NCBI GenBank assembly: GCA_017501465.1 | Contig: JAFVWY010000013.1 | Span: 1 to 64,000 of the forward strand | Source: Bacilli bacterium | GTDB lineage: Bacteria > Bacillota_I > Bacilli_A > ML615J-28 > CAG-313 | Direction of reading: 5' to 3' | DNA: 64,000 bases | Shown here: piece after piece, positions 1 through 64,000 of the stretch | Position numbering within the stretch: the first letter of the stretch is position 1 | Layout: each line of letters starts with the position of its first letter | The notes under the pieces: model-generated | The model's database searches: none | What the model was told of the DNA's origin: nothing | The model's input: the letters and a program-made list of their open reading frames with translations, nothing else | Position numbers and translations under genes: made by a program

Positions 1-653
1 TAGAAGGTAAATGTGAATGTGGCGAAGTTGATCCAAATTATGTTCCACCTCATGTTCATGAATTCATAGAAGGTAAATGTGAATGTGGCGAAGTTGATCC
101 AAATTATGTTCCACCTCATGTTCATGAATTCATAGAAGGTAAATGTGAATGTGGCGAAGTTGATCCAAATTATGTTCCACCTCATGTTCATGAATTCGTA
201 GAAGGTAAATGTGAATGTGGTGAAGTTGATCCAAATTATGTGGCTCAAGAAGAAGAACATGTAGAAACTTTCGACTCAACTTTAGCAACTCATAATATGG
301 AAGAACTAATTCAAGAAAGTGTTACTGTTGAAGAGGCACACAATGCTTTAGCTGATGAACAATTAGGGGAATTAGTTGATGTTCAAGCTCAACATCCTAA
401 ATATAAAGCGGCTAAAAAAGAAAAACACATCATTAATATTGATGTAGTTTCAATGAATTATCAAAATGGTGAAACTGTTGATTTAGAATCACTTAAAGCT
501 AAAAATTTACTACCTAAAAAATGCAATTACTTTAAAGTTCTTGCAAGAGGTGTTTTAAATAAATCATTAACATTTGTTGCTAATGATTTCTCAAATGATG
601 CAATTAAGATGATTTTACTTACTGGTGGTAAAGTAGTATTAATTGAAGAATAA
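1..653 (+). CDS. CxCG-repeat protein with uL15-like C-terminal domain (5' end outside window)
   Basis: The reading frame is already open at base 3 and ends with TAA at 651-653, so the N-terminus lies upstream of the window. The visible part starts with three full and one partial copy of a 22-residue unit (HVHEF, EGKCECGEVDP, NYVPP), followed by a Glu-rich linker and a Lys-rich stretch. The last 75 or so residues resemble the C-terminal half of ribosomal protein uL15: VDLESLKAKNLL, then FKVLARGVLNKSLTF, then FSNDAIKMI and GGKVVLIEE. The glycine-rich N-terminal region of true uL15 is not visible. The GTG at 240 is an internal codon, not a start. The same CxCG unit occurs in two exported proteins of this window. 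Function is unknown; a ribosome-associated or metal-binding role is only a guess. Frame and repeats are certain; the uL15 relation is good by eye. Confidence 0.8.
   Translation, partial: EGKCECGEVDPNYVPPHVHEFIEGKCECGEVDPNYVPPHVHEFIEGKCECGEVDPNYVPPHVHEFVEGKCECGEVDPNYVAQEEEHVETFDSTLATHNMEELIQESVTVEEAHNALADEQLGELVDVQAQHPKYKAAKKEKHIINIDVVSMNYQNGETVDLESLKAKNLLPKKCNYFKVLARGVLNKSLTFVANDFSNDAIKMILLTGGKVVLIEE
3..239 (+). repeat. 66-bp in-frame tandem repeat
   Basis: Copies lie at 3-68, 69-134 and 135-200, with a partial copy at 201-239. They are almost identical at DNA level; the differences seen are ATA to GTA near 198-200 and GGC to GGT in the fourth copy. The period is 22 codons, so copy number can change without breaking the frame. 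Near-identity points to recent expansion or homogenisation. More copies may lie upstream of base 1. Confidence 0.97.
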
Positions 654-663
654 TACATATTAT

Positions 664-692
664 TTGACAATGTCATTTGATTGTGATATAAT
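664..692 (+). promoter_or_regulatory. consensus sigma-A promoter for infC-rpmI-rplT
   Basis: TTGACA at 664-669 and TATAAT at 687-692 are separated by exactly 17 bases, with TG upstream of the -10 (TGaTATAAT). Transcription should start near 699, giving a leader of about 170 bases before infC. Confidence 0.92.
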
Positions 693-698
693 ATTAAA

Positions 699-853
699 GA
701 ATTAAATATGTAGTGAAAAGAAGAAGATCCACTTCTCACCTGATTGATTATGTCGGTAGGTAAAAAAGTCATGAATTTATTATCTTAGATAATATTATTA
801 TGTCGTTTTAAAGTGGGTTATACCCACTTTTTTTCATTCGTGTTTAAAAATTT
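699..853 (+). promoter_or_regulatory. L20-type ribosomal protein leader upstream of infC
   Basis: The leader between the promoter and infC contains the block CCACTTCTCACCTGATT, then GTCGGTAGGT, and ends in a strong hairpin followed by T residues. Order and context fit the Firmicutes L20 leader, in which free L20 promotes premature termination of the infC-rpmI-rplT transcript. That mechanism is known for the family; the assignment here rests on recognition of the conserved block and position, not on a covariance-model search. Confidence 0.75.
810..834 (+). terminator. attenuator hairpin in the infC leader
   Basis: AAAGTGGGT at 810-818 pairs perfectly with ACCCACTTT at 822-830 around a TAT loop, followed by TTTT. 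It lies upstream of the infC start, as expected for leader attenuation. The CCACTT block near 730 could pair with its 5' arm (AAGTGGG) as an alternative structure. Confidence 0.85.
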
Positions 854-868
854 TTGGAGGTGAAGTTT

Positions 869-1411
869 ATCAGTAAGTCTTTTGAAAAAAAAGTAGACAA
901 TCTAGTTAATGAGGATATTATGTTTGAAAATGTTCTTGTTATTTCTGAAGAAGGAGAACAATTAGGTGTGTTAGACAGATTAACTGCATTAAAAATTGCA
1001 GAAGATCGTGGATTTGACTTAGTTTGCGTTGCTCCAAATGCTAAAACTCCTGTTTGTAAGATTATGGATTTTAGTAAATATCGCTATGATCAAATCAAAA
1101 AACAAAAGGAAGCAAAGAAAAACCAAAAAACTATTGAAACTAAGGAGATTCGCTTAAGTCCTACAATTGATGTTGGTGACTTTAATACTAAACAAAAAGC
1201 GGCTCGTAAGTTCTTAACAGAAGGCAATAAAGTAAAAGTTAGTTGTCGTTTCCGTGGTAGAATGATCGAACATGCTGAAAACACAATACCTTTGTTTACA
1301 AAGTTTGCTGAAGGGTTAGCTGATATAGCTAAGCTAGATCAAAATCCTTACTTGGACGGACGTAATATGTTCATGCATTTAAGTCCAAACTTAGACAAAA
1401 AGAAAAAATAA
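869..1411 (+). CDS. infC: translation initiation factor IF-3 (AUC start)
   Basis: IF-3 binds the 30S subunit and monitors start-codon and initiator tRNA pairing. The protein (about 180 residues) has the N-domain block NEDIMFENVLVISEEGEQLG, then ALKIAEDRGFDLVCVAPNAK, a Lys-rich linker, and the C-domain block KEIRLSPTIDVGDFNTK. The start is taken as ATC at 869: a strong GGAGG at 856-860 sits 8 bases upstream, and no ATG, GTG or TTG is suitably placed. The in-frame TTG at 854 overlaps the ribosome-binding site and is rejected. Rare AUU/AUC/AUA starts are a family hallmark, making infC translation sensitive to IF-3 itself. First gene of infC-rpmI-rplT. Confidence 0.96.
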   Translation: MSKSFEKKVDNLVNEDIMFENVLVISEEGEQLGVLDRLTALKIAEDRGFDLVCVAPNAKTPVCKIMDFSKYRYDQIKKQKEAKKNQKTIETKEIRLSPTIDVGDFNTKQKAARKFLTEGNKVKVSCRFRGRMIEHAENTIPLFTKFAEGLADIAKLDQNPYLDGRNMFMHLSPNLDKKKK

Positions 1412-1432
1412 TTTTTAAAGGAGAAATTAATT

Positions 1433-1633
1433 ATGCCAAAAATGAAATCACATAGCGGTACTAAAAAACGCTTAAAAATCACTGCAAGTGGTAAAGTCCT
1501 ACGTGGACAACCTGGAACAAGTCACCTTGCTCCTGGAAAAACACAAAAACGTATTAGACATTTACGTAAATCAGCGGAAGTTTGCACATCTGATCAACGC
1601 CGTATCAGACAAACAATCGCTAATATTAAGTAG
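1433..1633 (+). CDS. rpmI: 50S ribosomal protein L35 (bL35)
   Basis: This is a 66-residue, highly basic protein of the usual bL35 length. It starts MPKMKSHSGTKKRLKITASG, continues GKVLRGQPGTSHL, and has the KTQKRIRHLRK block. It has an AAAGGAG ribosome-binding site and lies 21 bases after infC and 12 bases before rplT, the standard IF3-L35-L20 operon. An overlapping frame at 1488-1673 is a shadow. Confidence 0.97.
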   Translation: MPKMKSHSGTKKRLKITASGKVLRGQPGTSHLAPGKTQKRIRHLRKSAEVCTSDQRRIRQTIANIK

Positions 1634-1645
1634 GAGGAAACGAAC

Positions 1646-2005
1646 ATGCCAAGAACTAAAGGTGGCGTTGTAAGCCGCAGAAGAAGAAATAGAATCTTAA
1701 AATTAGCTAAAGGTTATTTTGGTTCTAAACACACATTATTTAAAACTGCTAAAGAACAAGTAATGCATTCATTAAAATATGCATATCGTGATCGTAAACA
1801 AAACAAACGTAATTTCCGTAAATTATGGATTATCCGTATTAATGCTGCATCACGTGCTAATGAAATTAGCTACAATCAATTAATGCATGGTTTAAAATTA
1901 GCTAATATCGAAATCAATCGTAAAATGTTAGCTGATTTAGCTGTTAATGATGCTCAAACTTTTGCAAATCTTTGTGAAACTGCAAAAAAAGCATTAGCAA
2001 AATAG
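1646..2005 (+). CDS. rplT: 50S ribosomal protein L20 (bL20)
   Basis: The 119-residue protein begins [20 protein letters not shown] and carries [20 protein letters not shown] and [11 protein letters not shown], all diagnostic of bL20, which binds 23S rRNA early in 50S assembly. It is the last gene of the infC operon and the expected effector of the leader at 699-853. The ribosome-binding site is TAGGAGG before ATG 1646. A rho-independent terminator follows directly. Confidence 0.98.
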
Positions 2006-2013
2006 TTTAAAAC

Positions 2014-2043
2014 AAAAAGGAATACATTAAGTATTCCTTTTTT
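2014..2043 (+). terminator. terminator after rplT
   Basis: AAAAAGGAATAC at 2014-2025 pairs with GTATTCCTTTTT across an ATTAA loop, with a T run. It also lies just beyond the 3' end of the convergent gene at 2051 and may serve both strands. Confidence 0.9.
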
Positions 2044-2050
2044 ATTTTAA

Positions 2051-4048
2051 TTATCTATTTTTTCTTAGTAAGAATAAACAACATGCTGCCATTAATGGTA
2101 GAATAGAAATCATTCCCATTTGACAATTATTTTTTTCAGTTGTTGGTGGAACGAAAACTACATCTTTCTCGCCACAACTACATACACCATTAATAAATTC
2201 ATGTACATGTATATTGTTAATATTGTATGTGATTTTTTCAATAGGAACATCTTCAACTGTTGTTTTACCATAGAATGAATATGCAATTTCAAGTTTTAAC
2301 ATATCTTCTGTAATCGGAGTATTTGATGTAAAAGATAAAGTACCAGAAGATGGGAATCTATATTGTTTATCATTTATATATAAGAATAAGAAGGTTAAAG
2401 TGTTATGATCATTCATATCAACTTCAAAAGTTGCATTATAACTTCCAGATTCAACTTCTTCAATGTTAATGACGAAATCTTTAGGTTTTAAAGCTTCTGA
2501 ATCATTAATAACTTCGATAGTTTTTTCGTATGTTTTACCATTATAATCTGTAAATGTACATACATATTTATAATTTCTATTTGGTACACCATCAGCAACT
2601 AAAATATTAGTAATACCAGGACCCATGTATTTAGATACAGTAGTATTTCTGTGTTCAACATAAACACTAATTTCTTGGACATTTCCATAGGCATTTTCAG
2701 GCCATACAACATAATTTTTAAATGTTTTGTCATTCATTTCTACATGAACTTGATCTAAGAATTCGTCCATATTAAAGTTTGGATCAGTATTAGTTTTAGT
2801 TTTTAAAGTAAATTCATCAAGCAATTCACCAGAATAGCTATAGAACTTAAATGATAGCGTATCGTTTACAATTTCAACGATTGAACCTGCATAGAATCCT
2901 TGTGGATTCATATTTGAACCATTAAGTACTTTTGCGAAGAAACCGTCATTTTTACCAGTGTATGTTTTTGCACCTGCACAACCACCAATAACATAAGTTA
3001 CACCGGCTTTTGTGTTTTCTTTGTCTTGATAAATTTGATAAGTTCTAGCATAAACATGTTCGTGACCACTAATAGCAAGGTCTACGCCATATTCTTCAAA
3101 AGTATCACGCCAAATGCCCTTCATTTTAGAAGCATCACTTGCATAGACACCTGTAGAATAACATCCAGGATGAGTTACAACGACAATAAATTTACTTGGA
3201 TTATTTTTAACCACATTTTTGAACCATTCAACTTGTTCAAAATATTGGTTATCTCCATTTGAACGGCTCATTGTATCTAACATAATAAACAAAGTGTCAT
3301 TATATTTAAAGTAGTAAGAAGAATTCATTCTTGCATCAATACCATTTTTTGGATTATTGAAATATTGATTATAAATAGATGCATCGACATAAGTCGCTAA
3401 TGAACTATGATATAATTCATGATTACCTGGAACTGTAGCTTGTAAAAATTCATGATTTAGATTAGGCATGTGTTTGTCTAAAGCATTCCATTCTTCTTCA
3501 TATCCACCTCTATCAACAATATCACCTGCAGTGATAAAGAAGTTAATATTTTCGTTAATAGAATATAATTTTTTAACTAAATTATTTGAATATTGGAAAT
3601 TAGATCCACTTGCTTGGGTATCACAAAGAACACCAAATGTTACCTTATTAGGATTACCTGTTTTAAAAGAACAAATTTCTGAACTATAGTCACCACATTT
3701 TACTTGATAGTAATATTTAGTGTTAGCTTTAAGGCCAGAAACATTAGCTTGACAAACATATCTTTCAGCAAAAACTGTATTTGATTGATTGTTTGTCATA
3801 CCCTTAGAGTATACATGTTGTTCAACTTCATATTCGGTAGCATTTTGCATGTTGCTATATTCTGAAAGATAAAATTCAGTATCTGCAGAACTAGAATGCC
3901 AGTTAAAGCCTGCTGAAGTTGAATCAACGCCAACAGATGCTTTAAGATTATAACAATAGTTAGTATTTGCACTAATTGTTAAAGGGTTTATTAATAATAG
4001 CAAAAATGCTAAAGCAATAAATGAGATTGTTTTGATTATTTTTTTCAT
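2051..4048 (-). CDS. exported purple-acid-phosphatase-like metallophosphoesterase with CxCG module and C-terminal anchor
   Basis: This 665-residue protein has a signal peptide (MKKIIKTISFIALAF...), then a fibronectin-like domain with YYYQVKCGD as in purple acid phosphatases. The calcineurin-like core follows: FGVLCDTQ, TAGDIVDRGG, TVPGNHELYH, VVTHPGC and SGHEHVYAR, which supply the usual Asp, Asn and His metal ligands. Two or more beta-rich regions follow, then an HVHEF-NGVCSCGE module at about 614-626 and a hydrophobic segment ending LLRKNR, typical of a C-terminal membrane anchor without LPXTG. It probably releases phosphate from organic substrates outside the cell; the substrate is unknown. 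AGGAG lies before ATG at 4048. Monocistronic. Confidence 0.88.
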   Translation of the reverse strand: MKKIIKTISFIALAFLLLLINPLTISANTNYCYNLKASVGVDSTSAGFNWHSSSADTEFYLSEYSNMQNATEYEVEQHVYSKGMTNNQSNTVFAERYVCQANVSGLKANTKYYYQVKCGDYSSEICSFKTGNPNKVTFGVLCDTQASGSNFQYSNNLVKKLYSINENINFFITAGDIVDRGGYEEEWNALDKHMPNLNHEFLQATVPGNHELYHSSLATYVDASIYNQYFNNPKNGIDARMNSSYYFKYNDTLFIMLDTMSRSNGDNQYFEQVEWFKNVVKNNPSKFIVVVTHPGCYSTGVYASDASKMKGIWRDTFEEYGVDLAISGHEHVYARTYQIYQDKENTKAGVTYVIGGCAGAKTYTGKNDGFFAKVLNGSNMNPQGFYAGSIVEIVNDTLSFKFYSYSGELLDEFTLKTKTNTDPNFNMDEFLDQVHVEMNDKTFKNYVVWPENAYGNVQEISVYVEHRNTTVSKYMGPGITNILVADGVPNRNYKYVCTFTDYNGKTYEKTIEVINDSEALKPKDFVINIEEVESGSYNATFEVDMNDHNTLTFLFLYINDKQYRFPSSGTLSFTSNTPITEDMLKLEIAYSFYGKTTVEDVPIEKITYNINNIHVHEFINGVCSCGEKDVVFVPPTTEKNNCQMGMISILPLMAACCLFLLRKNR

Positions 4049-4145
4049 TTTTATCTGTCTCCTTCACATATTAATTGTATTATAAAAACAATTTATTGGC
4101 AATAAATTTATTAATTTATTAATAATTATATTATTTACAAATGAA

Positions 4146-4174
4146 GTGACAAATTGAACTCTTTATGGTATACT
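4146..4174 (+). promoter_or_regulatory. promoter for the DUF1189-like gene and leuS
   Basis: GTGACA at 4146-4151 and TATACT at 4169-4174 are 17 bases apart, with TGg immediately before the -10 (extended -10). Confidence 0.75.
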
Positions 4175-4197
4175 AAATATAATTGGAGGTTATTTTT

Positions 4198-5097
4198 ATG
4201 TACAATAGAATTAAAAATAGTCTAATTGATCCTAAAAGATTATATCAATACGCAAAGGATGGTTTTGGGAAAGTAGTTGTTTATATTTTAATATTGGCTG
4301 CTTTATTTGGATTAGTTCAAGTATTTGAATTAAAATATATCCCGTCTGAGGTTAAATCTATCTTAAATAACAACGTTACTATTACTGATGTTATTGGTTA
4401 TAAGATTGAAAATAAAGAACTAGTCCCAACAGATAAATTAACGCTTTATGGACATACTTATATGTATTATATCAATGTGCCTAATAATAATACAGGATAT
4501 AAGTTTTTATTAGCAATTGGAGATAAAATTAGATATCACTTTATTAGTAATCCAGCATCTACTGTTGTTCTTCATTACGATACTGATGGAGTATATTTTG
4601 TAATTCCTTTATCAGATGGAAATGAAGATGGCATGGATTTAAGATATAAATTATGTGATTATCCAGAAGAAGGTTTTGATTTAGCTAATGTTAAAATTGA
4701 TGGTTCTGTAGAAAGAAATAAATTATTTAACATGGTTAAACATTTTATTGATGATAAGATGGGACTTATTTATGCCATTGCAATCCCTGCTATGTTAATT
4801 TCAGGTATTATTGAAATAGTAATGATATCTTTAATAATGAGTTTAATATGTTTCTTAGTTAATAAAAAGTTCCAACTAGAGTTTAAAGTGGCCTTTAGAT
4901 TAGTACTTTATAGTATGTTTCCACTTATTTTAGGACATGTTTTTAGTTCTTTCTTTAGTGGAACAGTATTTGGTATAATTATTTATTATGTTGGTTTCTT
5001 TGCAACCATTTCATATTATTTAATTGCAGTTAAACATTACTTAATTAATAAGTTTACAAGTTATAGAAAAGAGGACGATACAAATGAGTCAATATAA
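4198..5097 (+). CDS. DUF1189-like integral membrane protein
   Basis: The 299-residue protein has one N-terminal membrane segment (about 24-45), an extracytoplasmic middle region of about 150 residues, and a C-terminal hydrophobic block from about 195 with several helices and the phrase [15 protein letters not shown]. This layout matches DUF1189 proteins of Firmicutes, whose function is not established. The start is ATG 4198 because GGAGG at 4185-4189 is 8 bases upstream; the in-frame TTG at 4183 overlaps that site. It overlaps leuS by 14 bases and is therefore translationally linked to it. Family assignment is by architecture and one motif, hence moderate certainty. Confidence 0.6.
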
Positions 5098-7525
5098 TCA
5101 TCAAGAAATAGAAAAGAAAATACAACAAAGATGGGATGATGAAAAAATATTTAGAACTGTGTTTAATTCGGACAAACCTAAATATTATGCGTTAGATATG
5201 TTCCCATATCCAAGTGGAGCAGGTTTACACGTAGGACATCCTGAGGGATATACAGCTACTGATATCGTATCAAGATACAAAAGAATGCTAGGATATAATG
5301 TAATGCATCCAATGGGATGGGATGCATTTGGCTTACCTGCAGAGCAATATGCGATAGATACTGGAAATGATCCTCGTGATTTTACAAAAAATAACATTAA
5401 TACATTTAAACGTCAGCTAAAGATGTTAGGTTTGTCATATGATTGGGATCGAGAAATTGCTACATGTGATGAAGATTACTATCATTGGACTCAATGGATT
5501 TTTATTCAATTATATAAAAAAGGTCTTGCTGAACTTAAAAACATTGAAGTAAATTGGTGCGAGGCTTTAGGAACAGTTCTTGCTAATGAAGAAGTACTTA
5601 ATGTAAATGGTAAAATGGTTAGTGAACGTGGAGAACATCCAGTAGTTAAAAAGCCTATGAAGCAATGGGTATTAAAAATTACTCATTATGCTGAAAGATT
5701 ACTTCAAGACTTAGATTTACTTGATTGGCCAGAATATATTAAAGATATGCAAAGAAACTGGATTGGTAAGTCAGTTGGTGCTTTAATTGATTTTAAAGTT
5801 CAAAATCATGATGAACAATTTACTGTTTTTTCTACTCGTTGTGATACTTTATTTGGTGCTACTTATTGTGTATTAGCACCTGAACATGAATTGGTTTCTA
5901 AAATTACTTCAAAAGATCAACAAAAAGTTGTTGAAGAATATGTAAATTTTGCTAAAACTAAGAGTGATTTAGATCGTACTGAATTAAATAAAGAAAAAAC
6001 AGGTGTCTTTACAGGTGCATATGCAATTAATCCTGCCAACAATCAACCAATTCCTATTTGGATTGCTGATTATGTGTTATCAAGTTATGGAACGGGTGCT
6101 ATTATGGCGGTTCCAGCTCATGATGATAGAGATTATGAATTTGCTAAAAAGTTTAATTTACCAATTATACAAGTATTAGAAAATGATGATCCAACTTTCA
6201 ATTTAGATGAGAGCGCATGGACTAAAGATGGTAACCATATTAATTCTGGTTTCCTTAATGGATTAAATAAAGAAGAAGCAATTAAGAAAATGATTGCTCA
6301 TCTAGAAGAATTAAATATTGGTAAAGAATCAGTTAATTATCGATTAAGAGACTGGATTTTCTCACGTCAAAGATTCTGGGGAGAACCATTCCCTATTATA
6401 CATTGGGAAGATGGTACAATTTCAGTTTTAGAAGATGAAGAATTACCATTATGTTTACCAAAAATGAAAAATATTAAATTAAGTGGTACTGGTGAAAGTC
6501 CACTTGCCAATGCAACAGAATGGCTAGAAGTTGTAAGAGAAGATGGTGTTAAAGGTCGAAGAGAAACTAATACTATGCCTCAATGGGCAGGTAGTTGCTG
6601 GTATTATATAGGATATTTATTAAAAGAAGATGGTAAGATTTTACCACTAAGTGATCCGAAAGTACAAGAAATGGTTAATTATTGGTTACCAGTAGATTTA
6701 TATATTGGTGGTACTGAACATGCTGTTTTACACTTACTATATGCCCGTTTCTGGCATAAAGTTTTATATGATTGTGGCGTTGTTAAAACTAAAGAACCAT
6801 TCCAAAAATTATTTAATCAAGGAATGATTTTAGGTGAAGACGGCGTTAAAATGTCTAAGTCACGCGGTAATGTTATTAATCCTGACTTTATCGTTGAAAA
6901 TTGGGGCGCAGATACATTAAGAGTTTATGAAATGTTCATGGGACCACTAGAAGCCATGAAACCATGGTCAATGCAAGGTGTTGATGGTGCTAGAAGATTC
7001 TTAGATAGAGTATGGCGTTTATATACTGAAGTTTGCGTGATTTCTGAACAAGCTAGTCCAAATATGGAAAAAATTTACCATCAAACAGTTAAAAAAGTTA
7101 CAGAAGATTATGCAGAATTAAGATTTAATACTGCTATTGCTCAAATGATGATATTTGTTAATGAAGCATATAAAGAAAAGCAAATGCCTAAAGAATATTT
7201 AGAATCATTCTTACAATTATTAAACCCTGTAGCTCCTCATATCACTGAAGAATTATGGAATACAGTCCTTCAACATGAGGAATTAATCGTTTATAAAGCA
7301 TGGCCTAAATATGATGATTCTAAAACAATTAATAATCAAGTAACTGTTGTTGTTCAAATTAATGGTAAATTAAGAGATAAACTTGAAGTGGCAAGTGATA
7401 CTTCAAAAGAAGAACTAGAAAAACAAGCATTAGAATTACCAAGAATTAAGGAATTATTAAATGGTTTAACAATTAGAAAAGTTATTGTTGTACCTAACAA
7501 GCTTGTTAATATTGTTGCAAATTAG
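5084..7525 (+). CDS. leuS: leucyl-tRNA synthetase
   Basis: LeuS charges tRNA-Leu. The 813-residue length matches bacterial LeuS. The class I HIGH signature appears as HVGHPEGY after PYPSGAGL at the N-terminus and KMSKS as [10 protein letters not shown]. The CP1 editing domain is intact, with [18 protein letters not shown] and [19 protein letters not shown], so hydrolysis of mischarged tRNA is expected. The C-terminal tRNA-binding region ends with [13 protein letters not shown] 5084 lies inside the end of the preceding membrane-protein gene. A terminator hairpin begins within the stop codon. Confidence 0.98.
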
Positions 7526-7551
7526 AGGAATCAATTGATTCCTCTTTTTTT
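7524..7551 (+). terminator. terminator after leuS
   Basis: AGAGGAATCA and TGATTCCTCT form a perfect stem from 7524 to 7545 followed by a T run. The 5' arm includes the last two bases of the leuS stop codon. Confidence 0.92.
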
Positions 7552-7612
7552 CGAAAAATACTTTTCTTTACTTTCCTTATTATATAAGCTAAAATTTAAC
7601 TGGTGATTTAAT

Positions 7613-8209
7613 ATGGGATTTGTAATAGGATACTTAACTAGTTTAATAATTAATTTTTTTGTTCATAAAGAACAGGAAAGTAAATATTCACTAAAGTATA
7701 AGATATTAATAAGTGTAATAATTGAAGTGTTATTTTTATTAAGTTATATGATAAATGGTTTAACAATTAAGTATTTATATACTATTATTTTAGTAGTTCT
7801 TTTAAGCATTGTATTTTTTGTTGATTTAAAATGTTTTGTTATTCCTGATAGCATGAATTTATTACTATTTATATTTTCTTTATACTTGGTTTTGTTTACT
7901 GATAATTATTTATGGAGTCATATAATTGAAATAATAGGTGTTTTAATTTTTAATTTATTGATTTTAATTATTACAGTATTTTTTTATAAAATAAAAAATA
8001 TTGAAATTATTGGTTTTGGCGATATTAAATTATTGTTTTCGTTAGGTTTAGCTTTTGGATTAACTTATTTTTCATACTCATTATTAATTTCGTCAATAAC
8101 TGCATTATTCGTAGAATTAATTATTTTAAAAAAACAAAGAAAAATAATACCTTATGGACCTTATTTAGTAATTGGTTTTTTGGCAATATGGTTAATTAAT
8201 ATATTTTAA
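7613..8209 (+). CDS. A24-family prepilin peptidase (short form)
   Basis: This 198-residue polytopic membrane protein carries both aspartyl-protease motifs of type IV prepilin peptidases: VDLKCFVIPDSMN (about 72-84) and GFGDIKLLFSLGLAFG (about 139-154), the GxGD site. The N-terminal cytoplasmic methylase domain with CxxC pairs is absent, so it resembles short CpaA/TadV-like or peptidase-only forms. Members cleave leader peptides of pseudopilins for competence, type II secretion or Tad pili. No pilin gene lies in this window, so its substrate is unknown. GGTGA lies 6 bases before ATG 7613. Confidence 0.82.
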   Translation: MGFVIGYLTSLIINFFVHKEQESKYSLKYKILISVIIEVLFLLSYMINGLTIKYLYTIILVVLLSIVFFVDLKCFVIPDSMNLLLFIFSLYLVLFTDNYLWSHIIEIIGVLIFNLLILIITVFFYKIKNIEIIGFGDIKLLFSLGLAFGLTYFSYSLLISSITALFVELIILKKQRKIIPYGPYLVIGFLAIWLINIF

Positions 8210-8287
8210 TTTCAACTAATTTTAAAGTATTTTTCATATTAAAAACGCATAAATGGTGTATAATATAATTATATGGAGGAATTTTAT

Positions 8288-9454
8288 ATGAAAATTAGAA
8301 AAATTCTAGTATCAATTTTATCTTTTATTTTGTTATTTAGTTTAGGAGGATGTTCATTATTTGATAACGATAATGATAATGATAATTCAACAGGAGGTAG
8401 TAGTGGAGGCAATACTGAAACAACCATTCCAACTACTCCTGATCGAAGTCAAAATGTTATTATCAACGAATCTACTATTGATCATGTTCCTTCTACTATT
8501 GAAGAGACTGTTTCTTTAGTGTATGACTCAGTAGTGGTTATTAATGCTGAATCTAGAAGTGGTATAAGTGCCGGAAGCGGGGTTATGATAGGTGTTAGTG
8601 ATACTCACACTTATATTATAACTTGTCATCATGTAATTGAAGGAGCAACAAATATTACTGTTACTTTAAGTGATGATACGAAGTATGGAGCATCTATAAT
8701 TGGTGGTGATAAAACATCAGATATCGCTGTTATTGCTATTGAAAAAACAGGGTTAACGTTATCTAAGTTTATTGATGATTCTAATAAGGTTACTTTAGCC
8801 TCAACTGTAATTGCGATTGGTAATCCATTAGGTACATTGGGAGGTACTGTTACTGTTGGAATTGTAAGTAGTACTAATCGCTTGATTGAAATGAGTGATG
8901 GAACAAGTAAAGATTTAATTCAATTTGACGCCGCTATTAATTCAGGTAATTCTGGTGGAGGATTATTCAATGCAGAAGGTCAACTAATAGGTATTGTTAA
9001 TGCTAAGTATTCAGCTGCAGGTGTGGAAGGATTAGGATTTGCCATTCCTGCAAATACAGCCTTATCTATAGCAAAAGGCTTAATTGAAAAAGGTTATGTT
9101 GAAGGAAGATATAATTTGGGTGTTACTTTTGCGGATGGATATTATAAAACAGGTGGTTTTTTTGGCACAACCTATAAAGTAGTTTATGTTAGTGAAATTG
9201 ATCCTAATGGTTCATGTTATGGTAAATTAAAACTTGAAGATATCTTAGTCGGTATTTCAATCAAATTTAAAGATACAAATAAACAAGATAAAGTATTAGA
9301 TAATTTTAGTGTCGCTCAAGATGTAATTAATTTCATTAATGATGTAGAACTAAGTATCGGTGATGTGATTATTTACACTGTTAGAAGAGGAACAATATCT
9401 TCACCAAATATTAATGTTGAAGTTGAAGTTGTTCAATATATTTACGATAATTAA
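8288..9454 (+). CDS. HtrA/DegP-like serine protease lipoprotein
   Basis: The 388-residue protein starts with a lipoprotein signal ending LGGC and a low-complexity Asp/Asn/Ser/Gly linker. The trypsin-like domain holds the triad: His in TCHHVIEGA, Asp in SDIAVIAI, and Ser in INSGNSGGGLF, where GNSGG is the classic HtrA site. A divergent PDZ-like region follows (YVSEIDPNGSCYGKLKLEDILVGI). It should act outside the membrane in protein quality control. The start is ATG 8288, preceded by GGAGGA; the in-frame ATG 8273 overlaps that site. A TATAAT lies at 8259-8264. HtrA proteins are usually anchored by a transmembrane helix; lipid anchoring is less common. Confidence 0.92.
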   Translation: MKIRKILVSILSFILLFSLGGCSLFDNDNDNDNSTGGSSGGNTETTIPTTPDRSQNVIINESTIDHVPSTIEETVSLVYDSVVVINAESRSGISAGSGVMIGVSDTHTYIITCHHVIEGATNITVTLSDDTKYGASIIGGDKTSDIAVIAIEKTGLTLSKFIDDSNKVTLASTVIAIGNPLGTLGGTVTVGIVSSTNRLIEMSDGTSKDLIQFDAAINSGNSGGGLFNAEGQLIGIVNAKYSAAGVEGLGFAIPANTALSIAKGLIEKGYVEGRYNLGVTFADGYYKTGGFFGTTYKVVYVSEIDPNGSCYGKLKLEDILVGISIKFKDTNKQDKVLDNFSVAQDVINFINDVELSIGDVIIYTVRRGTISSPNINVEVEVVQYIYDN

Positions 9455-9478
9455 AAAGGGGCTTGCACCTTTTTTTTA
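9453..9478 (+). terminator. probable terminator after the HtrA-like gene
   Basis: AAAAAGG and CCTTTTT flank a short GC-containing loop region, followed by a T run. The stem is short, so confidence is moderate. Confidence 0.6.
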
Positions 9479-9505
9479 TTTTAAAAAGCAAAAAAAATAT
9501 ATTTG

Positions 9506-9514
9506 TGATATAAT
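9506..9514 (+). promoter_or_regulatory. extended -10 promoter
   Basis: TGaTATAAT at 9506-9514, 31 bases before the flavoprotein start; no good -35 is evident. It probably drives the genes from 9546 through at least 11734. Confidence 0.65.
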
Positions 9515-9545
9515 AATTGTAATATTAGGAAGGAGATCATAGTAT

Positions 9546-9980
9546 ATGGCTTTTATGGCATTTAACCATGGCGTTAACGTTGTTGGGATGGTAAAGAATA
9601 AACAAAAATATTGTATGACATGTGCTTGGGCAATGCAAGTTGATTATGATAAAGTTATGTTGTTAATCGGTAAACAAAGTGTTACAGGACAAAAAATAAT
9701 GCCAGGAGATATAATTGGTATTAGTGCTTTAAGCGAGTTTCAAAGAGAGATAGCTTTAAAACTAGGCGATGAACATTCAGATCAAGTAGATAAATTAGAA
9801 GGTATTCAACATTTAGATAATGATGGAGCAATCTACATTTTAAATGCTGCTAGACTTATGAAAGTGGAAGTACTAGAAATAATGCATCCTAAAGGAATTG
9901 AAGAGGATAATTTAATTTATGGAAAAATCATTGAAAAGATTGAAACCATTTTTCCATTTTTAAATATGAGTGATATTTAA
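9546..9980 (+). CDS. flavin reductase-like domain protein
   Basis: This 144-residue protein resembles FMN-binding flavin reductase-like proteins: VNVVGMVKNKQKYCMTCAWAMQVDYDKVMLLIGKQ near the N-terminus fits the FMN-binding beta-barrel, followed by MPGDIIGISAL and a C-terminal segment with EVLEIMH. Such proteins reduce flavins or act as flavoprotein oxidoreductases; the partner is unknown. AGGAGAT lies about 10 bases before ATG 9546, and an ATG three codons on is an alternative start. The gene ends one base before the next, suggesting co-expression with the cyclophilin and alcohol dehydrogenase genes. Confidence 0.72.
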   Translation: MAFMAFNHGVNVVGMVKNKQKYCMTCAWAMQVDYDKVMLLIGKQSVTGQKIMPGDIIGISALSEFQREIALKLGDEHSDQVDKLEGIQHLDNDGAIYILNAARLMKVEVLEIMHPKGIEEDNLIYGKIIEKIETIFPFLNMSDI

Positions 9981-9981
9981 G

Positions 9982-10554
9982 ATGAAGAAAGTATTTTTAT
10001 TAATAATAATTAGTTTAAGTTTAATTTTAATGTCAAGTTGTAAAGGAGGAAATATGATAGTTATAGAATTAACAGATGGCAGAGAGATAAAATTGGAATT
10101 ATATCCAGATGTTGCCCCTAAAACAGTAGAAAATTTTTATAAATTAATTGATGATAAACATTTTGATAATGTTATTTTTCACCGTGTGATTGAAGGATTT
10201 ATGATTCAAGCAGGTGCTTTAGTAATTGATGGTAATACTTTAGATTACAATAAGTCAGTTAGTTCAATTCCAGGTGAATTTACATCTAATGGGTTTGTTA
10301 ATGATTTAAAACATGTTGCTGGAGTAATTTCGATGGCTAGATCAAATGATCCTAATAGTGGTGGAGGTCAATTTTTTATCTGTTCTGCGGCTTCTCCACA
10401 TTTAGATGGTAAATACGCAGCTTTTGGTAAAACAGTCGATGAAGAAAGCTTACAAGTAGTTTTAGATATTAGCAAAGTTGAGACTACATATTTCTCTGGT
10501 TTTAATGATTTCCCTGTTGAACCAGTTGTTATTAAAACAATCAAGAGAATTTAA
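9982..10554 (+). CDS. cyclophilin-type peptidyl-prolyl isomerase lipoprotein
   Basis: The 190-residue form begins with a lipoprotein signal (MKKVFLLIIIS, lipobox ending SSC at about residue 23). The cyclophilin domain follows: APKTVENFYKL, FHRVIEGFMIQAG, GVISMARSNDPNSGGGQFFIC and LDGKYAAFGK, retaining the catalytic Arg in FHR and the QFFI block. It should catalyse proline isomerisation of exported proteins. The upstream in-frame GTG at 9970 lies within the previous gene and is less likely. A strong AAAGGAGGA at 10042-10050, just before in-frame ATG 10054, could start a 166-residue cytosolic form beginning MIVIELTDG. The next gene starts 1 base after the stop. Confidence 0.93.
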   Translation: MKKVFLLIIISLSLILMSSCKGGNMIVIELTDGREIKLELYPDVAPKTVENFYKLIDDKHFDNVIFHRVIEGFMIQAGALVIDGNTLDYNKSVSSIPGEFTSNGFVNDLKHVAGVISMARSNDPNSGGGQFFICSAASPHLDGKYAAFGKTVDEESLQVVLDISKVETTYFSGFNDFPVEPVVIKTIKRI

Positions 10555-10555
10555 T

Positions 10556-11734
10556 ATGGTTAATTTTGAATTTTATTCACCAACTAAGATTTTTTTTGGT
10601 AAAGATGTTGAATTAAAGGTTGGTAATGTCATTAAAGAAAAGGGCTATAAAAAAGTACTTTTACATTATGGGAAATCTTCGATTATTAAAAGTGGGTTAT
10701 ATGATAGAATTATAAATTCATTAAAGGAAAATCAAATAGATTATTTAGAATTAGGGGGTGTAGAACCCAATCCTAAAATCGATTTAGTAAGAAAAGGCGT
10801 ACAACTAGTAAAAGAAGCAGAAGTTGATTTAATTTTAGCGGTAGGTGGAGGCAGTGTTATAGATTCTGCTAAGCTAATTGGTGTAGGAGCTAAAAGCATG
10901 GTTGATCCATGGCTATACAGTATACAAAAAGAGACTCCATTGGAAACAGTGGATCTAATGGTTATATTAACGATTGCTGCAGCGGGCAGTGAATTAAGTA
11001 ATTCGTGTGTTATTACAAACCCTGATGTAACACTAAAAAGAGGATTTAATAGTGAAATTATTAGACCTAAATATGCTTTTTTAAATCCTGAATTAACTTA
11101 TAGTGTTTCTAAATTTCAAACAGGGTGTGGCATTGTTGATATCTTAATGCATACATTAGAAAGATATTTAGTTCATGAAGATGATGCCAACTTAACTTTT
11201 AGATTTGCTGAAGGTTTAATGAAAACAGTATTAGAAGAAGGACTAAAAGCTATTAATAATCCATATGACTATACATCAAGGGCTAATTTAATGTTAGCAA
11301 GTAGTTTATCTCATAATGGTTTAACCGGCATGGGCGTTAAATGGTTTTTTACGGTTCATAAACTAGAACATGAATTAAGTGGCTTTTATGATGAAGTAGC
11401 ACATGCAGCCGGACTTTCTATTTTGTATCCTGCATGGGCTAGATTTATTTCTAAAAAGAATTCAAAAAAATTGGCAATGTTTGCACGAAATGTTATGAAT
11501 ATAGAAAATTCTGGTGATGATTTTGTTGATGCAAACAAAGGAATTGATAAATTAGAAGACTATTTTGAATTGATTGGTATGCCTACTAGAATGACAGACT
11601 TAGGTTTAACAAATGTAAAATTTGAAGAAATGGCTGATTCTGCAACTGATTTTGGAAAAAAATGCGTTTTAGGCATTGAAAACTTAGATAAATATGATAT
11701 AATAGAAATATACAAAACATCTTATAATAGATAG
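10556..11734 (+). CDS. iron-containing alcohol dehydrogenase (BDH-type)
   Basis: This 392-residue enzyme belongs to the group III, iron-dependent alcohol dehydrogenases that interconvert aldehydes and alcohols with NAD(P)H during fermentation. The dinucleotide site is AVGGGSVIDSAKLIG. Metal-ligand regions include GCGIVDILMHTLERY and HAAGLSILYPAW. The N-terminal FEFYSPTKIFFGK matches butanol-dehydrogenase-like YqhD/BdhA members. The start is ATG 10556, one base after the cyclophilin stop; the longer frame from 10478 lies inside that gene and is rejected. Its substrate cannot be told from sequence. Confidence 0.93.
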   Translation: MVNFEFYSPTKIFFGKDVELKVGNVIKEKGYKKVLLHYGKSSIIKSGLYDRIINSLKENQIDYLELGGVEPNPKIDLVRKGVQLVKEAEVDLILAVGGGSVIDSAKLIGVGAKSMVDPWLYSIQKETPLETVDLMVILTIAAAGSELSNSCVITNPDVTLKRGFNSEIIRPKYAFLNPELTYSVSKFQTGCGIVDILMHTLERYLVHEDDANLTFRFAEGLMKTVLEEGLKAINNPYDYTSRANLMLASSLSHNGLTGMGVKWFFTVHKLEHELSGFYDEVAHAAGLSILYPAWARFISKKNSKKLAMFARNVMNIENSGDDFVDANKGIDKLEDYFELIGMPTRMTDLGLTNVKFEEMADSATDFGKKCVLGIENLDKYDIIEIYKTSYNR

Positions 11735-11745
11735 AAAGGAAAAAT

Positions 11746-14550
11746 ATGAAAAAATTAGTTTTATTATTTGTTTTTGTAGTAATCGGTTTTTTCACTCTTG
11801 TTGGTTGCCAAACTGGTGGTAATGGACAAGGCGGTGGAGATACTCATGAACATGCTTATGTAGATGGAAAATGTGAATGTGGTGCAACAGATCCTAATTA
11901 TGTTGAACCATCTACAAAATGGAAAGTTTCTTTCTACGATGGTAAAGAACTTTTAGAAGAAAAAGAATATGAATATAGAGAAAGTATTGAATTCCCTGAA
12001 GCAGAAGAAAAAGAAGGCCAAATTTTTGTTGGTTGGTTTGATGCTGATGATGTAGAATTCACATTAACACTTATGCCAAAAAAAGACTTAGTTTTAACAG
12101 CTAAATATGAAGCTGGTTATAAATATGAATTCGTTGATTATGATGGTACTGTAATTTCTAGTGGTGTTGTAAAACCAGGTGAAGAAATTACTGTTCCTAA
12201 AGATCCTGAAAGAGCTAAAGAAGGAACAACTATTTATACATTCAATGGTTGGACTCCAGCTGTAACAGATACTATTACTGAACATACAACTTTTACAGCT
12301 ACTTATACTAGTCAAAGTGTATCTACAGTTACTTTTGATTTAGATGGTGGTAACTGGAATTATTATAGTTATGACGACGTAGTTAAAGATTTATTAAAAG
12401 ATTATAATAAATTTAGTGGAAAGAGTTATACAACAGGTTCTCTTCCAAATGGTGCTTGGGAACTTATCAACTTCCATACTTTCTATTTTAATGGCTCTAA
12501 TGCTGCTAAATGGAAATGGTTATTAGAATATTTAGGTGAAGTTGGTTCACCAGCTAACCGTTCTGCATGTAAGACTTTATCTAAATCTACATCTGTTAAT
12601 AGTTTCACAGCAGCTAATGATAATTATAAATACTCAGTTTCATATGAATTAAGAGCATTTATCAGAGGCGAAAAGATGACTAGCAACGCTAGTTTCCCAA
12701 CAGCTGATTATTCTCAATATGATTTACAAAATGGTTTCTGGGATTACTATTTACCTACAATTGAGTCTTCAATGTATAAATATGTAGATTCTTCAAAACC
12801 AAAAATTCAATTACCTGCCAAAGCTTATAAACAAAATTATGAATTTGCTGGTTGGTATGATAATGCTGAATTTAGTGGTTCTCCAATCACAAGCTATACA
12901 GTTACTGAAGATGTAACTATTTATGCTAAATTCGTACCACTTGATCCGGTAGAATCAATTGTTATTAGTAATGAAATTACTGAAATGGAAAAATTTACAG
13001 CTTATACATTACAATGGCAAGTTAATCCAACTGAAGTTAAAAATAAACAAGTTAAGTTTAAATCAAGCAACACTGCAGTTCTTTCTGTTACTAGTAATGG
13101 TGTTATAACAGCACTTGCTGATGGTGTTGCAACAATTACTATAACTTCTGTATTAACTCCATCAGTAGTTGCTACATTAGAAATTGAAGTATATTCTCCA
13201 AATCACTTTGTAATTGAATATGTTGGTGAATCATATGTAAAAGCAGGCGAAACTACTGAATTATCTGCAAATTATATTTATCGTGATGGTTCAGAAGCTG
13301 CAATTACTTGGGAAAGTTTAACTCCAAGTATTGCTACTGTTAATAATGGTGTTGTAACTGGTATTCAAGCTGGTGTTGCTACTATTAGAGCAATTGCCGA
13401 TGGTAATGCTGAACAATATCAAGATTTCGTTGTTACTGTTGTTGAAAATGAATTATCAAGTGTATTACAAGCTGTATTAAATGCTCACGAAAGTAATGCA
13501 TTTGTTAAATATAATTTAGGTATTGGTGCTGGAACTCCTGCTTATTACACTGATGTAATTGGTAGTGTTTCTAAGTTATTATTTGAAGAATTTGTAGTTG
13601 ATAATAAATATTATGCAACACAACAAGCAAATAGTAAGAATCATGGTGGTTTAATTTCATCACATGAATTTGTTACTGTTCACTATACTGGTAATATGAG
13701 TAAGACTGCAGATGCTGCTGCAAATGCAAGTTATTTCGCAAATGAAACTAGTACATCAATTCACTATACAACTGGTAATGATGGTATTTACTATATTCTT
13801 GATGAAAAATATGTAGGTCATCATGCTGGTGATGGAACTAGTGTTAAATTTGAATGGAATCCAACAGGCGTATATTATCAAGAATCAGATCCTGAAACTC
13901 CAGTATGGGGTATTAACTCTGACTCTAAATTTACAATTAATGGGCAAGTAACAAGTATTAGTGTTCCTACAGGTTCAACTCCTCAAACTCAAAAGGTAAC
14001 TGATCCAAGATGGATTAATGATATGGGTCTTTCTTGGAAGGTTGTTGATGGTCAATATTATATGGGTACTACTTGGTGGTGTTATTCACAAATATCTGAA
14101 GGTAGAATTTGTAACAAGGGTGGTAATAACAACTCAATTGGTATTGAATCATGTGTTAACCAAGGTTCAGATTTATGGTATACATGGCAAAAAACTGCTA
14201 GATTAGTAGCTGATATCATGATTAGAAATAATTTAGATATTACTAGAGTTGTAGGTCACCATTTCTATTCAGCAAAAGATTGTCCACAACCAATGTTAGA
14301 AAATGATTTAGAAATTTGGTATGAATTTATCGAACTTGTTAAAGCAGAATATCAAATGGCTACAGAATTTGCTGATTATGAATTATCATTTGAAGTAGTT
14401 GGTGATACAAATAGTGTTGATTCAACTGGTAGAATTAAACAAAGCCGTTACTCAGAAGTTATTACTTATAAAGTAACTGTAACTGATAAAGATGGTAATA
14501 CTGAATCAATCACTCTTGCTACTAGTATTAATGGTACATATACTAAATAA
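11746..14550 (+). CDS. large surface lipoprotein with CxCG module, InlB-like and Big2 domains and amidase_2 domain
   Basis: The 934-residue protein begins with a lipoprotein signal (LVGC, Cys about 21), then a HEHAYVDGKCECG module at about 34-46 ending DPNYV. InlB/Flg_new-like beta-grasp repeats follow (FVGWF, TFNGWTP, FAGWYDN), then two Big2-type domains (SSNTAVLSVTSNGVITAL; TPSIATVNNGVVTG). The C-terminal third is an N-acetylmuramoyl-L-alanine amidase of the T7-lysozyme type: zinc ligands fit His in TVHYTG, His in VVGHHFY and Cys in AKDCPQ, with YVGHHAGDG and SIGIESCVN between. It probably cleaves peptidoglycan stem peptides at the cell surface. AGGAAAA lies before ATG 11746. Possible roles are cell separation or germination-type wall turnover. 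Confidence 0.9.
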   Translation: MKKLVLLFVFVVIGFFTLVGCQTGGNGQGGGDTHEHAYVDGKCECGATDPNYVEPSTKWKVSFYDGKELLEEKEYEYRESIEFPEAEEKEGQIFVGWFDADDVEFTLTLMPKKDLVLTAKYEAGYKYEFVDYDGTVISSGVVKPGEEITVPKDPERAKEGTTIYTFNGWTPAVTDTITEHTTFTATYTSQSVSTVTFDLDGGNWNYYSYDDVVKDLLKDYNKFSGKSYTTGSLPNGAWELINFHTFYFNGSNAAKWKWLLEYLGEVGSPANRSACKTLSKSTSVNSFTAANDNYKYSVSYELRAFIRGEKMTSNASFPTADYSQYDLQNGFWDYYLPTIESSMYKYVDSSKPKIQLPAKAYKQNYEFAGWYDNAEFSGSPITSYTVTEDVTIYAKFVPLDPVESIVISNEITEMEKFTAYTLQWQVNPTEVKNKQVKFKSSNTAVLSVTSNGVITALADGVATITITSVLTPSVVATLEIEVYSPNHFVIEYVGESYVKAGETTELSANYIYRDGSEAAITWESLTPSIATVNNGVVTGIQAGVATIRAIADGNAEQYQDFVVTVVENELSSVLQAVLNAHESNAFVKYNLGIGAGTPAYYTDVIGSVSKLLFEEFVVDNKYYATQQANSKNHGGLISSHEFVTVHYTGNMSKTADAAANASYFANETSTSIHYTTGNDGIYYILDEKYVGHHAGDGTSVKFEWNPTGVYYQESDPETPVWGINSDSKFTINGQVTSISVPTGSTPQTQKVTDPRWINDMGLSWKVVDGQYYMGTTWWCYSQISEGRICNKGGNNNSIGIESCVNQGSDLWYTWQKTARLVADIMIRNNLDITRVVGHHFYSAKDCPQPMLENDLEIWYEFIELVKAEYQMATEFADYELSFEVVGDTNSVDSTGRIKQSRYSEVITYKVTVTDKDGNTESITLATSINGTYTK

Positions 14551-14552
14551 TT

Positions 14553-14589
14553 AAAAATAGAGCTTATGTAAAACATAAGCTCTATTTTT
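14553..14589. terminator. bidirectional terminator between convergent genes
   Basis: AAAAATAGAGCTTATG at 14553-14568 and its complement at 14574-14589 form a 16-bp stem with a 5-base loop. A and T tracts on both sides allow termination on both strands. The stop codon of the minus gene at 14582 lies in the 3' arm. Confidence 0.93.
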
Positions 14590-15283
14590 TTATAAAAATT
14601 CTTTTAATTAAATCTTTATCTGGAACATCAAACATGTCTAATTTATTAATCTCATTGGTTACATCATAAGGTACTTTGATTTCTTCTAGTTTTAGTGTAT
14701 GGTTATCTAAAGTAAGAAGCGCAGCTTTAGCGAAACCAACATTGAGATTAGTACAACCAAGTGTACCAATATTTATGAAATTCTTATCACCAAAAACTAC
14801 TGAACCGTAATGATCGTGACCAAAAATGATAATGTCAGCATCGATATCTTTGAACGTTTCACATAGTTTTTCATAAGTTTTTTCCGTTTCGATGGTAATA
14901 AAACGTTCATTTCTTCTTGCATAATGAGTTAAAGCAATAGTATAACCTTCAATATGAAAGTATTTAACAAATGGCAGTGATTTTAAAAAATCATTATGTT
15001 TGGGATCCATGGTGTTTCTAATCCAATCATGATGCTTTTCTTCTAAGGCAGCTGAAGGGTTTTTATAACCATCAAGATAATATGCTTCATGATTGCCTTT
15101 TACACTATAAAAGTTAGGTAGTGTTTTAACTATATTTAGGACTTCGTTATGACTTGGTCCAATACCAATTAAATCGCCAGCGGAAAAGATGTAGTCAGGA
15201 TTTAATTTCTTGATTGTAGGAAGTAACGCTTTTATGCTTTCAGCATTTCCATGAGTATCGGTAAAAATAAAAATTCTTTTCAT
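14582..15283 (-). CDS. YfcE/MJ0936-like cytosolic metallophosphoesterase
   Basis: This 233-residue protein has the compact calcineurin-like fold: FIFTDTHGN, SAGDLIGIGP, VKGNHEAYY, IALTHYARR and IFGHDHYGSV, ending with the INIGTLGCTN segment typical of small phosphodiesterases. There is no signal peptide, so it should act in the cytoplasm on phosphodiesters or nucleotides; the substrate is unknown. GGAG precedes ATG 15283. It begins 25 bases downstream of the tRNA-Arg CCA end on the same strand, so it probably shares the tRNA transcript. Confidence 0.87.
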   Translation of the reverse strand: MKRIFIFTDTHGNAESIKALLPTIKKLNPDYIFSAGDLIGIGPSHNEVLNIVKTLPNFYSVKGNHEAYYLDGYKNPSAALEEKHHDWIRNTMDPKHNDFLKSLPFVKYFHIEGYTIALTHYARRNERFITIETEKTYEKLCETFKDIDADIIIFGHDHYGSVVFGDKNFINIGTLGCTNLNVGFAKAALLTLDNHTLKLEEIKVPYDVTNEINKLDMFDVPDKDLIKRIFIKK

Positions 15284-15308
15284 AATAACTCCAAAAATAA
15301 ATAATAGT

Positions 15309-15383
15309 TGGAGTGCCTAGAGGGAATTGAACCCCCACCACAAGAATCGGAATCTTGTATTGTATCCATTCAACTATAGGCAC
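15309..15383 (-). tRNA. tRNA-Arg (anticodon CCG), CCA encoded
   Basis: Read on the minus strand: acceptor GTGCCTA pairs with TAGGCAC, the D arm contains GTTGAATGGATACAAT, the anticodon arm CAAGA-TTCCGAT-TCTTG gives CCG, and the T arm is GGGGG-TTCAATT-CCCTC. Discriminator T is followed by encoded CCA (15311-15309). CCG reads the CGG arginine codon. Confidence 0.93.
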
Positions 15384-15395
15384 ATAGTATAATAA

Positions 15396-15424
15396 ATTAT
15401 AACATAAGAGTGTTTCTTTATCAA
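15396..15424 (-). promoter_or_regulatory. promoter for tRNA-Arg and the downstream phosphoesterase
   Basis: On the minus strand, TTGATA (15424-15419) and TATAAT (15401-15396) are 17 bases apart with TGn before the -10. Confidence 0.87.
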
Positions 15425-15457
15425 AAAAAACACGAAAAAAACTTTAGAGAATTTCAT

Positions 15458-15486
15458 TTGTAATTTTTTGTATATTGTGGTATAAT
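15458..15486 (+). promoter_or_regulatory. promoter for the yggS-sepF-ileS operon
   Basis: TTGTAA at 15458-15463 and TATAAT at 15481-15486 are 17 bases apart, with TGG directly before the -10. It is divergent from the tRNA-Arg promoter. Confidence 0.87.
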
Positions 15487-15510
15487 AAGTAAAGAAAAGA
15501 GAGAGAATTT

Positions 15511-16161
15511 ATGAATAAGTATGAATTAAATTATCAAAAGGTAAAAGAGTCATTAAAAGACTATCCAAATATTAAAATTGTTGCTGCGACTAAATATTTA
15601 GAACCAACTGCAGCTTTACAATTATATGAAACTGGTATTAAAGATTTTGGTGAAAATAGAACTGATGCTTTTTTAGAAAAATATGAACTATTAAAAGATA
15701 AAGATATCACTTGGCATTTTTTCGGTGTGTTACAAGCCAGAAAAGTTAGATCTGTTATTGACAAGATAGATTATTTACATTCATTAGATAGTTTATCACT
15801 TGCTAGTGAAATTAGTAAAAGAAGAAAAACACCTTTAAAGTGTTTTGTGCAAGTTAATGTTTCAAATGATCCAAATAAATCTGGCATTGATGAATCTAAA
15901 GTATCTAGTTTTATTAAATCACTTGCAAAATATCCAAATATTGAAGTTGTTGGATTAATGACTATAACAAAATTAACTTTCTATGAAGAACTATTAGAAG
16001 GATATTTCAAAACAATGAAAAAACTACAAGAAGAAGTACAAGCCCTAGAGTTACCTTACGCACCATGCACTGAACTTTCTATGGGGATGAGCAATGACTA
16101 TTTGATAGCTGCAAAAAATGGTGCCACAATGGTTAGACTTGGTAGAATATTATTTGATTAG
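15511..16161 (+). CDS. YggS/PLPBP pyridoxal-phosphate homeostasis protein
   Basis: The 216-residue protein is a PLP-binding alanine-racemase-fold protein controlling free PLP and amino-acid pools. The PLP lysine lies in IVAATKYLEP. Other family blocks are DFGENRTDAF, HFFGVLQARKVR (usually HFIGxLQxNK), CFVQVNVSNDPNKSG, VVGLMTI and ELSMGMSNDYLIA, ending with TMVRLGRILF. It precedes sepF, the normal ylmE-sepF order of Gram-positive division clusters. GAGAGA lies before ATG 15511. Confidence 0.96.
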   Translation: MNKYELNYQKVKESLKDYPNIKIVAATKYLEPTAALQLYETGIKDFGENRTDAFLEKYELLKDKDITWHFFGVLQARKVRSVIDKIDYLHSLDSLSLASEISKRRKTPLKCFVQVNVSNDPNKSGIDESKVSSFIKSLAKYPNIEVVGLMTITKLTFYEELLEGYFKTMKKLQEEVQALELPYAPCTELSMGMSNDYLIAAKNGATMVRLGRILFD

Positions 16162-16170
16162 GAGGATTAT

Positions 16171-16476
16171 ATGGCAAAAAAACATGATTTAGGTAAAAGC
16201 CCTTTAACTTCATTTCAATTATTAGAAAGAGTAATTGTTAGCTCTTTTGAACAATTATTAGATTTAGCTAATTTATTAAAAAATGGGAAACCATTATTAT
16301 TGAGTTTTCAAATGGTAGATGTAGAAGTTGCTAATAAAATGATTGGATTCCTATCAGGTGTTGTTTATGCCTTAGAAGGTAGTACACATTTCACAGATGA
16401 AAAAACAATTCTATTTGCTTCAAAGAAAAATTTTGAAGATGGTAGTTTAAATCAATTTATTAAAGAACGTAATTAG
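16171..16476 (+). CDS. sepF: SepF-type cell division protein (minimal form)
   Basis: The 101-residue protein covers the SepF core: VIVSSFEQLLDLANLLKNGKP, LLLSFQMVDVEVANKMIGFLSGVVYALEG and a C-terminal FASKKNF strand. SepF bundles FtsZ filaments and links them to the membrane. It is shorter than B. subtilis SepF: the N-terminal amphipathic membrane helix and linker are reduced to MAKKHDLGKSP. How it reaches the membrane is therefore unclear. It lies 9 bases after yggS and 11 bases before ileS, with AGGAGG before ATG. Confidence 0.87.
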   Translation: MAKKHDLGKSPLTSFQLLERVIVSSFEQLLDLANLLKNGKPLLLSFQMVDVEVANKMIGFLSGVVYALEGSTHFTDEKTILFASKKNFEDGSLNQFIKERN

Positions 16477-16487
16477 TGGAGTATATT

Positions 16488-19217
16488 ATGAAAAATTATA
16501 AAGATACATTATTAATGATGCAAACTGAATTCCCAATGCGTGGGGATTTAGGAAAAAAAGAACCAGATATTCAAAAATATTGGTATGAAAATCATATTTA
16601 CGAAAAAGCATTAGAACAAAATAAGGAAGGAGAAAAGTATTATTTACATGATGGTCCTCCATATGCTAATGGCAAAATTCATGTAGGACATGCATTAAAT
16701 AAAACTTTAAAAGACTTTATTATTCGTTATAAAACAATGAATGGTTATTATGCCCCTTTCCAACCTGGATGGGATACTCATGGTCTTCCAATTGAAAATG
16801 CTTTAACTAAGGATAAAAAAGTAAATAGAAAAGAATTATCAGCTAGTGCATTTAGAACACTTTGTGAACAATATGCAAGAGAGCAAGTTGAAATTCAAAA
16901 AGTTGGTTTTAAGAGATTAGGTGTATTTGCTGATTGGGAAAAACCATATCTTACTTTAAATAAATCTTTTGAAGCAGAACAAATTCGAATTTTCGCAAAA
17001 ATGGCTTCTAAAGGTTTAATATATAAGGGATTGAAACCTGTTTATTGGTCACCATCAAGCGAAACAGCTTTAGCAGAAGCTGAAATTGAATACCATGATG
17101 TACAAAGTAATGCTATTTTTGTTGCATTCCCTGTTGTTGATGGTAAAGGTATTTTAGAAGAAAATAATAAATTAGTTATTTGGACTACTACTCCATGGAC
17201 AATTCCTGCTAACCTTGCAATTTGCGCAGGTCCTAGATTTGAGTATGTTTTAGTAGGCTTAAATAATGATAAATATATAATCGCAAAAGAATTATTAAAG
17301 AATTTCTTAGAAGTTTTAGGAAATCCCGAATATGAAATTTTAAAATCATTTAGTGGTAGCGATATTGAAGACGTTACTTATAGACATCCTATTTATGAAC
17401 GTATATCACCTGTTATTCTTGGTGATCATGTTACTTTAGATGCTGGTACTGGCCTTGTTCATACTGCCCCTGGTCATGGTGCTGATGACTATATTGCTGG
17501 TAAGAAATATGGCCTTGATGTGTTATGTCCTGTTGATTCTTTAGGTAGAATGACAGAAGAAGCTGGTAAATTTGCAGGCTTAAAGATTGAAGAATGTAAT
17601 AATGCTATTATGGAAGAAATGACTAATAATGGTATGCTATTATATGCAAGTAAAATCGTTCATAGTTATCCACATGATTGGCGTACTAAAAAACCTATTA
17701 TTTTTAGAGCAACTCCACAATGGTTTGCATCTATTGCTAAAATTAGAGATCAGATTTTAGAAAACATTAAAACAGTTTCATGGATTCCTACTTGGGGTGA
17801 AGTAAGAATTTCAAACATGATCAAAGATCGTGATGATTGGTGTATTTCACGTCAAAGAATTTGGGGTGTTCCAATCCCAGTCTTCTATGCAGAAGATGAT
17901 ACAGCTATTTTAGATGAAGATGTTATTAATCATGTTGCTGATATTTTTGAAGAAAAAGGTTCTAATGCTTGGTTTGAATTAGAAGCCAAAGAATTATTAC
18001 CAGCTGGATTTACTCATCCGGGTAGTCCTAATGGTATTTTTAGAAAAGAAAATGATATAATGGATGTTTGGTTTGACTCAGGAACAAGTCATCATGCAGC
18101 ATTTAGAAAAACTTATAATGCATATCCTGCTGATTTATATTTAGAAGGTGCTGACCAATATAGAGGATGGTTTAACTCTAGTATTTCTACAGGTGTTGCT
18201 GTAACTGGAGTATCTCCTTATAAACAAATTTTAACTCATGGTTTCACACTAGATGGTGAAGGCCGTAAGATGAGTAAGTCATTAGGAAATACAATTGATC
18301 CAATTCAAGTATGTAATGAAAGTGGTGCTGATATTTTAAGATTATGGGTATCTTCAGTAGATTATCAAGCAGACTGTCGTATTTCTAAAGAAATTATAGC
18401 TCAAAATAGTGAAGCTTACCGTAAAATTAGAAATACATTCCGTTTCATGTTAGGTAATTTATTTGATTTTAATCCAGAAACTGATGCGATTGCTTATGAA
18501 GATTTACCTGAAGAAGATAAATTTATGATGATTTTATTACAAGATTTAATTAGTAAAACGCATGAATCTTATAATAAATTCTCATTTGATGAAGTTTATA
18601 GAAATATTTTATCTTACATGACTAATCAATTATCATCTTATTATTTAGACTATACTAAAGATATTTTATATATTGATAAAGCTGATTCACATGCTAGAAG
18701 AAGTATTCAAACTGTTATTTATCATACTACTTTTGCTCTAGCAACTATGCTTACACCTTTAATTCCTCACACTACTGAAGAAGTTTATAAATATTTTGTA
18801 GGTAATAAAAAAGAAAGCATTTATTTAGAAAGAATGCCAATTGCAAAAGTATATTCTGATAGTGAAGAAATTAAAGAAAAATATAATAAGTTCTTAGTAT
18901 TAAGAGATGATGTATTAAAAGCTTTAGAAAATGCTCGTAATAATAAAGTAATTGGTAAGAGTTTTAATGCAAAACTTGTAATTAAACCAACTGAAGATAC
19001 TAAAGAATTATTATCTTCAATTAAGGTAAATTTACAAAGAGTGTTTATTGTTTCTCAATTAGAAATTACTGATGAAGCAATTAATGGCGAACAATTTGAA
19101 TCTGCTACTATCTTAGTTGAACCTGCTCAAGGTCATGTTTGTAGTAGATGTTGGCAAGTAGTTCATGAAATCAATGAAGATGAACTTTGCGAAAGATGTG
19201 CAACAATTTTAAAATAA
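16488..19217 (+). CDS. ileS: isoleucyl-tRNA synthetase
   Basis: The 909-residue class I enzyme has GPPYANGKIHVGHALNK (HIGH) and GRKMSKSLGN (KMSKS). The editing domain is present with WTTTPWTIPANLAI and GTGLVHTAPGHG. The C-terminal zinc-binding tail has two Cys pairs (CSRCW and CERC), as in bacterial IleS with a zinc finger. It charges tRNA-Ile and edits valine. The start is ATG 16488 with GGAG at 16478-16481; the in-frame GTG 16476 overlaps the sepF stop and is rejected. It is third in the yggS operon. Confidence 0.98.
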   Translation: MKNYKDTLLMMQTEFPMRGDLGKKEPDIQKYWYENHIYEKALEQNKEGEKYYLHDGPPYANGKIHVGHALNKTLKDFIIRYKTMNGYYAPFQPGWDTHGLPIENALTKDKKVNRKELSASAFRTLCEQYAREQVEIQKVGFKRLGVFADWEKPYLTLNKSFEAEQIRIFAKMASKGLIYKGLKPVYWSPSSETALAEAEIEYHDVQSNAIFVAFPVVDGKGILEENNKLVIWTTTPWTIPANLAICAGPRFEYVLVGLNNDKYIIAKELLKNFLEVLGNPEYEILKSFSGSDIEDVTYRHPIYERISPVILGDHVTLDAGTGLVHTAPGHGADDYIAGKKYGLDVLCPVDSLGRMTEEAGKFAGLKIEECNNAIMEEMTNNGMLLYASKIVHSYPHDWRTKKPIIFRATPQWFASIAKIRDQILENIKTVSWIPTWGEVRISNMIKDRDDWCISRQRIWGVPIPVFYAEDDTAILDEDVINHVADIFEEKGSNAWFELEAKELLPAGFTHPGSPNGIFRKENDIMDVWFDSGTSHHAAFRKTYNAYPADLYLEGADQYRGWFNSSISTGVAVTGVSPYKQILTHGFTLDGEGRKMSKSLGNTIDPIQVCNESGADILRLWVSSVDYQADCRISKEIIAQNSEAYRKIRNTFRFMLGNLFDFNPETDAIAYEDLPEEDKFMMILLQDLISKTHESYNKFSFDEVYRNILSYMTNQLSSYYLDYTKDILYIDKADSHARRSIQTVIYHTTFALATMLTPLIPHTTEEVYKYFVGNKKESIYLERMPIAKVYSDSEEIKEKYNKFLVLRDDVLKALENARNNKVIGKSFNAKLVIKPTEDTKELLSSIKVNLQRVFIVSQLEITDEAINGEQFESATILVEPAQGHVCSRCWQVVHEINEDELCERCATILK

Positions 19218-19229
19218 GTTGGTGATATT

Positions 19230-20087
19230 ATGATGACTATCAATTTTTTCAGAAGTAGAAACCTTGAAAGAATTGATTATGCCGATGTTATCTTATATTT
19301 TGAAAAAGATTTAAAATGTGAAGTAATATATGGAGAAGAAGATGTAAAATTCATATATAAAGACATTGTATTTAATTTAGAATATATTTTTAGCATTACT
19401 AAAAGATCAAGAGTTTCAAATGTTTCATATATTAATCCAGAATATGTAAATATTAGATTTTGTTTAGATGTTCCAGAAGTTATGCCAGAACAATCTTCAA
19501 GAGAGGTATTAGCATTGATTGACCAAGTGTGTCGTAGATTTGACCTAGCAGTTTTATATGGTGGAATTAAAGATGTTGAATCCTTTGATGTAATGAAAAT
19601 GATGAATTATTTCAGTACAACAAGAACCTTATTCTTAGAACAAAATCCTGAATATGAATACTTCGTGTTACCTTCTAATATTCTTACCCATATTTCAAAT
19701 TATCATCAAGTATTACCTTTCTTAAAGGAACAAATTAAAGAAGAAGTAGAAACAAAACAATATATTTTTCTAAGTGATGGTTTATCACAAAATGCGAAAC
19801 TTGCAATTGAATGGGAAGTTGGCACACCGCTAATATTTCCACCTCATTTAGATTATATAAAGATTATTGATGTTGAATCTACGCAATACTTACCTGCAGA
19901 TATTTTCTTTAAACATTTAATTAGACATATGTATGAACTTAAAAATTATATACCAGATGTAAGTTTATTAATGCTTTGTGGAAAAGCGGTAAAAAAATCA
20001 CTTTCTAAGGTAAAAAAATTTAAAAAACATTATTCACAGGAATTGATGTTTAAAGAAATTAGTGCAACTAATTTAATTGAAAAATAG
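19230..20087 (+). CDS. conserved-looking protein of unknown function
   Basis: I do not recognise this 285-residue protein. It has no signal peptide or membrane helix, is rich in charged and aromatic residues, and has two apparent parts: residues 1-130 with FNLEYIFSITKRSRV and VNIRFCLDVPEVMP, and residues 150-265 with SNYHQVLPFLKEQI, WEVGTPLIFPPHLDYIKII and a basic tail. GGTGAT precedes ATG 19230; ATG 19233 is an alternative. It lies 12 bases after ileS and 9 bases before deoC, so it is cotranscribed with a division, tRNA-charging and nucleoside-salvage set, which gives no clear role. Confidence 0.8.
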   Translation: MMTINFFRSRNLERIDYADVILYFEKDLKCEVIYGEEDVKFIYKDIVFNLEYIFSITKRSRVSNVSYINPEYVNIRFCLDVPEVMPEQSSREVLALIDQVCRRFDLAVLYGGIKDVESFDVMKMMNYFSTTRTLFLEQNPEYEYFVLPSNILTHISNYHQVLPFLKEQIKEEVETKQYIFLSDGLSQNAKLAIEWEVGTPLIFPPHLDYIKIIDVESTQYLPADIFFKHLIRHMYELKNYIPDVSLLMLCGKAVKKSLSKVKKFKKHYSQELMFKEISATNLIEK

Positions 20088-20096
20088 GAGATATAA

Positions 20097-20765
20097 ATGC
20101 AAAAAATTAATAAAATGATTGACCATACTATCCTAAAAGCTTTTGCTACTTCAAAAGATATTGAAAAATTATGTGAAGAAGCTATTAAATATGATTTTAA
20201 GAGTGTATGCGTAAATCCTGTTAACGTTAAGTATGCTAGTGAATTATTAACAAACAGTGATGTATTAGTATGTACAGTAGTTGGTTTTCCACTAGGTGCT
20301 AATACTAAAGAAATCAAAATGTTAGAAACATTAGACGCTATTAAAAATGGTGCTGATGAAATTGATATGGTAATTAACGTTGCCAAAGCTAAAGAACATG
20401 ATTACCGTTATATTGAAGAGGAAATCAAAGAAGTAGTTGCTGCGGCTGGTGGTCATACAGTTAAAGTAATTTTAGAAACTTGCTATTTATCTGAAGATGA
20501 AAAAGTAGCTTGTACTTTAGCAGCTGCACGTGCTAAGGCTAATTTTGTAAAGACTTCTACTGGATTTGGTACTGGTGGAGCTTTAATTACTGATATTGTA
20601 ACTATGAAGGCTAATATTACACAAGATATGGAAGTTAAAGCAAGTGGAGGTATCAAGACTTTAGACGATGCTTTAGCAATGGTTAAAGCTGGTGCGACAC
20701 GTATTGGTACTTCAAGTGGTATTCAAATTGTTGAAGCCTATCTTGCTCAAAATGAAGGTGAATAG
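20097..20765 (+). CDS. deoC: deoxyribose-phosphate aldolase
   Basis: The 222-residue enzyme cleaves 2-deoxyribose-5-phosphate to glyceraldehyde-3-phosphate and acetaldehyde. The start IDHTILKAFAT, VCVNPVNVKYA, TVVGFPLGAN, EIDMVINV, KVILETCYL, FVKTSTGF (Schiff-base lysine) and VKASGGIKTLDDA are characteristic. AGGAG lies before ATG 20097. It is followed directly by deoD, together forming a nucleoside catabolism module that fits pdp and the 5'-nucleotidase elsewhere in the window. Confidence 0.97.
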   Translation: MQKINKMIDHTILKAFATSKDIEKLCEEAIKYDFKSVCVNPVNVKYASELLTNSDVLVCTVVGFPLGANTKEIKMLETLDAIKNGADEIDMVINVAKAKEHDYRYIEEEIKEVVAAAGGHTVKVILETCYLSEDEKVACTLAAARAKANFVKTSTGFGTGGALITDIVTMKANITQDMEVKASGGIKTLDDALAMVKAGATRIGTSSGIQIVEAYLAQNEGE

Positions 20766-20766
20766 A

Positions 20767-21483
20767 ATGAAGGCTACACCTCATATTGAAGTCAAAGAAG
20801 AAAATGTTATTGCGAAGACTGTTTTAATGCCTGGAGATCCTTTAAGAGCAAAATATATTGCAGAAACTTATTTAACAGATGTAGTTTGTTTTAATAAGGT
20901 TCGTGGTATGTTAGGTTTTACTGGTTATTATAAAGGGGTTAAAGTATCAGTAATGGGTAGTGGTATGGGAATGCCAAGCATTGGTATTTATTCATATGAA
21001 CTATTTAGCAATTATGGTGTAGAAAATATTATTAGAATCGGCTCTGCGGGTGCTTATACAGATAAGTTAAATTTATTTGATGTCGTACTTGCAAAAGATG
21101 CTTATTCTGAATCTTCATTTGCGTATGCTCAAGCAGGTATTCAAAAAGAAGTGATGGAATCAAATAGCGAATTAAATGAAGTGATTAAAAAAGCAGCAAA
21201 TTCATTAGGGATTAAAATTAATTTTGATCGTATTCATTCATCTGATGTTTTTTATCACCAAGAACCTGTTCATGAAAAATTATATAATGAAAAAGGTTGT
21301 ACTTGTGTAGAAATGGAATCATATGCTTTATTCCATAATGCTCAAGTGTTAAATAAAAGAGCCGCTTGTCTTTTAACTATATCTGATTCTTTAGTAACTC
21401 ATGCTGAAACAACATCAGAACAAAGACAAACTGCATTTAATCAAATGATGGAAATAGCACTTACTACTGCAACTTTATTATAA
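20767..21483 (+). CDS. deoD: purine-nucleoside phosphorylase, DeoD type
   Basis: The 238-residue enzyme is a hexameric (NP-I) purine-nucleoside phosphorylase. Signatures are VLMPGDPLRAKYIAE, GMLGFTGYYKG, VMGSGMGMPSIGIYSYELF, IIRIGSAGAY, VEMESYALF and LLTISDSL. It phosphorolyses purine nucleosides to bases and ribose-1-phosphate. The start is ATG 20767, one base after the deoC stop; a longer frame from 20692 runs inside deoC. Last gene of the operon, followed by a terminator. Confidence 0.97.
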   Translation: MKATPHIEVKEENVIAKTVLMPGDPLRAKYIAETYLTDVVCFNKVRGMLGFTGYYKGVKVSVMGSGMGMPSIGIYSYELFSNYGVENIIRIGSAGAYTDKLNLFDVVLAKDAYSESSFAYAQAGIQKEVMESNSELNEVIKKAANSLGIKINFDRIHSSDVFYHQEPVHEKLYNEKGCTCVEMESYALFHNAQVLNKRAACLLTISDSLVTHAETTSEQRQTAFNQMMEIALTTATLL

Positions 21484-21515
21484 AAAAACTCTCTAAAATT
21501 TTAGAGAGTTTTTTT
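21482..21515. terminator. bidirectional terminator between deoD and the ger genes
   Basis: A7CTCTCTAAAA and TTTTAGAGAGT7 form a perfect inverted repeat with A and T tracts at both ends, serving deoD on plus and the ger operon on minus. Confidence 0.95.
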
Positions 21516-22560
21516 ATGGAGTCAAAAGGTTAATATTGTATTTGAAATTTATTGAAGATAAATCAATTTTATCAAGTTTTTTTAAACTTCTAAGGTAGTT
21601 TATGTTAAATATATCAATATCTTGTTTTAAACAAGATTGATACAATTTAGTAATTTCCTTTTCGATCGATTTTTTTAATGTATCTTTGTAGGTATACATA
21701 TCATACTCTTTAGAATTAATATAATTAATTTCAGCATTTATATCAAAAGTTATTGTATTATCTTTATTAATTGTATATTCAATATTATAATTATCAACTA
21801 AGAATTCTATATTGTCAATTTTTAATAATAAATTATTAAAATCGTGGATTAAATACATACCAGGATATTCATCATATGTTAGAAAGTGTCTGTTTGCATA
21901 TTCATCAAAAAACATGACACCGGTGTTTTCTGTTTTTTGAAATTCCTTTTCACCATTTTGAAAGATATCTTTAGATACGCTAATGACTGGATACCCTAAA
22001 TAGTAATCTGGAATCAAAATATCATTGACAAACTCGTAAAAAGTAACTGCTTCATGAGTGTGGGCTTTTTTAGTCCCTGTTAAAATAGTATAATAAAGGG
22101 TCGATTCTTCAAATACTTGAACGTTAAATAATTCTTCTATTTTATTTGGGGTAATATAGATTTCAAAACTGGGATATAATAAAGGGCCATTTTTAAAAAA
22201 AGTATAGAAATATTCTCTATTTTCTAAAGTTAAAAAATTTTCATTGATAAAAATAGTTTTCACATGTTTTAATTCTAGAGTAACATCAACATTTGATGTT
22301 ATTTTTTTTAATGCCTCTGTAATACTTTGGTCTTTATAGATACCAATATAAGAAGAAGTATCAATTGATTGATTATCACTTTGTGTTAGGTTAGCATTAT
22401 TAATAACATAAACACTCACTTCATATAATTTATTAGTTGGATCATAATCTAATCCCATACTTAGGACGAAACTAATCTCATGAATTTCTGAATATCTTTT
22501 ACATCCATTTAAAGTTAAAAACAAAAGTGATATTAATAAAAGATTAAATATTTTTTTCAT
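21514..22560 (-). CDS. spore germination receptor lipoprotein, GerC family
   Basis: The 348-residue protein has a lipoprotein signal (LLISLLFLTLNGC) and the Ger(x)C layout: SFVLSMGLDYDP near residue 35, the AL-KKITSNVDVTLELKHVK region, and the C-terminal domain with YDMYTYKDTLKKSIEKEITKLYQ. GerC subunits anchor to the outer face of the spore inner membrane and join GerA and GerB subunits in the germinant receptor. AAAGGAAC precedes ATG 22560, and it overlaps the GerA-type gene by 17 bases. Last gene of a three-gene operon. Confidence 0.92.
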   Translation of the reverse strand: MKKIFNLLLISLLFLTLNGCKRYSEIHEISFVLSMGLDYDPTNKLYEVSVYVINNANLTQSDNQSIDTSSYIGIYKDQSITEALKKITSNVDVTLELKHVKTIFINENFLTLENREYFYTFFKNGPLLYPSFEIYITPNKIEELFNVQVFEESTLYYTILTGTKKAHTHEAVTFYEFVNDILIPDYYLGYPVISVSKDIFQNGEKEFQKTENTGVMFFDEYANRHFLTYDEYPGMYLIHDFNNLLLKIDNIEFLVDNYNIEYTINKDNTITFDINAEINYINSKEYDMYTYKDTLKKSIEKEITKLYQSCLKQDIDIFNINYLRSLKKLDKIDLSSINFKYNINLLTP

Positions 22561-23887
22561 TTTTTTGTTCCTTTGGCATAAAATAATTGATATTTTGTTT
22601 AAATTTTCGTGGCCTTAAACTTAAGAAAAAGTCTTCATTAAATGTCTTGATGCTTAAAAGATAATAGATAATAAAAATAGAACTAACTAAAAACCCAAAT
22701 AAGCCAAAAATATATGAACAAATAATAATTATTATACGAAAAATGGACAACGTGGTTACCATATGAAGATTATTTGTAAAAGCATAAGTTGCAAGATAAG
22801 AAATAGAGGTAATTAATAAAATTAAATGACCGATTAATCCACTTTTAATAGCGTTTTGGCCAATAAATAATCCTCCTAAAAAGATGATAATATTTTGAAT
22901 ATAACCATTAGATGACCGACTTGTGGCATACCTATATAAATCAAATAAAAGTAAAACAATCAATATTTCAGATAACATAGGTAAAGTAGTTCCTCGTTCT
23001 GTTAGTTTAAGGTTAGATAAAGCATAGATTGTTAAACTTGAGGAATGAAAATTAGTAATTGCTACATATAGACCTAAAAGAAAAACTGCAATAAACATAA
23101 AAAGAAGAACGAGAGTTCTAGAAAGTATGGAGTAGTAAATTGGTGTATCTACATCGTTTTTCATTGTTGAGAAATACAAAAAATTAACAGGTATAATACA
23201 TGCAACTGGAGAATTATTTAAGATGATAGCAGTTTTTCCCTTGGAAATTGATGTTGATACATTTTGTGGTGAACTTGTAGATAAAGTTAAAGGGAGTAAA
23301 TGTTTTTTTTGAAATGCCTTACTAATAGTATTTATAGAGTTAACATTAATTACATTTATAGTTGATAATTTATCTTTAATTTTTTGATTTATTTTGTTAT
23401 CTAAATTTAATATAGCTACTTTATTATTGCATTTGGTAGGTAGATCTACTATTTCAACATTTAAATTTTTATCTCTTAAATGTTTTCTAACTAGGGCAAT
23501 ATTAATATCCATATTTTCAATAAAGCCATCCTGGGAAGAATATAAATCAACAGGATCAATGACAGAACTAGTAATAGTTCTTGAATTTGCTTTAGGTAGT
23601 AAAAATTCATAAGTTAAAGTAGGTGTTTTAATAACGATAAAACCATTTAACATACTTTTTTTCATCGTATCTAGATCATTATCTATTACATTTATTAAAT
23701 AAGGAAAGACATTTAAAAGATTGTTCTTGATATTTAAACATAGTTTATCGTAGTAAAATTTATTAAATTCATCTATGTCGGCTAAATCTTTATTAAAAAT
23801 TATTAAAATTGGTTCATTTTGTATGGTAATGTTATAAGCTAAAACATCATCAGATGTCTTTAATTGGTTGATTAAACTTTGATACAT
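22544..23887 (-). CDS. spore germination receptor subunit, GerA family
   Basis: The 447-residue protein has an N-terminal cytosolic region of about 235 residues and a C-terminal membrane domain with several helices. The hallmark motif SSQDGFIENMDINIALVRKHL corresponds to the GPREGFxE...NxALIRxR block of GerA proteins. It is slightly shorter than B. subtilis GerAA. GerA subunits form ion channels that open when germinants bind the GerB subunit. AGGAGGGG precedes ATG 23887. It overlaps the upstream GerB-type gene by 38 bases and GerC by 17. Confidence 0.93.
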   Translation of the reverse strand: MYQSLINQLKTSDDVLAYNITIQNEPILIIFNKDLADIDEFNKFYYDKLCLNIKNNLLNVFPYLINVIDNDLDTMKKSMLNGFIVIKTPTLTYEFLLPKANSRTITSSVIDPVDLYSSQDGFIENMDINIALVRKHLRDKNLNVEIVDLPTKCNNKVAILNLDNKINQKIKDKLSTINVINVNSINTISKAFQKKHLLPLTLSTSSPQNVSTSISKGKTAIILNNSPVACIIPVNFLYFSTMKNDVDTPIYYSILSRTLVLLFMFIAVFLLGLYVAITNFHSSSLTIYALSNLKLTERGTTLPMLSEILIVLLLFDLYRYATSRSSNGYIQNIIIFLGGLFIGQNAIKSGLIGHLILLITSISYLATYAFTNNLHMVTTLSIFRIIIIICSYIFGLFGFLVSSIFIIYYLLSIKTFNEDFFLSLRPRKFKQNINYFMPKEQKNEKNI

Positions 23888-24887
23888 CTTTACCCCTCCT
23901 ACTAAAATATATTATAAGAATTGTATTTATGATAGATAAGCATATTGTCAGATACAAAATAGGTTCTAATAGTTTTGTATTTTTTACAAATATAAAACAT
24001 AATGTTATAATTAACAAAAAATATAGAGTTGAAAATAGAATTTTATGTTTTGTTTTAAATAAATTTTTAAGATAAATCGCATTAAAAGTAGACTTATAAA
24101 AAGTAGTTGTTAAAAGAATATATAATAATAAAATGTCTAAATGTTCAAAAAATCTTCTACCATTATGACTAAAGTATCTATTGAATGCCAGAATTTTAAT
24201 TTCTAAATAGTAACGGTAATTAACAATGGTATAGCTATCAATTATTTGTAAAGTAACTAATATACAAATAATTAATCCACTAAATATGATTTTTCTTCTA
24301 CTAATTGGTTTTATATAATTATCATTAAAAACTGTTAATATAAAAAGTTCACTAAAAATTGAACTAAAGTAAAACCCTTTTAAAATATTAAAGTCTATTT
24401 TGTTTGGAATGATGTCAATGTATTTTTGATTAGTAAATTCTATATCAAGAAAAAAAGGGATAAAAATTAAGCTACCTATTACTAATATAATTCCTAGTCT
24501 AACAATTTTATTAAAGTCTCCAAGTGATAAGATAATAATAACAATACTAATTAGAACAACAAATAATCCACTTGAAGAAATTTTAAAAAAAGCATGACCC
24601 ATCATAATTGAAGTTATTGCTATTAAAATTGATGTGTTGATAAGTAAAGTTATTAACATTAGAAATTTATAAAATATATTTTTTTCAATCATTTTTTTAA
24701 AATTAGAGGGTTTATAAAAAAATGTTAAAATAAGAAGAGGAATAATATTCATAAGTGGTATCATCCAAGCTGATTGTTGAAAGTCTTTCATTAACAACGA
24801 TGTTAAGGTCATTGTTGATATATTAATCCCGAAGAAAATTGTTAGAATAACAAAGAAAGCATTAGTAATTTTTTGATCATTTTCCAT
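23850..24887 (-). CDS. spore germination receptor permease-like subunit, GerB family
   Basis: The 345-residue polytopic protein has about ten hydrophobic segments and belongs by layout to the GerAB/Spore_permease branch of the APC superfamily: ITNAFFVILTIFFGINIST at the start, LGDFNKIVRLGIILVIGSL in the middle. In B. subtilis this subunit binds the amino-acid germinant. GGGTGAT precedes ATG 24887. The operon order here is B-A-C. It ends in tandem TGA codons (23852-23847), the only TGA stop among the genes of this window. The 242 bases upstream, to ssb, hold no gene. Confidence 0.88.
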   Translation of the reverse strand: MENDQKITNAFFVILTIFFGINISTMTLTSLLMKDFQQSAWMIPLMNIIPLLILTFFYKPSNFKKMIEKNIFYKFLMLITLLINTSILIAITSIMMGHAFFKISSSGLFVVLISIVIIILSLGDFNKIVRLGIILVIGSLIFIPFFLDIEFTNQKYIDIIPNKIDFNILKGFYFSSIFSELFILTVFNDNYIKPISRRKIIFSGLIICILVTLQIIDSYTIVNYRYYLEIKILAFNRYFSHNGRRFFEHLDILLLYILLTTTFYKSTFNAIYLKNLFKTKHKILFSTLYFLLIITLCFIFVKNTKLLEPILYLTICLSIINTILIIYFSRRGKDVSKFNQPIKDI

Positions 24888-25083
24888 TTTATCACCCTTT
24901 TACTATTTTTTCCCAAATGTTTAAATTTATGAATTTTATTTTATTTATTCTTATTTCAAAAAAATAGGTTATTTTTCTTACTATTTTTAGACTTTATTAG
25001 TAAAAGTTACTATTTATTTATTGTTCAAATAAAAAAACGAATTTTTATTACATCATAGCGTACTTTTAATAATGATAGTAAAT

Positions 25084-25092
25084 TGGTATAAT
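25084..25092 (+). promoter_or_regulatory. extended -10 promoter for ssb
   Basis: TGGTATAAT at 25084-25092, 37 bases before the ssb start; the -35 region is weak (TTTTAA). Confidence 0.65.
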
Positions 25093-25129
25093 CTTTCTGC
25101 AACCTATTGATAATATATAAGGAGGTAAA

Positions 25130-25471
25130 ATGTATAATAGTGTTTTAATTATTGGTAGAACAACAGATAAACCTAAAATTAGACAATTAGAATCTGGCCT
25201 TGTAGTTGGTAACATGACTCTAGCTGTTAATAGGCCGTTTAAAAATACGGATGGTGAGTATGAGACTGACTTTATTAGCTGTACCATGTGGAACTCTATT
25301 GCGACATCAGCAAATGAATTTTGTAAAAAAGGTTCATTAATAGGGGTTAGAGGTTATGTTGTTAATAAAGAAGAAACGGTAACTGTTTTAGGGGAGGGAG
25401 GAGAACAATACAAGAAGACAATTAAGGTTTTAGATATTAATGTTGATAAAGTTATTTTTTTAAAATTATAA
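25130..25471 (+). CDS. single-stranded DNA-binding protein, short SsbB-like form
   Basis: The 113-residue protein is a single OB-fold SSB: SVLIIGRTTDKPKIRQ, MTLAVNRPFKN, FISCTMWNSIATSANEFCKKGSLIGVRG and KVLDINVDKVIFL. It lacks the Gly/Gln-rich tail and acidic DDIPF tip that recruit repair proteins. Its length and lack of tip match competence-type SsbB of Bacillus rather than the essential SsbA. AAGGAGG precedes ATG 25130. It is monocistronic, with its own terminator. Whether the genome has another full-length SSB cannot be seen here. Confidence 0.93.
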   Translation: MYNSVLIIGRTTDKPKIRQLESGLVVGNMTLAVNRPFKNTDGEYETDFISCTMWNSIATSANEFCKKGSLIGVRGYVVNKEETVTVLGEGGEQYKKTIKVLDINVDKVIFLKL

Positions 25472-25477
25472 AATTAT

Positions 25478-25513
25478 ACTTTCTATTAGTTTTTCTAATA
25501 GAAAGTTTTTTTT
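25478..25513 (+). terminator. terminator after ssb
   Basis: ACTTTCTATTAG at 25478-25489 and CTAATAGAAAGT at 25495-25506 form a 12-bp stem followed by a T run. Confidence 0.94.
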
Positions 25514-25546
25514 ATTATGATTACAGCATACAAAATTTATTTTTTT

Positions 25547-25555
25547 TGGTATAAT
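25547..25555 (+). promoter_or_regulatory. extended -10 promoter for thyA-folA
   Basis: TGGTATAAT at 25547-25555, 21 bases before the thyA start; the -35 is poor. Confidence 0.65.
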
Positions 25556-25576
25556 AACATAAAAGAGGTAGTAAAT

Positions 25577-26461
25577 ATGAAACAATATTTAGATTTATGT
25601 AAAACAATATTAAATAATGGTTCAAAAAAAGATGATAGAACCAACACAGGTACTATTTCATATTTTGGGTATCAAATGCGTTTTAATTTAGAAGAGGGGT
25701 TTCCACTTTTAACTACTAAACGAGTATACTTAAGAGCAATCATTCATGAATTATTATGGTTTATCAAAGGAGATACTAATATTAAGTATTTAGTTGATAA
25801 CAATGTTAAGATTTGGAATGAATGGCCATATCAAAAGTTCACAATGAGTGAAGAATATAATAATGAAACTTTAGAAGAATTTGTTGAAAAGATAAAAACT
25901 GATGAAGAATTTGCGTTAAAGTATGGAGAACTTGGACCTGTTTATGGTCATCAATGGCGTCACTTCGATGTTGAAGGATCAAAGGATTTTGTGGATCAAC
26001 TAAAAAATACAATTGAAATGATTAAAACAAATCCAACATCTAGAAGATTAATTGTTTGTAGTTGGAATCCCTTGTCAATAGATAAAATGGCTCTACCTCC
26101 ATGTCACTCTTTATTCCAATTCTATGTTAATGAGGGTAAGCTATCTTGTCAACTTTATCAAAGAAGTGGTGATGTTTTCTTGGGTATTCCTTTTAATATT
26201 GCCTCATATGCATTACTTACAATGATGGTTGCTAAAGTATGTAATTTGGGTGTTGGTGATTTTGTTCACACTATTGGGGATGCACATATTTATAGCAATC
26301 ACTTAGAACAAATTAATTTACAACTTTCTAGAACTCCTAGAAGTTTGCCAAAAATGATTATCAAGGGTGAACAAACTAATATTGAAGATTTTAAATTTGA
26401 GGATTTCGAATTAGTTGATTATCATCCATATAGTAGTATAAAAGGAGCAGTCGCAGTATAA
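25577..26461 (+). CDS. thyA: thymidylate synthase
   Basis: ThyA methylates dUMP to dTMP with methylene-tetrahydrofolate. The 294-residue protein has [51 protein letters not shown], the active-site cysteine in [32 protein letters not shown] and HIYSNHLEQ. The start is ATG 25577 with AGAGGT upstream; the longer frame from 25517 lies in the promoter region. It overlaps folA as TAATG, so the folate-recycling enzyme is translationally coupled. Confidence 0.98.
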
Positions 26462-26916
26462 TGTTTTCTATTATTGTTGCTATCGGTCCCAATAATGTTA
26501 TAGGAAAAGGAAATGATTTACCTTGGCATTATCCTGAGGATTTAAAATATTTTAAACAAGTTACTTTAAATCATCCTGTTTTTATGGGATATAATACATT
26601 TTTATCTATCTATAATAGACTAGGTAAACCACTACCAAGAAGAACAAATTATGTTTTAACATATGAAAATGAACTTCCAGGTGGAGCTATTCCAATTAAA
26701 GATATCAAAGAATTACCTGATGAAGAAATTTTTATCATTGGTGGTAAAATGATTTATGAAATGATGTTGCCATATGCTGATAAATTATATATCACACATG
26801 TTAAAAAAACTCATGATGGTGACGTTTTCTTCCCAAATATTAACTATGATAATTATGAGCTAGTTAGTAAAGTAGAAACAGTTGATTTAGATTTTTGCGT
26901 ATATGAAAAAAAATAA
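26461..26916 (+). CDS. folA: dihydrofolate reductase
   Basis: The 151-residue DHFR reduces dihydrofolate produced by ThyA. Signatures: IIVAIGPNNVIGKGNDLPWHYPEDLKYFK (substrate and NADPH site, Asp replaced by Glu in the PED position as in many bacteria), FMGYNTFLSI, RRTNYVLT and EIFIIGGKMIYEMMLPYADKLYITH. It starts within the thyA stop codon. Confidence 0.97.
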   Translation: MFSIIVAIGPNNVIGKGNDLPWHYPEDLKYFKQVTLNHPVFMGYNTFLSIYNRLGKPLPRRTNYVLTYENELPGGAIPIKDIKELPDEEIFIIGGKMIYEMMLPYADKLYITHVKKTHDGDVFFPNINYDNYELVSKVETVDLDFCVYEKK

Positions 26917-26940
26917 CTAGAATTTAATATTCTAGTTATT
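26905..26940. terminator. terminator hairpin between folA and the convergent phosphatase gene
   Basis: AATAACTAGAAT at 26912-26923 and ATTCTAGTTATT at 26929-26940 form a 12-bp stem. The A tract on its left gives a good U run only on the minus strand; the plus-strand tract is weak. Confidence 0.8.
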
Positions 26941-27514
26941 CTTTATTAATATCAATAGCTGCATGTAAACATCGTTTGAAGTCATTAAATTTTAAAATAC
27001 TAACACCTGCATTTAGGGTTTTAGTATTGAATTGTAGACTTTTAATATAAGGTTTCATACATGCTTTTAAAAAATGTGAGTGTGTAACAACCATTATCGT
27101 TTTTCCAGGATATTTTTCTAAAAGATTGTAGATAAAATGTTTGGCACGTTTTAAAATTTCGAATTCTGATTCCTGGTCAATAAATTCATTATTCATGATT
27201 TTTTTGTAGTTCTCATCTGTTAAAGGTATGCCTTCAGCCATACCAAAAGAACGTTCTATAACATTATCGTCGATAATGATTGGTTTTCTGGATGGATAAA
27301 ATGATCTGATGATTTGAGCGGATTCTAATGCTCTTGAAAGCGGGCTACTTATTAGGATATCGAAGGTTACTTCCATTTTTGCTAGTTTTTTACAAGTTTC
27401 TAGAATTTGTTCTCGACCAGTATCATTTAATGGTGTGTCAATTCGGCCTTGGAAAACTCTTAATTTATTCCCATCGGTTTGACCATGTCTAACGATATAA
27501 ATTGTTGTTGTCAT
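26936..27514 (-). CDS. histidine phosphatase family protein
   Basis: The 192-residue protein is a phosphoglycerate-mutase-superfamily phosphatase: the catalytic RHG motif is in IYIVRHGQTDGN, followed by FQGRIDTPLNDTG, LISSPLSRALESAQII, an acid-donor Glu in IERSFGMAEG, and the second His in MVVTHSHFLKA. It could be a broad or sugar/nucleotide phosphatase; sequence alone does not decide. It starts ATG 27514 and is probably transcribed alone. Confidence 0.9.
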   Translation of the reverse strand: MTTTIYIVRHGQTDGNKLRVFQGRIDTPLNDTGREQILETCKKLAKMEVTFDILISSPLSRALESAQIIRSFYPSRKPIIIDDNVIERSFGMAEGIPLTDENYKKIMNNEFIDQESEFEILKRAKHFIYNLLEKYPGKTIMVVTHSHFLKACMKPYIKSLQFNTKTLNAGVSILKFNDFKRCLHAAIDINKE

Positions 27515-27590
27515 AAGTCACCTCATATAATAATATTTTATCATAAAAATCAAAAAAATTGTATAAATATTAAAAGAAAGGTGTTTTAGT

Positions 27591-28901
27591 ATGTTTAGAA
27601 TTGTTGATTTAATTATAAAGAAAAGAAATAATGAAGAATTTACTAATGAAGAAATTAAATTTATTATTGATGAGTATGTTCAAGGCAATATTCCTGATTA
27701 TCAAATGTCAGCTTTATTAATGGCTATTTATTTTAATCCATTAACTGAAAAAGAAACTCTTGATTTAACGATGGCCATGTTAAAAAGTGGTGATGAAATT
27801 GATCTATCAAGTATTAATGGTATTAAAGTAGATAAACATTCCACTGGAGGAGTAGGAGATAAAACAAGTTTAGTTGTTGCTCCTATTGCTAGTGCATTAG
27901 GGGTTAAACTTGCAAAAATGAGTGGTAGAGGATTAGGCCATTCAGGTGGAACTTTAGATAAGCTAGAATCTATTCCTGGTTTTAAAATAGAAATGAGCTC
28001 TACTGATTTTTTTAAACAAGTAAATGAAATTGGTTTAGCTATCATTGGCCAAAGTGCAAATATTACACCGGCAGATAAGAAATTATATGCTTTAAGAGAT
28101 GTGACTGGTACAATTGAGTCTAAAGGGTTAATTGCATCATCTATTATGTCTAAAAAGCTTGCTAGTGGTGCCGATCACATTGTTTTAGATGTTAAAGTAG
28201 GCAGTGGTGCTTTTATGAAAGATTTAAAAACAGCTAAAGAATTAGCTTTAGCGATGGTGCAAATCGGAAAAGGTGCTAAAAGAGATACTGTTGCAACTTT
28301 AACTAATATGGATCAACCACTTGGGTGTGCTGTTGGTAATAGTTTAGAAGTAATTGAAGCAATTGAAACTCTAAAAGGAAAAGGACCTGAAGATTTTACT
28401 ACATTATGTGTAGAACTTGCAGCAGAAATTGTGCTAGTTAGTAAGATTGCAAATAATATTGATGAGGCAAGAAGACTTGTTATCGATACAATTGAAAATG
28501 GTAAGGCTTTAGATAAATTAAGACAAATGATAATTTATCAAGGGGGTAATCCAGAAGTAATAAATGATTATTCATTATTTAAACAAGCAGAAGAAGTTTG
28601 CGAATTAGTTTATGAAAATGATGAGGAAATGTATGTTGATTCGATTGATGCACTAAAAGTAGGACAAGCTAGCGTTTTATTGGGGGCTGGAAGAACTACT
28701 AAAGAAGATGAAATTGACCATTCTGTAGGTATTTTAGTACACAAAAAAATTGGTGATAAGGTTATTAAAGGAGATAAGATTGCGACAATTTATAGTAATG
28801 GTACTAAAACTAACGAAGCATTAGAGCTATTATTAGAAGCTTATGTTTTAACAAATAAAGAAGTTGAAAAACCTATCATAATTTATGAAACTGTAAGATA
28901 A
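27591..28901 (+). CDS. pdp: pyrimidine-nucleoside phosphorylase
   Basis: The 436-residue enzyme phosphorolyses uridine and thymidine. Family signatures are KVDKHSTGGVGDKTSLVVAP, KMSGRGLGHSGGTLDKLESI, ALRDVTGTIES, IMSKKLASGADHIVLDVKVG and the C-terminal lipoyl-like domain with GIHSV-type HSVGILVHKKIGDKVIKGD. Thymidine-specific DeoA is a close alternative name, but Firmicutes enzymes are usually Pdp. AAAGGTG precedes ATG 27591. With deoC and deoD it completes nucleoside catabolism. Confidence 0.95.
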   Translation: MFRIVDLIIKKRNNEEFTNEEIKFIIDEYVQGNIPDYQMSALLMAIYFNPLTEKETLDLTMAMLKSGDEIDLSSINGIKVDKHSTGGVGDKTSLVVAPIASALGVKLAKMSGRGLGHSGGTLDKLESIPGFKIEMSSTDFFKQVNEIGLAIIGQSANITPADKKLYALRDVTGTIESKGLIASSIMSKKLASGADHIVLDVKVGSGAFMKDLKTAKELALAMVQIGKGAKRDTVATLTNMDQPLGCAVGNSLEVIEAIETLKGKGPEDFTTLCVELAAEIVLVSKIANNIDEARRLVIDTIENGKALDKLRQMIIYQGGNPEVINDYSLFKQAEEVCELVYENDEEMYVDSIDALKVGQASVLLGAGRTTKEDEIDHSVGILVHKKIGDKVIKGDKIATIYSNGTKTNEALELLLEAYVLTNKEVEKPIIIYETVR

Positions 28902-28904
28902 TAA

Positions 28905-28935
28905 AAAAACCGTTCTAAGAACGGTTTTTATTTTT
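28905..28935. terminator. bidirectional terminator between pdp and the MFS gene
   Basis: AAAAACCGTTC and GAACGGTTTTT form a perfect 11-bp stem with a TAA loop at 28905-28929, and A and T tracts on both sides. Confidence 0.94.
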
Positions 28936-30301
28936 AGTCTAAATCACCTAAGTTTTCTAACATACTCTTTTTTTCTTTTTGTCTGTTATAATCTCTTTTT
29001 TCAATTACGAATAAGAAGATTAATAATGCAATAATCATTGTAACAAATGAGTATACGTATAATAATCTTAAACCTGCAGTATTAAAAGACATAATTAAAC
29101 CAACTAAAATTGGTGTTGCAGTTTGTGCAATCATAGAAGCAGTATAATAATAACCTGTAAATTTACCAATATTATTTTTATTAGACATCTCAACAATCAT
29201 TGGATAAGAGTTGATATTAACTAATGCCCAGCCAATACCGATAATAACTGTTAATAAATAGATGGCCCATACATAATTAGAAATATTTTCTTTTAGAATG
29301 TAAGTAATTAATGTCATTAGACCAATACCTAAAATTAATAGTCCAAGACCTAATATGATTGTCCATTTTCTACCAATCTTTTGAGCAAGGCCTGATAATA
29401 ACATAAATGAAGCAATTGAAGATACAGTTAAAATAATTGTAAATGTACCATGAATTCCTGAATTTTGTAGAATTTCACTACAGAATAAACTATTAAATGT
29501 TTCAATAGCATTAAATGACATAAACCAGAAGAATACAGCAATTAATATAATAAATAAATTACGTAAATCAAGTTTACTTAAAGGCTTATCTACTTTAATC
29601 TCTTCGATTGATTGACTTAGTTTTTCACCAAGTTCAATATCTTCTTTAGTTTCTTCTAGTAGTTTAGGTTCATTAATTTTAAAAGATAAAATAATCATTG
29701 CAGCTAACATAAAAACAGAAGAGATAATAAATGGCCATAGGTAAGTTAAACCACCAGTTTCTCCAGTTTTAACTTTAAATACCATTGCTAAAGCTCCTGC
29801 AAGAATAGCTCCAATGTAACCGACTAGGTTAATGATACCATTAGCAGTGCTTCTTAAAGGTTTAGGTGTAACGTCAGGCATTAATGCTACTGCAGGAGAA
29901 CGATATCCTTGCATAATAATTAATACTAATCCCATTAAAACAACTACACCAATTAATGAATTCATAATATAGAAAGCTGCGATTAGAGGGAAAGCGATAG
30001 CAGATGCTAACATACCAATTAGGATGTAAGGCATACGTTTTCCAATTTTTGTATGTGTTTTATCAGATAAATTACCGAATAAAGGCATGATTATTAAAGC
30101 CACTAAATTATCCATAGCCATAATTATACCAATTACGTAATTTAATCTATTTGTATCTCCTCCAAAAGAAGAATTTAGTAATTCCCTTAAAATTAAAGGA
30201 CAATATGTATTATAAACTTGCCATAACATTAGTATTGCAAAGAATGCAAGACCAATAAAAAATGTGTTTTTATAATTTAATTTAAGTTTTTTATCTTCCA
30301 T
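28934..30301 (-). CDS. MFS transporter, SLC45/sugar-cation-symporter-like
   Basis: The 455-residue protein has about twelve membrane segments. The loop 2-3 motif GNLSDKTHTKIGKRMPYILIG and the RSPAVALMPDVTPKPLRSTANGIINLVG segment match SLC45-type/GPH-like sugar symporters of Firmicutes. It probably imports a disaccharide or similar compound; no substrate can be named. AGGAGT precedes ATG 30301. The start lies 20 bases after the tRNA-Leu CCA end on the same strand, so it is likely expressed from the tRNA promoter. Confidence 0.85.
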   Translation of the reverse strand: MEDKKLKLNYKNTFFIGLAFFAILMLWQVYNTYCPLILRELLNSSFGGDTNRLNYVIGIIMAMDNLVALIIMPLFGNLSDKTHTKIGKRMPYILIGMLASAIAFPLIAAFYIMNSLIGVVVLMGLVLIIMQGYRSPAVALMPDVTPKPLRSTANGIINLVGYIGAILAGALAMVFKVKTGETGGLTYLWPFIISSVFMLAAMIILSFKINEPKLLEETKEDIELGEKLSQSIEEIKVDKPLSKLDLRNLFIILIAVFFWFMSFNAIETFNSLFCSEILQNSGIHGTFTIILTVSSIASFMLLSGLAQKIGRKWTIILGLGLLILGIGLMTLITYILKENISNYVWAIYLLTVIIGIGWALVNINSYPMIVEMSNKNNIGKFTGYYYTASMIAQTATPILVGLIMSFNTAGLRLLYVYSFVTMIIALLIFLFVIEKRDYNRQKEKKSMLENLGDLD

Positions 30302-30321
30302 AAAGACTCCTATAAAAAAAA

Positions 30322-30408
30322 TGGTGCCGGTGGTCGGACTCGAACCGACACGAGCTCATCACTCACTGGATTTTGAGTCCAGCGCGTCTACCATTTCACC
30401 ACACCGGC
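30322..30408 (-). tRNA. tRNA-Leu (anticodon CAA), CCA encoded
   Basis: Minus strand: acceptor GCCGGTG pairs with CACCGGC, the D arm contains GTGAAATGGTAGACGC, the anticodon arm CTGGA-CTCAAAA-TCCAG gives CAA, there is a long variable arm (class II), and the T arm GTCGG-TTCGAGT-CCGAC is followed by discriminator A and CCA. Confidence 0.97.
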
Positions 30409-30420
30409 TTGCCATTAATT

Positions 30421-30449
30421 ATTATACTATTTTTATCATTTTTTTTCAA
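30421..30449 (-). promoter_or_regulatory. promoter for tRNA-Leu and the MFS gene
   Basis: On the minus strand, TTGAAA (30449-30444) and TATAAT (30426-30421) are 17 bases apart. Confidence 0.9.
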
Positions 30450-30519
30450 CTGTTTAATTAAATTAGTAATTTGATATCATAAAGGATAAAAATATGGTAA
30501 AATATATCGAGGTGCAATT

Positions 30520-31989
30520 ATGAAAAAGATATTTATTTATATTAGTTTATTAGTATTTTTATTTGTGGCAACATCTTGTAATGGTGGTGGAAATAAAAAT
30601 AAAGAGTATAATAAGTTAAAAGTTTTATCAATTAATGATTTACATGGTGCAATAGATCAAAATGACGACAACTATGGAATGTCTGGTATTTCATGGTATG
30701 TAAATGAACAAAGAAAAGTTGAAGGTCAAGCAGTATTAGTTTTAGCTGCAGGTGATATGTTCCAAGGTTCAGCAATTTCTAATTATTACTATGGTCAAAC
30801 TGTTGTAGAATTAATGAATGATGTAAAATTTGACGCTATGACTATTGGAAATCATGAATTTGATTGGGGATTAGAAGAAGTATTAAAGTATGTTGATGGA
30901 AATGAAGACAATTATGAAGCTAATTTTCCTTTTTTGGCTTGTAATTTATTAGAAAAAGAAACAAACGAATTACCTGATTTAATTGATCCTTATACAATAG
31001 TTGATTTTGAACAATTTCAAGTAGGAATTATTGGCTATATTGGTGTTGGAATAGAAACTGATATTTCAGCATCTAAAGTAGAAGATTATTATTTTGCTGA
31101 TCCAGTACCTTATATTTCTAATATTAGTAAAGATTTAAGAGAAAATAAAGGTTGTGATCTTATAATTGTAATGGGACATGATGATAATTCGACTACTCAA
31201 AACCAAATCGCAGCATTAAGTGGTAGTTCATCTGTGGATATGATAATTGCAGGACACACACATGTTACTTATACTAGATATTTAACTAATGGTAATGGTG
31301 TAGAAATTCCATTAACTCAAGCAGGTACTGCAGCTGATGCTTTAACGGATACTTCGTTCTTATATAATAAGGAAGATAACACTTTTGGTGAAGGTTATGC
31401 TGATACTGTTGATTTATGTGATTATGAAATTGGCATTGATGAAGCAATTCAAAATAAAGTAGATCAAATGAATGATAAAATTGAACCAGTAATGGGTGAG
31501 GTTTTAGGCATAGCAAGTAAGAATGTTAATCGTAGTTCAGTTGGAAATTGGACAGCAGATGCTATCTTAGCAAGTATTGATTGTGATATAGCAGCTATTA
31601 ATTCAGGTGGTATTAGAAGTAGTGCATTCCCAATTAATGAGGGATATAGTGTTACAGTTAAAAAAATTTATGAAGTTATGCCATTTGATAATTTTATTAA
31701 AGTGTGTGATTTGACTGGTAGCCAATTGATTAATATCTTTAAACGTATACAAGACATTCATATTTCGTCTAATTTGGTTATTGATGGCAATTCATATTAC
31801 CTTAATGGTGCACTTATTGAAAATGATAAAGTTTATCGTTTTGCATGTGTAGATTATTTGTATGATCGAGATGCAGAAATTTATGAGTGTGGTACAAATG
31901 TAGAATTTACGGGTATTTTAGTTAGAGATATAATGATAAATACTTTAAAGTTAGAAACATCTAATGGCAAGAAATGGTTAGAAGACTAA
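30520..31989 (+). CDS. 5'-nucleotidase/UshA-family lipoprotein
   Basis: The 489-residue protein has a lipoprotein signal (FLFVATSC) and the two-domain UshA layout. The metallophosphatase domain has VLSINDLHGAI, VLAAGDMFQGS, MTIGNHEFDWG, IIVMGHDDNS and IIAGHTHVTY. The C-terminal 5'-nucleotidase domain has NRSSVGNWTADAIL, IAAINSGGIRSS and MPFDNFIKVCDLTG. It should dephosphorylate nucleotides outside the membrane for uptake and salvage. AGGTG precedes ATG 30520, with an extended -10 TGGTAAAAT at 30495-30503. A terminator follows. Confidence 0.94.
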   Translation: MKKIFIYISLLVFLFVATSCNGGGNKNKEYNKLKVLSINDLHGAIDQNDDNYGMSGISWYVNEQRKVEGQAVLVLAAGDMFQGSAISNYYYGQTVVELMNDVKFDAMTIGNHEFDWGLEEVLKYVDGNEDNYEANFPFLACNLLEKETNELPDLIDPYTIVDFEQFQVGIIGYIGVGIETDISASKVEDYYFADPVPYISNISKDLRENKGCDLIIVMGHDDNSTTQNQIAALSGSSSVDMIIAGHTHVTYTRYLTNGNGVEIPLTQAGTAADALTDTSFLYNKEDNTFGEGYADTVDLCDYEIGIDEAIQNKVDQMNDKIEPVMGEVLGIASKNVNRSSVGNWTADAILASIDCDIAAINSGGIRSSAFPINEGYSVTVKKIYEVMPFDNFIKVCDLTGSQLINIFKRIQDIHISSNLVIDGNSYYLNGALIENDKVYRFACVDYLYDRDAEIYECGTNVEFTGILVRDIMINTLKLETSNGKKWLED

Positions 31990-31996
31990 TTTAAAG

Positions 31997-32024
31997 AACT
32001 CAGCATTGTAAGCTGAGTTTTTTT
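31997..32024 (+). terminator. terminator after the 5'-nucleotidase gene
   Basis: AACTCAGC and GCTGAGTT flank a 7-base loop, followed by a T run. Confidence 0.92.
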
Positions 32025-32057
32025 AATAATCATTTAATACAAAAAAAAGAAAATGTG

Positions 32058-32066
32058 TGATATAAT
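32058..32066 (+). promoter_or_regulatory. extended -10 promoter for the MATE gene
   Basis: TGaTATAAT at 32058-32066, 26 bases before the start codon; the upstream region is A-rich without a clear -35. Confidence 0.65.
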
Positions 32067-32091
32067 ATATAAGATTTATATAGGTGATAAT

Positions 32092-33501
32092 ATGAGAGAA
32101 AAACGTTCTAATAAGACACATTTAATATTAAATGATAAAAATATTATCAAAGGCATTTTACTATTATCTCTTCCAATAATGTTGAATAACATAATTAAAG
32201 CGTTTCATGACGTAGTAGATACTTTTATGATTTCTAAAATGGATGAACTTCCTGAAATTGTAAGTGCTCAAATGGGAGCTATTGGATTTGTAATGCCGAT
32301 ATTTAATATTTGTCAAGCTTTAGCGATTGGGATGATGACAGCTGGTACTGCTTTAATGAGTCAATACATTGGAGCAAAAAAACCGGAAAAAGCAAGTAAA
32401 GTTAGTGGACAATTATTACTTTTATGTGCGATAGTAGGGGTAATATTTAATGCTATACTATATTTTTTAGCGCCAACAATCTTAAGATTGATGAATGCAG
32501 AAACATATTTATTTGATTATTCATTACAATATCTTAGAATAAGATCATTTGAATTATCTTCATTATTTATTTTTTATGCATATCAATCTACAAGACAATC
32601 ACAAGGAGATACAGTAACACCAGTTATAATTAATTCTTCATCTATTGTTGTTAATATTATTTTTACTGCGATATTTATATTTGGATTTAATCTTGGTTTG
32701 GCCGGAGCTGCTTATGGGACATTGATTGCTAATATAGCTATTGTTCCAATCTGTATATTACATATGGTAAAATCAAGCAAAATTAGATTAACAAAAGAGA
32801 CTATCAAACCAGATATCAAGTATGATAAAAAAATCTTATCACTTGGAATTCCATCAGCAATTGCACAAGCATTTACAAGTTTAGCCTTTTTAATTATTAA
32901 TGGCATGATGGCTGGATATGATAATGGGATATTAACACCAATTACTGTTGGGAATAAGATTAATTCCATGATGCTATTCCCTGTTATGGGAATTGGAACT
33001 GTCCTTGCAACATTTGTAGGACAAAATATTGGAGCTGGTAATATTAAAAGAGCTAAAAAGTCCTTCTTTAGTGCAATTTTTTTATCTGTTTTAATTACCA
33101 CAATAGGTATGTTATGCCTATTACCATTTAAACCACAACTTGCTAAAATTTTCTTGGATATTCCATCAGAAATAGATATTTGCGTTGAATATTTAAATTT
33201 CTTATTATTAGGTTTACCTTTAATGGGAATTTTCCAGTGTTTCAACGGATTATTCCAAGGAGCGGGAAGAACAGGTATTGTTTTAATCTTTGCAACTACT
33301 AGACTTTGGATAATGCGTGTTCCTGTTTTAACTTTATTATTAAAAGTGTTTGATGTTGGTTATCCTGCTGTTTGGATTTGTATGGTAATAAGTAACTTTG
33401 GTGCAGTAATTCTTGGTATTTTTTTATATAAATTTATTGACTTTAAGCCAAAAATTAATAAAATGCATCAAAAAATTAAACAAGAACTTAGTCGAGGTTA
33501 G
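32092..33501 (+). CDS. MATE family efflux transporter
   Basis: The 469-residue protein has twelve predicted membrane segments in two MATE halves. Features: ILLLSLPIMLNNIIKAFHDVVDTFMISKM at the start, QALAIGMMTAGTALMSQYIGAKKPEKA, and the repeat-related GIGTVLATFVGQNIGAGNIKRAKKS in the second half. It probably exports drugs or metabolites using a sodium or proton gradient. The start is ATG 32092, with GGTGAT at 32083-32088; the longer frame from 32053 overlaps the promoter. trmL begins 2 bases after its stop. Confidence 0.94.
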   Translation: MREKRSNKTHLILNDKNIIKGILLLSLPIMLNNIIKAFHDVVDTFMISKMDELPEIVSAQMGAIGFVMPIFNICQALAIGMMTAGTALMSQYIGAKKPEKASKVSGQLLLLCAIVGVIFNAILYFLAPTILRLMNAETYLFDYSLQYLRIRSFELSSLFIFYAYQSTRQSQGDTVTPVIINSSSIVVNIIFTAIFIFGFNLGLAGAAYGTLIANIAIVPICILHMVKSSKIRLTKETIKPDIKYDKKILSLGIPSAIAQAFTSLAFLIINGMMAGYDNGILTPITVGNKINSMMLFPVMGIGTVLATFVGQNIGAGNIKRAKKSFFSAIFLSVLITTIGMLCLLPFKPQLAKIFLDIPSEIDICVEYLNFLLLGLPLMGIFQCFNGLFQGAGRTGIVLIFATTRLWIMRVPVLTLLLKVFDVGYPAVWICMVISNFGAVILGIFLYKFIDFKPKINKMHQKIKQELSRG

Positions 33502-33503
33502 TT

Positions 33504-34022
33504 ATGGCAAAAAACAATATTGTATTATTTGAACCTGAGATTCCTCAAAATTCAGGAAATATTATGAGAACATGTGCGGGAACAGATACTCAACTACATT
33601 TTATCAAACCTTTAGGGTTTAAACTTGATGATGCTCACTTAAAGCGATGTGCAGTCAATTATGTTCCTAATGTAGATTTTAAAGTGTATGAAAATTGGGA
33701 GGATTTTACTTCTAAAAATCAAGGAAAAATGTATTTTTTAACCAGATATGGATTAAAAACTCCACATGAATTAGTTCTAGATGATAAAGATGAAACATAT
33801 TATTTTATCATAGGGAAAGAATCTACCGGTATTCCAAAAGAAATCTTACAACAACATTTAGAAGATTGTATTAGAATTCCTACCAATGATAAAATTAGAT
33901 CACTTAATATTAGTAATGTTGCTGCTATATGCATCTATGAAGCATTAAGACAACAAGATTATAATGATCTATCTAGATATGAACCTGAAACTTTAAAAGG
34001 TAAAGATTTCTTACTTAAGTAA
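33504..34022 (+). CDS. trmL: tRNA (cytidine/uridine-34 2'-O-) methyltransferase, SPOUT family
   Basis: The 172-residue protein matches TrmL/CspR, which methylates the wobble ribose of certain leucine tRNAs. Signatures: IVLFEPEIPQNSGNIMRTCA, LHFIKPLGF, DAHLKRCAVNYV, IIGKESTGIPKEIL and CIRIPTNDKIRSLNISNVAAI, where the last block forms the SAM-binding knot. It lies directly downstream of the MATE gene and is probably cotranscribed. Confidence 0.95.
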   Translation: MAKNNIVLFEPEIPQNSGNIMRTCAGTDTQLHFIKPLGFKLDDAHLKRCAVNYVPNVDFKVYENWEDFTSKNQGKMYFLTRYGLKTPHELVLDDKDETYYFIIGKESTGIPKEILQQHLEDCIRIPTNDKIRSLNISNVAAICIYEALRQQDYNDLSRYEPETLKGKDFLLK

Positions 34023-34042
34023 AAAATACCAATCATAAATTT

Positions 34043-34069
34043 CCTTTTAATATTAATAATATTAAAAGG
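34043..34069 (+). repeat. 12-bp palindrome overlapping a ribosome-binding site
   Basis: CCTTTTAATATT (34043-34054) and AATATTAAAAGG (34058-34069) form a perfect stem with an AAT loop. No T run follows, so it is not a simple terminator. Its last two G bases are part of GGGAGG (34068-34073), the ribosome-binding site of the small gene at 34078, so folding could partly mask it. Alternatively it is an operator-like DNA palindrome. Confidence 0.85.
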
Positions 34070-34077
34070 GAGGTATT

Positions 34078-34254
34078 ATGAAAAAAGATAAGAAAAGATT
34101 AAAAGAACAAGAACAAAGGTTTAAAAAATTAGATTTAGGTAATGATATTCACTCTAATTTGTATATTGATAGTAGAGAAAGATATGATTTTTTAAATAGT
34201 CAATATATGGAAAAAACCAATTCTGTTAAAAGAAATAACGATAGAACTTTCTAA
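34078..34254 (+). CDS. small basic protein of 58 residues, unknown function
   Basis: This 58-codon frame has a strong GGGAGG 4 bases before ATG 34078 and its own terminator overlapping the stop. The protein begins MKKDKKRLKEQEQRFKKL (likely a charged helix), then GNDIHSNLYIDSRERYDFLN and a polar basic tail ending NDRTF. It has no membrane segment or Cys. I do not recognise it. It lies alone between trmL and a sugar kinase gene. Strong translation and termination signals argue that it is real. Confidence 0.75.
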   Translation: MKKDKKRLKEQEQRFKKLDLGNDIHSNLYIDSRERYDFLNSQYMEKTNSVKRNNDRTF

Positions 34255-34275
34255 GATTACTTAGAAAGTTTTTTT
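34245..34275 (+). terminator. terminator after the 58-codon gene
   Basis: AACTTTCTAAG and CTTAGAAAGTT form an 11-bp stem with an ATTA loop and a T run. The 5' arm includes the end of the coding sequence and its stop. Confidence 0.92.
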
Positions 34276-34321
34276 ATCATTTTCTAATTATTTACATATA
34301 CATAAAGTAGGGGTGATATTG

Positions 34322-35392
34322 TTGAATATTTTAGAAATTTGTCATGAATTTAATATTTTTAATGTTTTAAAAGTAGAAAATAATACTAATGGTTTAATTA
34401 ATAAAAGTTATATTATTAAGACAAAAGATAGAGATTATATTATCCAAAAAATAAATAATAGCGTATTTAAAGATCCTTTTTTATTGATGAATAATATTGA
34501 AAAGGTGATTAATCATCTAAATGAAAAAAGACAATTTAAATGTGAAAATTTAGAATTAATATCTACAAAGGTAGGCAATAATTGTTTAGAAAATGATGGA
34601 GAATTTTATCGCTGTTATAATTTTGTTAATAATTCAATAACATATGATTTTGTTGAAAATCCTAGTCAAATCTATGAAATGGGAAAAGTGTTGGGTGATT
34701 TTCAAACGAGTTTAAGTGACTTTAATCCTAAAGATTTAAAAATTACTATACCGGACTTTCATGATACTAAAAAAAGATTTGAAAAATTAGTTGAAACTTT
34801 CAAAAATGCAGATAGTTATAAGCAACAAGAAGTAAGTGAATTATATTTTTACATTATTAAAAATATTGATCAATATAGTCTAATTACAGATAATTTAAAT
34901 AGAGGTATATTACCTTTAAGAGTTGTTCATAATGATACAAAATTAAATAATGTTATATTTGATAAAAACACTAAAAAAGCAAAATGTTTGATAGATTTAG
35001 ATACAGTAATGCCGGGAAGTTTACTTTTTGATTTTGGTGATGCAGTTAGAAGTTTTGTATCAAACACATGTGAAGATGCCAAAGATTTAAGTAATATAGG
35101 CTTCGACATGAATTTATTTTGTTATTTTGTAATAGGTTATGCATATAAAGTTAGAAACATTATTACAGATGAAGAAATAGCGTTATTAATAGATAGTATT
35201 TACATTATAACAATGGAAATAACCATAAGATTCATAACAGATTATCTAGAAAACAATAAATATTTTATGGTTAAATATGACAAACATAATTTAGACCGCG
35301 CAAAAAATCAAATAACTTTAGCTAAAACAATTGAATATAAAAAAGAACAATTAAGAAAGATAGTAAAAAATGTTTTTACTCGCTTTGAGTAG
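34322..35392 (+). CDS. aminoglycoside-phosphotransferase-fold sugar kinase, NahK-like
   Basis: The 356-residue protein is a choline/aminoglycoside-kinase-fold enzyme. The catalytic loop VVHNDTKLNNVIFD and the metal-binding IDLDTVMPGSLLFDFGDAVR are nearly those of N-acetylhexosamine 1-kinases of the lacto-N-biose pathway; the N-lobe begins NNTNGLINKSYII. It may therefore phosphorylate GlcNAc or GalNAc at C1, but other sugars are possible. The start is uncertain: GGGGTGAT at 34310-34317 is followed by in-frame TTG codons at 34319 and 34322, and I prefer 34322. GTG 34313 lies within that site. There is no close partner gene apart from the esterase-like lipoprotein downstream. Confidence 0.8.
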   Translation: MNILEICHEFNIFNVLKVENNTNGLINKSYIIKTKDRDYIIQKINNSVFKDPFLLMNNIEKVINHLNEKRQFKCENLELISTKVGNNCLENDGEFYRCYNFVNNSITYDFVENPSQIYEMGKVLGDFQTSLSDFNPKDLKITIPDFHDTKKRFEKLVETFKNADSYKQQEVSELYFYIIKNIDQYSLITDNLNRGILPLRVVHNDTKLNNVIFDKNTKKAKCLIDLDTVMPGSLLFDFGDAVRSFVSNTCEDAKDLSNIGFDMNLFCYFVIGYAYKVRNIITDEEIALLIDSIYIITMEITIRFITDYLENNKYFMVKYDKHNLDRAKNQITLAKTIEYKKEQLRKIVKNVFTRFE

Positions 35393-35473
35393 TTGTTTTT
35401 ATGTAATAATTCTTTAATTGCTTTAAAAAAAAGATAATTTGTAGTATAATAAGATAAGAAAAGAGGTGTTTTT

Positions 35474-36973
35474 ATGAGAAGTAAAGCTTTAAAAACATGT
35501 TATTTTATATTATCGTTATTTTTTATCTTTTTTATTAGTGGTTGTGGAATAAATATTAATTTAGACCCTTATAAAGATGGAAAAACACCCGAAAATGATT
35601 TCACTTTAAGTAATTTCTTAAATAATAATATGATTTTACAACAAGACAAGGAGTTTACTATAAGTGGAATTAGTGAAAAAGGGGTAGTACTAACAGCTTC
35701 AATTTTCGATGAAGAAGGCGATATGGTTTCACAAACAATAACAATTGCAGGTGAACTTGGCCAATTTGAGTTAAAGGTTAAAGGTATTGCTGGTAGCAAT
35801 AAACGTTATCGTTTAGAAGTTAGTGATGGTTTTCATACACATAAGTTTAAAAACATTATGTTTGGTGAAGTATGGATGATTTCAGGTGAGTATAAAGATA
35901 CTTTATCTTATAGTATGGATACTGATGATGCTAATTTAGATAATATTAAATTTGTTCAATATGAAAACGAAAGTTTAAAATGGTATTCATACGAAGATGC
36001 TGTAAATGTTAGTGATAATATTAAATCATTTGCTGCATATCTTAATACAAAAGTTAATATCCCAATTGCAATAATTGATGCATCTTTAGATGAATGCTAT
36101 GCAGATGCTTGGCTTAAAGAAGATATTGCTACTAATTATTTAAATATTAAAAAATATTTAACATCAATTAATCGTTATAATACATCTAACTCTACATCTA
36201 GTACTAATAGCTTAGGTTCAATGTATAATATTTTCATTGATTCGTTAAAAGATTTTAGTATCGCTGGGATTATTTGGAATCAAGGAACAAGCGATTTTAA
36301 ACATTATAATAGCCAAAATCGAGGATCTTTTGTAACTAACTATAGTTATTTATTATTACAAATGTTTACAGAGTTTAATAATGTATTTGGTAATGATATT
36401 GATATTTATACTATCCAGGAAACTTATCTAGATGAAGCTTTTGCTAATGATTTAAGATTTGCACAAGCGATTCCATCTTATCAATTGGAAAATGTTGAAT
36501 TAATCGTAACTTATGATACTTATTTATTAGAAACTGAAGAGCTAATTAATGAAGACATTGAATCAGAACAAGAAGGACAATATGCTTTTTCAATTGAAAA
36601 ATACTTATTGAGAGTATGTGAAAGTGTATATCAAATAACTTATAATAAAAATGCAATGTTTAAATCTCCTGCATTTAATGAGGTACTTACAAACAATAAT
36701 GTTATTAAAATTTCATTTAGTTTTGGACAAAATTTAGAAAATGTTGATGAATTATATGGTTTAAGTGTTCAAAATTCATCAGCTGAATTATTGGAATACA
36801 CTTACCAAATAAATGGTAATAGTATTATTATTACTTTAGTATTAGAAGAAAATCAAGACATTAATGATATTGAATGTATTATAACTTATGCGTATGTAGA
36901 AGAAATTTACTTATGTAATTTAAAAACTATTAATGGTCTACCTGTAGTACCATTTGAAATAAAAATCAACTAA
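35474..36973 (+). CDS. lipoprotein related to sialate O-acetylesterases, active-site serine apparently lost
   Basis: The 499-residue protein has a lipoprotein signal (FFISGCG). Its domain order recalls family SASA esterases: NFLNNNMILQQDKEFTISG matches the N-terminal LFSDNMVLQ strand region, GEVWMISGEYKD matches GEVWxCSGQSNM, and IIWNQGTSDFKHYN matches VIWYQGESN. In the first block the GQSN nucleophile serine is replaced (GEYK), so classical hydrolysis is doubtful. The C-terminal LSVQNSSAE region fits the usual beta domain. It may bind rather than cleave acylated glycans. AGAGGTG precedes ATG 35474. nusB starts 12 bases after its stop. Confidence 0.7.
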   Translation: MRSKALKTCYFILSLFFIFFISGCGININLDPYKDGKTPENDFTLSNFLNNNMILQQDKEFTISGISEKGVVLTASIFDEEGDMVSQTITIAGELGQFELKVKGIAGSNKRYRLEVSDGFHTHKFKNIMFGEVWMISGEYKDTLSYSMDTDDANLDNIKFVQYENESLKWYSYEDAVNVSDNIKSFAAYLNTKVNIPIAIIDASLDECYADAWLKEDIATNYLNIKKYLTSINRYNTSNSTSSTNSLGSMYNIFIDSLKDFSIAGIIWNQGTSDFKHYNSQNRGSFVTNYSYLLLQMFTEFNNVFGNDIDIYTIQETYLDEAFANDLRFAQAIPSYQLENVELIVTYDTYLLETEELINEDIESEQEGQYAFSIEKYLLRVCESVYQITYNKNAMFKSPAFNEVLTNNNVIKISFSFGQNLENVDELYGLSVQNSSAELLEYTYQINGNSIIITLVLEENQDINDIECIITYAYVEEIYLCNLKTINGLPVVPFEIKIN

Positions 36974-36985
36974 TCGAGGTGTATC

Positions 36986-37444
36986 ATGAATCGTCATGCT
37001 TGTAGAATAGTTATTGTAAGAACTCTATACGAAATAGATATTCGTAAATATGAAAACTTAGACAATGAACTATTACATAATATTATTAATTTTGCGTTTG
37101 ATCCTACAAATGAAAGTAGTGAAGTTGCTTTAAAAGAAGAAGACGAAAATTATCAAGAAATAAAAAACACCATAGTTGGTATTATGGAAAAACAAACAGA
37201 AATTGATAAGATTATTCATAATAGTTTAGATAAATATACAATTGATCGATTGAATTTTGTAGATAGATCAATTATTAGACTTGCTGTTTATGAAATGCTT
37301 AATACTAATCTTGCTAGTGGTATAATTATTAATGAAGCTGTGGAGATTTCCAAAGAATACACTAATTTAGATGATGGATTACAATCTAAATTTAACAATA
37401 AGTTATTAGATAAAATTAGTAAGGATTTAAGAAATGATAAATAA
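36986..37444 (+). CDS. nusB: transcription antitermination factor NusB
   Basis: The 152-residue protein has the all-helical NusB pattern: RIVIVRTLYEIDI at the start, then DKIIHNSLDKYTIDRLNFVDRSIIRLAVYEML and IINEAVEISKEYTNLDDGLQSKFNNKLLDKI. With NusE it binds boxA RNA in rRNA antitermination. It is first in nusB-xseA-xseB-dxs, overlaps xseA by 11 bases, and has GAGGTG before ATG 36986. folD, often between nusB and xseA, is absent. Confidence 0.94.
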   Translation: MNRHACRIVIVRTLYEIDIRKYENLDNELLHNIINFAFDPTNESSEVALKEEDENYQEIKNTIVGIMEKQTEIDKIIHNSLDKYTIDRLNFVDRSIIRLAVYEMLNTNLASGIIINEAVEISKEYTNLDDGLQSKFNNKLLDKISKDLRNDK

Positions 37445-38789
37445 TGATGAACTAAAACAGGCAAAATTTTTGTCTGTTTCTGCTTTAAATAGGTACCTTT
37501 CTTATAAATTTGATATGGATATTCATCTTCAAACGGTATATTTAGAAGGTGAAATATCTAATTTTAAAATTTCTGGTAAACACATGTATTTCTCTATTAA
37601 AGACGAGTTTAGTGAAATATCTGCTATGATGTTTTACCCCAATAATACTAAATTGAACTTTGAAGTAAAAGATGGCTTAGTCGTACAAGTAGTAGGAAAA
37701 GTTGGAGTTTATGAAAAAAGAGGGACTTATTCCATTGTAGTTAATAAAATGATTCAAGCCGGAATTGGTGCTTTATATCAAGAATTCTTAGAATTAAAAG
37801 ATAAACTTAGTAGCGAAGGTTTATTTGATGAAAAGCACAAAATTAAACTACCTGAATTTCCTAAAACAATTGGGGTCATTACTTCTTCCACGGGAGAGGC
37901 TATTAATGATATCTTATCCACTTTGAAGAAACGAATGCCTAATGTTAAAGTGGTATTATATCCTGCATTAGTACAAGGTGATGATGCTCCTAGGGATTTA
38001 ATAAGAGCGTTAAAGGAATCTTATGAAAATCAAGAAATTGATTGTTTAATTATAGGCAGAGGTGGAGGCAGTTTTGAAGATTTAGCTTGTTTTAATGATG
38101 AAGAATTGGCTAGATGTTTATTTAAAGCCCCTTTCCCCACAATTTCAGCAGTAGGACATGAAGGTGACTACACTATTTGTGATTTTGTTGCCTCACTAAG
38201 AGCACCTACGCCAACCGGGGCTGCCATGTTAGCGGTTAAAAATCAATTTGAAGTTTTAGAAAGTATTAATATTTTAAACCAAAGATTAAAAAGTTCATAT
38301 CGTGTTTATTATAATAAATTAGAAACACGTTTAAAATATCAAGTTAATTCTTATGGATTATCACAATTCGATAAAATTATTAATAATTTGAGTGATAATA
38401 CCAAAGTATTAACCGAAAGATTAAAACAACATTCACCTATTCATATTGTTTTAAATAAAATTGATTATCTAAATAGTTTAACAAACAGTATGAATTTACA
38501 TTTTAATAAACAAATTGATGTTTTAAATAATCAATTTAATTTAAAATACGATAAATTATTGAATAATTATTTAGTAAAATTAGAAAAAACAGAAGTAAAC
38601 TTACAACAATATTATCAAAAAATTGTTATTTTAAATCCTTTAAATTTAATGAATAAAGGTTATTCGATTTCTTACCAAGATAATACTGTGATAAGTTCTA
38701 TTAAAAATATTGATTTGAATAAAAATATAAAAATTAGATTTTCTGATGGAGAAGTAGAATCTAAAATTATTAAAATTAAAGAGGACTAA
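37434..38789 (+). CDS. xseA: exodeoxyribonuclease VII large subunit
   Basis: The 451-residue protein has an N-terminal OB fold (LSVSALNRYLSYKF, LEGEISNFKISGKHMYFSIKD) and the catalytic region with IGVITSSTGEAINDIL, IGRGGGSFEDLACFNDEELAR, ISAVGHEGDYTICDFVASLRAPTPT, followed by a long coiled coil. It degrades single-stranded DNA with XseB. Its start lies within the end of nusB. Confidence 0.97.
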   Translation: MINNDELKQAKFLSVSALNRYLSYKFDMDIHLQTVYLEGEISNFKISGKHMYFSIKDEFSEISAMMFYPNNTKLNFEVKDGLVVQVVGKVGVYEKRGTYSIVVNKMIQAGIGALYQEFLELKDKLSSEGLFDEKHKIKLPEFPKTIGVITSSTGEAINDILSTLKKRMPNVKVVLYPALVQGDDAPRDLIRALKESYENQEIDCLIIGRGGGSFEDLACFNDEELARCLFKAPFPTISAVGHEGDYTICDFVASLRAPTPTGAAMLAVKNQFEVLESINILNQRLKSSYRVYYNKLETRLKYQVNSYGLSQFDKIINNLSDNTKVLTERLKQHSPIHIVLNKIDYLNSLTNSMNLHFNKQIDVLNNQFNLKYDKLLNNYLVKLEKTEVNLQQYYQKIVILNPLNLMNKGYSISYQDNTVISSIKNIDLNKNIKIRFSDGEVESKIIKIKED

Positions 38790-38790
38790 A

Positions 38791-38991
38791 ATGGAAAACT
38801 TAACTTTTGAAGAAATGATGAAAGAACTTGAACAAATAGTTGAAGAGTTAGAAAAAGGAACATTATCTTTAGATGATGCGGTTAAAAAATATCAAAGAGG
38901 AATAGAATTGAGTGTAGAACTTAAAAAGAAATTAGAATCTGCAAAACAAGTTGTGGTAACTAAAATGGGAGATCAAGAAATTCCTTTTTAA
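38791..38991 (+). CDS. xseB: exodeoxyribonuclease VII small subunit
   Basis: The 66-residue protein has the XseB signature LTFEEMMKELEQIVEELEKG and LSLDDAVKKYQRGIEL. Several small subunits wrap the XseA coiled coil. It starts 1 base after the xseA stop, with GAGGA inside the end of xseA. ispA, commonly next in Bacillus, is missing here; dxs follows after 14 bases. Confidence 0.97.
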   Translation: MENLTFEEMMKELEQIVEELEKGTLSLDDAVKKYQRGIELSVELKKKLESAKQVVVTKMGDQEIPF

Positions 38992-39005
38992 GATAAGAGG
39001 TTTTT

Positions 39006-40775
39006 ATGAAAAATATTAAAGAATTGAATGATAAAGAACTATTTACTTTATCGGAAGATATTAGACAAAAAATAATTTCTACCGTAAGTTTAAATGGTGG
39101 GCATTTATCATCAAATTTAGGGGTTGTAGAATTAACGATTGCAATACATAAGGCCTTTGACTTACCAAAAGATAAAGTGATTTTTGATGTTTCTCATCAA
39201 ACTTATACCCATAAGATTTTGACAGGACGTGAGGAAGATTTCACTACTTTAAGACAATTTGGTGGTATTAGTGGTTTTTCTAATCCTAATGAAAGTGAAT
39301 ATGACCTTTTTTCAATTGGTCATTCATCTACTGCTGTTTCTTTAGCAATTGGTCAAGCTATTAGGAATAAACAATTAAATATTGAGGGAAATATTATTGC
39401 CGTTGTAGGTGATGCGAGTGCTACTAATGGTTTAGCAATTGAAGCGTTAAACTACTTAGGAGCTCATCCAGAATTAAAAGTTATCATAATAATTAATGAT
39501 AATGATATGAGTGTTTCTAAAAATGTTGGTGCAGTAGCTAGAACTTTTAATAAAATTCGTATTCGAAGAGAAAAATCATTTATTTATAAAATTACACCAA
39601 GATGTCTACATGGTTTTATTGATAAAATGAAAAATAGTATGAAAGGTGCTATTTACAAAAAGAACTTATTTGATTCTTTTGGTATTAAGTATTTTCCTGG
39701 CATTGATGGTCATAACTTTAAAGAACTAGATAAGTATTTAAGTTTTGCCAAAAAATACTCAAAATCAATTATTTTACATGTTAAAACTAAAAAAGGTAAA
39801 GGTTATAAGTATGCAGAAGACGATACAATTGGCACATGGCATCATGTAGGACCATTTGATATTGAAACTGGCCAGTTTATACATCAAGAAACTATTGAAC
39901 CAGTTGGTAAATATTTAGGAGATACTTTAATAGAAGAAGTAGAAAAGAATCATAATGTAATGGTGGTTAACGCTGCAATGACATTAGGTAATTCGCTGAT
40001 TTCTTTCCAAGAAAAGTGTCCAAGTCACTTTATTGATGTTGGGATTGCTGAGGAAAATGCGGTTACTATAGCTAGTTCTATTGCGTCTAAAGAACTTATA
40101 CCAGTCGTATTTATTTATTCTACTTTTTTACAAAGAGCATATGATCAAATTTTGCATGATGTTGCTAGATGTAATAAACATGTTATATTTTGTATTGATC
40201 GCAGTGGTATTGTTTCTAATGATGGTTCTACTCATCAAGGAATTTTTGATATTTCTTATTTATCGCCAATTCCTAACATGATGATTATTGCTCCATCGTG
40301 TGTTGAAAATGCTCAAGAAGCATTAAAATATGCTTTGACTTGCGATCATCCTGTAGCAATTCGTTATCCAAAATACTTACCTAGTAAAAAAATATCTTGT
40401 TTTGAACCATTAAAATGGATAGTTGAATTACCGCTAAGTGATGTAAACATAATCACATATGGAACTGATGTGGAAGAATTAAAAGAAACATTGAAAGATT
40501 TAAACGTAGGTTTAATTAATGCATTGTTTATTAAGCCAATTGATGTCAATATTTTACATCAGATTGCTAATTCTAAGAAAATAATTATTTATGAACAAGC
40601 GAATGATATTGCTGGCTTATTTGATTTAATTAATAAATATTATGCTAGCTTGAACATAAAAGTTAATCTTAAACATATCGCATTATCGAATACTTATTTG
40701 ACTGAAGGTAATGTTGAAGAATTAAAAAAAGCCTCTAATATATCAATAGATGATGTTATAAGAGAAGTAAAATAA
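39006..40775 (+). CDS. dxs: 1-deoxy-D-xylulose-5-phosphate synthase
   Basis: Dxs condenses pyruvate and glyceraldehyde-3-phosphate, the first step of the MEP isoprenoid route. The 589-residue protein has GGHLSSNLGVVELTIAIH, SHQTYTHKILTGR, ISGFSNPNESEYDLFSIGHSS, NDNDMSVSKNVGA, IDGHN, DVGIAEENAVTIASSIA and IDRSGIVSNDGSTHQGIFD. It is shorter than typical Dxs (about 620). The thiamine-diphosphate motif normally GDG reads GDA here (VVGDASATNG). ispG at 47461 also belongs to this pathway. AAGAGG precedes ATG 39006. Confidence 0.92.
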   Translation: MKNIKELNDKELFTLSEDIRQKIISTVSLNGGHLSSNLGVVELTIAIHKAFDLPKDKVIFDVSHQTYTHKILTGREEDFTTLRQFGGISGFSNPNESEYDLFSIGHSSTAVSLAIGQAIRNKQLNIEGNIIAVVGDASATNGLAIEALNYLGAHPELKVIIIINDNDMSVSKNVGAVARTFNKIRIRREKSFIYKITPRCLHGFIDKMKNSMKGAIYKKNLFDSFGIKYFPGIDGHNFKELDKYLSFAKKYSKSIILHVKTKKGKGYKYAEDDTIGTWHHVGPFDIETGQFIHQETIEPVGKYLGDTLIEEVEKNHNVMVVNAAMTLGNSLISFQEKCPSHFIDVGIAEENAVTIASSIASKELIPVVFIYSTFLQRAYDQILHDVARCNKHVIFCIDRSGIVSNDGSTHQGIFDISYLSPIPNMMIIAPSCVENAQEALKYALTCDHPVAIRYPKYLPSKKISCFEPLKWIVELPLSDVNIITYGTDVEELKETLKDLNVGLINALFIKPIDVNILHQIANSKKIIIYEQANDIAGLFDLINKYYASLNIKVNLKHIALSNTYLTEGNVEELKKASNISIDDVIREVK

Positions 40776-40798
40776 TACCATAAATTGTAAATAACAAA

Positions 40799-40838
40799 AA
40801 GTGTCTCTAATTCCAAAAATTAGAGGCACTTATTTTTT
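40799..40838 (+). terminator. terminator after dxs
   Basis: AAGTGTCTCTAATT (40799-40812) pairs with AATTAGAGGCACTT (40818-40831) with one G-U pair, followed by ATTTTTTT. Confidence 0.92.
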
Positions 40839-40887
40839 TATTATTGGACATAATAATATAAGGATATAATCCTAGAAAGGAGAGTAT

Positions 40888-41886
40888 ATGAAACGAATTA
40901 AAAAAATAATTGTTGGTTTCTTTATATTATTAGCTATTAGTTTATCTGTTAAAGTATCAACATACGCAAATAACGATAAAATGGTATATTTGGGTGGAGA
41001 AAACATAGGTATAAAATTAAATACTGGTGTAACAGTAATGGGTAAATATGAAGTTGATACCATAAATGGTAAATTTAGTCCCTGGAAAGAAAGTAATATA
41101 GAAGTAGGAGATGTTATAATTTCTATTAATAATTTAAAAATCTCAGATAATAATAGTTTATTAAATATTTTATCTAATGTAGAAGAAGAAGTTGTAAGTG
41201 TAGAACTCTTAAGAAATAATCAAAAAATTAGAACAGATATTTTTGTTTGTAAAACAATTCAAAATCAAAAATCACTTGGTCTTTATATTAAAGATAAAAT
41301 ACTAGGCGTAGGGACTTTAACATTTGTTGATGTAAAATCAAACCGATTTGCTTCCCTTGGCCATGGTATTTATCAAAATAATAAATTATTCGATTCTAAA
41401 AGTGGTTTGATTCTAGGTTCTAATGTTGATGAAGTAATCAAAGCGGTTCCAGGTGATGCTGGAGAGATTAGATCTACAATTAATAATAAGGTATTAGGAT
41501 ATATAACCAATAACAAAAATACTGGTTTATATGGTAAAGGGATCAAAAAGAATAATCGAGATTTAATTGAAATTGCTGATATTAATGAAGTTAAACTTGG
41601 TAAAGCCCAAATTGTAACTACTTTAACAAATAATCAAAAAGAAAAATATGATATAGAAATTATTGAGTTACAAGATCAATCTTCTGTTGATATTAAAGGT
41701 ATTAAAATCAGAATAACTGACCCTAAACTATTAAATATTACAGGTGGAATTGTTCAAGGAATGAGTGGAAGTCCTATTATTCAAGATGGTAAGTTAGTTG
41801 GAGCAGTATCACACGTAATAGTTGATAATCCTACTGTTGGATATGGTATTTATGCAAAATGGATGCTAAAAGATGCAAATATTTAG
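40888..41886 (+). CDS. spoIVB: SpoIVB sporulation serine peptidase (S55)
   Basis: SpoIVB is made in the forespore and cleaves SpoIVFA to trigger sigma-K activation in the mother cell. The 332-residue protein has an N-terminal membrane signal, a PDZ domain (about 40-110, with EVGDVIISINNLKI), and the S55 peptidase domain: catalytic His in FASLGHGIY, PGDAGEIRS, and catalytic Ser in GIVQGMSGSPIIQDGKLVGAVSHV. It is shorter than B. subtilis SpoIVB (about 426). AAAGGAGA precedes ATG 40888. spo0A follows after 176 bases, the canonical order, but yqxC, ahrC and recN usually found between dxs and spoIVB are absent. Confidence 0.96.
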   Translation: MKRIKKIIVGFFILLAISLSVKVSTYANNDKMVYLGGENIGIKLNTGVTVMGKYEVDTINGKFSPWKESNIEVGDVIISINNLKISDNNSLLNILSNVEEEVVSVELLRNNQKIRTDIFVCKTIQNQKSLGLYIKDKILGVGTLTFVDVKSNRFASLGHGIYQNNKLFDSKSGLILGSNVDEVIKAVPGDAGEIRSTINNKVLGYITNNKNTGLYGKGIKKNNRDLIEIADINEVKLGKAQIVTTLTNNQKEKYDIEIIELQDQSSVDIKGIKIRITDPKLLNITGGIVQGMSGSPIIQDGKLVGAVSHVIVDNPTVGYGIYAKWMLKDANI

Positions 41887-41966
41887 TAAAAATCGACTAT
41901 TTTATACAAAACTATTGTTATAGAAAAGATATTTTTGTAAATATAGATTTTTTTGTGTAAATAAAA

Positions 41967-41973
41967 TGTCGAA
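41967..41973 (+). promoter_or_regulatory. candidate 0A box upstream of spo0A
   Basis: TGTCGAA matches the Spo0A recognition heptamer and lies 36 bases upstream of the likely -35 of spo0A. Autoregulation of spo0A is known in Bacillus. The heptamer also occurs by chance in coding DNA (59639-59645), so this is a candidate only. Confidence 0.45.
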
Positions 41974-42008
41974 AAATACCCCTTGTTTTATAAAAAAATA
42001 TGTATTGT

Positions 42009-42037
42009 TTGCTTAATTTTGGATAAAATGATAGAAT
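42009..42037 (+). promoter_or_regulatory. sigma-A-type promoter for spo0A
   Basis: TTGCTT at 42009-42014 and TAGAAT at 42032-42037 are 17 bases apart, with TGa before the -10. I saw no convincing sigma-H promoter in the 176-base gap. Confidence 0.7.
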
Positions 42038-42062
42038 ATTTAGGTACAGGGGGTGTATGTAT

Positions 42063-42845
42063 ATGAATAAAATTAAGCTGATGATTGCCAGCGAGGCTTT
42101 AGAAGAAGCTGAAGCAATCAAAAATTATTTTAAAGATCTCAATAATGTTTTAATTGTTGGATCACACACAGATGGTAATACGATTTTAAATTCTTTACGA
42201 GTAACCGAAGTCGATGTTTTGTTGATTGATTTGTTTTTACCTCATTGTGATGGTATGCGAGTGATTGAAGAATTAAAGACTAAAAATGACAAATATCGTT
42301 TACCAAAGAAGATAATTGTTATGACACAATTTGTAAGTTCTTTTATTACTTCAAAACTAAATCAATTTAAAGTTGACTATGTTTTAGCAAAACCGATTGA
42401 TTTCGTTAGTTTATATGAAATAATTATGTATAATGATAATGTTTCATCAAATAAGAGCAAAAATGAGGATATTATCGATTTAGATACTGAAATAACATCT
42501 ATTTTACATGAAATTGGAGTCCCTGCTCATATTAAGGGTTATTTATATATTAGAGAAGCAATCACAATGGTATATGAGAATATTGATCTATTAGGTGCAA
42601 TTACGAAAATATTATATCCTGAAATTGCTCAAAAGTATTGTACAACAGCTTCTCGAGTTGAAAGAGCGATTAGACATGCAATTGAAGTGGCATGGATAAG
42701 AGGAAATGTTGAAGCTATAAGTGATATTTTTAGCTATACGATTAGTTACAATAAATCTAAGCCAACGAACTCTGAGTTCATTGCAATGATTGCTGATAAA
42801 CTTAGATTAGAACATAAAAAGAAGAAATTAATAAAATTTGCATAA
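42063..42845 (+). CDS. spo0A: sporulation master regulator Spo0A
   Basis: The 260-residue protein has a receiver domain and the Spo0A DNA-binding domain. The phosphoacceptor D56 lies in [13 protein letters not shown], the conserved Thr in VMTQF (about 88) and Lys in LAKPID (about 110). The effector domain has [21 protein letters not shown] and the recognition region [21 protein letters not shown], close to known Spo0A. However, the acidic pair D10-D11 is replaced by Ser-Glu (MIASEALEE). The start is ATG 42063, with GGGGGTG at 42049-42055; ATG 42057 is too close to that site. Terminated by the hairpin at 42846. Confidence 0.97.
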
Positions 42846-42880
42846 AAAAAGCATGATTTAGAATCATGCTTTTTATTTTT
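42846..42880. terminator. bidirectional terminator after spo0A
   Basis: AAAAAGCATGATT and AATCATGCTTTTT flank a TAG loop, with A and T tracts at both sides. It serves spo0A and the small convergent gene at 42883. Confidence 0.94.
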
Positions 42881-42882
42881 TA

Positions 42883-43053
42883 TTAGTGAAATAATGAAAC
42901 AATTGCAGCAACTACTGGTAATAATAATGTACCTATTACAATTATCCATACTAAGATTTTTCCAGCTAATGTTTTAGTTGGACTTTTTCTAATTGCGTAT
43001 TCTTCTTTATTTCCTCTAGTTTTTTTAGTAATAAACTTTTCATTTTTAGCCAT
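42883..43053 (-). CDS. small single-pass membrane protein of 56 residues
   Basis: The minus-strand frame has AAGGAG a few bases before ATG 43053 and a TAA at 42885-42883 just before the shared terminator. The protein has a basic N-terminus (MAKNEKFITKKTRGNKEEYA, then IRKSPTKTLAGK) and one hydrophobic helix (ILVWIIVIGTLLLPVVAAIV) ending SLFH. Positive-inside reasoning puts the N-terminus in the cytoplasm. I do not recognise a family. Convergent to spo0A and divergent from dinB; a membrane modulator role is open. The longer overlapping frame at 42746-42949 is a shadow. Confidence 0.82.
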   Translation of the reverse strand: MAKNEKFITKKTRGNKEEYAIRKSPTKTLAGKILVWIIVIGTLLLPVVAAIVSLFH

Positions 43054-43150
43054 AATTTTTACTCCTTAATCAGATAGTATTTAAACTCTTATATATTATA
43101 TCACAAATCTCTAAAAAGTAAAAGTATTTGATAAAAATAAATTCTATCAT

Positions 43151-43180
43151 TTTACAAAACTTAGGTATTTATGATAAAAT
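43151..43180 (+). promoter_or_regulatory. promoter for dinB
   Basis: TTTACA at 43151-43156 and TAAAAT at 43175-43180 are 18 bases apart, with TGa before the -10. Confidence 0.65.
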
Positions 43181-43197
43181 ATATAAGGAGGTGCATT

Positions 43198-44385
43198 ATG
43201 GCAAGAATAATATTTCATATCGATATGAATAGTTTTTTTGTTAGTTGTGAAGTAGCAGAAAATCCTGAACTTTATGGTAAAAATGTTGCTGTAGCCCCTA
43301 ATGCATCAAGTAGAAAAAGTATTATTTTGGCCGCTAGTTATCAAGCTAAAGCAAAAGGTGTCAAAACGACGATGCATATTAATGAAGCACTAAGAGTGTG
43401 TCCTGATCTAATATTAGTTGAATCAAAACACCATTTATATAGTGAGTATTCTAGGAAGTTTTTTTCTTATTTTTTATCAATAACTCCCCTTGTTGAACCT
43501 GCTAGTATCGATGAAGGTTATTTAGATGTTACAGATCTTTGTAAAAATGAAAATCCGATTGATTTAGCGGTTAGAATACAAAAAGAAATATTAGAGAAAT
43601 TTAGTCTACCTTGTAGTATTGGGATTGCACCTAATAAGTTTTTAGCCAAAATGGCTTCTGATATGAAAAAACCATTAGGAATAACAATACTAAGGAAAAG
43701 AGAAATTAAGGATAAAATGTGGATATTACCAATTGGAGACCTCCAAGGTGTTGGCAAAAAAACAGTTCCCCTTTTAAAAGAATTGAAAATAAATACAATT
43801 GGTGATTTAGCAAACTTTAAGAATATTAAGATGTTAGAAGAAACAATAGGTAAAAATGTTGCACATAGCTTAATAGCGCATGCTAATGGTGAAGGAAGTA
43901 GCATAGTTGATGTAAATCGTTTTAATGATGCTCAATCAGTCAGTAATTCAACGACTTTTGATGCAGATGAATATGATGTAGATAAAGTTAAAGTGACATT
44001 AAAGGCTTTAACGCACTCTGTTTGTAATAGATTAGAAAAAACAAATGTTAAAGCAATGACTTTTACTGTACAAATCAAGTATAATAACTTTAAAATGTAT
44101 AGTAAATCTAAAACTTTAGATACGCCAATTAATGATTTTGAGAAAGTTTATCTTCAAATTGAAGATTTATTTGATGATCTGCATGATTTGCCATTTGGTA
44201 TAAGATTAGTTGGTGTAGGTGCAAGTAAATTAAAACCTTTTAAAGAAAAGCAAAAACAATTGACCATTTTTGATAGTTTTGATGAAAATGAAAAAGATAT
44301 ACAAATTAATAAACTAATTAGACAGATTAATGAAGAATTGGGTAGTGAATTATTAAAAATCGGCGTAGATAAAAAAAGTAAATAA
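43198..44385 (+). CDS. dinB: DNA polymerase IV (Y family)
   Basis: The 395-residue translesion polymerase has IFHIDMNSFFVSCE and PASIDEGYLDVTD, which carry the catalytic carboxylates, the SIGIAPNKFLAKMASDMKKP block, and GVGKKTVPLLKEL (helix-hairpin-helix). The last residues KQLTIFD resemble a beta-clamp-binding motif. The start is ATG 43198 with AAGGAGGTG directly upstream; the longer frame from 43171 begins in the promoter. Monocistronic. Confidence 0.97.
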   Translation: MARIIFHIDMNSFFVSCEVAENPELYGKNVAVAPNASSRKSIILAASYQAKAKGVKTTMHINEALRVCPDLILVESKHHLYSEYSRKFFSYFLSITPLVEPASIDEGYLDVTDLCKNENPIDLAVRIQKEILEKFSLPCSIGIAPNKFLAKMASDMKKPLGITILRKREIKDKMWILPIGDLQGVGKKTVPLLKELKINTIGDLANFKNIKMLEETIGKNVAHSLIAHANGEGSSIVDVNRFNDAQSVSNSTTFDADEYDVDKVKVTLKALTHSVCNRLEKTNVKAMTFTVQIKYNNFKMYSKSKTLDTPINDFEKVYLQIEDLFDDLHDLPFGIRLVGVGASKLKPFKEKQKQLTIFDSFDENEKDIQINKLIRQINEELGSELLKIGVDKKSK

Positions 44386-44410
44386 ATTAATGATAAAAAT
44401 AGTAAAAAAA

Positions 44411-44419
44411 TGCTATAAT
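44411..44419 (+). promoter_or_regulatory. extended -10 promoter for the YdjI/YdjG-like operon
   Basis: TGcTATAAT at 44411-44419, 24 bases before the start codon; no clear -35. Confidence 0.65.
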
Positions 44420-44442
44420 TAAATAAGAAAGGAAAGTATATT

Positions 44443-45495
44443 ATGGGATTTATTAGAAGACAATTATTAAAAGTTATTGAATGGAAGGATAATTCTAACG
44501 ATACTATCGTATATAGATATCCAATGACAGACCGTGATGAAATTATGAATGGCTGTCAACTTGTTGTAAATGAAGGTCAAATGGCAATATTATCTAAAGA
44601 AGGTCAATTTGCTGAAACATTTGGTCCAGGAACTCACAAATTGGAAACTAAAAACTTACCAATTTTAACTGCAATTGCATCATGGAAATATGGATTTGAT
44701 TCTCCGTTTAAGGCGGATGTATATTATATTAATACAAAACAATTTATTAATCAAACTTGGGGAACAAGTAATCCAGTCATGATGAGAGATAATGATTTTG
44801 GTATGATACGAGTTCGTGCTTTTGGTAAATATACATTCCAAGTAAATGATGCAGCTACTTTAATTAAAGCTGTTGTCGGTACTAATGGAATTTATACAGT
44901 TCATGACTTAAAAGATCATCTTAAGACAATGTTTGTTACTTCATTTTCTGATGCTTTAGCCACTTCAAAAATCAGTGCTTTAGACATTGCAACAAAATAT
45001 GAAGAATTATCAGACGCGTTAAAAGAAGCCCTACAACCATCATTTAATGAAATGGGTCTTTTAGTTGTTAAAGCTTACGTTGAAAATGTTTCATTACCAG
45101 AAGAAGTAGAACAAGCAATTGATAAGAGAACATCTTTAGGTATTTTAAGTGATAAAATGGGTACATACGTTGCTATGGAAACTGCTCAAGCTATGAGAGA
45201 TGCGGCTAATAACCCAAGTGGTTCTGGTTTGGCTGGTGCTGGTGTAGGCTTAGGTGCTGGTGTTGGTATGGCTGGTATGATGATGAACAATTTACAAAAT
45301 GTTAAAGATGAACCAGTACAAAAAAATGATGATAAAATTACTTGCCCATTCTGCCAAGCCCAAATAGATAAAGATAGTAAATTCTGCAATGTTTGTGGAA
45401 AGCAACTTCCAACTGATAATTTCTGTAGTGAATGCGGTTCAAAAATTGCAGCAGGATCTAATTTTTGCTCAAATTGTGGTAAAAAAGTAAATTAA
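44443..45495 (+). CDS. SPFH-domain protein with C-terminal double zinc ribbon (YdjI-like)
   Basis: The 350-residue protein has an SPFH/Band-7-like domain over about residues 25-240 (LVVNEGQMAILSKEGQFAETFGPGTHKLET; VKAYVENVSLPEEVEQAIDKRTS), a glycine/methionine-rich hinge, and two zinc ribbons at the end (CPFCQAQ...CNVCGKQ; CSECGSK...CSNCGKK). It resembles B. subtilis YdjI, a cytosolic partner of YdjG in a PspA-linked membrane-stress system. It is followed 14 bases later by a YdjG-like gene. No PspA-type gene lies nearby. AGGAAAG precedes ATG 44443. Confidence 0.88.
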   Translation: MGFIRRQLLKVIEWKDNSNDTIVYRYPMTDRDEIMNGCQLVVNEGQMAILSKEGQFAETFGPGTHKLETKNLPILTAIASWKYGFDSPFKADVYYINTKQFINQTWGTSNPVMMRDNDFGMIRVRAFGKYTFQVNDAATLIKAVVGTNGIYTVHDLKDHLKTMFVTSFSDALATSKISALDIATKYEELSDALKEALQPSFNEMGLLVVKAYVENVSLPEEVEQAIDKRTSLGILSDKMGTYVAMETAQAMRDAANNPSGSGLAGAGVGLGAGVGMAGMMMNNLQNVKDEPVQKNDDKITCPFCQAQIDKDSKFCNVCGKQLPTDNFCSECGSKIAAGSNFCSNCGKKVN

Positions 45496-45509
45496 TTTTA
45501 GGAATTAGT

Positions 45510-46592
45510 ATGGCAGATGTTGAATTAAATGAAGAAGAACTTCTAGAATCAGATAATGAAATTTATAAGTGCCCAGGATGTGGAGCAAATTTAAGATATA
45601 ATTCTTCAATTCAAGGTTTACACTGTGACTATTGCGGTTTCGAGATGACAATAGATGGTTCAGCATCTTCAGAAGAGTTTGATCTAAATTTTGATGTCAT
45701 GGGTGAAACCTGGAACGATGAAGTTAAAAAAGCTGATTGTTCTAATTGTGGAGCGACTATTTTATTAGAAAAACACGTTTTGACAGCAAAATGTCCATTC
45801 TGTAATACACCAATGGTAATTTCTACTGATGATATCATAGGATTAAAACCTAATCGTGTAATTCCATTTAAAACAGATCAAAATGATGTTATAGAAAACT
45901 ATCGAAAATGGATAAAGAAAAAATTTTTTGCACCTCGCAAATTAAAAAAGAATTTACCAAATCCTAGTTTTTATACAATTTACTCTCCTTCTTGGACTTT
46001 TGATACTAATGTTACTGCTCCATATCAAGGAAGACTTGGAAAAAGATATACAAAAACTGTAGGTAGTGGTAAAAATAGACATACTGTTACATATGTAAGA
46101 TATTTTAGAATTAGTGGTGTTCATCAAAAAATAGTTGATGATGTGGTTGTAATGTCTGGTAAAAAGATTTCTCAAAAAGAATTAAACATGATTTTACCTT
46201 ATGACACTAATAATTCTTTTGTATATGATAATAGATACATTATTGGCCATAATGCAGAACATTATAGTATTGATTTAAAAGAGGGATGGAAAATAGGAAA
46301 AGATATTATTGAAGATACCATAAAACGAGAAATTTTAAGAAAATACCATTATGATGTAGTTGATTACTTAAAAATTATGCCCAACTATTATCAATCTAAG
46401 TACAAATATGTTATTTTGCCAATATGGATTTGTCACTATAGTTTTCGTAAAAAAGATTTTCGCTTTATAGTAAATGGCGAAAATGGAAAGGTTTATGGTA
46501 AAACACCTATTTCAATATTTAAAGTATTATTATTAGTCACATTAGGAATATTAATTATAATGTTAATATTTTTAGCATATGTTTATCAATAA
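45510..46592 (+). CDS. zinc-ribbon membrane protein (YdjG-like)
   Basis: The 360-residue protein begins with two TFIIB-type zinc ribbons (CPGCGANL...CDYCGF; CSNCGATI...CPFCNTPM) followed by LKPNRVIPFKTD, a conserved phrase of this family. A large soluble domain of about 200 residues follows, then one C-terminal membrane helix (VLLLVTLGILIIMLIFLAYVY). In Bacillus, YdjG recruits PspA to membranes; here the role is inferred from pairing with the SPFH protein. It lies 12 bases before the NadC-like gene. Confidence 0.82.
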   Translation: MADVELNEEELLESDNEIYKCPGCGANLRYNSSIQGLHCDYCGFEMTIDGSASSEEFDLNFDVMGETWNDEVKKADCSNCGATILLEKHVLTAKCPFCNTPMVISTDDIIGLKPNRVIPFKTDQNDVIENYRKWIKKKFFAPRKLKKNLPNPSFYTIYSPSWTFDTNVTAPYQGRLGKRYTKTVGSGKNRHTVTYVRYFRISGVHQKIVDDVVVMSGKKISQKELNMILPYDTNNSFVYDNRYIIGHNAEHYSIDLKEGWKIGKDIIEDTIKREILRKYHYDVVDYLKIMPNYYQSKYKYVILPIWICHYSFRKKDFRFIVNGENGKVYGKTPISIFKVLLLVTLGILIIMLIFLAYVYQ

Positions 46593-46604
46593 AGAGAGGA
46601 TAAC

Positions 46605-47447
46605 ATGGAAAGAACTTTACAAAATATAATACATTCAGCAATCCAAGAAGCAAGTAAATATCAAGATAAAGTGTCTAGTCTGGTTATTAATAACAAACAA
46701 GAATGTTTTGTAACATTTTTGGTTAGAAATTCAGGCATTGTTTCTGGTACAGAAGTAATAAAAGAAGTTTATAGACAAATTAATCCTTCTATTACAGTAG
46801 AAATTTTAAAAGAAGAAGGATTTTATATAAATAAAGGTGATGCTATTGCATCGGCAAAGGGTAAAATGATCGATGTTTTAAAAGGTAGTAATGTTGTAAT
46901 AGGTTATTTGCAACATTTATCTAGTGTTACTAGTGCTGCGGATAAATACTTACAAGAATTAGTTAATATGGATTGTGAGTTAGTTATTGATAATCAATAT
47001 ACCCCGTGTTATCAATCTTTAGAGGAAAATGCCTTACTTAATATTGGCTGTGTTCTAAGAGTAAATGATGATAATACATTTATCATCAATGAAAATCATC
47101 TTTTGATTAACGGTAGTATAAGAGAAACTGTTGAAATGGTTAGAAAAAAACATAATGATGCAATAATTGAACTTGAAGTTAAAACAAAAGACGAATATAT
47201 GGAAGCTTTAGATACATCCGTTAACAAAATTACTCTATTAAATATGAAAGATGAAGAAGTTAAAGATTTAGTTAACGAATATCATGAAAATATTAAAATT
47301 GGTGTAAGTAATACTTATGCAGTTGGTAAAATAAGAAGTATTGCCAAAATGGGTGTTGATTATATTATTATTAATAATTTAATGAGTAATACTAAAGGTT
47401 TAGATGTTTATTTAAAGGTTTATAAAAGATCAGTAAAAAATAAATAG
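46605..47447 (+). CDS. divergent NadC/ModD-like phosphoribosyltransferase homolog
   Basis: The 280-residue protein has the overall order of quinolinate phosphoribosyltransferase: an N-terminal alpha/beta domain (SGIVSGTEVIKEVYRQI; EEGFYINKGDAIASAKG), then a barrel with IINENHLL, IELEVKT and IGVSNTYAVGKIRSIAKMGVDYIIINN. However, the usual ERTALN becomes KGSNVVIGYLQ and the DTRKTTPG substrate loop becomes DNQYTPCYQ, so key basic residues are missing. True NadC activity is doubtful, and no nadA or nadB is nearby. AGAGGA precedes ATG 46605. It is third in the YdjI/YdjG-like operon. Confidence 0.72.
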   Translation: MERTLQNIIHSAIQEASKYQDKVSSLVINNKQECFVTFLVRNSGIVSGTEVIKEVYRQINPSITVEILKEEGFYINKGDAIASAKGKMIDVLKGSNVVIGYLQHLSSVTSAADKYLQELVNMDCELVIDNQYTPCYQSLEENALLNIGCVLRVNDDNTFIINENHLLINGSIRETVEMVRKKHNDAIIELEVKTKDEYMEALDTSVNKITLLNMKDEEVKDLVNEYHENIKIGVSNTYAVGKIRSIAKMGVDYIIINNLMSNTKGLDVYLKVYKRSVKNK

Positions 47448-47474
47448 TCACTAAGATATCTTAGTGACTATTTT
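47442..47474. terminator. perfect palindromic bidirectional terminator
   Basis: AAATAGTCACTAAGAT and its exact complement (47442-47457, 47458-47473) form a 32-bp perfect palindrome between the convergent NadC-like and ispG genes; short A/T tracts flank it. Confidence 0.85.
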
Positions 47475-48504
47475 CATTTAATAAAATATTAAGTTCCTGA
47501 CAAAAAGCTTCAAGTAAATTATCATCATCAACTTTTCTAATAATTTGTCCTTTTCTAAAGATAACAGCTTGGTTTTTACCGCCAGCTATACCTAAATCTG
47601 CTTCTTTCCCTTCACCGATGCCGTTAACGACACAACCCATAATTGCAATTTTTAGAGGTTTTTTTATTTTTTCAATAATAGGTTCAACTTGATTAATTAA
47701 ATTTTCCATATTATATTCTAGTCTACCACACGTTGGACAACTAATTAAGGTTGGACCATTATAAAGATTAAATATTTTTAAAATTTCTTTTGCAACTTTG
47801 ATTTCATTGATAGGATCCCCTGTTAGACTTACTCTAATAGTATCACCGATCCCTTCATTTAAAAGGGTGCCTAGCGCATAACTTGAACGAATACTTCCAG
47901 ATTCTTTAGTTCCTGATTCAGTAAGTCCAATATGTAGCGGATAATCATAAAGTTTACTTATTTCTTTATTAGCTTCAATAAAAGTAGAAATATCCGTTGC
48001 CTTAATACTTAAAATAAGATTATGGTAGTCTAGACTTTCAATAAATTCAATTTCTCTTTTCATTTCTTCTACTAATGCCTTAGAAGAAGTACCATATTTT
48101 TCAATGATATCTTTACTTAATGACCCTGAATTTACGCCTATTCTTATTGGAATATTGTATTCTTTACATTTGTTAACTATAATTTCTACTTTGTCTTTAT
48201 TAATATTGCCAGGATTAATTCGAATCTTATCAACTCCATTTTCAATTGCAGCAAGAGCTAATTGATAGTCGAAATGAATATCAGCAACAATTGGACAAGT
48301 GACTTGATCCTTAATTTTTGAAATTGCAATAGCATCATTTAGGTCTTTGACAGCAACTCTAACAATTTCACACCCAACATTAACTAATTTATTGATTTGT
48401 TCAACTGTTTTTGTAACATCACTAGTTTTAGTGTTAGTCATTGATTGGATGACAACATGTTTTGTGCCTATTGGAATTTCTCTAACATAGACAATTTTCT
48501 TCAT
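47461..48504 (-). CDS. ispG: (E)-4-hydroxy-3-methylbut-2-enyl-diphosphate synthase
   Basis: IspG (GcpE) reduces MEcPP in the MEP pathway, complementing dxs at 39006. The 347-residue length and motifs fit the bacterial form: VVIQSMTNTKTSDV, EIVRVAV, DIHFDYQLALAA, KIRINPGNI, HIGLTESGT, and the 4Fe-4S cysteines in ISCPTCGR and IMGCVVNGIGEGKEADLGIAGG. The ATG at 48504 has no Shine-Dalgarno; the upstream stretch is TTTTTATTTTAT, the tail of a hairpin terminator. The start is fixed by family length. It may depend on readthrough from the upstream HTH gene or on leaderless-like initiation. Confidence 0.96.
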   Translation of the reverse strand: MKKIVYVREIPIGTKHVVIQSMTNTKTSDVTKTVEQINKLVNVGCEIVRVAVKDLNDAIAISKIKDQVTCPIVADIHFDYQLALAAIENGVDKIRINPGNINKDKVEIIVNKCKEYNIPIRIGVNSGSLSKDIIEKYGTSSKALVEEMKREIEFIESLDYHNLILSIKATDISTFIEANKEISKLYDYPLHIGLTESGTKESGSIRSSYALGTLLNEGIGDTIRVSLTGDPINEIKVAKEILKIFNLYNGPTLISCPTCGRLEYNMENLINQVEPIIEKIKKPLKIAIMGCVVNGIGEGKEADLGIAGGKNQAVIFRKGQIIRKVDDDNLLEAFCQELNILLNENSH

Positions 48505-48511
48505 ATAAAAT

Positions 48512-48538
48512 AAAAAGTTCTTAATAAATTAAGAACTT
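48512..48538 (-). terminator. terminator between the HTH gene and ispG
   Basis: On the minus strand, AAGTTCTTAA and TTAAGAACTT form a stem (48538-48515) followed by TTTTTATTTTA, ending just 10 bases before the ispG start. Confidence 0.85.
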
Positions 48539-49058
48539 ATTTTCCTTTCTTGGTAGTTTTAGTAACAGTTTGTTCTACAACTACTTTTTTCTTATGTATT
48601 TTTCTTTGTGGACTACGTATTCTACCACGTCTTAAGAAGTTATAAATAGTACTTCTTGAAGCAGTAACACCATAATTATCTTGAATTATTCTTGCAAATT
48701 CAGAAAAATTAGTTCCGCGATATTCTTTACGATATAATTTACAAATCCATGTACTAAGTTCAGGATTGTAAGTATTATAAGGTTTATATTGTTTGTTTTT
48801 GTGTACAACACCACCTACACCTTCTTCAAGTACTTGTCTTTTTAAGTTTCTTACTTGACGTGTTGTAATTTTTAATACTTGTGCAGCTTTTGTGCCATTG
48901 ATTTCTCCATTAATTAACTTGATAATAGTACGCATTTTTTTACGTTCTGCTGGAGACATTTTTTTTCTTCTTTGTAAATATTGTTCATATAATGTTAATT
49001 CAGGCTCAATAACTTCAACGGCAGCAACTGGTTGATTAAGTTGTTCATTGTTTTCCAT
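48537..49058 (-). CDS. transposase-derived HTH DNA-binding protein without catalytic domain
   Basis: The 173-residue protein has an acidic N-terminal extension, then the double HTH of ISNCY/IS481-type transposases: TIIKLINGEINGTKAAQVLKI, TTRQVRNLKRQVLEEGVGGVVHKN, and a second HTH with NFSEFARIIQDNYGVTASRSTIYNFLRRGRIRSP. It stops where the DDE catalytic domain would begin and ends in a Lys-rich tail. No inverted repeats or transposase remnant follow. It is therefore more likely a domesticated regulator or chromosome-binding protein than a broken element, though truncation is possible. GAGGTAT precedes ATG 49058. Confidence 0.8.
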   Translation of the reverse strand: MENNEQLNQPVAAVEVIEPELTLYEQYLQRRKKMSPAERKKMRTIIKLINGEINGTKAAQVLKITTRQVRNLKRQVLEEGVGGVVHKNKQYKPYNTYNPELSTWICKLYRKEYRGTNFSEFARIIQDNYGVTASRSTIYNFLRRGRIRSPQRKIHKKKVVVEQTVTKTTKKGK

Positions 49059-49093
49059 ATGTATACCTCAAATTTTAAATTTCTCTTGTTTAT

Positions 49094-49122
49094 ATATTAT
49101 CATAAAACTAAATTTTAATCAA
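49094..49122 (-). promoter_or_regulatory. promoter for the transposase-derived HTH gene
   Basis: On the minus strand, TTGATT (49122-49117) and TAATAT (49099-49094) are 17 bases apart, with TGa before the -10. Confidence 0.7.
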
Positions 49123-49131
49123 TTAAAATGA

Positions 49132-49169
49132 TGAAATTTTTCTTTATTAAAGTGTGAAATTTTTCTTTA
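49132..49169 (+). repeat. 15-bp direct repeat, 23-bp period, in a divergent intergenic region
   Basis: TGAAATTTTTCTTTA occurs at 49132-49146 and 49155-49169. The copies lie between the two divergent promoters for the HTH gene and the rluA gene, a typical operator position. Confidence 0.9.
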
Positions 49170-49186
49170 GCATTTTTTTGTATTAA

Positions 49187-49215
49187 TTGCAAAAAAATAT
49201 AATTTTTGATATAAT
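49187..49215 (+). promoter_or_regulatory. promoter for the rluA-family gene
   Basis: TTGCAA at 49187-49192 and TATAAT at 49210-49215 are 17 bases apart, with TGa before the -10. Confidence 0.87.
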
Positions 49216-49231
49216 ATATTAGGTGATAGAT

Positions 49232-49912
49232 ATGAAAATTGATTTTAGCAAATTAGTCTTATTTGAAGATAATCATTTATTAGTTATCAATAAACCAGCC
49301 AATATTTTATCTCAAGAAGATAATACAAAGGATTTAGATGTGGTAAATTTAGCTAAAAATTATCTTAAAGTGAAATATGAAAAACCTGGTAATGTCTATG
49401 TTGGATTAGTACATAGATTAGATAGAATGACTGAAGGTGTGATGGTTCTAGCTAAAACATCTAAATGTGCAAGTAGACTAAGTGTGGATATAAGAAATAA
49501 TAATTGGTCTAAAATGTATATTGCTGTGGTTCACGGTATAATAGAAAAAAATTCTAGGCTTACAGATTATCTAGATCATATTGATAATTCTAAAAAGATG
49601 AAAGTTGTAAAACCTGGTAGTGGACAAAAAGCTGAACTTGAATACAGTGTTTTAGGCCATTATGATGGCAAAACTATTTTGTTAATTAAACTAATAACCG
49701 GTAGACATCATCAAATTAGAGTACAGTTTTCTAATTATGGTTATCCTTTAGTTGGTGATACATTATATGGAAATCCGAAAGAAAGATGCGATTTAATGTT
49801 ATCTTGTTATTCAATTAGTTTTAAACATCCAACCTTAAATGAAACTGTAACATTTAAAGATTTGCCACGTGGAAAGAAGTGGAAAAAGATTCTGGAAAAA
49901 GGGTTGATTTAA
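49232..49912 (+). CDS. RluA-family 23S rRNA or tRNA pseudouridine synthase
   Basis: The 226-residue protein has the RluA core: LLVINKPANILSQ, GLVHRLDRMTEGVMVLAKT with the catalytic Asp in HRLDR, MYIAVVHG, and KLITGRHHQIRVQF with GYPLVGDTLYG. There is no N-terminal S4 domain, so it is the short form. The target uridine cannot be named. The start is ATG 49232, four bases after AGGTGAT; the in-frame GTG 49223 lies within that site. Confidence 0.94.
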   Translation: MKIDFSKLVLFEDNHLLVINKPANILSQEDNTKDLDVVNLAKNYLKVKYEKPGNVYVGLVHRLDRMTEGVMVLAKTSKCASRLSVDIRNNNWSKMYIAVVHGIIEKNSRLTDYLDHIDNSKKMKVVKPGSGQKAELEYSVLGHYDGKTILLIKLITGRHHQIRVQFSNYGYPLVGDTLYGNPKERCDLMLSCYSISFKHPTLNETVTFKDLPRGKKWKKILEKGLI

Positions 49913-49924
49913 GTAGCTATTCAC

Positions 49925-49953
49925 TTGTAAAAAATAGTTATTTAATGTATAAT
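49925..49953 (+). promoter_or_regulatory. promoter for metK
   Basis: TTGTAA at 49925-49930 and TATAAT at 49948-49953 are 17 bases apart. Only about 17 bases of leader remain, so no SAM riboswitch fits here. Confidence 0.83.
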
Positions 49954-49976
49954 ATTAAGGATTAAGAGGTGAAGTT

Positions 49977-51119
49977 ATGTTAAATAGAATATTTACATCT
50001 GAAGCCGTAACAGAGGGACATCCTGATAAAATTTGCGATCAAATTAGTGATGCTATTTTAGATGATATTTTATCACAAGATCCTAAATCACGTGTTGCAT
50101 GTGAGACATGTGTAACAACTGGTTTAGTCCTTGTTATGGGAGAAATCACAACAAATGGATACTGTGATGTACAAAAAATCGTAAGAAACGTTGTTAAAGA
50201 AATAGGTTATGATCGTGGTAAATACGGTTTTGATGCTGAAAATTTAGCGGTTTTAGTTTCTATTAATGAACAATCTGCTGATATTGCATTAGGTGTTGAT
50301 AAAGATGGTGCGGGAGACCAAGGGATGATGTTTGGTTATGCATGTAGAGAAACTGATGAATTAATGCCAATGCCAATTATTATAGCTCAAAAATTAGCTA
50401 AAAGATTAACTGATGTCAGAAAACTTGGTATCGTAAGTGGATTAAGACCTGATGGTAAAACTCAAGTAAGTGTTGAATATGATGAGTCTGGTAATCCAGT
50501 TAGAATTGATTCAATTGTAGTTTCTACTCAACACGATGAATGCATAACACAAGAAGAATTAAGAAAAAACATTATTAGTGAAGTTATTAACTATGTGGTT
50601 GATAGCAATTTAATTGATGAAAATACTAAAATTTTTATTAATCCAACAGGTAGATTTGTTGTTGGTGGTCCCAAAGGTGATACTGGTTTAACAGGTAGAA
50701 AAATAATTGTTGATACTTATGGTGGTTATGCAAAACATGGTGGCGGAGCATTTAGTGGAAAAGATCCAACTAAAGTAGACAGAAGTGCAAGTTATATGAT
50801 GCGATATGTTGCAAAAAACATAGTGGCTGCTGGACTTGCTGATAAAATTGAAATTCAAGTGTCTTATGCAATTGGTGTTGCTGAACCAACTTCTATTTAT
50901 GTTGACACTTTTGGTACATCTAAATTAAGCGATAAAGAATTAGTACAAATAATTCGAGATAATTTTATTTTAACTCCTAAAGGCATAATAGAAACTTTAG
51001 ATCTTAGAAGACCTATTTATAAAAAAACAGCTTGTTATGGGCATTTTGGCCGCACAGATATTGAATTGCCTTGGGAAAAGACTGATAAAGCTGAAATTTT
51101 AAAAAAATATAATAAATAA
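49977..51119 (+). CDS. metK: S-adenosylmethionine synthetase
   Basis: MetK makes SAM from ATP and methionine. The 380-residue protein has [93 protein letters not shown] and [11 protein letters not shown]-type [12 protein letters not shown]. All key ATP and metal residues appear present. AGAGGTG precedes ATG 49977. The GH4 gene follows after 12 bases without an obvious terminator. Confidence 0.98.
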
Positions 51120-51131
51120 GGAGAGAGAAAA

Positions 51132-52415
51132 ATGAAAATTTGTATTATTGGTGCTGGTAGTACTTATACACCAGAGTTAATTGAAGGTTTAATTGCAAAA
51201 AAGGATACACTTCCTGTTACAGAATTATATTTAATGGATATCGACGAAAGAAAGTTAAATATCGTTGGTGGTCTTGCAAAAAGAATGATTGAACATGCAA
51301 ATATTAATTGCAAAGTTGTATTATCAATGGATTATGAAGAATCTTTAACTGGTGCTGAATTCGTTTTAGCTCAAATTCGTGTTGGTAAATTACCTGCTAG
51401 AAAACTTGATGAAACAATTCCTCTAAAATATAACCTTATCGGACAAGAAACTTGCGGTATGGGTGGTATGTTTAAAGGATTTAGAACTATTCCAGTAATG
51501 CTAAAAATTGTTAAATTAATGGAAAAATGTTGTCCAAATGCTTGGTTAATCAACTTCTCAAATCCATCTGGTTTAATTGCTCAAGCTTTATTAAATCATA
51601 CTAATGTAAAAATGATGGGTCTTTGTAATGTTCCAATCAATATGATTGATGGTATTAAGAGAAGACTAAATTTACCAAATGCTCAAGTTGAATATATTGG
51701 ATTAAATCACTTTACTTATGTTACATCTATCGTTGATAATGGACATGATTATTTAAATGAAGCTTTAGAAGCTGGTGTTAATAGTGAAGCGATGAAAAAC
51801 ATACCTGCTAGTGGATTTACTGCAGAACAAATTAAAGCAATTGGTGGTATTCCATCATCTTATTTAGAATATTATTATTTACATGATAGCAAGTTAGAAA
51901 AACTTAAAAAAGCGGAAAAAACTCGTGCACAAGTTTGTATGGAATTAGAAGAACAACTTCTAGAATTATATTCACAACCATCTTTATATGTTAAACCAGA
52001 ACAACTTTCTAAACGTGGTGGTGCTAGATATTCTGAAGTTGCTGTATCTTTAGTTAATGCTATTTACAACGACTTACAAGAAGTACATGTAGTTAATGTC
52101 TTAAATAATGGTGCATTAGATTTCTTAGAAGATAATGATGCTATTGAAATTCAAGCAGTTATTGGTAAAGATGGTGCTAAACCTATTAAAGCAACTCATG
52201 TTAATAGTGATCATATTAAGGAATATATCCAAGCTATTAAATGTTATGAAAGACATGCTGTTAAAGCGGCTATTACTGGTGATAAAGAAGAAGCTATTAA
52301 AGCTATGATCATGAACCCACTAATGAATGATTTAAATACTTCTTTAGCTTGCTTTGATGAAATGTTAGAAGCTCATAAAGCATATTTACCACAATTTTTT
52401 AAAGATGAAAAATAG
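51132..52415 (+). CDS. glycoside hydrolase family 4, probable 6-phospho-beta-glucosidase
   Basis: The 427-residue enzyme is a GH4 glycosidase that uses NAD and a divalent metal for a redox-elimination mechanism. Signatures: CIIGAGSTYTPELIEGL (NAD fold), LYLMDIDERKL, QIRVGKLPARKLDE, IGQETCGMGGMFKG, LINFSNPSGLIA and MGLCNVPINM, with the metal-binding Cys and a following GLNHF His. It acts on a phosphorylated beta-disaccharide. It overlaps the N-acetylglucosamine-kinase-like gene by 11 bases, pointing to an amino-sugar disaccharide, but no PTS gene is here. GGAGAG precedes ATG 51132. Confidence 0.92.
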   Translation: MKICIIGAGSTYTPELIEGLIAKKDTLPVTELYLMDIDERKLNIVGGLAKRMIEHANINCKVVLSMDYEESLTGAEFVLAQIRVGKLPARKLDETIPLKYNLIGQETCGMGGMFKGFRTIPVMLKIVKLMEKCCPNAWLINFSNPSGLIAQALLNHTNVKMMGLCNVPINMIDGIKRRLNLPNAQVEYIGLNHFTYVTSIVDNGHDYLNEALEAGVNSEAMKNIPASGFTAEQIKAIGGIPSSYLEYYYLHDSKLEKLKKAEKTRAQVCMELEEQLLELYSQPSLYVKPEQLSKRGGARYSEVAVSLVNAIYNDLQEVHVVNVLNNGALDFLEDNDAIEIQAVIGKDGAKPIKATHVNSDHIKEYIQAIKCYERHAVKAAITGDKEEAIKAMIMNPLMNDLNTSLACFDEMLEAHKAYLPQFFKDEK

Positions 52416-53424
52416 ACAACTAATTTTAGGTGTTGATGGTGGGAACACTAAAACTGACTATTTTCTATTTGATTTAGAAGGTAATTATGTTGATGCCATC
52501 AGATGCGGTACTTGTAGCCATGAAGCTTTAAGAGATTCTTTTGCTGGTACTAAACGAGTAATGTCTGAACATTTAAATAAATTATTTGAACGAAACAATA
52601 TTACAGTAGATAATATTGTTGGTGCTGCCTTTGGCTTAGCTGGAGCTGATGTAATTACTCAAAAAGTCGCACTTAGAAAAGTTATTACTGAAATTGGTTT
52701 TAAAAAGTTTGAACTTGAAAACGATGGCTTTTTAGGTGTTAAAGCAGCTTCACCAAATGGTTTTGGTGTTTGTTCAATCAATGGAACTGGAACGGTAACT
52801 GTTGGTGTTGATGATTTTGGTAATTTCTTACAAGTTGGTGGTGTTGGATATATTTCAGGTGATGAATCTGGTGGTGCATTTTTAGTTAGAAGAACATTCC
52901 AAGCCATTTATGATGAACTATATCGCGTTGGCAAGAAAACAAGTTTAACATCTAAAATTTTTGAATTGTATGAAATTCAAGATAAAAAATATTTTTTAGA
53001 TAAAATTGTTGAACTTACAGATAAAAGATTAATTAATAGAACAGAAATTATTAAAATGTTATTTAATGAAGCTAATAATAATGATAGTGTTGCTATTGAG
53101 ATTTTAGAGACTTCTGGTACATGTATGGGTTTATCTGTTGCAGGTTGTATTAATAATTTAAACTTTAAAGATCTTGTTCATGTTATTTTAGCAGGTTCTG
53201 TATGGTCTAAAGCAACTGCAATGCATATGCTTAATAAATTTAAAGAAGTAGTTGAAGAAAATACAAACATTGATATTAACTATATTATTTTAAATGCTGC
53301 TCCTGCATGTGGTGCTGTCATTTGGGCATTAGAAATTGCTCATGGTGAATATCCAAAAGAAGAATTAAGACAAAAAATTGTATCAACTGTTGAAGAAATT
53401 CAAGTTGGATTACCTACAACATAA
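52405..53424 (+). CDS. N-acetylglucosamine kinase-like (BadF/BadG ATPase fold)
   Basis: The 339-residue protein is an ASKHA-fold kinase: LILGVDGGNTKTDYFLFDLEGN (phosphate loop), VGAAFGLAGADV, CSINGTGTVTVGVDDFGN, VGGVGYISGDESGGAFLVR and LAGSVWSKA. Such Firmicutes proteins act as N-acetylglucosamine or N-acetylmuramic-acid kinases. Translation is coupled to the GH4 gene, so the pair probably processes an amino-sugar or beta-glucoside disaccharide from the gut or from wall recycling. The N-terminal MKNRQ lies inside the GH4 gene. Confidence 0.87.
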   Translation: MKNRQLILGVDGGNTKTDYFLFDLEGNYVDAIRCGTCSHEALRDSFAGTKRVMSEHLNKLFERNNITVDNIVGAAFGLAGADVITQKVALRKVITEIGFKKFELENDGFLGVKAASPNGFGVCSINGTGTVTVGVDDFGNFLQVGGVGYISGDESGGAFLVRRTFQAIYDELYRVGKKTSLTSKIFELYEIQDKKYFLDKIVELTDKRLINRTEIIKMLFNEANNNDSVAIEILETSGTCMGLSVAGCINNLNFKDLVHVILAGSVWSKATAMHMLNKFKEVVEENTNIDINYIILNAAPACGAVIWALEIAHGEYPKEELRQKIVSTVEEIQVGLPTT

Positions 53425-53435
53425 ATCATAAATAG

Positions 53436-53470
53436 AAAACCTTGTTACTATAATGTAATGAGGTTTTTTT
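53436..53470 (+). terminator. terminator ending at the AGCS start codon
   Basis: AAAACCTTGTTAC (53436-53448) pairs fully with GTAATGAGGTTTT (53455-53467) with two G-U pairs and a 6-base loop, followed by T through 53470. The next base is the A of the following ATG. Confidence 0.9.
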
Positions 53471-54730
53471 ATGTTATTTTTTATGTTGTTATTTTTGTTT
53501 TGTGCTGTAATTAATACTATTTATTTAAAGTTTCCCCAATTTAAAATTTTTAAAAATATTAAAAAATCAACAAATAAAAAAAATAGACAAGCTTTTTTGT
53601 TAGGACTTGCTACAAATCTTGGTGTTGGTAATCTAATAGGAGTTGGGGCTGCTATTTATTATGGGGGACCAGGTGTAATTTTTTGGATGGCATTGTTTGC
53701 ATTTTTTGCTAGTTCATTTGCATATAGCGAAACGAAATATGCTTTAAATGCACAAGAATTTATTTGTGGTGAAACAAGAAGCGGAACAAGTTTTGTTATT
53801 AAAAAATATTTTAATAATAAGATTGGCTTAATTTTAAGTATTATTTTTGCTATTTTTTTACTTTTAACAAATTCGATTTTCTTTCCTCCCATTCAAATTC
53901 ATTCAATTATTAAGTGTGTTAATAAAGACTTTCAGCTGATTTTGGGTATTTCTTTATTCTTATTTATCTTATTTATAACCAATAAAGGAACAAAAACGAT
54001 TTTAAAATTTACAGATTTGATTGTACCCATCATGTCAATAATATATTGTGTAACTATTATAGTGTTGATAATTTTAAAAATAGATACTTTGGTTGATACA
54101 TTAAAACTTATAATATCACATGCTTTAAATTTTAGGTCTTTAGTTTCTAGTGGAATTTTAATAACAATTGAATACGGAATTAGTAAGAGTTTATTCTCCC
54201 ATGAGGCAGGATTAGGCACAATGCCATCATTAATAGGAGTTGCTGAAAAAGAAGAACAAAATCAAATGTGTAGTTATCAAGTTTTAAGTGTCTTAATAGA
54301 TACTGTGTTACTTTGTACCTTAACAGGTATTTTTATTTTACAAGTGACCAAAGGTGTATTTTTATGTGAAGTAAGCACAGTTTTAAGCTATTGTTTTGAA
54401 TTGTTATTAGGAAAAATTGGATTGGTAATTTGTTCAGTATTTATTTTTACTTTTGGCATGGCATCAGTTGTTGGTCAGTTCTACTTAGGACAAACAAATT
54501 CATTGTTCTTTACTTTTTTAAGTAAAAGACATCAAAATAATTTATTTCATATCATATTTAAAGGATTATTTTATTTAGGCATCTTACTAGGTATATTTCT
54601 TAGTTTTGATAGAATAAATAAGATTTTAGATCTTGGTATGATCTGTATTGGAATATTAAATATTACCGTTATTTTTATAATTCAATGGAGAGAAAAAAAG
54701 CACATAAAACACTTGAAGAATAAAAGTTAA
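53471..54730 (+). CDS. AGCS family sodium:amino-acid symporter
   Basis: The 419-residue polytopic protein has the AGCS signatures GLATNLGVGNLIGVGAAIYYGGPGVIFWM and SKSLFSHEAGLGTMPSLIGVA. It should import alanine, glycine or a related amino acid with sodium. It is somewhat shorter at the N-terminus than typical members. The AGG of a possible ribosome-binding site (53461-53463) sits in the 3' arm of the terminator that ends right before ATG 53471. No separate promoter is apparent, so expression may need readthrough. The promoter of the downstream 6S RNA lies in the last 20 bases of this gene. Confidence 0.9.
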   Translation: MLFFMLLFLFCAVINTIYLKFPQFKIFKNIKKSTNKKNRQAFLLGLATNLGVGNLIGVGAAIYYGGPGVIFWMALFAFFASSFAYSETKYALNAQEFICGETRSGTSFVIKKYFNNKIGLILSIIFAIFLLLTNSIFFPPIQIHSIIKCVNKDFQLILGISLFLFILFITNKGTKTILKFTDLIVPIMSIIYCVTIIVLIILKIDTLVDTLKLIISHALNFRSLVSSGILITIEYGISKSLFSHEAGLGTMPSLIGVAEKEEQNQMCSYQVLSVLIDTVLLCTLTGIFILQVTKGVFLCEVSTVLSYCFELLLGKIGLVICSVFIFTFGMASVVGQFYLGQTNSLFFTFLSKRHQNNLFHIIFKGLFYLGILLGIFLSFDRINKILDLGMICIGILNITVIFIIQWREKKHIKHLKNKS

Positions 54731-54741
54731 AGTGATATAAT
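54713..54741 (+). promoter_or_regulatory. promoter of the 6S-like RNA
   Basis: TTGAAG at 54713-54718 and TATAAT at 54736-54741 are 17 bases apart, with TGa before the -10. It overlaps the end of the AGCS gene. Confidence 0.88.
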
Positions 54742-54747
54742 TTAATT

Positions 54748-54922
54748 GCCTGGAGAGTTCGCGTTTTCTAATATCTGCGACCCGAACATTTCACTTATTG
54801 GTTGTTGAGGATATTCTGTGTTGAAAGCCTGCTGCGAGTAGGAATCCTAATGTAATATCAAATAGAGACGACCGCCCTTAACTTATGCGGTTGACGCATC
54901 TTGATAACGGCTCATCTGGGTA
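54748..54922 (+). ncRNA. ssrS: probable 6S RNA
   Basis: This 175-base non-coding stretch has its own promoter and a U8 tract at 54923-54930. GCCTGGAGAG at the 5' end pairs with CTCATCTGGGT at the 3' end with one bulge, closing the molecule. A side hairpin GTTCG...CGAAC with GCGACCCGAAC follows, then a long central region with few coding signs, ending in CTC. This elongated closing-stem architecture and size fit 6S RNA, which holds sigma-A RNA polymerase. No SRP, tmRNA or RNase P signature is present. A covariance search would settle it. Confidence 0.72.
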
Positions 54923-54943
54923 TTTTTTTTATGAGGAAATATT

Positions 54944-55630
54944 ATGATACTAACAGATAAATATATTAAGGATCCGATTAATACATTACCGATACCACTT
55001 TGGAAACATAATGTTACAGCCATTAGACAAGACATGATGTATGTGTTAGATGCTAATTATAATGAAACACTATATCGTGACTTTCAGGACACTTTATATC
55101 TAAGACTACAACATAATTTATTAGATCTAAAATTAGGTAAATTACCGGCTCATTACTTTTTAAGTTCTTATAAAGAATCAGATGGAGCATTAATTTATAA
55201 TTTAATTAAAGAATGTTATGGTTCTAATGTTGAATATGATAGAGTTGATCATCTTGTCAAAGATGAAACATTTAATGATTTACTTTGTGTATTTTTATAT
55301 AATGATAAAGTGTTTAATTTAGAAAATATGATTAATCTTCGTAAAAATAATCTTGGTAAAGAAAGAAATTATAAACCAATTGGAATGGTAATTGCTCAAT
55401 TTGATCAAAAAACTAAAGAGGCATCAATTGAATATTTATGCGTTAGTGAAAAATTTAGAAATAAAGGACTTGGCTCGCTTCTACTACAAGAAATTCTTCT
55501 TAGAATTAGTAATATTGCTGATTTTGCAACCGTATCTTTTGAAAAAAATAATAATGAACATCTAGAAAAGATGTTTAGAAAATACGGATTTGAAGGAAAT
55601 GCTATATGGCATATGTTGAGAAAACAATAA
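54944..55630 (+). CDS. GNAT family N-acetyltransferase
   Basis: The 228-residue protein has a C-terminal GNAT domain: IGMVIAQFDQ, ASIEYLCVSEKFRNKGLGSLLLQEIL (acetyl-CoA loop, R/Q-x-x-G-x-G/A type), and NEHLEKMFRKYGFEG. The first 95 residues are an extra N-terminal region with LWKHNVTAIRQDMMYVLD. The acceptor is unknown. GAGGAAAT lies before ATG 54944. It begins 13 bases after the U tract of the 6S-like RNA, so readthrough from that strong promoter may express it. Confidence 0.85.
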   Translation: MILTDKYIKDPINTLPIPLWKHNVTAIRQDMMYVLDANYNETLYRDFQDTLYLRLQHNLLDLKLGKLPAHYFLSSYKESDGALIYNLIKECYGSNVEYDRVDHLVKDETFNDLLCVFLYNDKVFNLENMINLRKNNLGKERNYKPIGMVIAQFDQKTKEASIEYLCVSEKFRNKGLGSLLLQEILLRISNIADFATVSFEKNNNEHLEKMFRKYGFEGNAIWHMLRKQ

Positions 55631-55651
55631 TGTAATCATTATTGTTTTTTT
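55623..55651 (+). terminator. terminator after the GNAT gene
   Basis: AACAATAATG and CATTATTGTT flank a TAAT loop, followed by a T run. The stop codon lies in the 5' arm. Confidence 0.9.
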
Positions 55652-55666
55652 ATTTTGATATTACTT

Positions 55667-55695
55667 TTGACTTTTTAAACGATTAGTGGTATAAT
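55667..55695 (+). promoter_or_regulatory. promoter for argS
   Basis: TTGACT at 55667-55672 and TATAAT at 55690-55695 are 17 bases apart, with TGG before the -10. Confidence 0.92.
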
Positions 55696-55726
55696 AAGTT
55701 TAATATTTTATATTAGGAGAAAAATT

Positions 55727-57370
55727 ATGATAAATAGTTTTTTAGAAAATTTAAGAAATGGTATTAAAAAAGCAATCGAAGAATTAGGAATTGATACAAC
55801 AGGTTTAGATATCGTCTTAGAAGTCCCTAAAGATCAAGCTAATGGTGATTACGCTACTAACGTGGCAATGCGTCTTGCTAGGGTTGCTAGAAAAGCTCCC
55901 GTTATGATCGCAAATGACATTGTATCTAAGTTAGATAAAAAAGCTTTAAATGTATCAAAAATAGAAGTTGCCGGTGCTGGTTTTATTAATTTTACAATTG
56001 ACATTGAATATTTGTTAAGTGTTGTAAAAAAAGTTTTAACAACTAATAACTATGGTTTTGTTAATCTTGGCAATAATCAAAAAGTTAATTTAGAATTTGT
56101 ATCAGCAAACCCAACTGGATACTTACATATCGGACACGGAAGAGGAGCCGCTTATGGAGACTCTTTAGCGAACATTTTAACAAAATGTGGATACTTAGTT
56201 ACTAAAGAACATTATGTTAATGATGCAGGTAATCAAATTACTAATATGGCTTTAAGTGTTTATGAAAGATATAAAGAACTACATGGTATGCCATTTGAAT
56301 TAAAAGATGATTACTATCATGGTAAAGAAATTATTACAATTGCTCAACTTTTAAAAGATGAGTATCAAGATAAATTTTTAAATGAATTTGATTTAAACTT
56401 CTTTAAAGAATATGGAACAAAGATTTTACTAAATAATTTAAAAGTTGATTTAGAAAAATTTAATGTTAATTTTGATGTTTGGTTTAGTGAAAAAAGCTTA
56501 TATAGCACTAATGCAGTTCAAAATGTCATTGAAACTTTAACTGATAAAGGATTCGTTTATGAAAATGAAGGTGCTAAATTCTTAAGAACATCTGATTATA
56601 ATGACGAAAAAGATCGTGTAATTATTAAAAGTGATGGTAGTTACACTTACTTTTTACCAGATATCGCATATCACGCCAATAAACTATCTAGAGGATTTGA
56701 TCACTTAATCGATGTATTAGGTGCAGACCATCACGGTTATGTTGATAGATTAAAAGCGGCGGTTAGTATGATTGGTGGAAATGCTGATTTAATTGACGTT
56801 GAACTTTTACAAATGGTAAGAGTAATGGAGAATGGCGAAGAAGTTAAAATGAGTAAGCGTAGTGGTAAAGCTATCACTTTAATCGATTTAATTGATGAAG
56901 TAGGTAGTGATGCTTTACGTTATTTCTATGTTTCAAAAGCTTTAAATACACACATGGATTTAGATCTAAACGTTATGAAAACTAAATCTAATGATAACCC
57001 TGTATTCTATGCTCAATATGCATATGCAAGAGTTGCAAGTGTATTTAGAAAATTTAAAGATACTAACAATGAATATCATCCAGTATTTGAGTTTAACAAT
57101 ATTAATAAAGAAAAAGTTAAGAATATTTGTTTAACACTACTTAAATACCCTGTTGTATTAGAAGAAGCTGGTTCAAAACATTTAGTTCATAAAGTTGTTC
57201 ATTATATAGATGAATTAGCATATCAATTGCATAGTTTTTATAATGAAGAAAAAATTATTTGTGCTAATGTTAGTGAAACTTTAGAAAAATTAACAATTTT
57301 AAATGCATTACAAGTAGTATTAAAAGATGCTTTAAACCTACTTGGCATTAATACTTATGAACAAATGTAA
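55727..57370 (+). CDS. argS: arginyl-tRNA synthetase
   Basis: The 547-residue class I enzyme charges tRNA-Arg. It has the N-terminal Add1 domain, NLEFVSANPTGYLHIGHGRGAAYGDSLA (HIGH motif), HYVNDAGNQITNMA, FLPDIAYHANKL, LGADHHGYVDRLKAA and EEVKMSKRSGKAITL (KMSKR variant). The C-terminal DALR anticodon-binding domain ends LLGINTYEQM. AGGAGA precedes ATG 55727. The following T-box belongs to hisS-aspS. Confidence 0.98.
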   Translation: MINSFLENLRNGIKKAIEELGIDTTGLDIVLEVPKDQANGDYATNVAMRLARVARKAPVMIANDIVSKLDKKALNVSKIEVAGAGFINFTIDIEYLLSVVKKVLTTNNYGFVNLGNNQKVNLEFVSANPTGYLHIGHGRGAAYGDSLANILTKCGYLVTKEHYVNDAGNQITNMALSVYERYKELHGMPFELKDDYYHGKEIITIAQLLKDEYQDKFLNEFDLNFFKEYGTKILLNNLKVDLEKFNVNFDVWFSEKSLYSTNAVQNVIETLTDKGFVYENEGAKFLRTSDYNDEKDRVIIKSDGSYTYFLPDIAYHANKLSRGFDHLIDVLGADHHGYVDRLKAAVSMIGGNADLIDVELLQMVRVMENGEEVKMSKRSGKAITLIDLIDEVGSDALRYFYVSKALNTHMDLDLNVMKTKSNDNPVFYAQYAYARVASVFRKFKDTNNEYHPVFEFNNINKEKVKNICLTLLKYPVVLEEAGSKHLVHKVVHYIDELAYQLHSFYNEEKIICANVSETLEKLTILNALQVVLKDALNLLGINTYEQM

Positions 57371-57378
57371 TAATTAAT

Positions 57379-57407
57379 TTGATTTTTTATTGTATAAATT
57401 GTATAAT
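57379..57407 (+). promoter_or_regulatory. promoter for the T-box/hisS-aspS transcript
   Basis: TTGATT at 57379-57384 and TATAAT at 57402-57407 are 17 bases apart, placing the start near 57414. Confidence 0.82.
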
Positions 57408-57413
57408 AAGATT

Positions 57414-57559
57414 AATATAATGATTTTTCGGTGATTGAGCTGACAACTCAGGAGAAAACGTACCCAAAACGTTAAAATGGAATAAAGAGCAGAAAATCTG
57501 AAATAAGGTGGTACCGCGGAGTAATTCGTCCTTATAATGTTTTTTTGCTCGTTTTTTTT
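57414..57559 (+). promoter_or_regulatory. compact T-box riboswitch upstream of hisS-aspS
   Basis: The T-box core AAGGTGGTACCGCG is at 57505-57518; ATAAGG (57503-57508) pairs with CCTTAT (57530-57535) to form the antiterminator. A stem III-like hairpin CAGA-AAA-TCTG lies at 57490-57500, and an AACGT/ACGTT hairpin before it. GAGCAGAAAA (57487-57496) can instead pair with TTTTTTGCTC (57541-57550), followed by G and eight T, a possible terminator form. Only about 90 bases separate the promoter start from the T-box, so stem I is unusually short. A GAC triplet (in CTGACAAC near 57441) is a possible aspartate specifier; this is uncertain. Confidence 0.85.
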
Positions 57560-57579
57560 AGAAAGAGAGGCGTTTAATT

Positions 57580-58869
57580 ATGAAAATTAATAAATTAAAA
57601 GGCGTTTTAGATTATTATGGTGAAGATGCTAAAAGATTTCAAATAGTTAGAAATGTTTCTACTGAAATTTGTGAAGCGTATGGTTATAGTGAAGTAATCA
57701 CTCCAATTATTGAACAAAGTGATGTTTTCATTCGTTCTGCTGGTGAACAATCAGATATTGTTGGTAAAGAAATGTATATTTTTAAAGATCGTGGTGATCG
57801 TGAGATTGCATTAAAACCTGAAAGTACAGCATCAGTTATGCGTATGGTTGTAGAAAATAAACTATATGTTAATCCTGGTGTAAAAAAATACTACTATTGT
57901 TCTCCAAACTTTAGATATGAAAGACCACAAGCTGGTCGTTTTAGACAATTCTATCAATTTGGTGTAGAAACAATGTGTGAAGAAAGCCCTTATTTAGATG
58001 CAGAAGTTATTGAAATGGCTTACCGTATTGTTAAAAAATTAGGTATTTCTAAAGTATGTGTTTATATTAACACATTAGGTAGTGATGAAAGTAGAAAAGT
58101 TTATACTAAAGAATTAAAATCATATTTTGAAGGATATTTAAATGAACTTTGTCCAGATTGTCAAAGAAGATTTGAAAAGAATCCTTTAAGAATGTTAGAT
58201 TGTAAAGTTGATGCTAATACTACTATCATGAAAAATGCACCTAAAATTGGTGATTATTTACAAGAAGAAGATAATGAGTATTTTAATAAGTTATGTGCAG
58301 CACTTGATGCTTTAAATGTACCTTATGTTATTAATCCTAGACTTGTAAGAGGATTAGATTATTATACTAATGACATATTTGAAATCATTTATGAAGAAGA
58401 AAATAGCCCTTACAATGGTTTAGCATTAATTGCAGGTGGCAGATATAATAATTTAGGCCAAGAATTTGATGGCCCACAAATCCCTAGTATTGGATTTGGT
58501 ATGGGTGTTGAAAGAATGATGGGAGTTATATCTGAATTAGATACTTATAAAGATAATGAAAAATGTAAGGTAGCAGTTTTAACTTTAAGTGAAACTTGTA
58601 AAGTTGAAGGCTTATTACTTGCTAATTATCTAAGAGAAAATGGCTTTTTATCATTCTTAGATTATAAAAATAATAATTTAAAACCACAATTTAAACTTTG
58701 TGATCGTGAAAATGTCGATTACATCTTAATTATTGGTGATGATGAAGTTAGTAATAATGTTATTAGAGCAAAAAATGTTAAGACTAATGAACAAATCGAT
58801 TTACCAATTGAAAAACTAAATGAATATTTCGGAATAAAAAAGGAGAAAGCATATGCGTACAAACACTAA
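57580..58869 (+). CDS. hisS: histidyl-tRNA synthetase
   Basis: The 429-residue class II enzyme starts with LKGVLDYYGEDAKRFQIV, motif 1 VITPIIEQSDVFIRSAGE, motif 2 around FRYERPQAGRFRQFYQFGVE, the histidine loop LVRGLDYYTNDIFE, GGRYNNL and motif 3 GFGMGVERMM, then a C-terminal anticodon-binding domain. AGAGAGG precedes ATG 57580. Regulated by the T-box leader and overlapping aspS by 17 bases. Confidence 0.98.
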   Translation: MKINKLKGVLDYYGEDAKRFQIVRNVSTEICEAYGYSEVITPIIEQSDVFIRSAGEQSDIVGKEMYIFKDRGDREIALKPESTASVMRMVVENKLYVNPGVKKYYYCSPNFRYERPQAGRFRQFYQFGVETMCEESPYLDAEVIEMAYRIVKKLGISKVCVYINTLGSDESRKVYTKELKSYFEGYLNELCPDCQRRFEKNPLRMLDCKVDANTTIMKNAPKIGDYLQEEDNEYFNKLCAALDALNVPYVINPRLVRGLDYYTNDIFEIIYEEENSPYNGLALIAGGRYNNLGQEFDGPQIPSIGFGMGVERMMGVISELDTYKDNEKCKVAVLTLSETCKVEGLLLANYLRENGFLSFLDYKNNNLKPQFKLCDRENVDYILIIGDDEVSNNVIRAKNVKTNEQIDLPIEKLNEYFGIKKEKAYAYKH

Positions 58870-60595
58870 TGGTGAATTAAGAATCAGCAATGTGAATGAA
58901 GAAGTTATCTTAACTGGTTGGGTTGCTAAAAAACGAGACTTAGGCGGTTTAGTATTTATTGATTTAAGAGACCGTTATGGTATTACACAATTAGTCGTTA
59001 ATCCCGACAATCAATATTATGATGTTGCAGTTAGTTTGAAAAATGAATACTGTATCAAAGCCAAAGGTAAAGTTGTTGAAAGAAGTAGTAAAAATAAAAA
59101 TATTCCAACTGGTGATATTGAAGTTGAAGTTAGTGAATTAGTAGTTTTAAGTGAAGCAGAACTTCCACCACTTTTAATTCAGGATAAAACTGATGCATTA
59201 GAAGAAACTAGAATGCGTTATCGTTATTTGGATTTAAGAAGACCACAAATGCAAAATAATTTAGTTATCAGACATAAAACTTGTATTGCGATTAGAAATT
59301 ATTTTGACCAATTAAACTTTGTTGAAGTTGAAACTCCTATGCTAGGTAAATCAACACCTGAAGGAGCTAGGGACTTCTTAGTACCATCTCGTGTACATGA
59401 AGGTTCTTTTTATGCTTTGCCTCAATCACCTCAATTATATAAGCAATTACTAATGGTTGCAGGAATGGATAGATACTTCCAAATCGCTAAATGTTTTAGA
59501 GATGAAGACTTAAGAGCAGATAGACAATTAGAATTTACACAAGTTGACGTCGAAATGAGTTTTGTTGATGAAATTGATGTCCAAAATGTTACTGAAGGTT
59601 TACTTAAAAAGGTAATGAAAGATATTTTAGATATCGATGTCGAAACTCCATTTGTTAGAATGACTTGGGATGATGCTATGAATAATTATGGTAGTGATAA
59701 GCCTGATACTCGTTTTGAAATGACACTTAAAAATATTACAGAGTGGGCTAAACAATTAGAATTCCAAGTATTTAAAGATGTTATTGCAAATGGTGGTGTT
59801 GTTAAGTGTATTGTTGTTAATAATGGTGCTAGCAAATATTCTAGAAAAGAAATTGACAGATTAACATTATTAGCTAAAAAATACCACGCTAAAGGTTTAG
59901 CATGGCTAAAATATGAAGATACTTTAACAGGTTCAATTGCTAAATTTGTGAATGAAGAACAACAAGCACAATTAGTTAATGAATTGGGTCTTGTTAAAGG
60001 TGATTTAGTATTAATCGTTTCTGATCGATTAAATGATGCTAATAATGCGCTAGGTGCTTTAAGAAATACTATTGCTCATGAAATGGATTTAGTAGATCCA
60101 GATAAGTTTAATTTCTTATGGGTAGTAGATTGGCCATTATTTGAATGGAGTGAAGAAGAACAAAGATATACTGCTGCACATCATCCATTTACTTCACCTA
60201 AAGACGGTCATGAAGATTTAATGATGGATCATCCAGAATTAACTTATGCTAAAGCATATGATATCGTTCTTAATGGATATGAATTAGGTGGTGGTAGTAT
60301 TAGAATTCATAATCAAGAAATTCAAGCCAAGATGTTTAAAGTTTTAGGTTTATCAGATGAAGAAGTTCAAAATAAATTCTCATACTTCGTTGATGCTTTA
60401 AAATATGGTACACCTCCACATGGTGGTTTAGCAATTGGCTTAGATAGACTTGTTATGTTATTAACAAAGAACAATAATTTACGTGAAGTTATTGCTTTCC
60501 CTAAAGCTGCTAGTGCAAAATGCTTAATGAGTAATGCTCCAACACCAGTTGCAGAAGCTCAATTAAATGAATTAAAAATTAAAACGATTGAATAG
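58853..60595 (+). CDS. aspS: aspartyl-tRNA synthetase
   Basis: The 580-residue class IIb enzyme has the N-terminal OB anticodon domain (VILTGWVAKKRDLGGLVFIDLRD), MRYRYLDLRRPQMQ, VETPMLGKSTPEGARDFLVPSR, PQSPQLYKQLLM, FRDEDLRADRQLEFTQVD (motif 2), the bacterial insertion domain, and GLAIGLDRLVMLL (motif 3). The start ATG 58853 lies within hisS with GGAGAAAG upstream. hisS-aspS pairing is common in Firmicutes. The dCMP deaminase gene follows by 8 bases. Confidence 0.98.
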   Translation: MRTNTNGELRISNVNEEVILTGWVAKKRDLGGLVFIDLRDRYGITQLVVNPDNQYYDVAVSLKNEYCIKAKGKVVERSSKNKNIPTGDIEVEVSELVVLSEAELPPLLIQDKTDALEETRMRYRYLDLRRPQMQNNLVIRHKTCIAIRNYFDQLNFVEVETPMLGKSTPEGARDFLVPSRVHEGSFYALPQSPQLYKQLLMVAGMDRYFQIAKCFRDEDLRADRQLEFTQVDVEMSFVDEIDVQNVTEGLLKKVMKDILDIDVETPFVRMTWDDAMNNYGSDKPDTRFEMTLKNITEWAKQLEFQVFKDVIANGGVVKCIVVNNGASKYSRKEIDRLTLLAKKYHAKGLAWLKYEDTLTGSIAKFVNEEQQAQLVNELGLVKGDLVLIVSDRLNDANNALGALRNTIAHEMDLVDPDKFNFLWVVDWPLFEWSEEEQRYTAAHHPFTSPKDGHEDLMMDHPELTYAKAYDIVLNGYELGGGSIRIHNQEIQAKMFKVLGLSDEEVQNKFSYFVDALKYGTPPHGGLAIGLDRLVMLLTKNNNLREVIAFPKAASAKCLMSNAPTPVAEAQLNELKIKTIE

Positions 60596-60603
60596 GAGTA
60601 AAT

Positions 60604-61071
60604 ATGAAAGATAAGAATTATATTTCTTGGGATACTTATTTCATGGGTGTGGCTTTATTATCAAGCTATCGTAGTAAAGATCCAAGCACTAAAGTTGGTG
60701 CTTGTATTGTTAATGAACAAAAAAGAATCATTGGTATTGGATATAATGGTTTTCCTTATGGATGTAGTGATGATGAATTTCCATGGTCAAGAGATGGCGA
60801 ATATTTAGATTGTAAATACCCATATGTTGTACATGCTGAACCAAATGCAATCTTAAATTCAACAACTTCACTTCAAGGTGCAACACTTTATGTAACATTA
60901 TTCCCTTGTAATGAATGTGCAAAGCTTATTATTCAATCAGGAATTAAAGAAATAGTTTATATGGGAGATAAGTATGATGGAACTCCATCTGATATAGCAT
61001 CAAAAAAGATGTTAAGTGCTGCTGGTATTAAAACTAGAAAGATGGAAAAAATCGAATTATCAGTTAAATAA
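60604..61071 (+). CDS. dCMP deaminase family protein (ComEB-like)
   Basis: The 155-residue zinc-dependent deaminase converts dCMP to dUMP, feeding ThyA. Features: DPSTKVGACIVNE, IGIGYNGFP, the catalytic HAEPNAIL and PCNECAKLIIQSGIKEIVY motifs. The SWDTYFMGVALLSSYRSKD start matches ComEB/dCMP deaminases. AGGAG lies before ATG 60604. It overlaps the next gene as TAATG. Confidence 0.95.
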   Translation: MKDKNYISWDTYFMGVALLSSYRSKDPSTKVGACIVNEQKRIIGIGYNGFPYGCSDDEFPWSRDGEYLDCKYPYVVHAEPNAILNSTTSLQGATLYVTLFPCNECAKLIIQSGIKEIVYMGDKYDGTPSDIASKKMLSAAGIKTRKMEKIELSVK

Positions 61072-62135
61072 TGAAGAATTTTTTTAAACAAAAGAGGGTA
61101 TGGATTATTATTTCACTTTCTTTTAGCCTATTATTAATACTATGTAGTATTATTAAGATTGATTATGATATCATTACTCCTGGCTATATTAACAAAGTAG
61201 AATCAGTGATTGAGATTGAAAGTGATTATAAACAATTAGGGTCTTTTAATACGACATCTGTCTTAGTTAACGAAAGATGTAGTGTTTTACAATATTTACT
61301 TGCTCACTTATCTAAGGCAAGTATTATTGAAGAAACTAGTGAAATAGTTGATAATAGTGATATTAGAAATTCTAATTCTGGTGTAATACAAAAGAATGTA
61401 AGTATTACTAATGCAATAATTTGTGCATATCAAGAAGCTGGTAAGACAATTGATTATCAGTATGAAGGGATTATTGTTCATACTTTATATGTTTATGCAA
61501 CAAATGATTTAAACGTTGGTGATATTATCTCTAAAATAGATGGAAAAAGCTTTTCTAATTCAGAAGAATTTATGGTTTTGTATAATAATGCAAGACTAAA
61601 TCCTCAATATTTTGATAAAGAAAAGCAAATTTGTAGCATTCCTGTAACTGTTAATGGCGTAGACAAAGTAATAACTTCTAATTATATGATGACAACATCT
61701 ACAGGAGATATTTATCCAGCATTTGGTTTTGATTATTATGATTATCATACTATCAAAGAAGAATCGGCTTCTCCTAGTTTTACTCTAAATAAAAGTACAA
61801 CTACTGGTCCAAGTGGTGGATTGATGCAAACATTAGCAGTATTTAATGCTTTAACCGAATTTGATTACACTCATGGTTTGACAATTGCTGGAACGGGAAC
61901 GATTGAAATAGATGGTACTGTTGGGGTAATTGGTGGAATGTATTCGAAAATATTTACTGCCTATTATTCTGGTGTAGATATTTTCTTTGTCCCTTATTAT
62001 GAATCTAGTAGTAAAACAAATTATGATGTTGCGATGGAGGCTTACCGTGACTTAGGTAGCCCTAGTGATTTCCAAATTGTACCAGTACAAACTTTTGAAG
62101 AAGCTTTAATTTTCTTAAAAAATTATGGTGGATAA
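61071..62135 (+). CDS. membrane-anchored PDZ-Lon protease (YlbL/SepM-like)
   Basis: The 354-residue protein has an N-terminal membrane anchor, a region with DYDIITPGYI and the NVSITNAIICAYQEAG segment, a PDZ-like domain (YVYATNDLNVGDIISKIDGKSF), and a C-terminal Lon (S16) domain. The Ser-Lys dyad fits Ser in TTGPSGGLMQTLAVFN and Lys in GVIGGMYSKIFTA. Relatives process extracellular peptides or take part in DNA-damage checkpoint recovery in Bacillus. It is a member of the aspS-dCMP deaminase run, with its start inside the preceding stop. Confidence 0.93.
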   Translation: MKNFFKQKRVWIIISLSFSLLLILCSIIKIDYDIITPGYINKVESVIEIESDYKQLGSFNTTSVLVNERCSVLQYLLAHLSKASIIEETSEIVDNSDIRNSNSGVIQKNVSITNAIICAYQEAGKTIDYQYEGIIVHTLYVYATNDLNVGDIISKIDGKSFSNSEEFMVLYNNARLNPQYFDKEKQICSIPVTVNGVDKVITSNYMMTTSTGDIYPAFGFDYYDYHTIKEESASPSFTLNKSTTTGPSGGLMQTLAVFNALTEFDYTHGLTIAGTGTIEIDGTVGVIGGMYSKIFTAYYSGVDIFFVPYYESSSKTNYDVAMEAYRDLGSPSDFQIVPVQTFEEALIFLKNYGG

Positions 62136-62136
62136 G

Positions 62137-62532
62137 ATGAAGAAAATATTAAAAGACTGGAATTATCTATTTAATGAAATAGATAATCAAAAATTAATTA
62201 AAAAAGCAGGCAAAAGAGTTGATATCTTTGCCTTATTGATAGTTTTAATATTGATAGGTTTACCATATTTATTAATAATGTTTAATGCCTTATATATTTT
62301 TAGTAATAATACGATAATATTCCATATCTTTTTATGGACAATTCCAATCTTTTTTAATTGTTTTATTAGTATTTGGCATTTAATCACCTATCAATTACTA
62401 AAAAATTATTTAGAAGATGAACCAATCTTAAATAGCACTAATAGTAAAAAAGTATTTTTGGGAGGTTTATTGAACCCAGTAACAATCATTTTATCAATAT
62501 TTATGACAATATTGGTTGAAGTGATATTATAG
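62137..62532 (+). CDS. small membrane protein of unknown function
   Basis: The 131-residue protein has a charged N-terminal stretch (MKKILKDWNYLFNEI) and three hydrophobic segments (ALLIVLILIGLPYLLIMF, IFHIFLWTIPIFFNCFI and VTIILSIFMTILVEVI). I do not recognise a family. The start is likely ATG 62137 with GGTGGAT at 62127-62133, rather than ATG 62125, which overlaps that site and the stop of the preceding gene. It lies 12 bases before lspA in the same operon. Confidence 0.75.
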   Translation: MKKILKDWNYLFNEIDNQKLIKKAGKRVDIFALLIVLILIGLPYLLIMFNALYIFSNNTIIFHIFLWTIPIFFNCFISIWHLITYQLLKNYLEDEPILNSTNSKKVFLGGLLNPVTIILSIFMTILVEVIL

Positions 62533-62544
62533 GAGAATACAAAT

Positions 62545-63078
62545 ATGATGATAATTTATGGATTTATATTATCTTTTATATTAGTTTTAGTTGATCAAAT
62601 TAGTAAATATGTTATTTTTAATACAATTGGTTTAAATAATCCAATTCCCGTTATTGATAATGTATTTCAATTGCGTGGTGTGTTTAATACCGGAGCAGCT
62701 TTTAGTATCTTAGATGAACATTCCTTTATCTTAGTAATTATTAGTATTGTTGCTTTTTTAGCAATTACTTATTTTATGAAAGATTGTAATTTTAAAAGAA
62801 GACCATTATATAGTATTGCTTTAATACTTATTTATAGTGGTACTATTGGTAATATGATTGATAGAATATTTAATAGTTATAAAGTATTTGATTTCATTGA
62901 AGTGTTATTTATGGATTTTGCAATATTCAATATTGCTGATTCATACTTAACAATTGGGGTTATTTTACTTGCAATTTATTTATTATTCTTTGAAGCTAAA
63001 GACCCGATATCTTTAAAATTTAATAAAGAAGAAGTTTTTGGTAAGAAAAATAAAGTTGAGGAAGAAATAAATGAATAA
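62545..63078 (+). CDS. lspA: lipoprotein signal peptidase (SPase II)
   Basis: The 177-residue membrane aspartyl protease removes signal peptides from lipoproteins, of which this window encodes several. Four membrane segments and the catalytic motifs GTIGNMIDRI and FNIADSYLTIGV are present, along with the N-terminal DQISKY and FNTGAAFSIL blocks. A charged C-terminal tail of about 25 residues is present. AGGAG lies before ATG 62545. It overlaps the RluD-type gene by 8 bases, the usual lspA-ylyB arrangement. Confidence 0.97.
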   Translation: MMIIYGFILSFILVLVDQISKYVIFNTIGLNNPIPVIDNVFQLRGVFNTGAAFSILDEHSFILVIISIVAFLAITYFMKDCNFKRRPLYSIALILIYSGTIGNMIDRIFNSYKVFDFIEVLFMDFAIFNIADSYLTIGVILLAIYLLFFEAKDPISLKFNKEEVFGKKNKVEEEINE

Positions 63079-63976
63079 AGTCTTAATCAAATACGAAGGT
63101 ATTGAACAAAGAATTGATAAATTTTTACCAACAAAACTTAATAAAAGTAGAACAGAAGTTCAAAATTTGTTAAAAAATGAAAAAGTTCTAGTCAATGGTA
63201 AATTAGTCAAGGCTAGTTTTATCTTGAAAGAACAAGATATAATTGAAGTTGAAATTATTGAAGCAGTAAATTCAACAATTGAAAAAAAGAATATCGCATT
63301 AGATATTGTATATGAAGATAAAGATGTAGTTGTCATTAATAAACCTAGCGGGATGGTAGTTCATCCTGCTAATGGACATTATGATGATACCATGGTAAAT
63401 GCTTTGATGTATCACTGTGATGATTTATCAACAATTAATGGAGAAATAAGACCAGGAATTGTTCATCGTATTGATAAAGATACATCTGGTTTGCTAGTAG
63501 CATGTAAAAATGATTATGCTCATAATCATATTGCTAAACAATTAAAGGATAAAACAACAATTCGAAAATATATTGCAATTGTTTATGGGACATTTGACCA
63601 TTTATATGGGAAAATTGATGCTCCTATTTTAAGAGATCCTGCTAATAGATTAAAAATGGCTGTGGTTGAGGGTGGAAAAGAAGCTGTTACCCATTTTCGT
63701 GTTTTAGAAAAACTTGGTGATTATAGTTTATTAGAACTAAAACTAGAAACAGGACGTACTCATCAAATCAGAGTACATATGGCATATATTAACCATCCAG
63801 TCCTAGGTGATCCTTTATATGGGCCAAAAAAGAAAGCGAGTGAATTTGGTCAATATTTACATGCTAAAAGTTTAGGTTTTATTCATCCTACTTTAAATAA
63901 AGAAATGTTTTTTGAAGTAGAGCCACCAATTGAGTTTATTAATAAATTAGAAGAACTAAGAAATTTAGTAAAATAA
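63071..63976 (+). CDS. RluD-type pseudouridine synthase with S4 domain (YlyB-like)
   Basis: The 301-residue protein has an N-terminal S4 RNA-binding domain (RIDKFLPTKLNKSRTEVQNLLKNEKVLVNGK) and the RluA/RluD catalytic domain with VVINKPSGMVVHPANGH, GIVHRIDKDTSGLLVACKND (catalytic Asp in HRIDK), RKYIAIVYG and ETGRTHQIRVHMAYINHPVLGDPLYG. It probably modifies 23S rRNA, as the RluD group does. Coupled to lspA. A hairpin begins just before the window ends. Confidence 0.96.
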   Translation: MNKVLIKYEGIEQRIDKFLPTKLNKSRTEVQNLLKNEKVLVNGKLVKASFILKEQDIIEVEIIEAVNSTIEKKNIALDIVYEDKDVVVINKPSGMVVHPANGHYDDTMVNALMYHCDDLSTINGEIRPGIVHRIDKDTSGLLVACKNDYAHNHIAKQLKDKTTIRKYIAIVYGTFDHLYGKIDAPILRDPANRLKMAVVEGGKEAVTHFRVLEKLGDYSLLELKLETGRTHQIRVHMAYINHPVLGDPLYGPKKKASEFGQYLHAKSLGFIHPTLNKEMFFEVEPPIEFINKLEELRNLVK

Positions 63977-63984
63977 AAAAAGAA

Positions 63985-64000
63985 AGCTAGAAATCTAGCT
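63985..64000 (+). terminator. terminator hairpin cut by the window end
   Basis: AGCTAG and CTAGCT with a short loop follow the last stop codon and an A tract; the T run would lie beyond 64000. Confidence 0.6.

Follow-up and report, generated by a model that had tools for sequence, protein, structure and literature searches.

The gene at the start of the window (the 64,000-nt stretch of DNA from an uncultured gut bacterium analyzed here, whose position 1 is base 1 of contig C8) probably encodes a bitopic membrane protein with a cytosolic docking tail derived from ribosomal protein uL15, and it is a member of a large family whose proteins share this tail. ORF reading gave a plus-strand frame from 3 to 653 (216 codons plus a stop codon) without a 5′ end, open at the first edge of the window. 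The 5′ part of the gene is missing on C8 because the assembly break falls inside a repeat array. The first-pass annotation had described one single frame joining repeats to a uL15-like segment; this holds for the part on C8 but not beyond it, where the N-terminus is cut off by the contig break. The features of the gene are as follows.

3..653, plus strand: 3′ portion of the gene, comprising the repeat spacer, the linker, and the uL15-like tail; read as an open frame at the contig start
1..241, plus strand: tandem 66-bp repeats, 3.7 copies, detected by TRF
318..383, plus strand: conserved linker SVTVEEAHNALADEQLGELVDV, from alignment A4 and the AF2 model
420..644, plus strand: uL15-like C-terminal globular domain (KEKHIINID...KVLARG.LNKSL...DFS..A.KMI.LTGG), from PF00828, PDB profile matches, predicted fold, and family HMM

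A unique stretch links the repeats in frame to the linker and the C-terminal 75-residue domain. The gene precedes infC, and its downstream neighbors infC-rpmI-rplT are present as first described; no Rfam element was found between the window gene and infC at the gathering threshold.

We analyzed the tail by profile searches and structure prediction. Its 75 residues (420..644) matched Pfam Ribosomal_L27A (PF00828) with E-values of 2e-10 to 3e-11 and 41–44 bits, and the window domain, at 41.2 bits, is above the curated cut-off of 21.5 bits. The match to TIGR01071 (rplO_bact; E=5e-10) reached 39.3 bits, which is below the equivalog cut-off of 77.95, and spanned only model positions 68–143 of 144, i.e., the second half. 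When a profile of the window protein's relatives was compared with all PDB sequences, the best E-value was 2e-13, and the matches at E<=0.01 were only uL15, uL15c, L27A, and eL18/L18e chains, plus one chain annotated as uncharacterized. For 252..650, the AF2 model showed pLDDT >90 through most of the domain and a beta-alpha-alpha-beta arrangement for the linker. Its best Foldseek matches were ribosomal uL15 chains, the one at rank 2 having an rmsd of 1.8 Å over 77 columns with 34% identity. The PROSITE L15 signature, applied as a regular expression, also matched the window protein. The C-terminus is a genuine uL15 globular domain, and it resembles rplO in the sequence and fold of the C-terminal globular half and in the spacing of the L15 signature. 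A relationship that had been called by eye is thus borne out by the Pfam, PDB, and AF2 results, and a signal peptide together with a better match to an exported beta domain was not found.

However, the window protein is not ribosomal uL15. Compared with rplO, its tail is without the RNA-threading half, scores below equivalog level, has lost basic residues, and is joined to a spacer and a probable transmembrane (TM) segment outside the spc operon, in coexistence with a true rplO. A search for a separate genuine rplO, proposed in the first-pass annotation, located it at C7:71328-71543 (152 aa), in the spc operon, adjoining secY (L077), and with the glycine-rich N-terminal half present. As the true rplO belongs to the spc operon of a different contig, the window gene, which is not upstream of secY, is not rplO. 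The Gly/Arg-rich N-terminal extension of uL15 threads into 23S rRNA; it is absent in the window protein, where the Cys/His repeats and the linker stand in its place. As for individual residues, the K of 'HKFS' (K 88% and R 11% in rplO) becomes D 58%, E 18%, and A 8% in the tails, and the residue right after the serine is K in 79% of Bacilli rplO but mostly L or I in the tails. The rplO 'HKFSKSA' region reads ANDFSNDA in the window, with the conserved basic residues missing. The tails keep the core motif K[VIL]L-A-x-G...L...FS..A...I...GG, have conserved residues of their own (KKxIINID, LARGxLDK, KM, and LTGG), and range in net charge from -8 to +10. A tree was built for the 75-residue domain from only 73 columns, and its bootstrap had not settled; in it, the 34 Bacilli rplO rows formed one clade (99/96 support) with the tails outside, and one long-branched Arsenophonus rplO was placed among the tails.

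A total of 80 distinct non-rplO ORFs with the uL15-like domain were collected from gut Bacilli and Clostridia MAGs; some are cut by contig ends, and nearly all the genomes are MAGs. The domain lies at the extreme C-terminus in all 80, 0–18 residues from the end, in proteins of 118 to >2,700 aa. With the domain profile, and counting frames above 175 aa, non-rplO members were present in 10 of the 43 genomes of the order and in at least 35 of the 395 sampled genomes of the class. Further members came from Anaeroplasmataceae, other uncultured Bacilli, and Clostridia MAGs, mostly of animal gut. When only the window protein was used to scan the genome contigs, there were no matches; alignment A2 was too diverse for the pattern search, and the closer alignment A3 gave 55 loci. 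Against the family HMM, the window tail scored 115–118 bits and ended 2 residues from the C-terminus, although it departs from the family at a few signature positions (EKHIINID for KKxIINID). The tail is preceded by a SVxEAxxxISDEVA linker, whose window version is SVTVEEAHNALADEQLGELV, and the profile match runs through it. Typical tails scored 110–159 bits with the linker-plus-tail profile, whereas rplO stayed at <70 bits and matched the tail part only; diverged tails of some genomes gave 55–69 bits but lie in long frames. No report of uL15-domain membrane proteins was found in the literature searched, in which the coverage of subscription journals was incomplete; within that literature, this large family has not been found.

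The usual order in the family is one or more TM segments, a spacer that is acidic or repetitive, in many members a YdhG/YjbR-like domain, the linker, and the uL15 tail. The N-terminal parts vary from a signal peptide with an ectodomain to a simple N-terminal TM segment, and the spacers of relatives consist of acidic, EPEP, or coiled-coil-like repeats instead of Cys/His repeats. With hydropathy and the positive-inside rule as the sole basis, the last TM segment is followed by basic residues, with more K/R on its C-terminal side in 37 of 50 proteins and not in the other 13. Membrane location is not universal among the tail proteins, as the g3 members (L009–L013) show no TM segment and L195, L208, and L211 look soluble. 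In several genomes, at least two different tail proteins are encoded. Neighboring genes, read by eye, differ between members: rpsL-rpsG in g3, the leuS region in g7 and g15, and elsewhere dnaB/dnaI-thrS-like genes, PhoH-like genes, or polysaccharide genes. A functional link of the window gene to infC-rpmI-rplT was considered and rejected, since this adjacency is not conserved.

The repeats themselves were as first described, namely near-identical 66-bp units with 98% matches and no indels. Each unit reads HVHEFIEGKCECGEVDPNYVPP, and the pattern HVHEF[IV]EGKCECGEVDPNYVPP contains an HxH and a CxC pair. Four potential ligands (HxH...CxC) are present per unit, and the units are probably able to bind zinc, as judged from sequence. 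No Pfam or NCBIfam model was found for the HxH...GxCxCG repeat. Among the 80 tail proteins, only the window protein carries Cys/His repeats. In its own genome, the HxH...CxC module occurs in lipoproteins directly behind the lipobox and ahead of C-terminal anchors, and all other Cys/His modules read there appear extracytoplasmic. Within the order, g1 and g2 are the only genera where the module is common, reaching at most 46 matches per genome; one weak match lies elsewhere in the order, and at one place in the order the identity to the pair of units in the window is 93%. The surface repeats of this lineage and the window array are alike in having a near-identical 22-residue unit in tandem arrays, but the former stand after a lipobox or before a C-terminal anchor, whereas the window array would bridge a TM segment and a domain of cytosolic type. 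The window units are 98% alike among themselves, compared with 72–85% to long matches elsewhere in the genome. In the simplest scenario, the window protein obtained its spacer by recruiting a lineage-specific spacer of surface proteins, or came to share it with them through recombination.

Further modules lie within the window. At 11731-14550 (plus strand), HxH...GxCxCG modules stand directly behind the lipobox of large lipoproteins, and many such loci are found in G000, G002, and G009. At 2051-4048 (minus strand), an exported purple-acid-phosphatase-like metallophosphoesterase carries one HxH...CxCG module and the C-terminal anchor NNCQMGMISILPLMAACCLFLLRKNR, which the C-terminus of L007 (GGGCSMGVVAVLPVVAAVALVLLRKREF) resembles; both consist of Cys-x-Met-Gly, a hydrophobic stretch, and RK, and are not LPXTG anchors.

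A DNA search of the same genome gave a candidate for the start of the array. At C2:124805-125037, an RBS-ATG is followed by a TM segment, EEITEEVVEEAPVEE, and a first repeat, and the frame reads MKSLVVLSAELSYFDMMTLAALLVLTVGLFVGIYILFVQHRNVNAYANKLPEEITEEVVEEAPVEEHVHEFIEGKC. By eye, this TM segment has no signal-peptidase-like or lipobox end. The C2 repeat is identical to the window array at 31 of 32 bases, whereas any other copy compared in the genome reached at most 27 of 32. From these sequences, we infer a single gene split between the contigs, with its 5′ end on C2 and its 3′ end on C8; the join is made by one 32-bp repeat match beside a chimeric junction. The junction was seen as an abrupt change of GC content right after the C2 repeat, from about 20–30% to 58%, so that C2 ends in a chimera created within the repeat. 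The closest architecture among the relatives is that of L153 (Clostridia MAG), where TM segments are followed within one 255-aa ORF by a spacer reading EPEPEP, then ESITVEEAHDAMDD, and finally the uL15 tail. The putative join is supported because this order matches that of the TM segment, EEITEEVVEEAP plus repeats, ESVTVEEAHNALAD, and uL15 tail. The YdhG/YjbR-like domain is absent from the window frame, and likewise from L153 and the g3 members. When the N-terminal TM piece of C2 was searched in 100 relatives, only chance TM matches were obtained. An N-terminus of the g3 type (MAKVVLKRRSS...) was also tried as a candidate and had no match in the genome even at E<=10. The last 2.2 kb of C2 (G000:C2:125038-127241) is foreign DNA of ~58% GC, with L045 from about 1536 and L078 near the end; it holds two ORFs named by eye, one PTS-IIA-like and the other large and of surface type.

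In the explanation that we favor, the TM segment on C2 would anchor the protein with the N-terminus outside and the C-terminus inside, and the tandem Cys/His array would be a spacer between this anchor and the tail, holding the C-terminal part off the membrane. The C-terminus would consist of the small linker and a duplicate of the uL15 globular half that left the ribosome. Because linker and tail are conserved on very different N-termini, this unit may be the working end; because different proteins of one genome carry the same tail, a shared partner is suggested. The uL15-derived domain may then be a shared cytosolic docking tail on otherwise unrelated membrane and surface proteins. A further step, which we propose only tentatively, is that this tail is a common docking tag that links the surface of the cell with a single partner inside it, which could be the ribosome, the nucleoid, or a scaffold. 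As the docking partner, a protein scaffold is in our view more likely than rRNA. ZipA-type bitopic tethers, whose topology is N-out/C-in, are similarly built from a TM segment, a flexible charged or P/Q-rich linker, and a globular cytosolic domain; however, they have no sequence relation to the window protein, whose putative binding domain is uL15-like and whose topology is only predicted.

The true homology and fold, the retained uL15 core motif, and a spacer-tether layout suited to capture would also fit a tail that binds either the large ribosomal subunit, through 23S rRNA or an adjacent r-protein such as bL35, or rRNA precursors, so that ribosomes are held at the membrane for co-translational insertion or hibernation. 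Nevertheless, plain ribosome docking is made less likely by the loss of the rplO basic residues, some positions being even reversed, and of the rRNA-threading half. The wide range of tail net charge and the full-length uL15 already in the cells also argue against this tether, and we consider it unlikely. Far less probable is the role proposed in the first-pass annotation, a ribosome- or RNA-associated protein for metal sensing or storage with the Cys/His repeats as the working part. The four ligands per module and the infC-rpmI-rplT neighborhood speak for such a role, but the likely N-terminus on C2 is a membrane anchor, and the neighbor genes vary across the family. Metal binding also fails as the function of the family, whose other members keep the tail and swap the repeats for other spacers, and the module recurs behind lipoboxes or ahead of C-terminal anchors in many surface proteins of the own genus and one sister genus.

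The extracytoplasmic appearance of the other Cys/His modules would agree with an exported surface protein, whose repeats would lie outside the cell together with the uL15-like fold, the latter serving there as a binding domain. Such a placement is very unlikely, as the tails of L070, L071, and L191 sit behind a signal peptide, an ectodomain, a TM segment, and a basic stretch, i.e., on the predicted inside, and the end of the C2 TM segment resembles neither a signal-peptidase site nor a lipobox. Lastly, the assembly of both contigs breaks at the array, on C2 with a chimeric junction right within the repeat, so a surface-lipoprotein array might likewise have been misjoined on C8 to an unrelated soluble uL15-like gene. 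Against such an artifact, the C8 array passes in frame, via its unique transition, into linker and tail, its units are closer to one another than to the long matches elsewhere, and related proteins have a tandem-repeat spacer at the equivalent position; we give it little credence, as little as the metal role.

Pfam-only annotation could mislabel the tail proteins as ribosomal protein uL15, and a widespread gut-bacterial membrane and surface family with one conserved, probably cytosolic tail would be hidden. A core ribosomal protein domain is here shown to have left the ribosome and turned modular. Docking on a common partner would reveal the inside-out organization of the surface of these bacteria, and docking on ribosomes would be a new membrane-ribosome tether. 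A tag from the surface to an internal partner, if true, would be an undescribed bacterial system linking surface and cytosol.

Many relatives contain the extra domain in one to three copies between spacer and linker. In L148, L141, L150, L193, L208, and others (A5, first ~145 columns), it is marked by SFxAKLIQS...LSYKK...SW...GR...RGKTL.VYLAL, and no Pfam or NCBIfam assignment was found for it. Foldseek matched it to the YdhG/YjbR (CyaY-like, frataxin-like) fold (9t2w_A, TMt 0.56; 2fki, TMt 0.53), a likeness that is weak (E about 0.02).

Versions with about ten TM segments also end in the tail (L201–L204, L206, L207, and L209). L201, L204, L206, L207, and L209 form a separate branch of the tail tree, and by eye L201, L204, L206, and L207 adjoin PhoH-like genes, some also RluA-type pseudouridine synthases. 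One tail protein, L182, lies on a contig labeled Gammaproteobacteria (rumen MAG); mis-binning is likely, since the protein most closely related to it comes from a Bacillales MAG. L070 and L071 (G015:C3 and G035:C5) combine a signal peptide, collagen-like Gly-x-x repeats, a TM segment, an acidic cytosolic spacer, and the uL15 tail, and adjoin leuS and a LytR-type gene.
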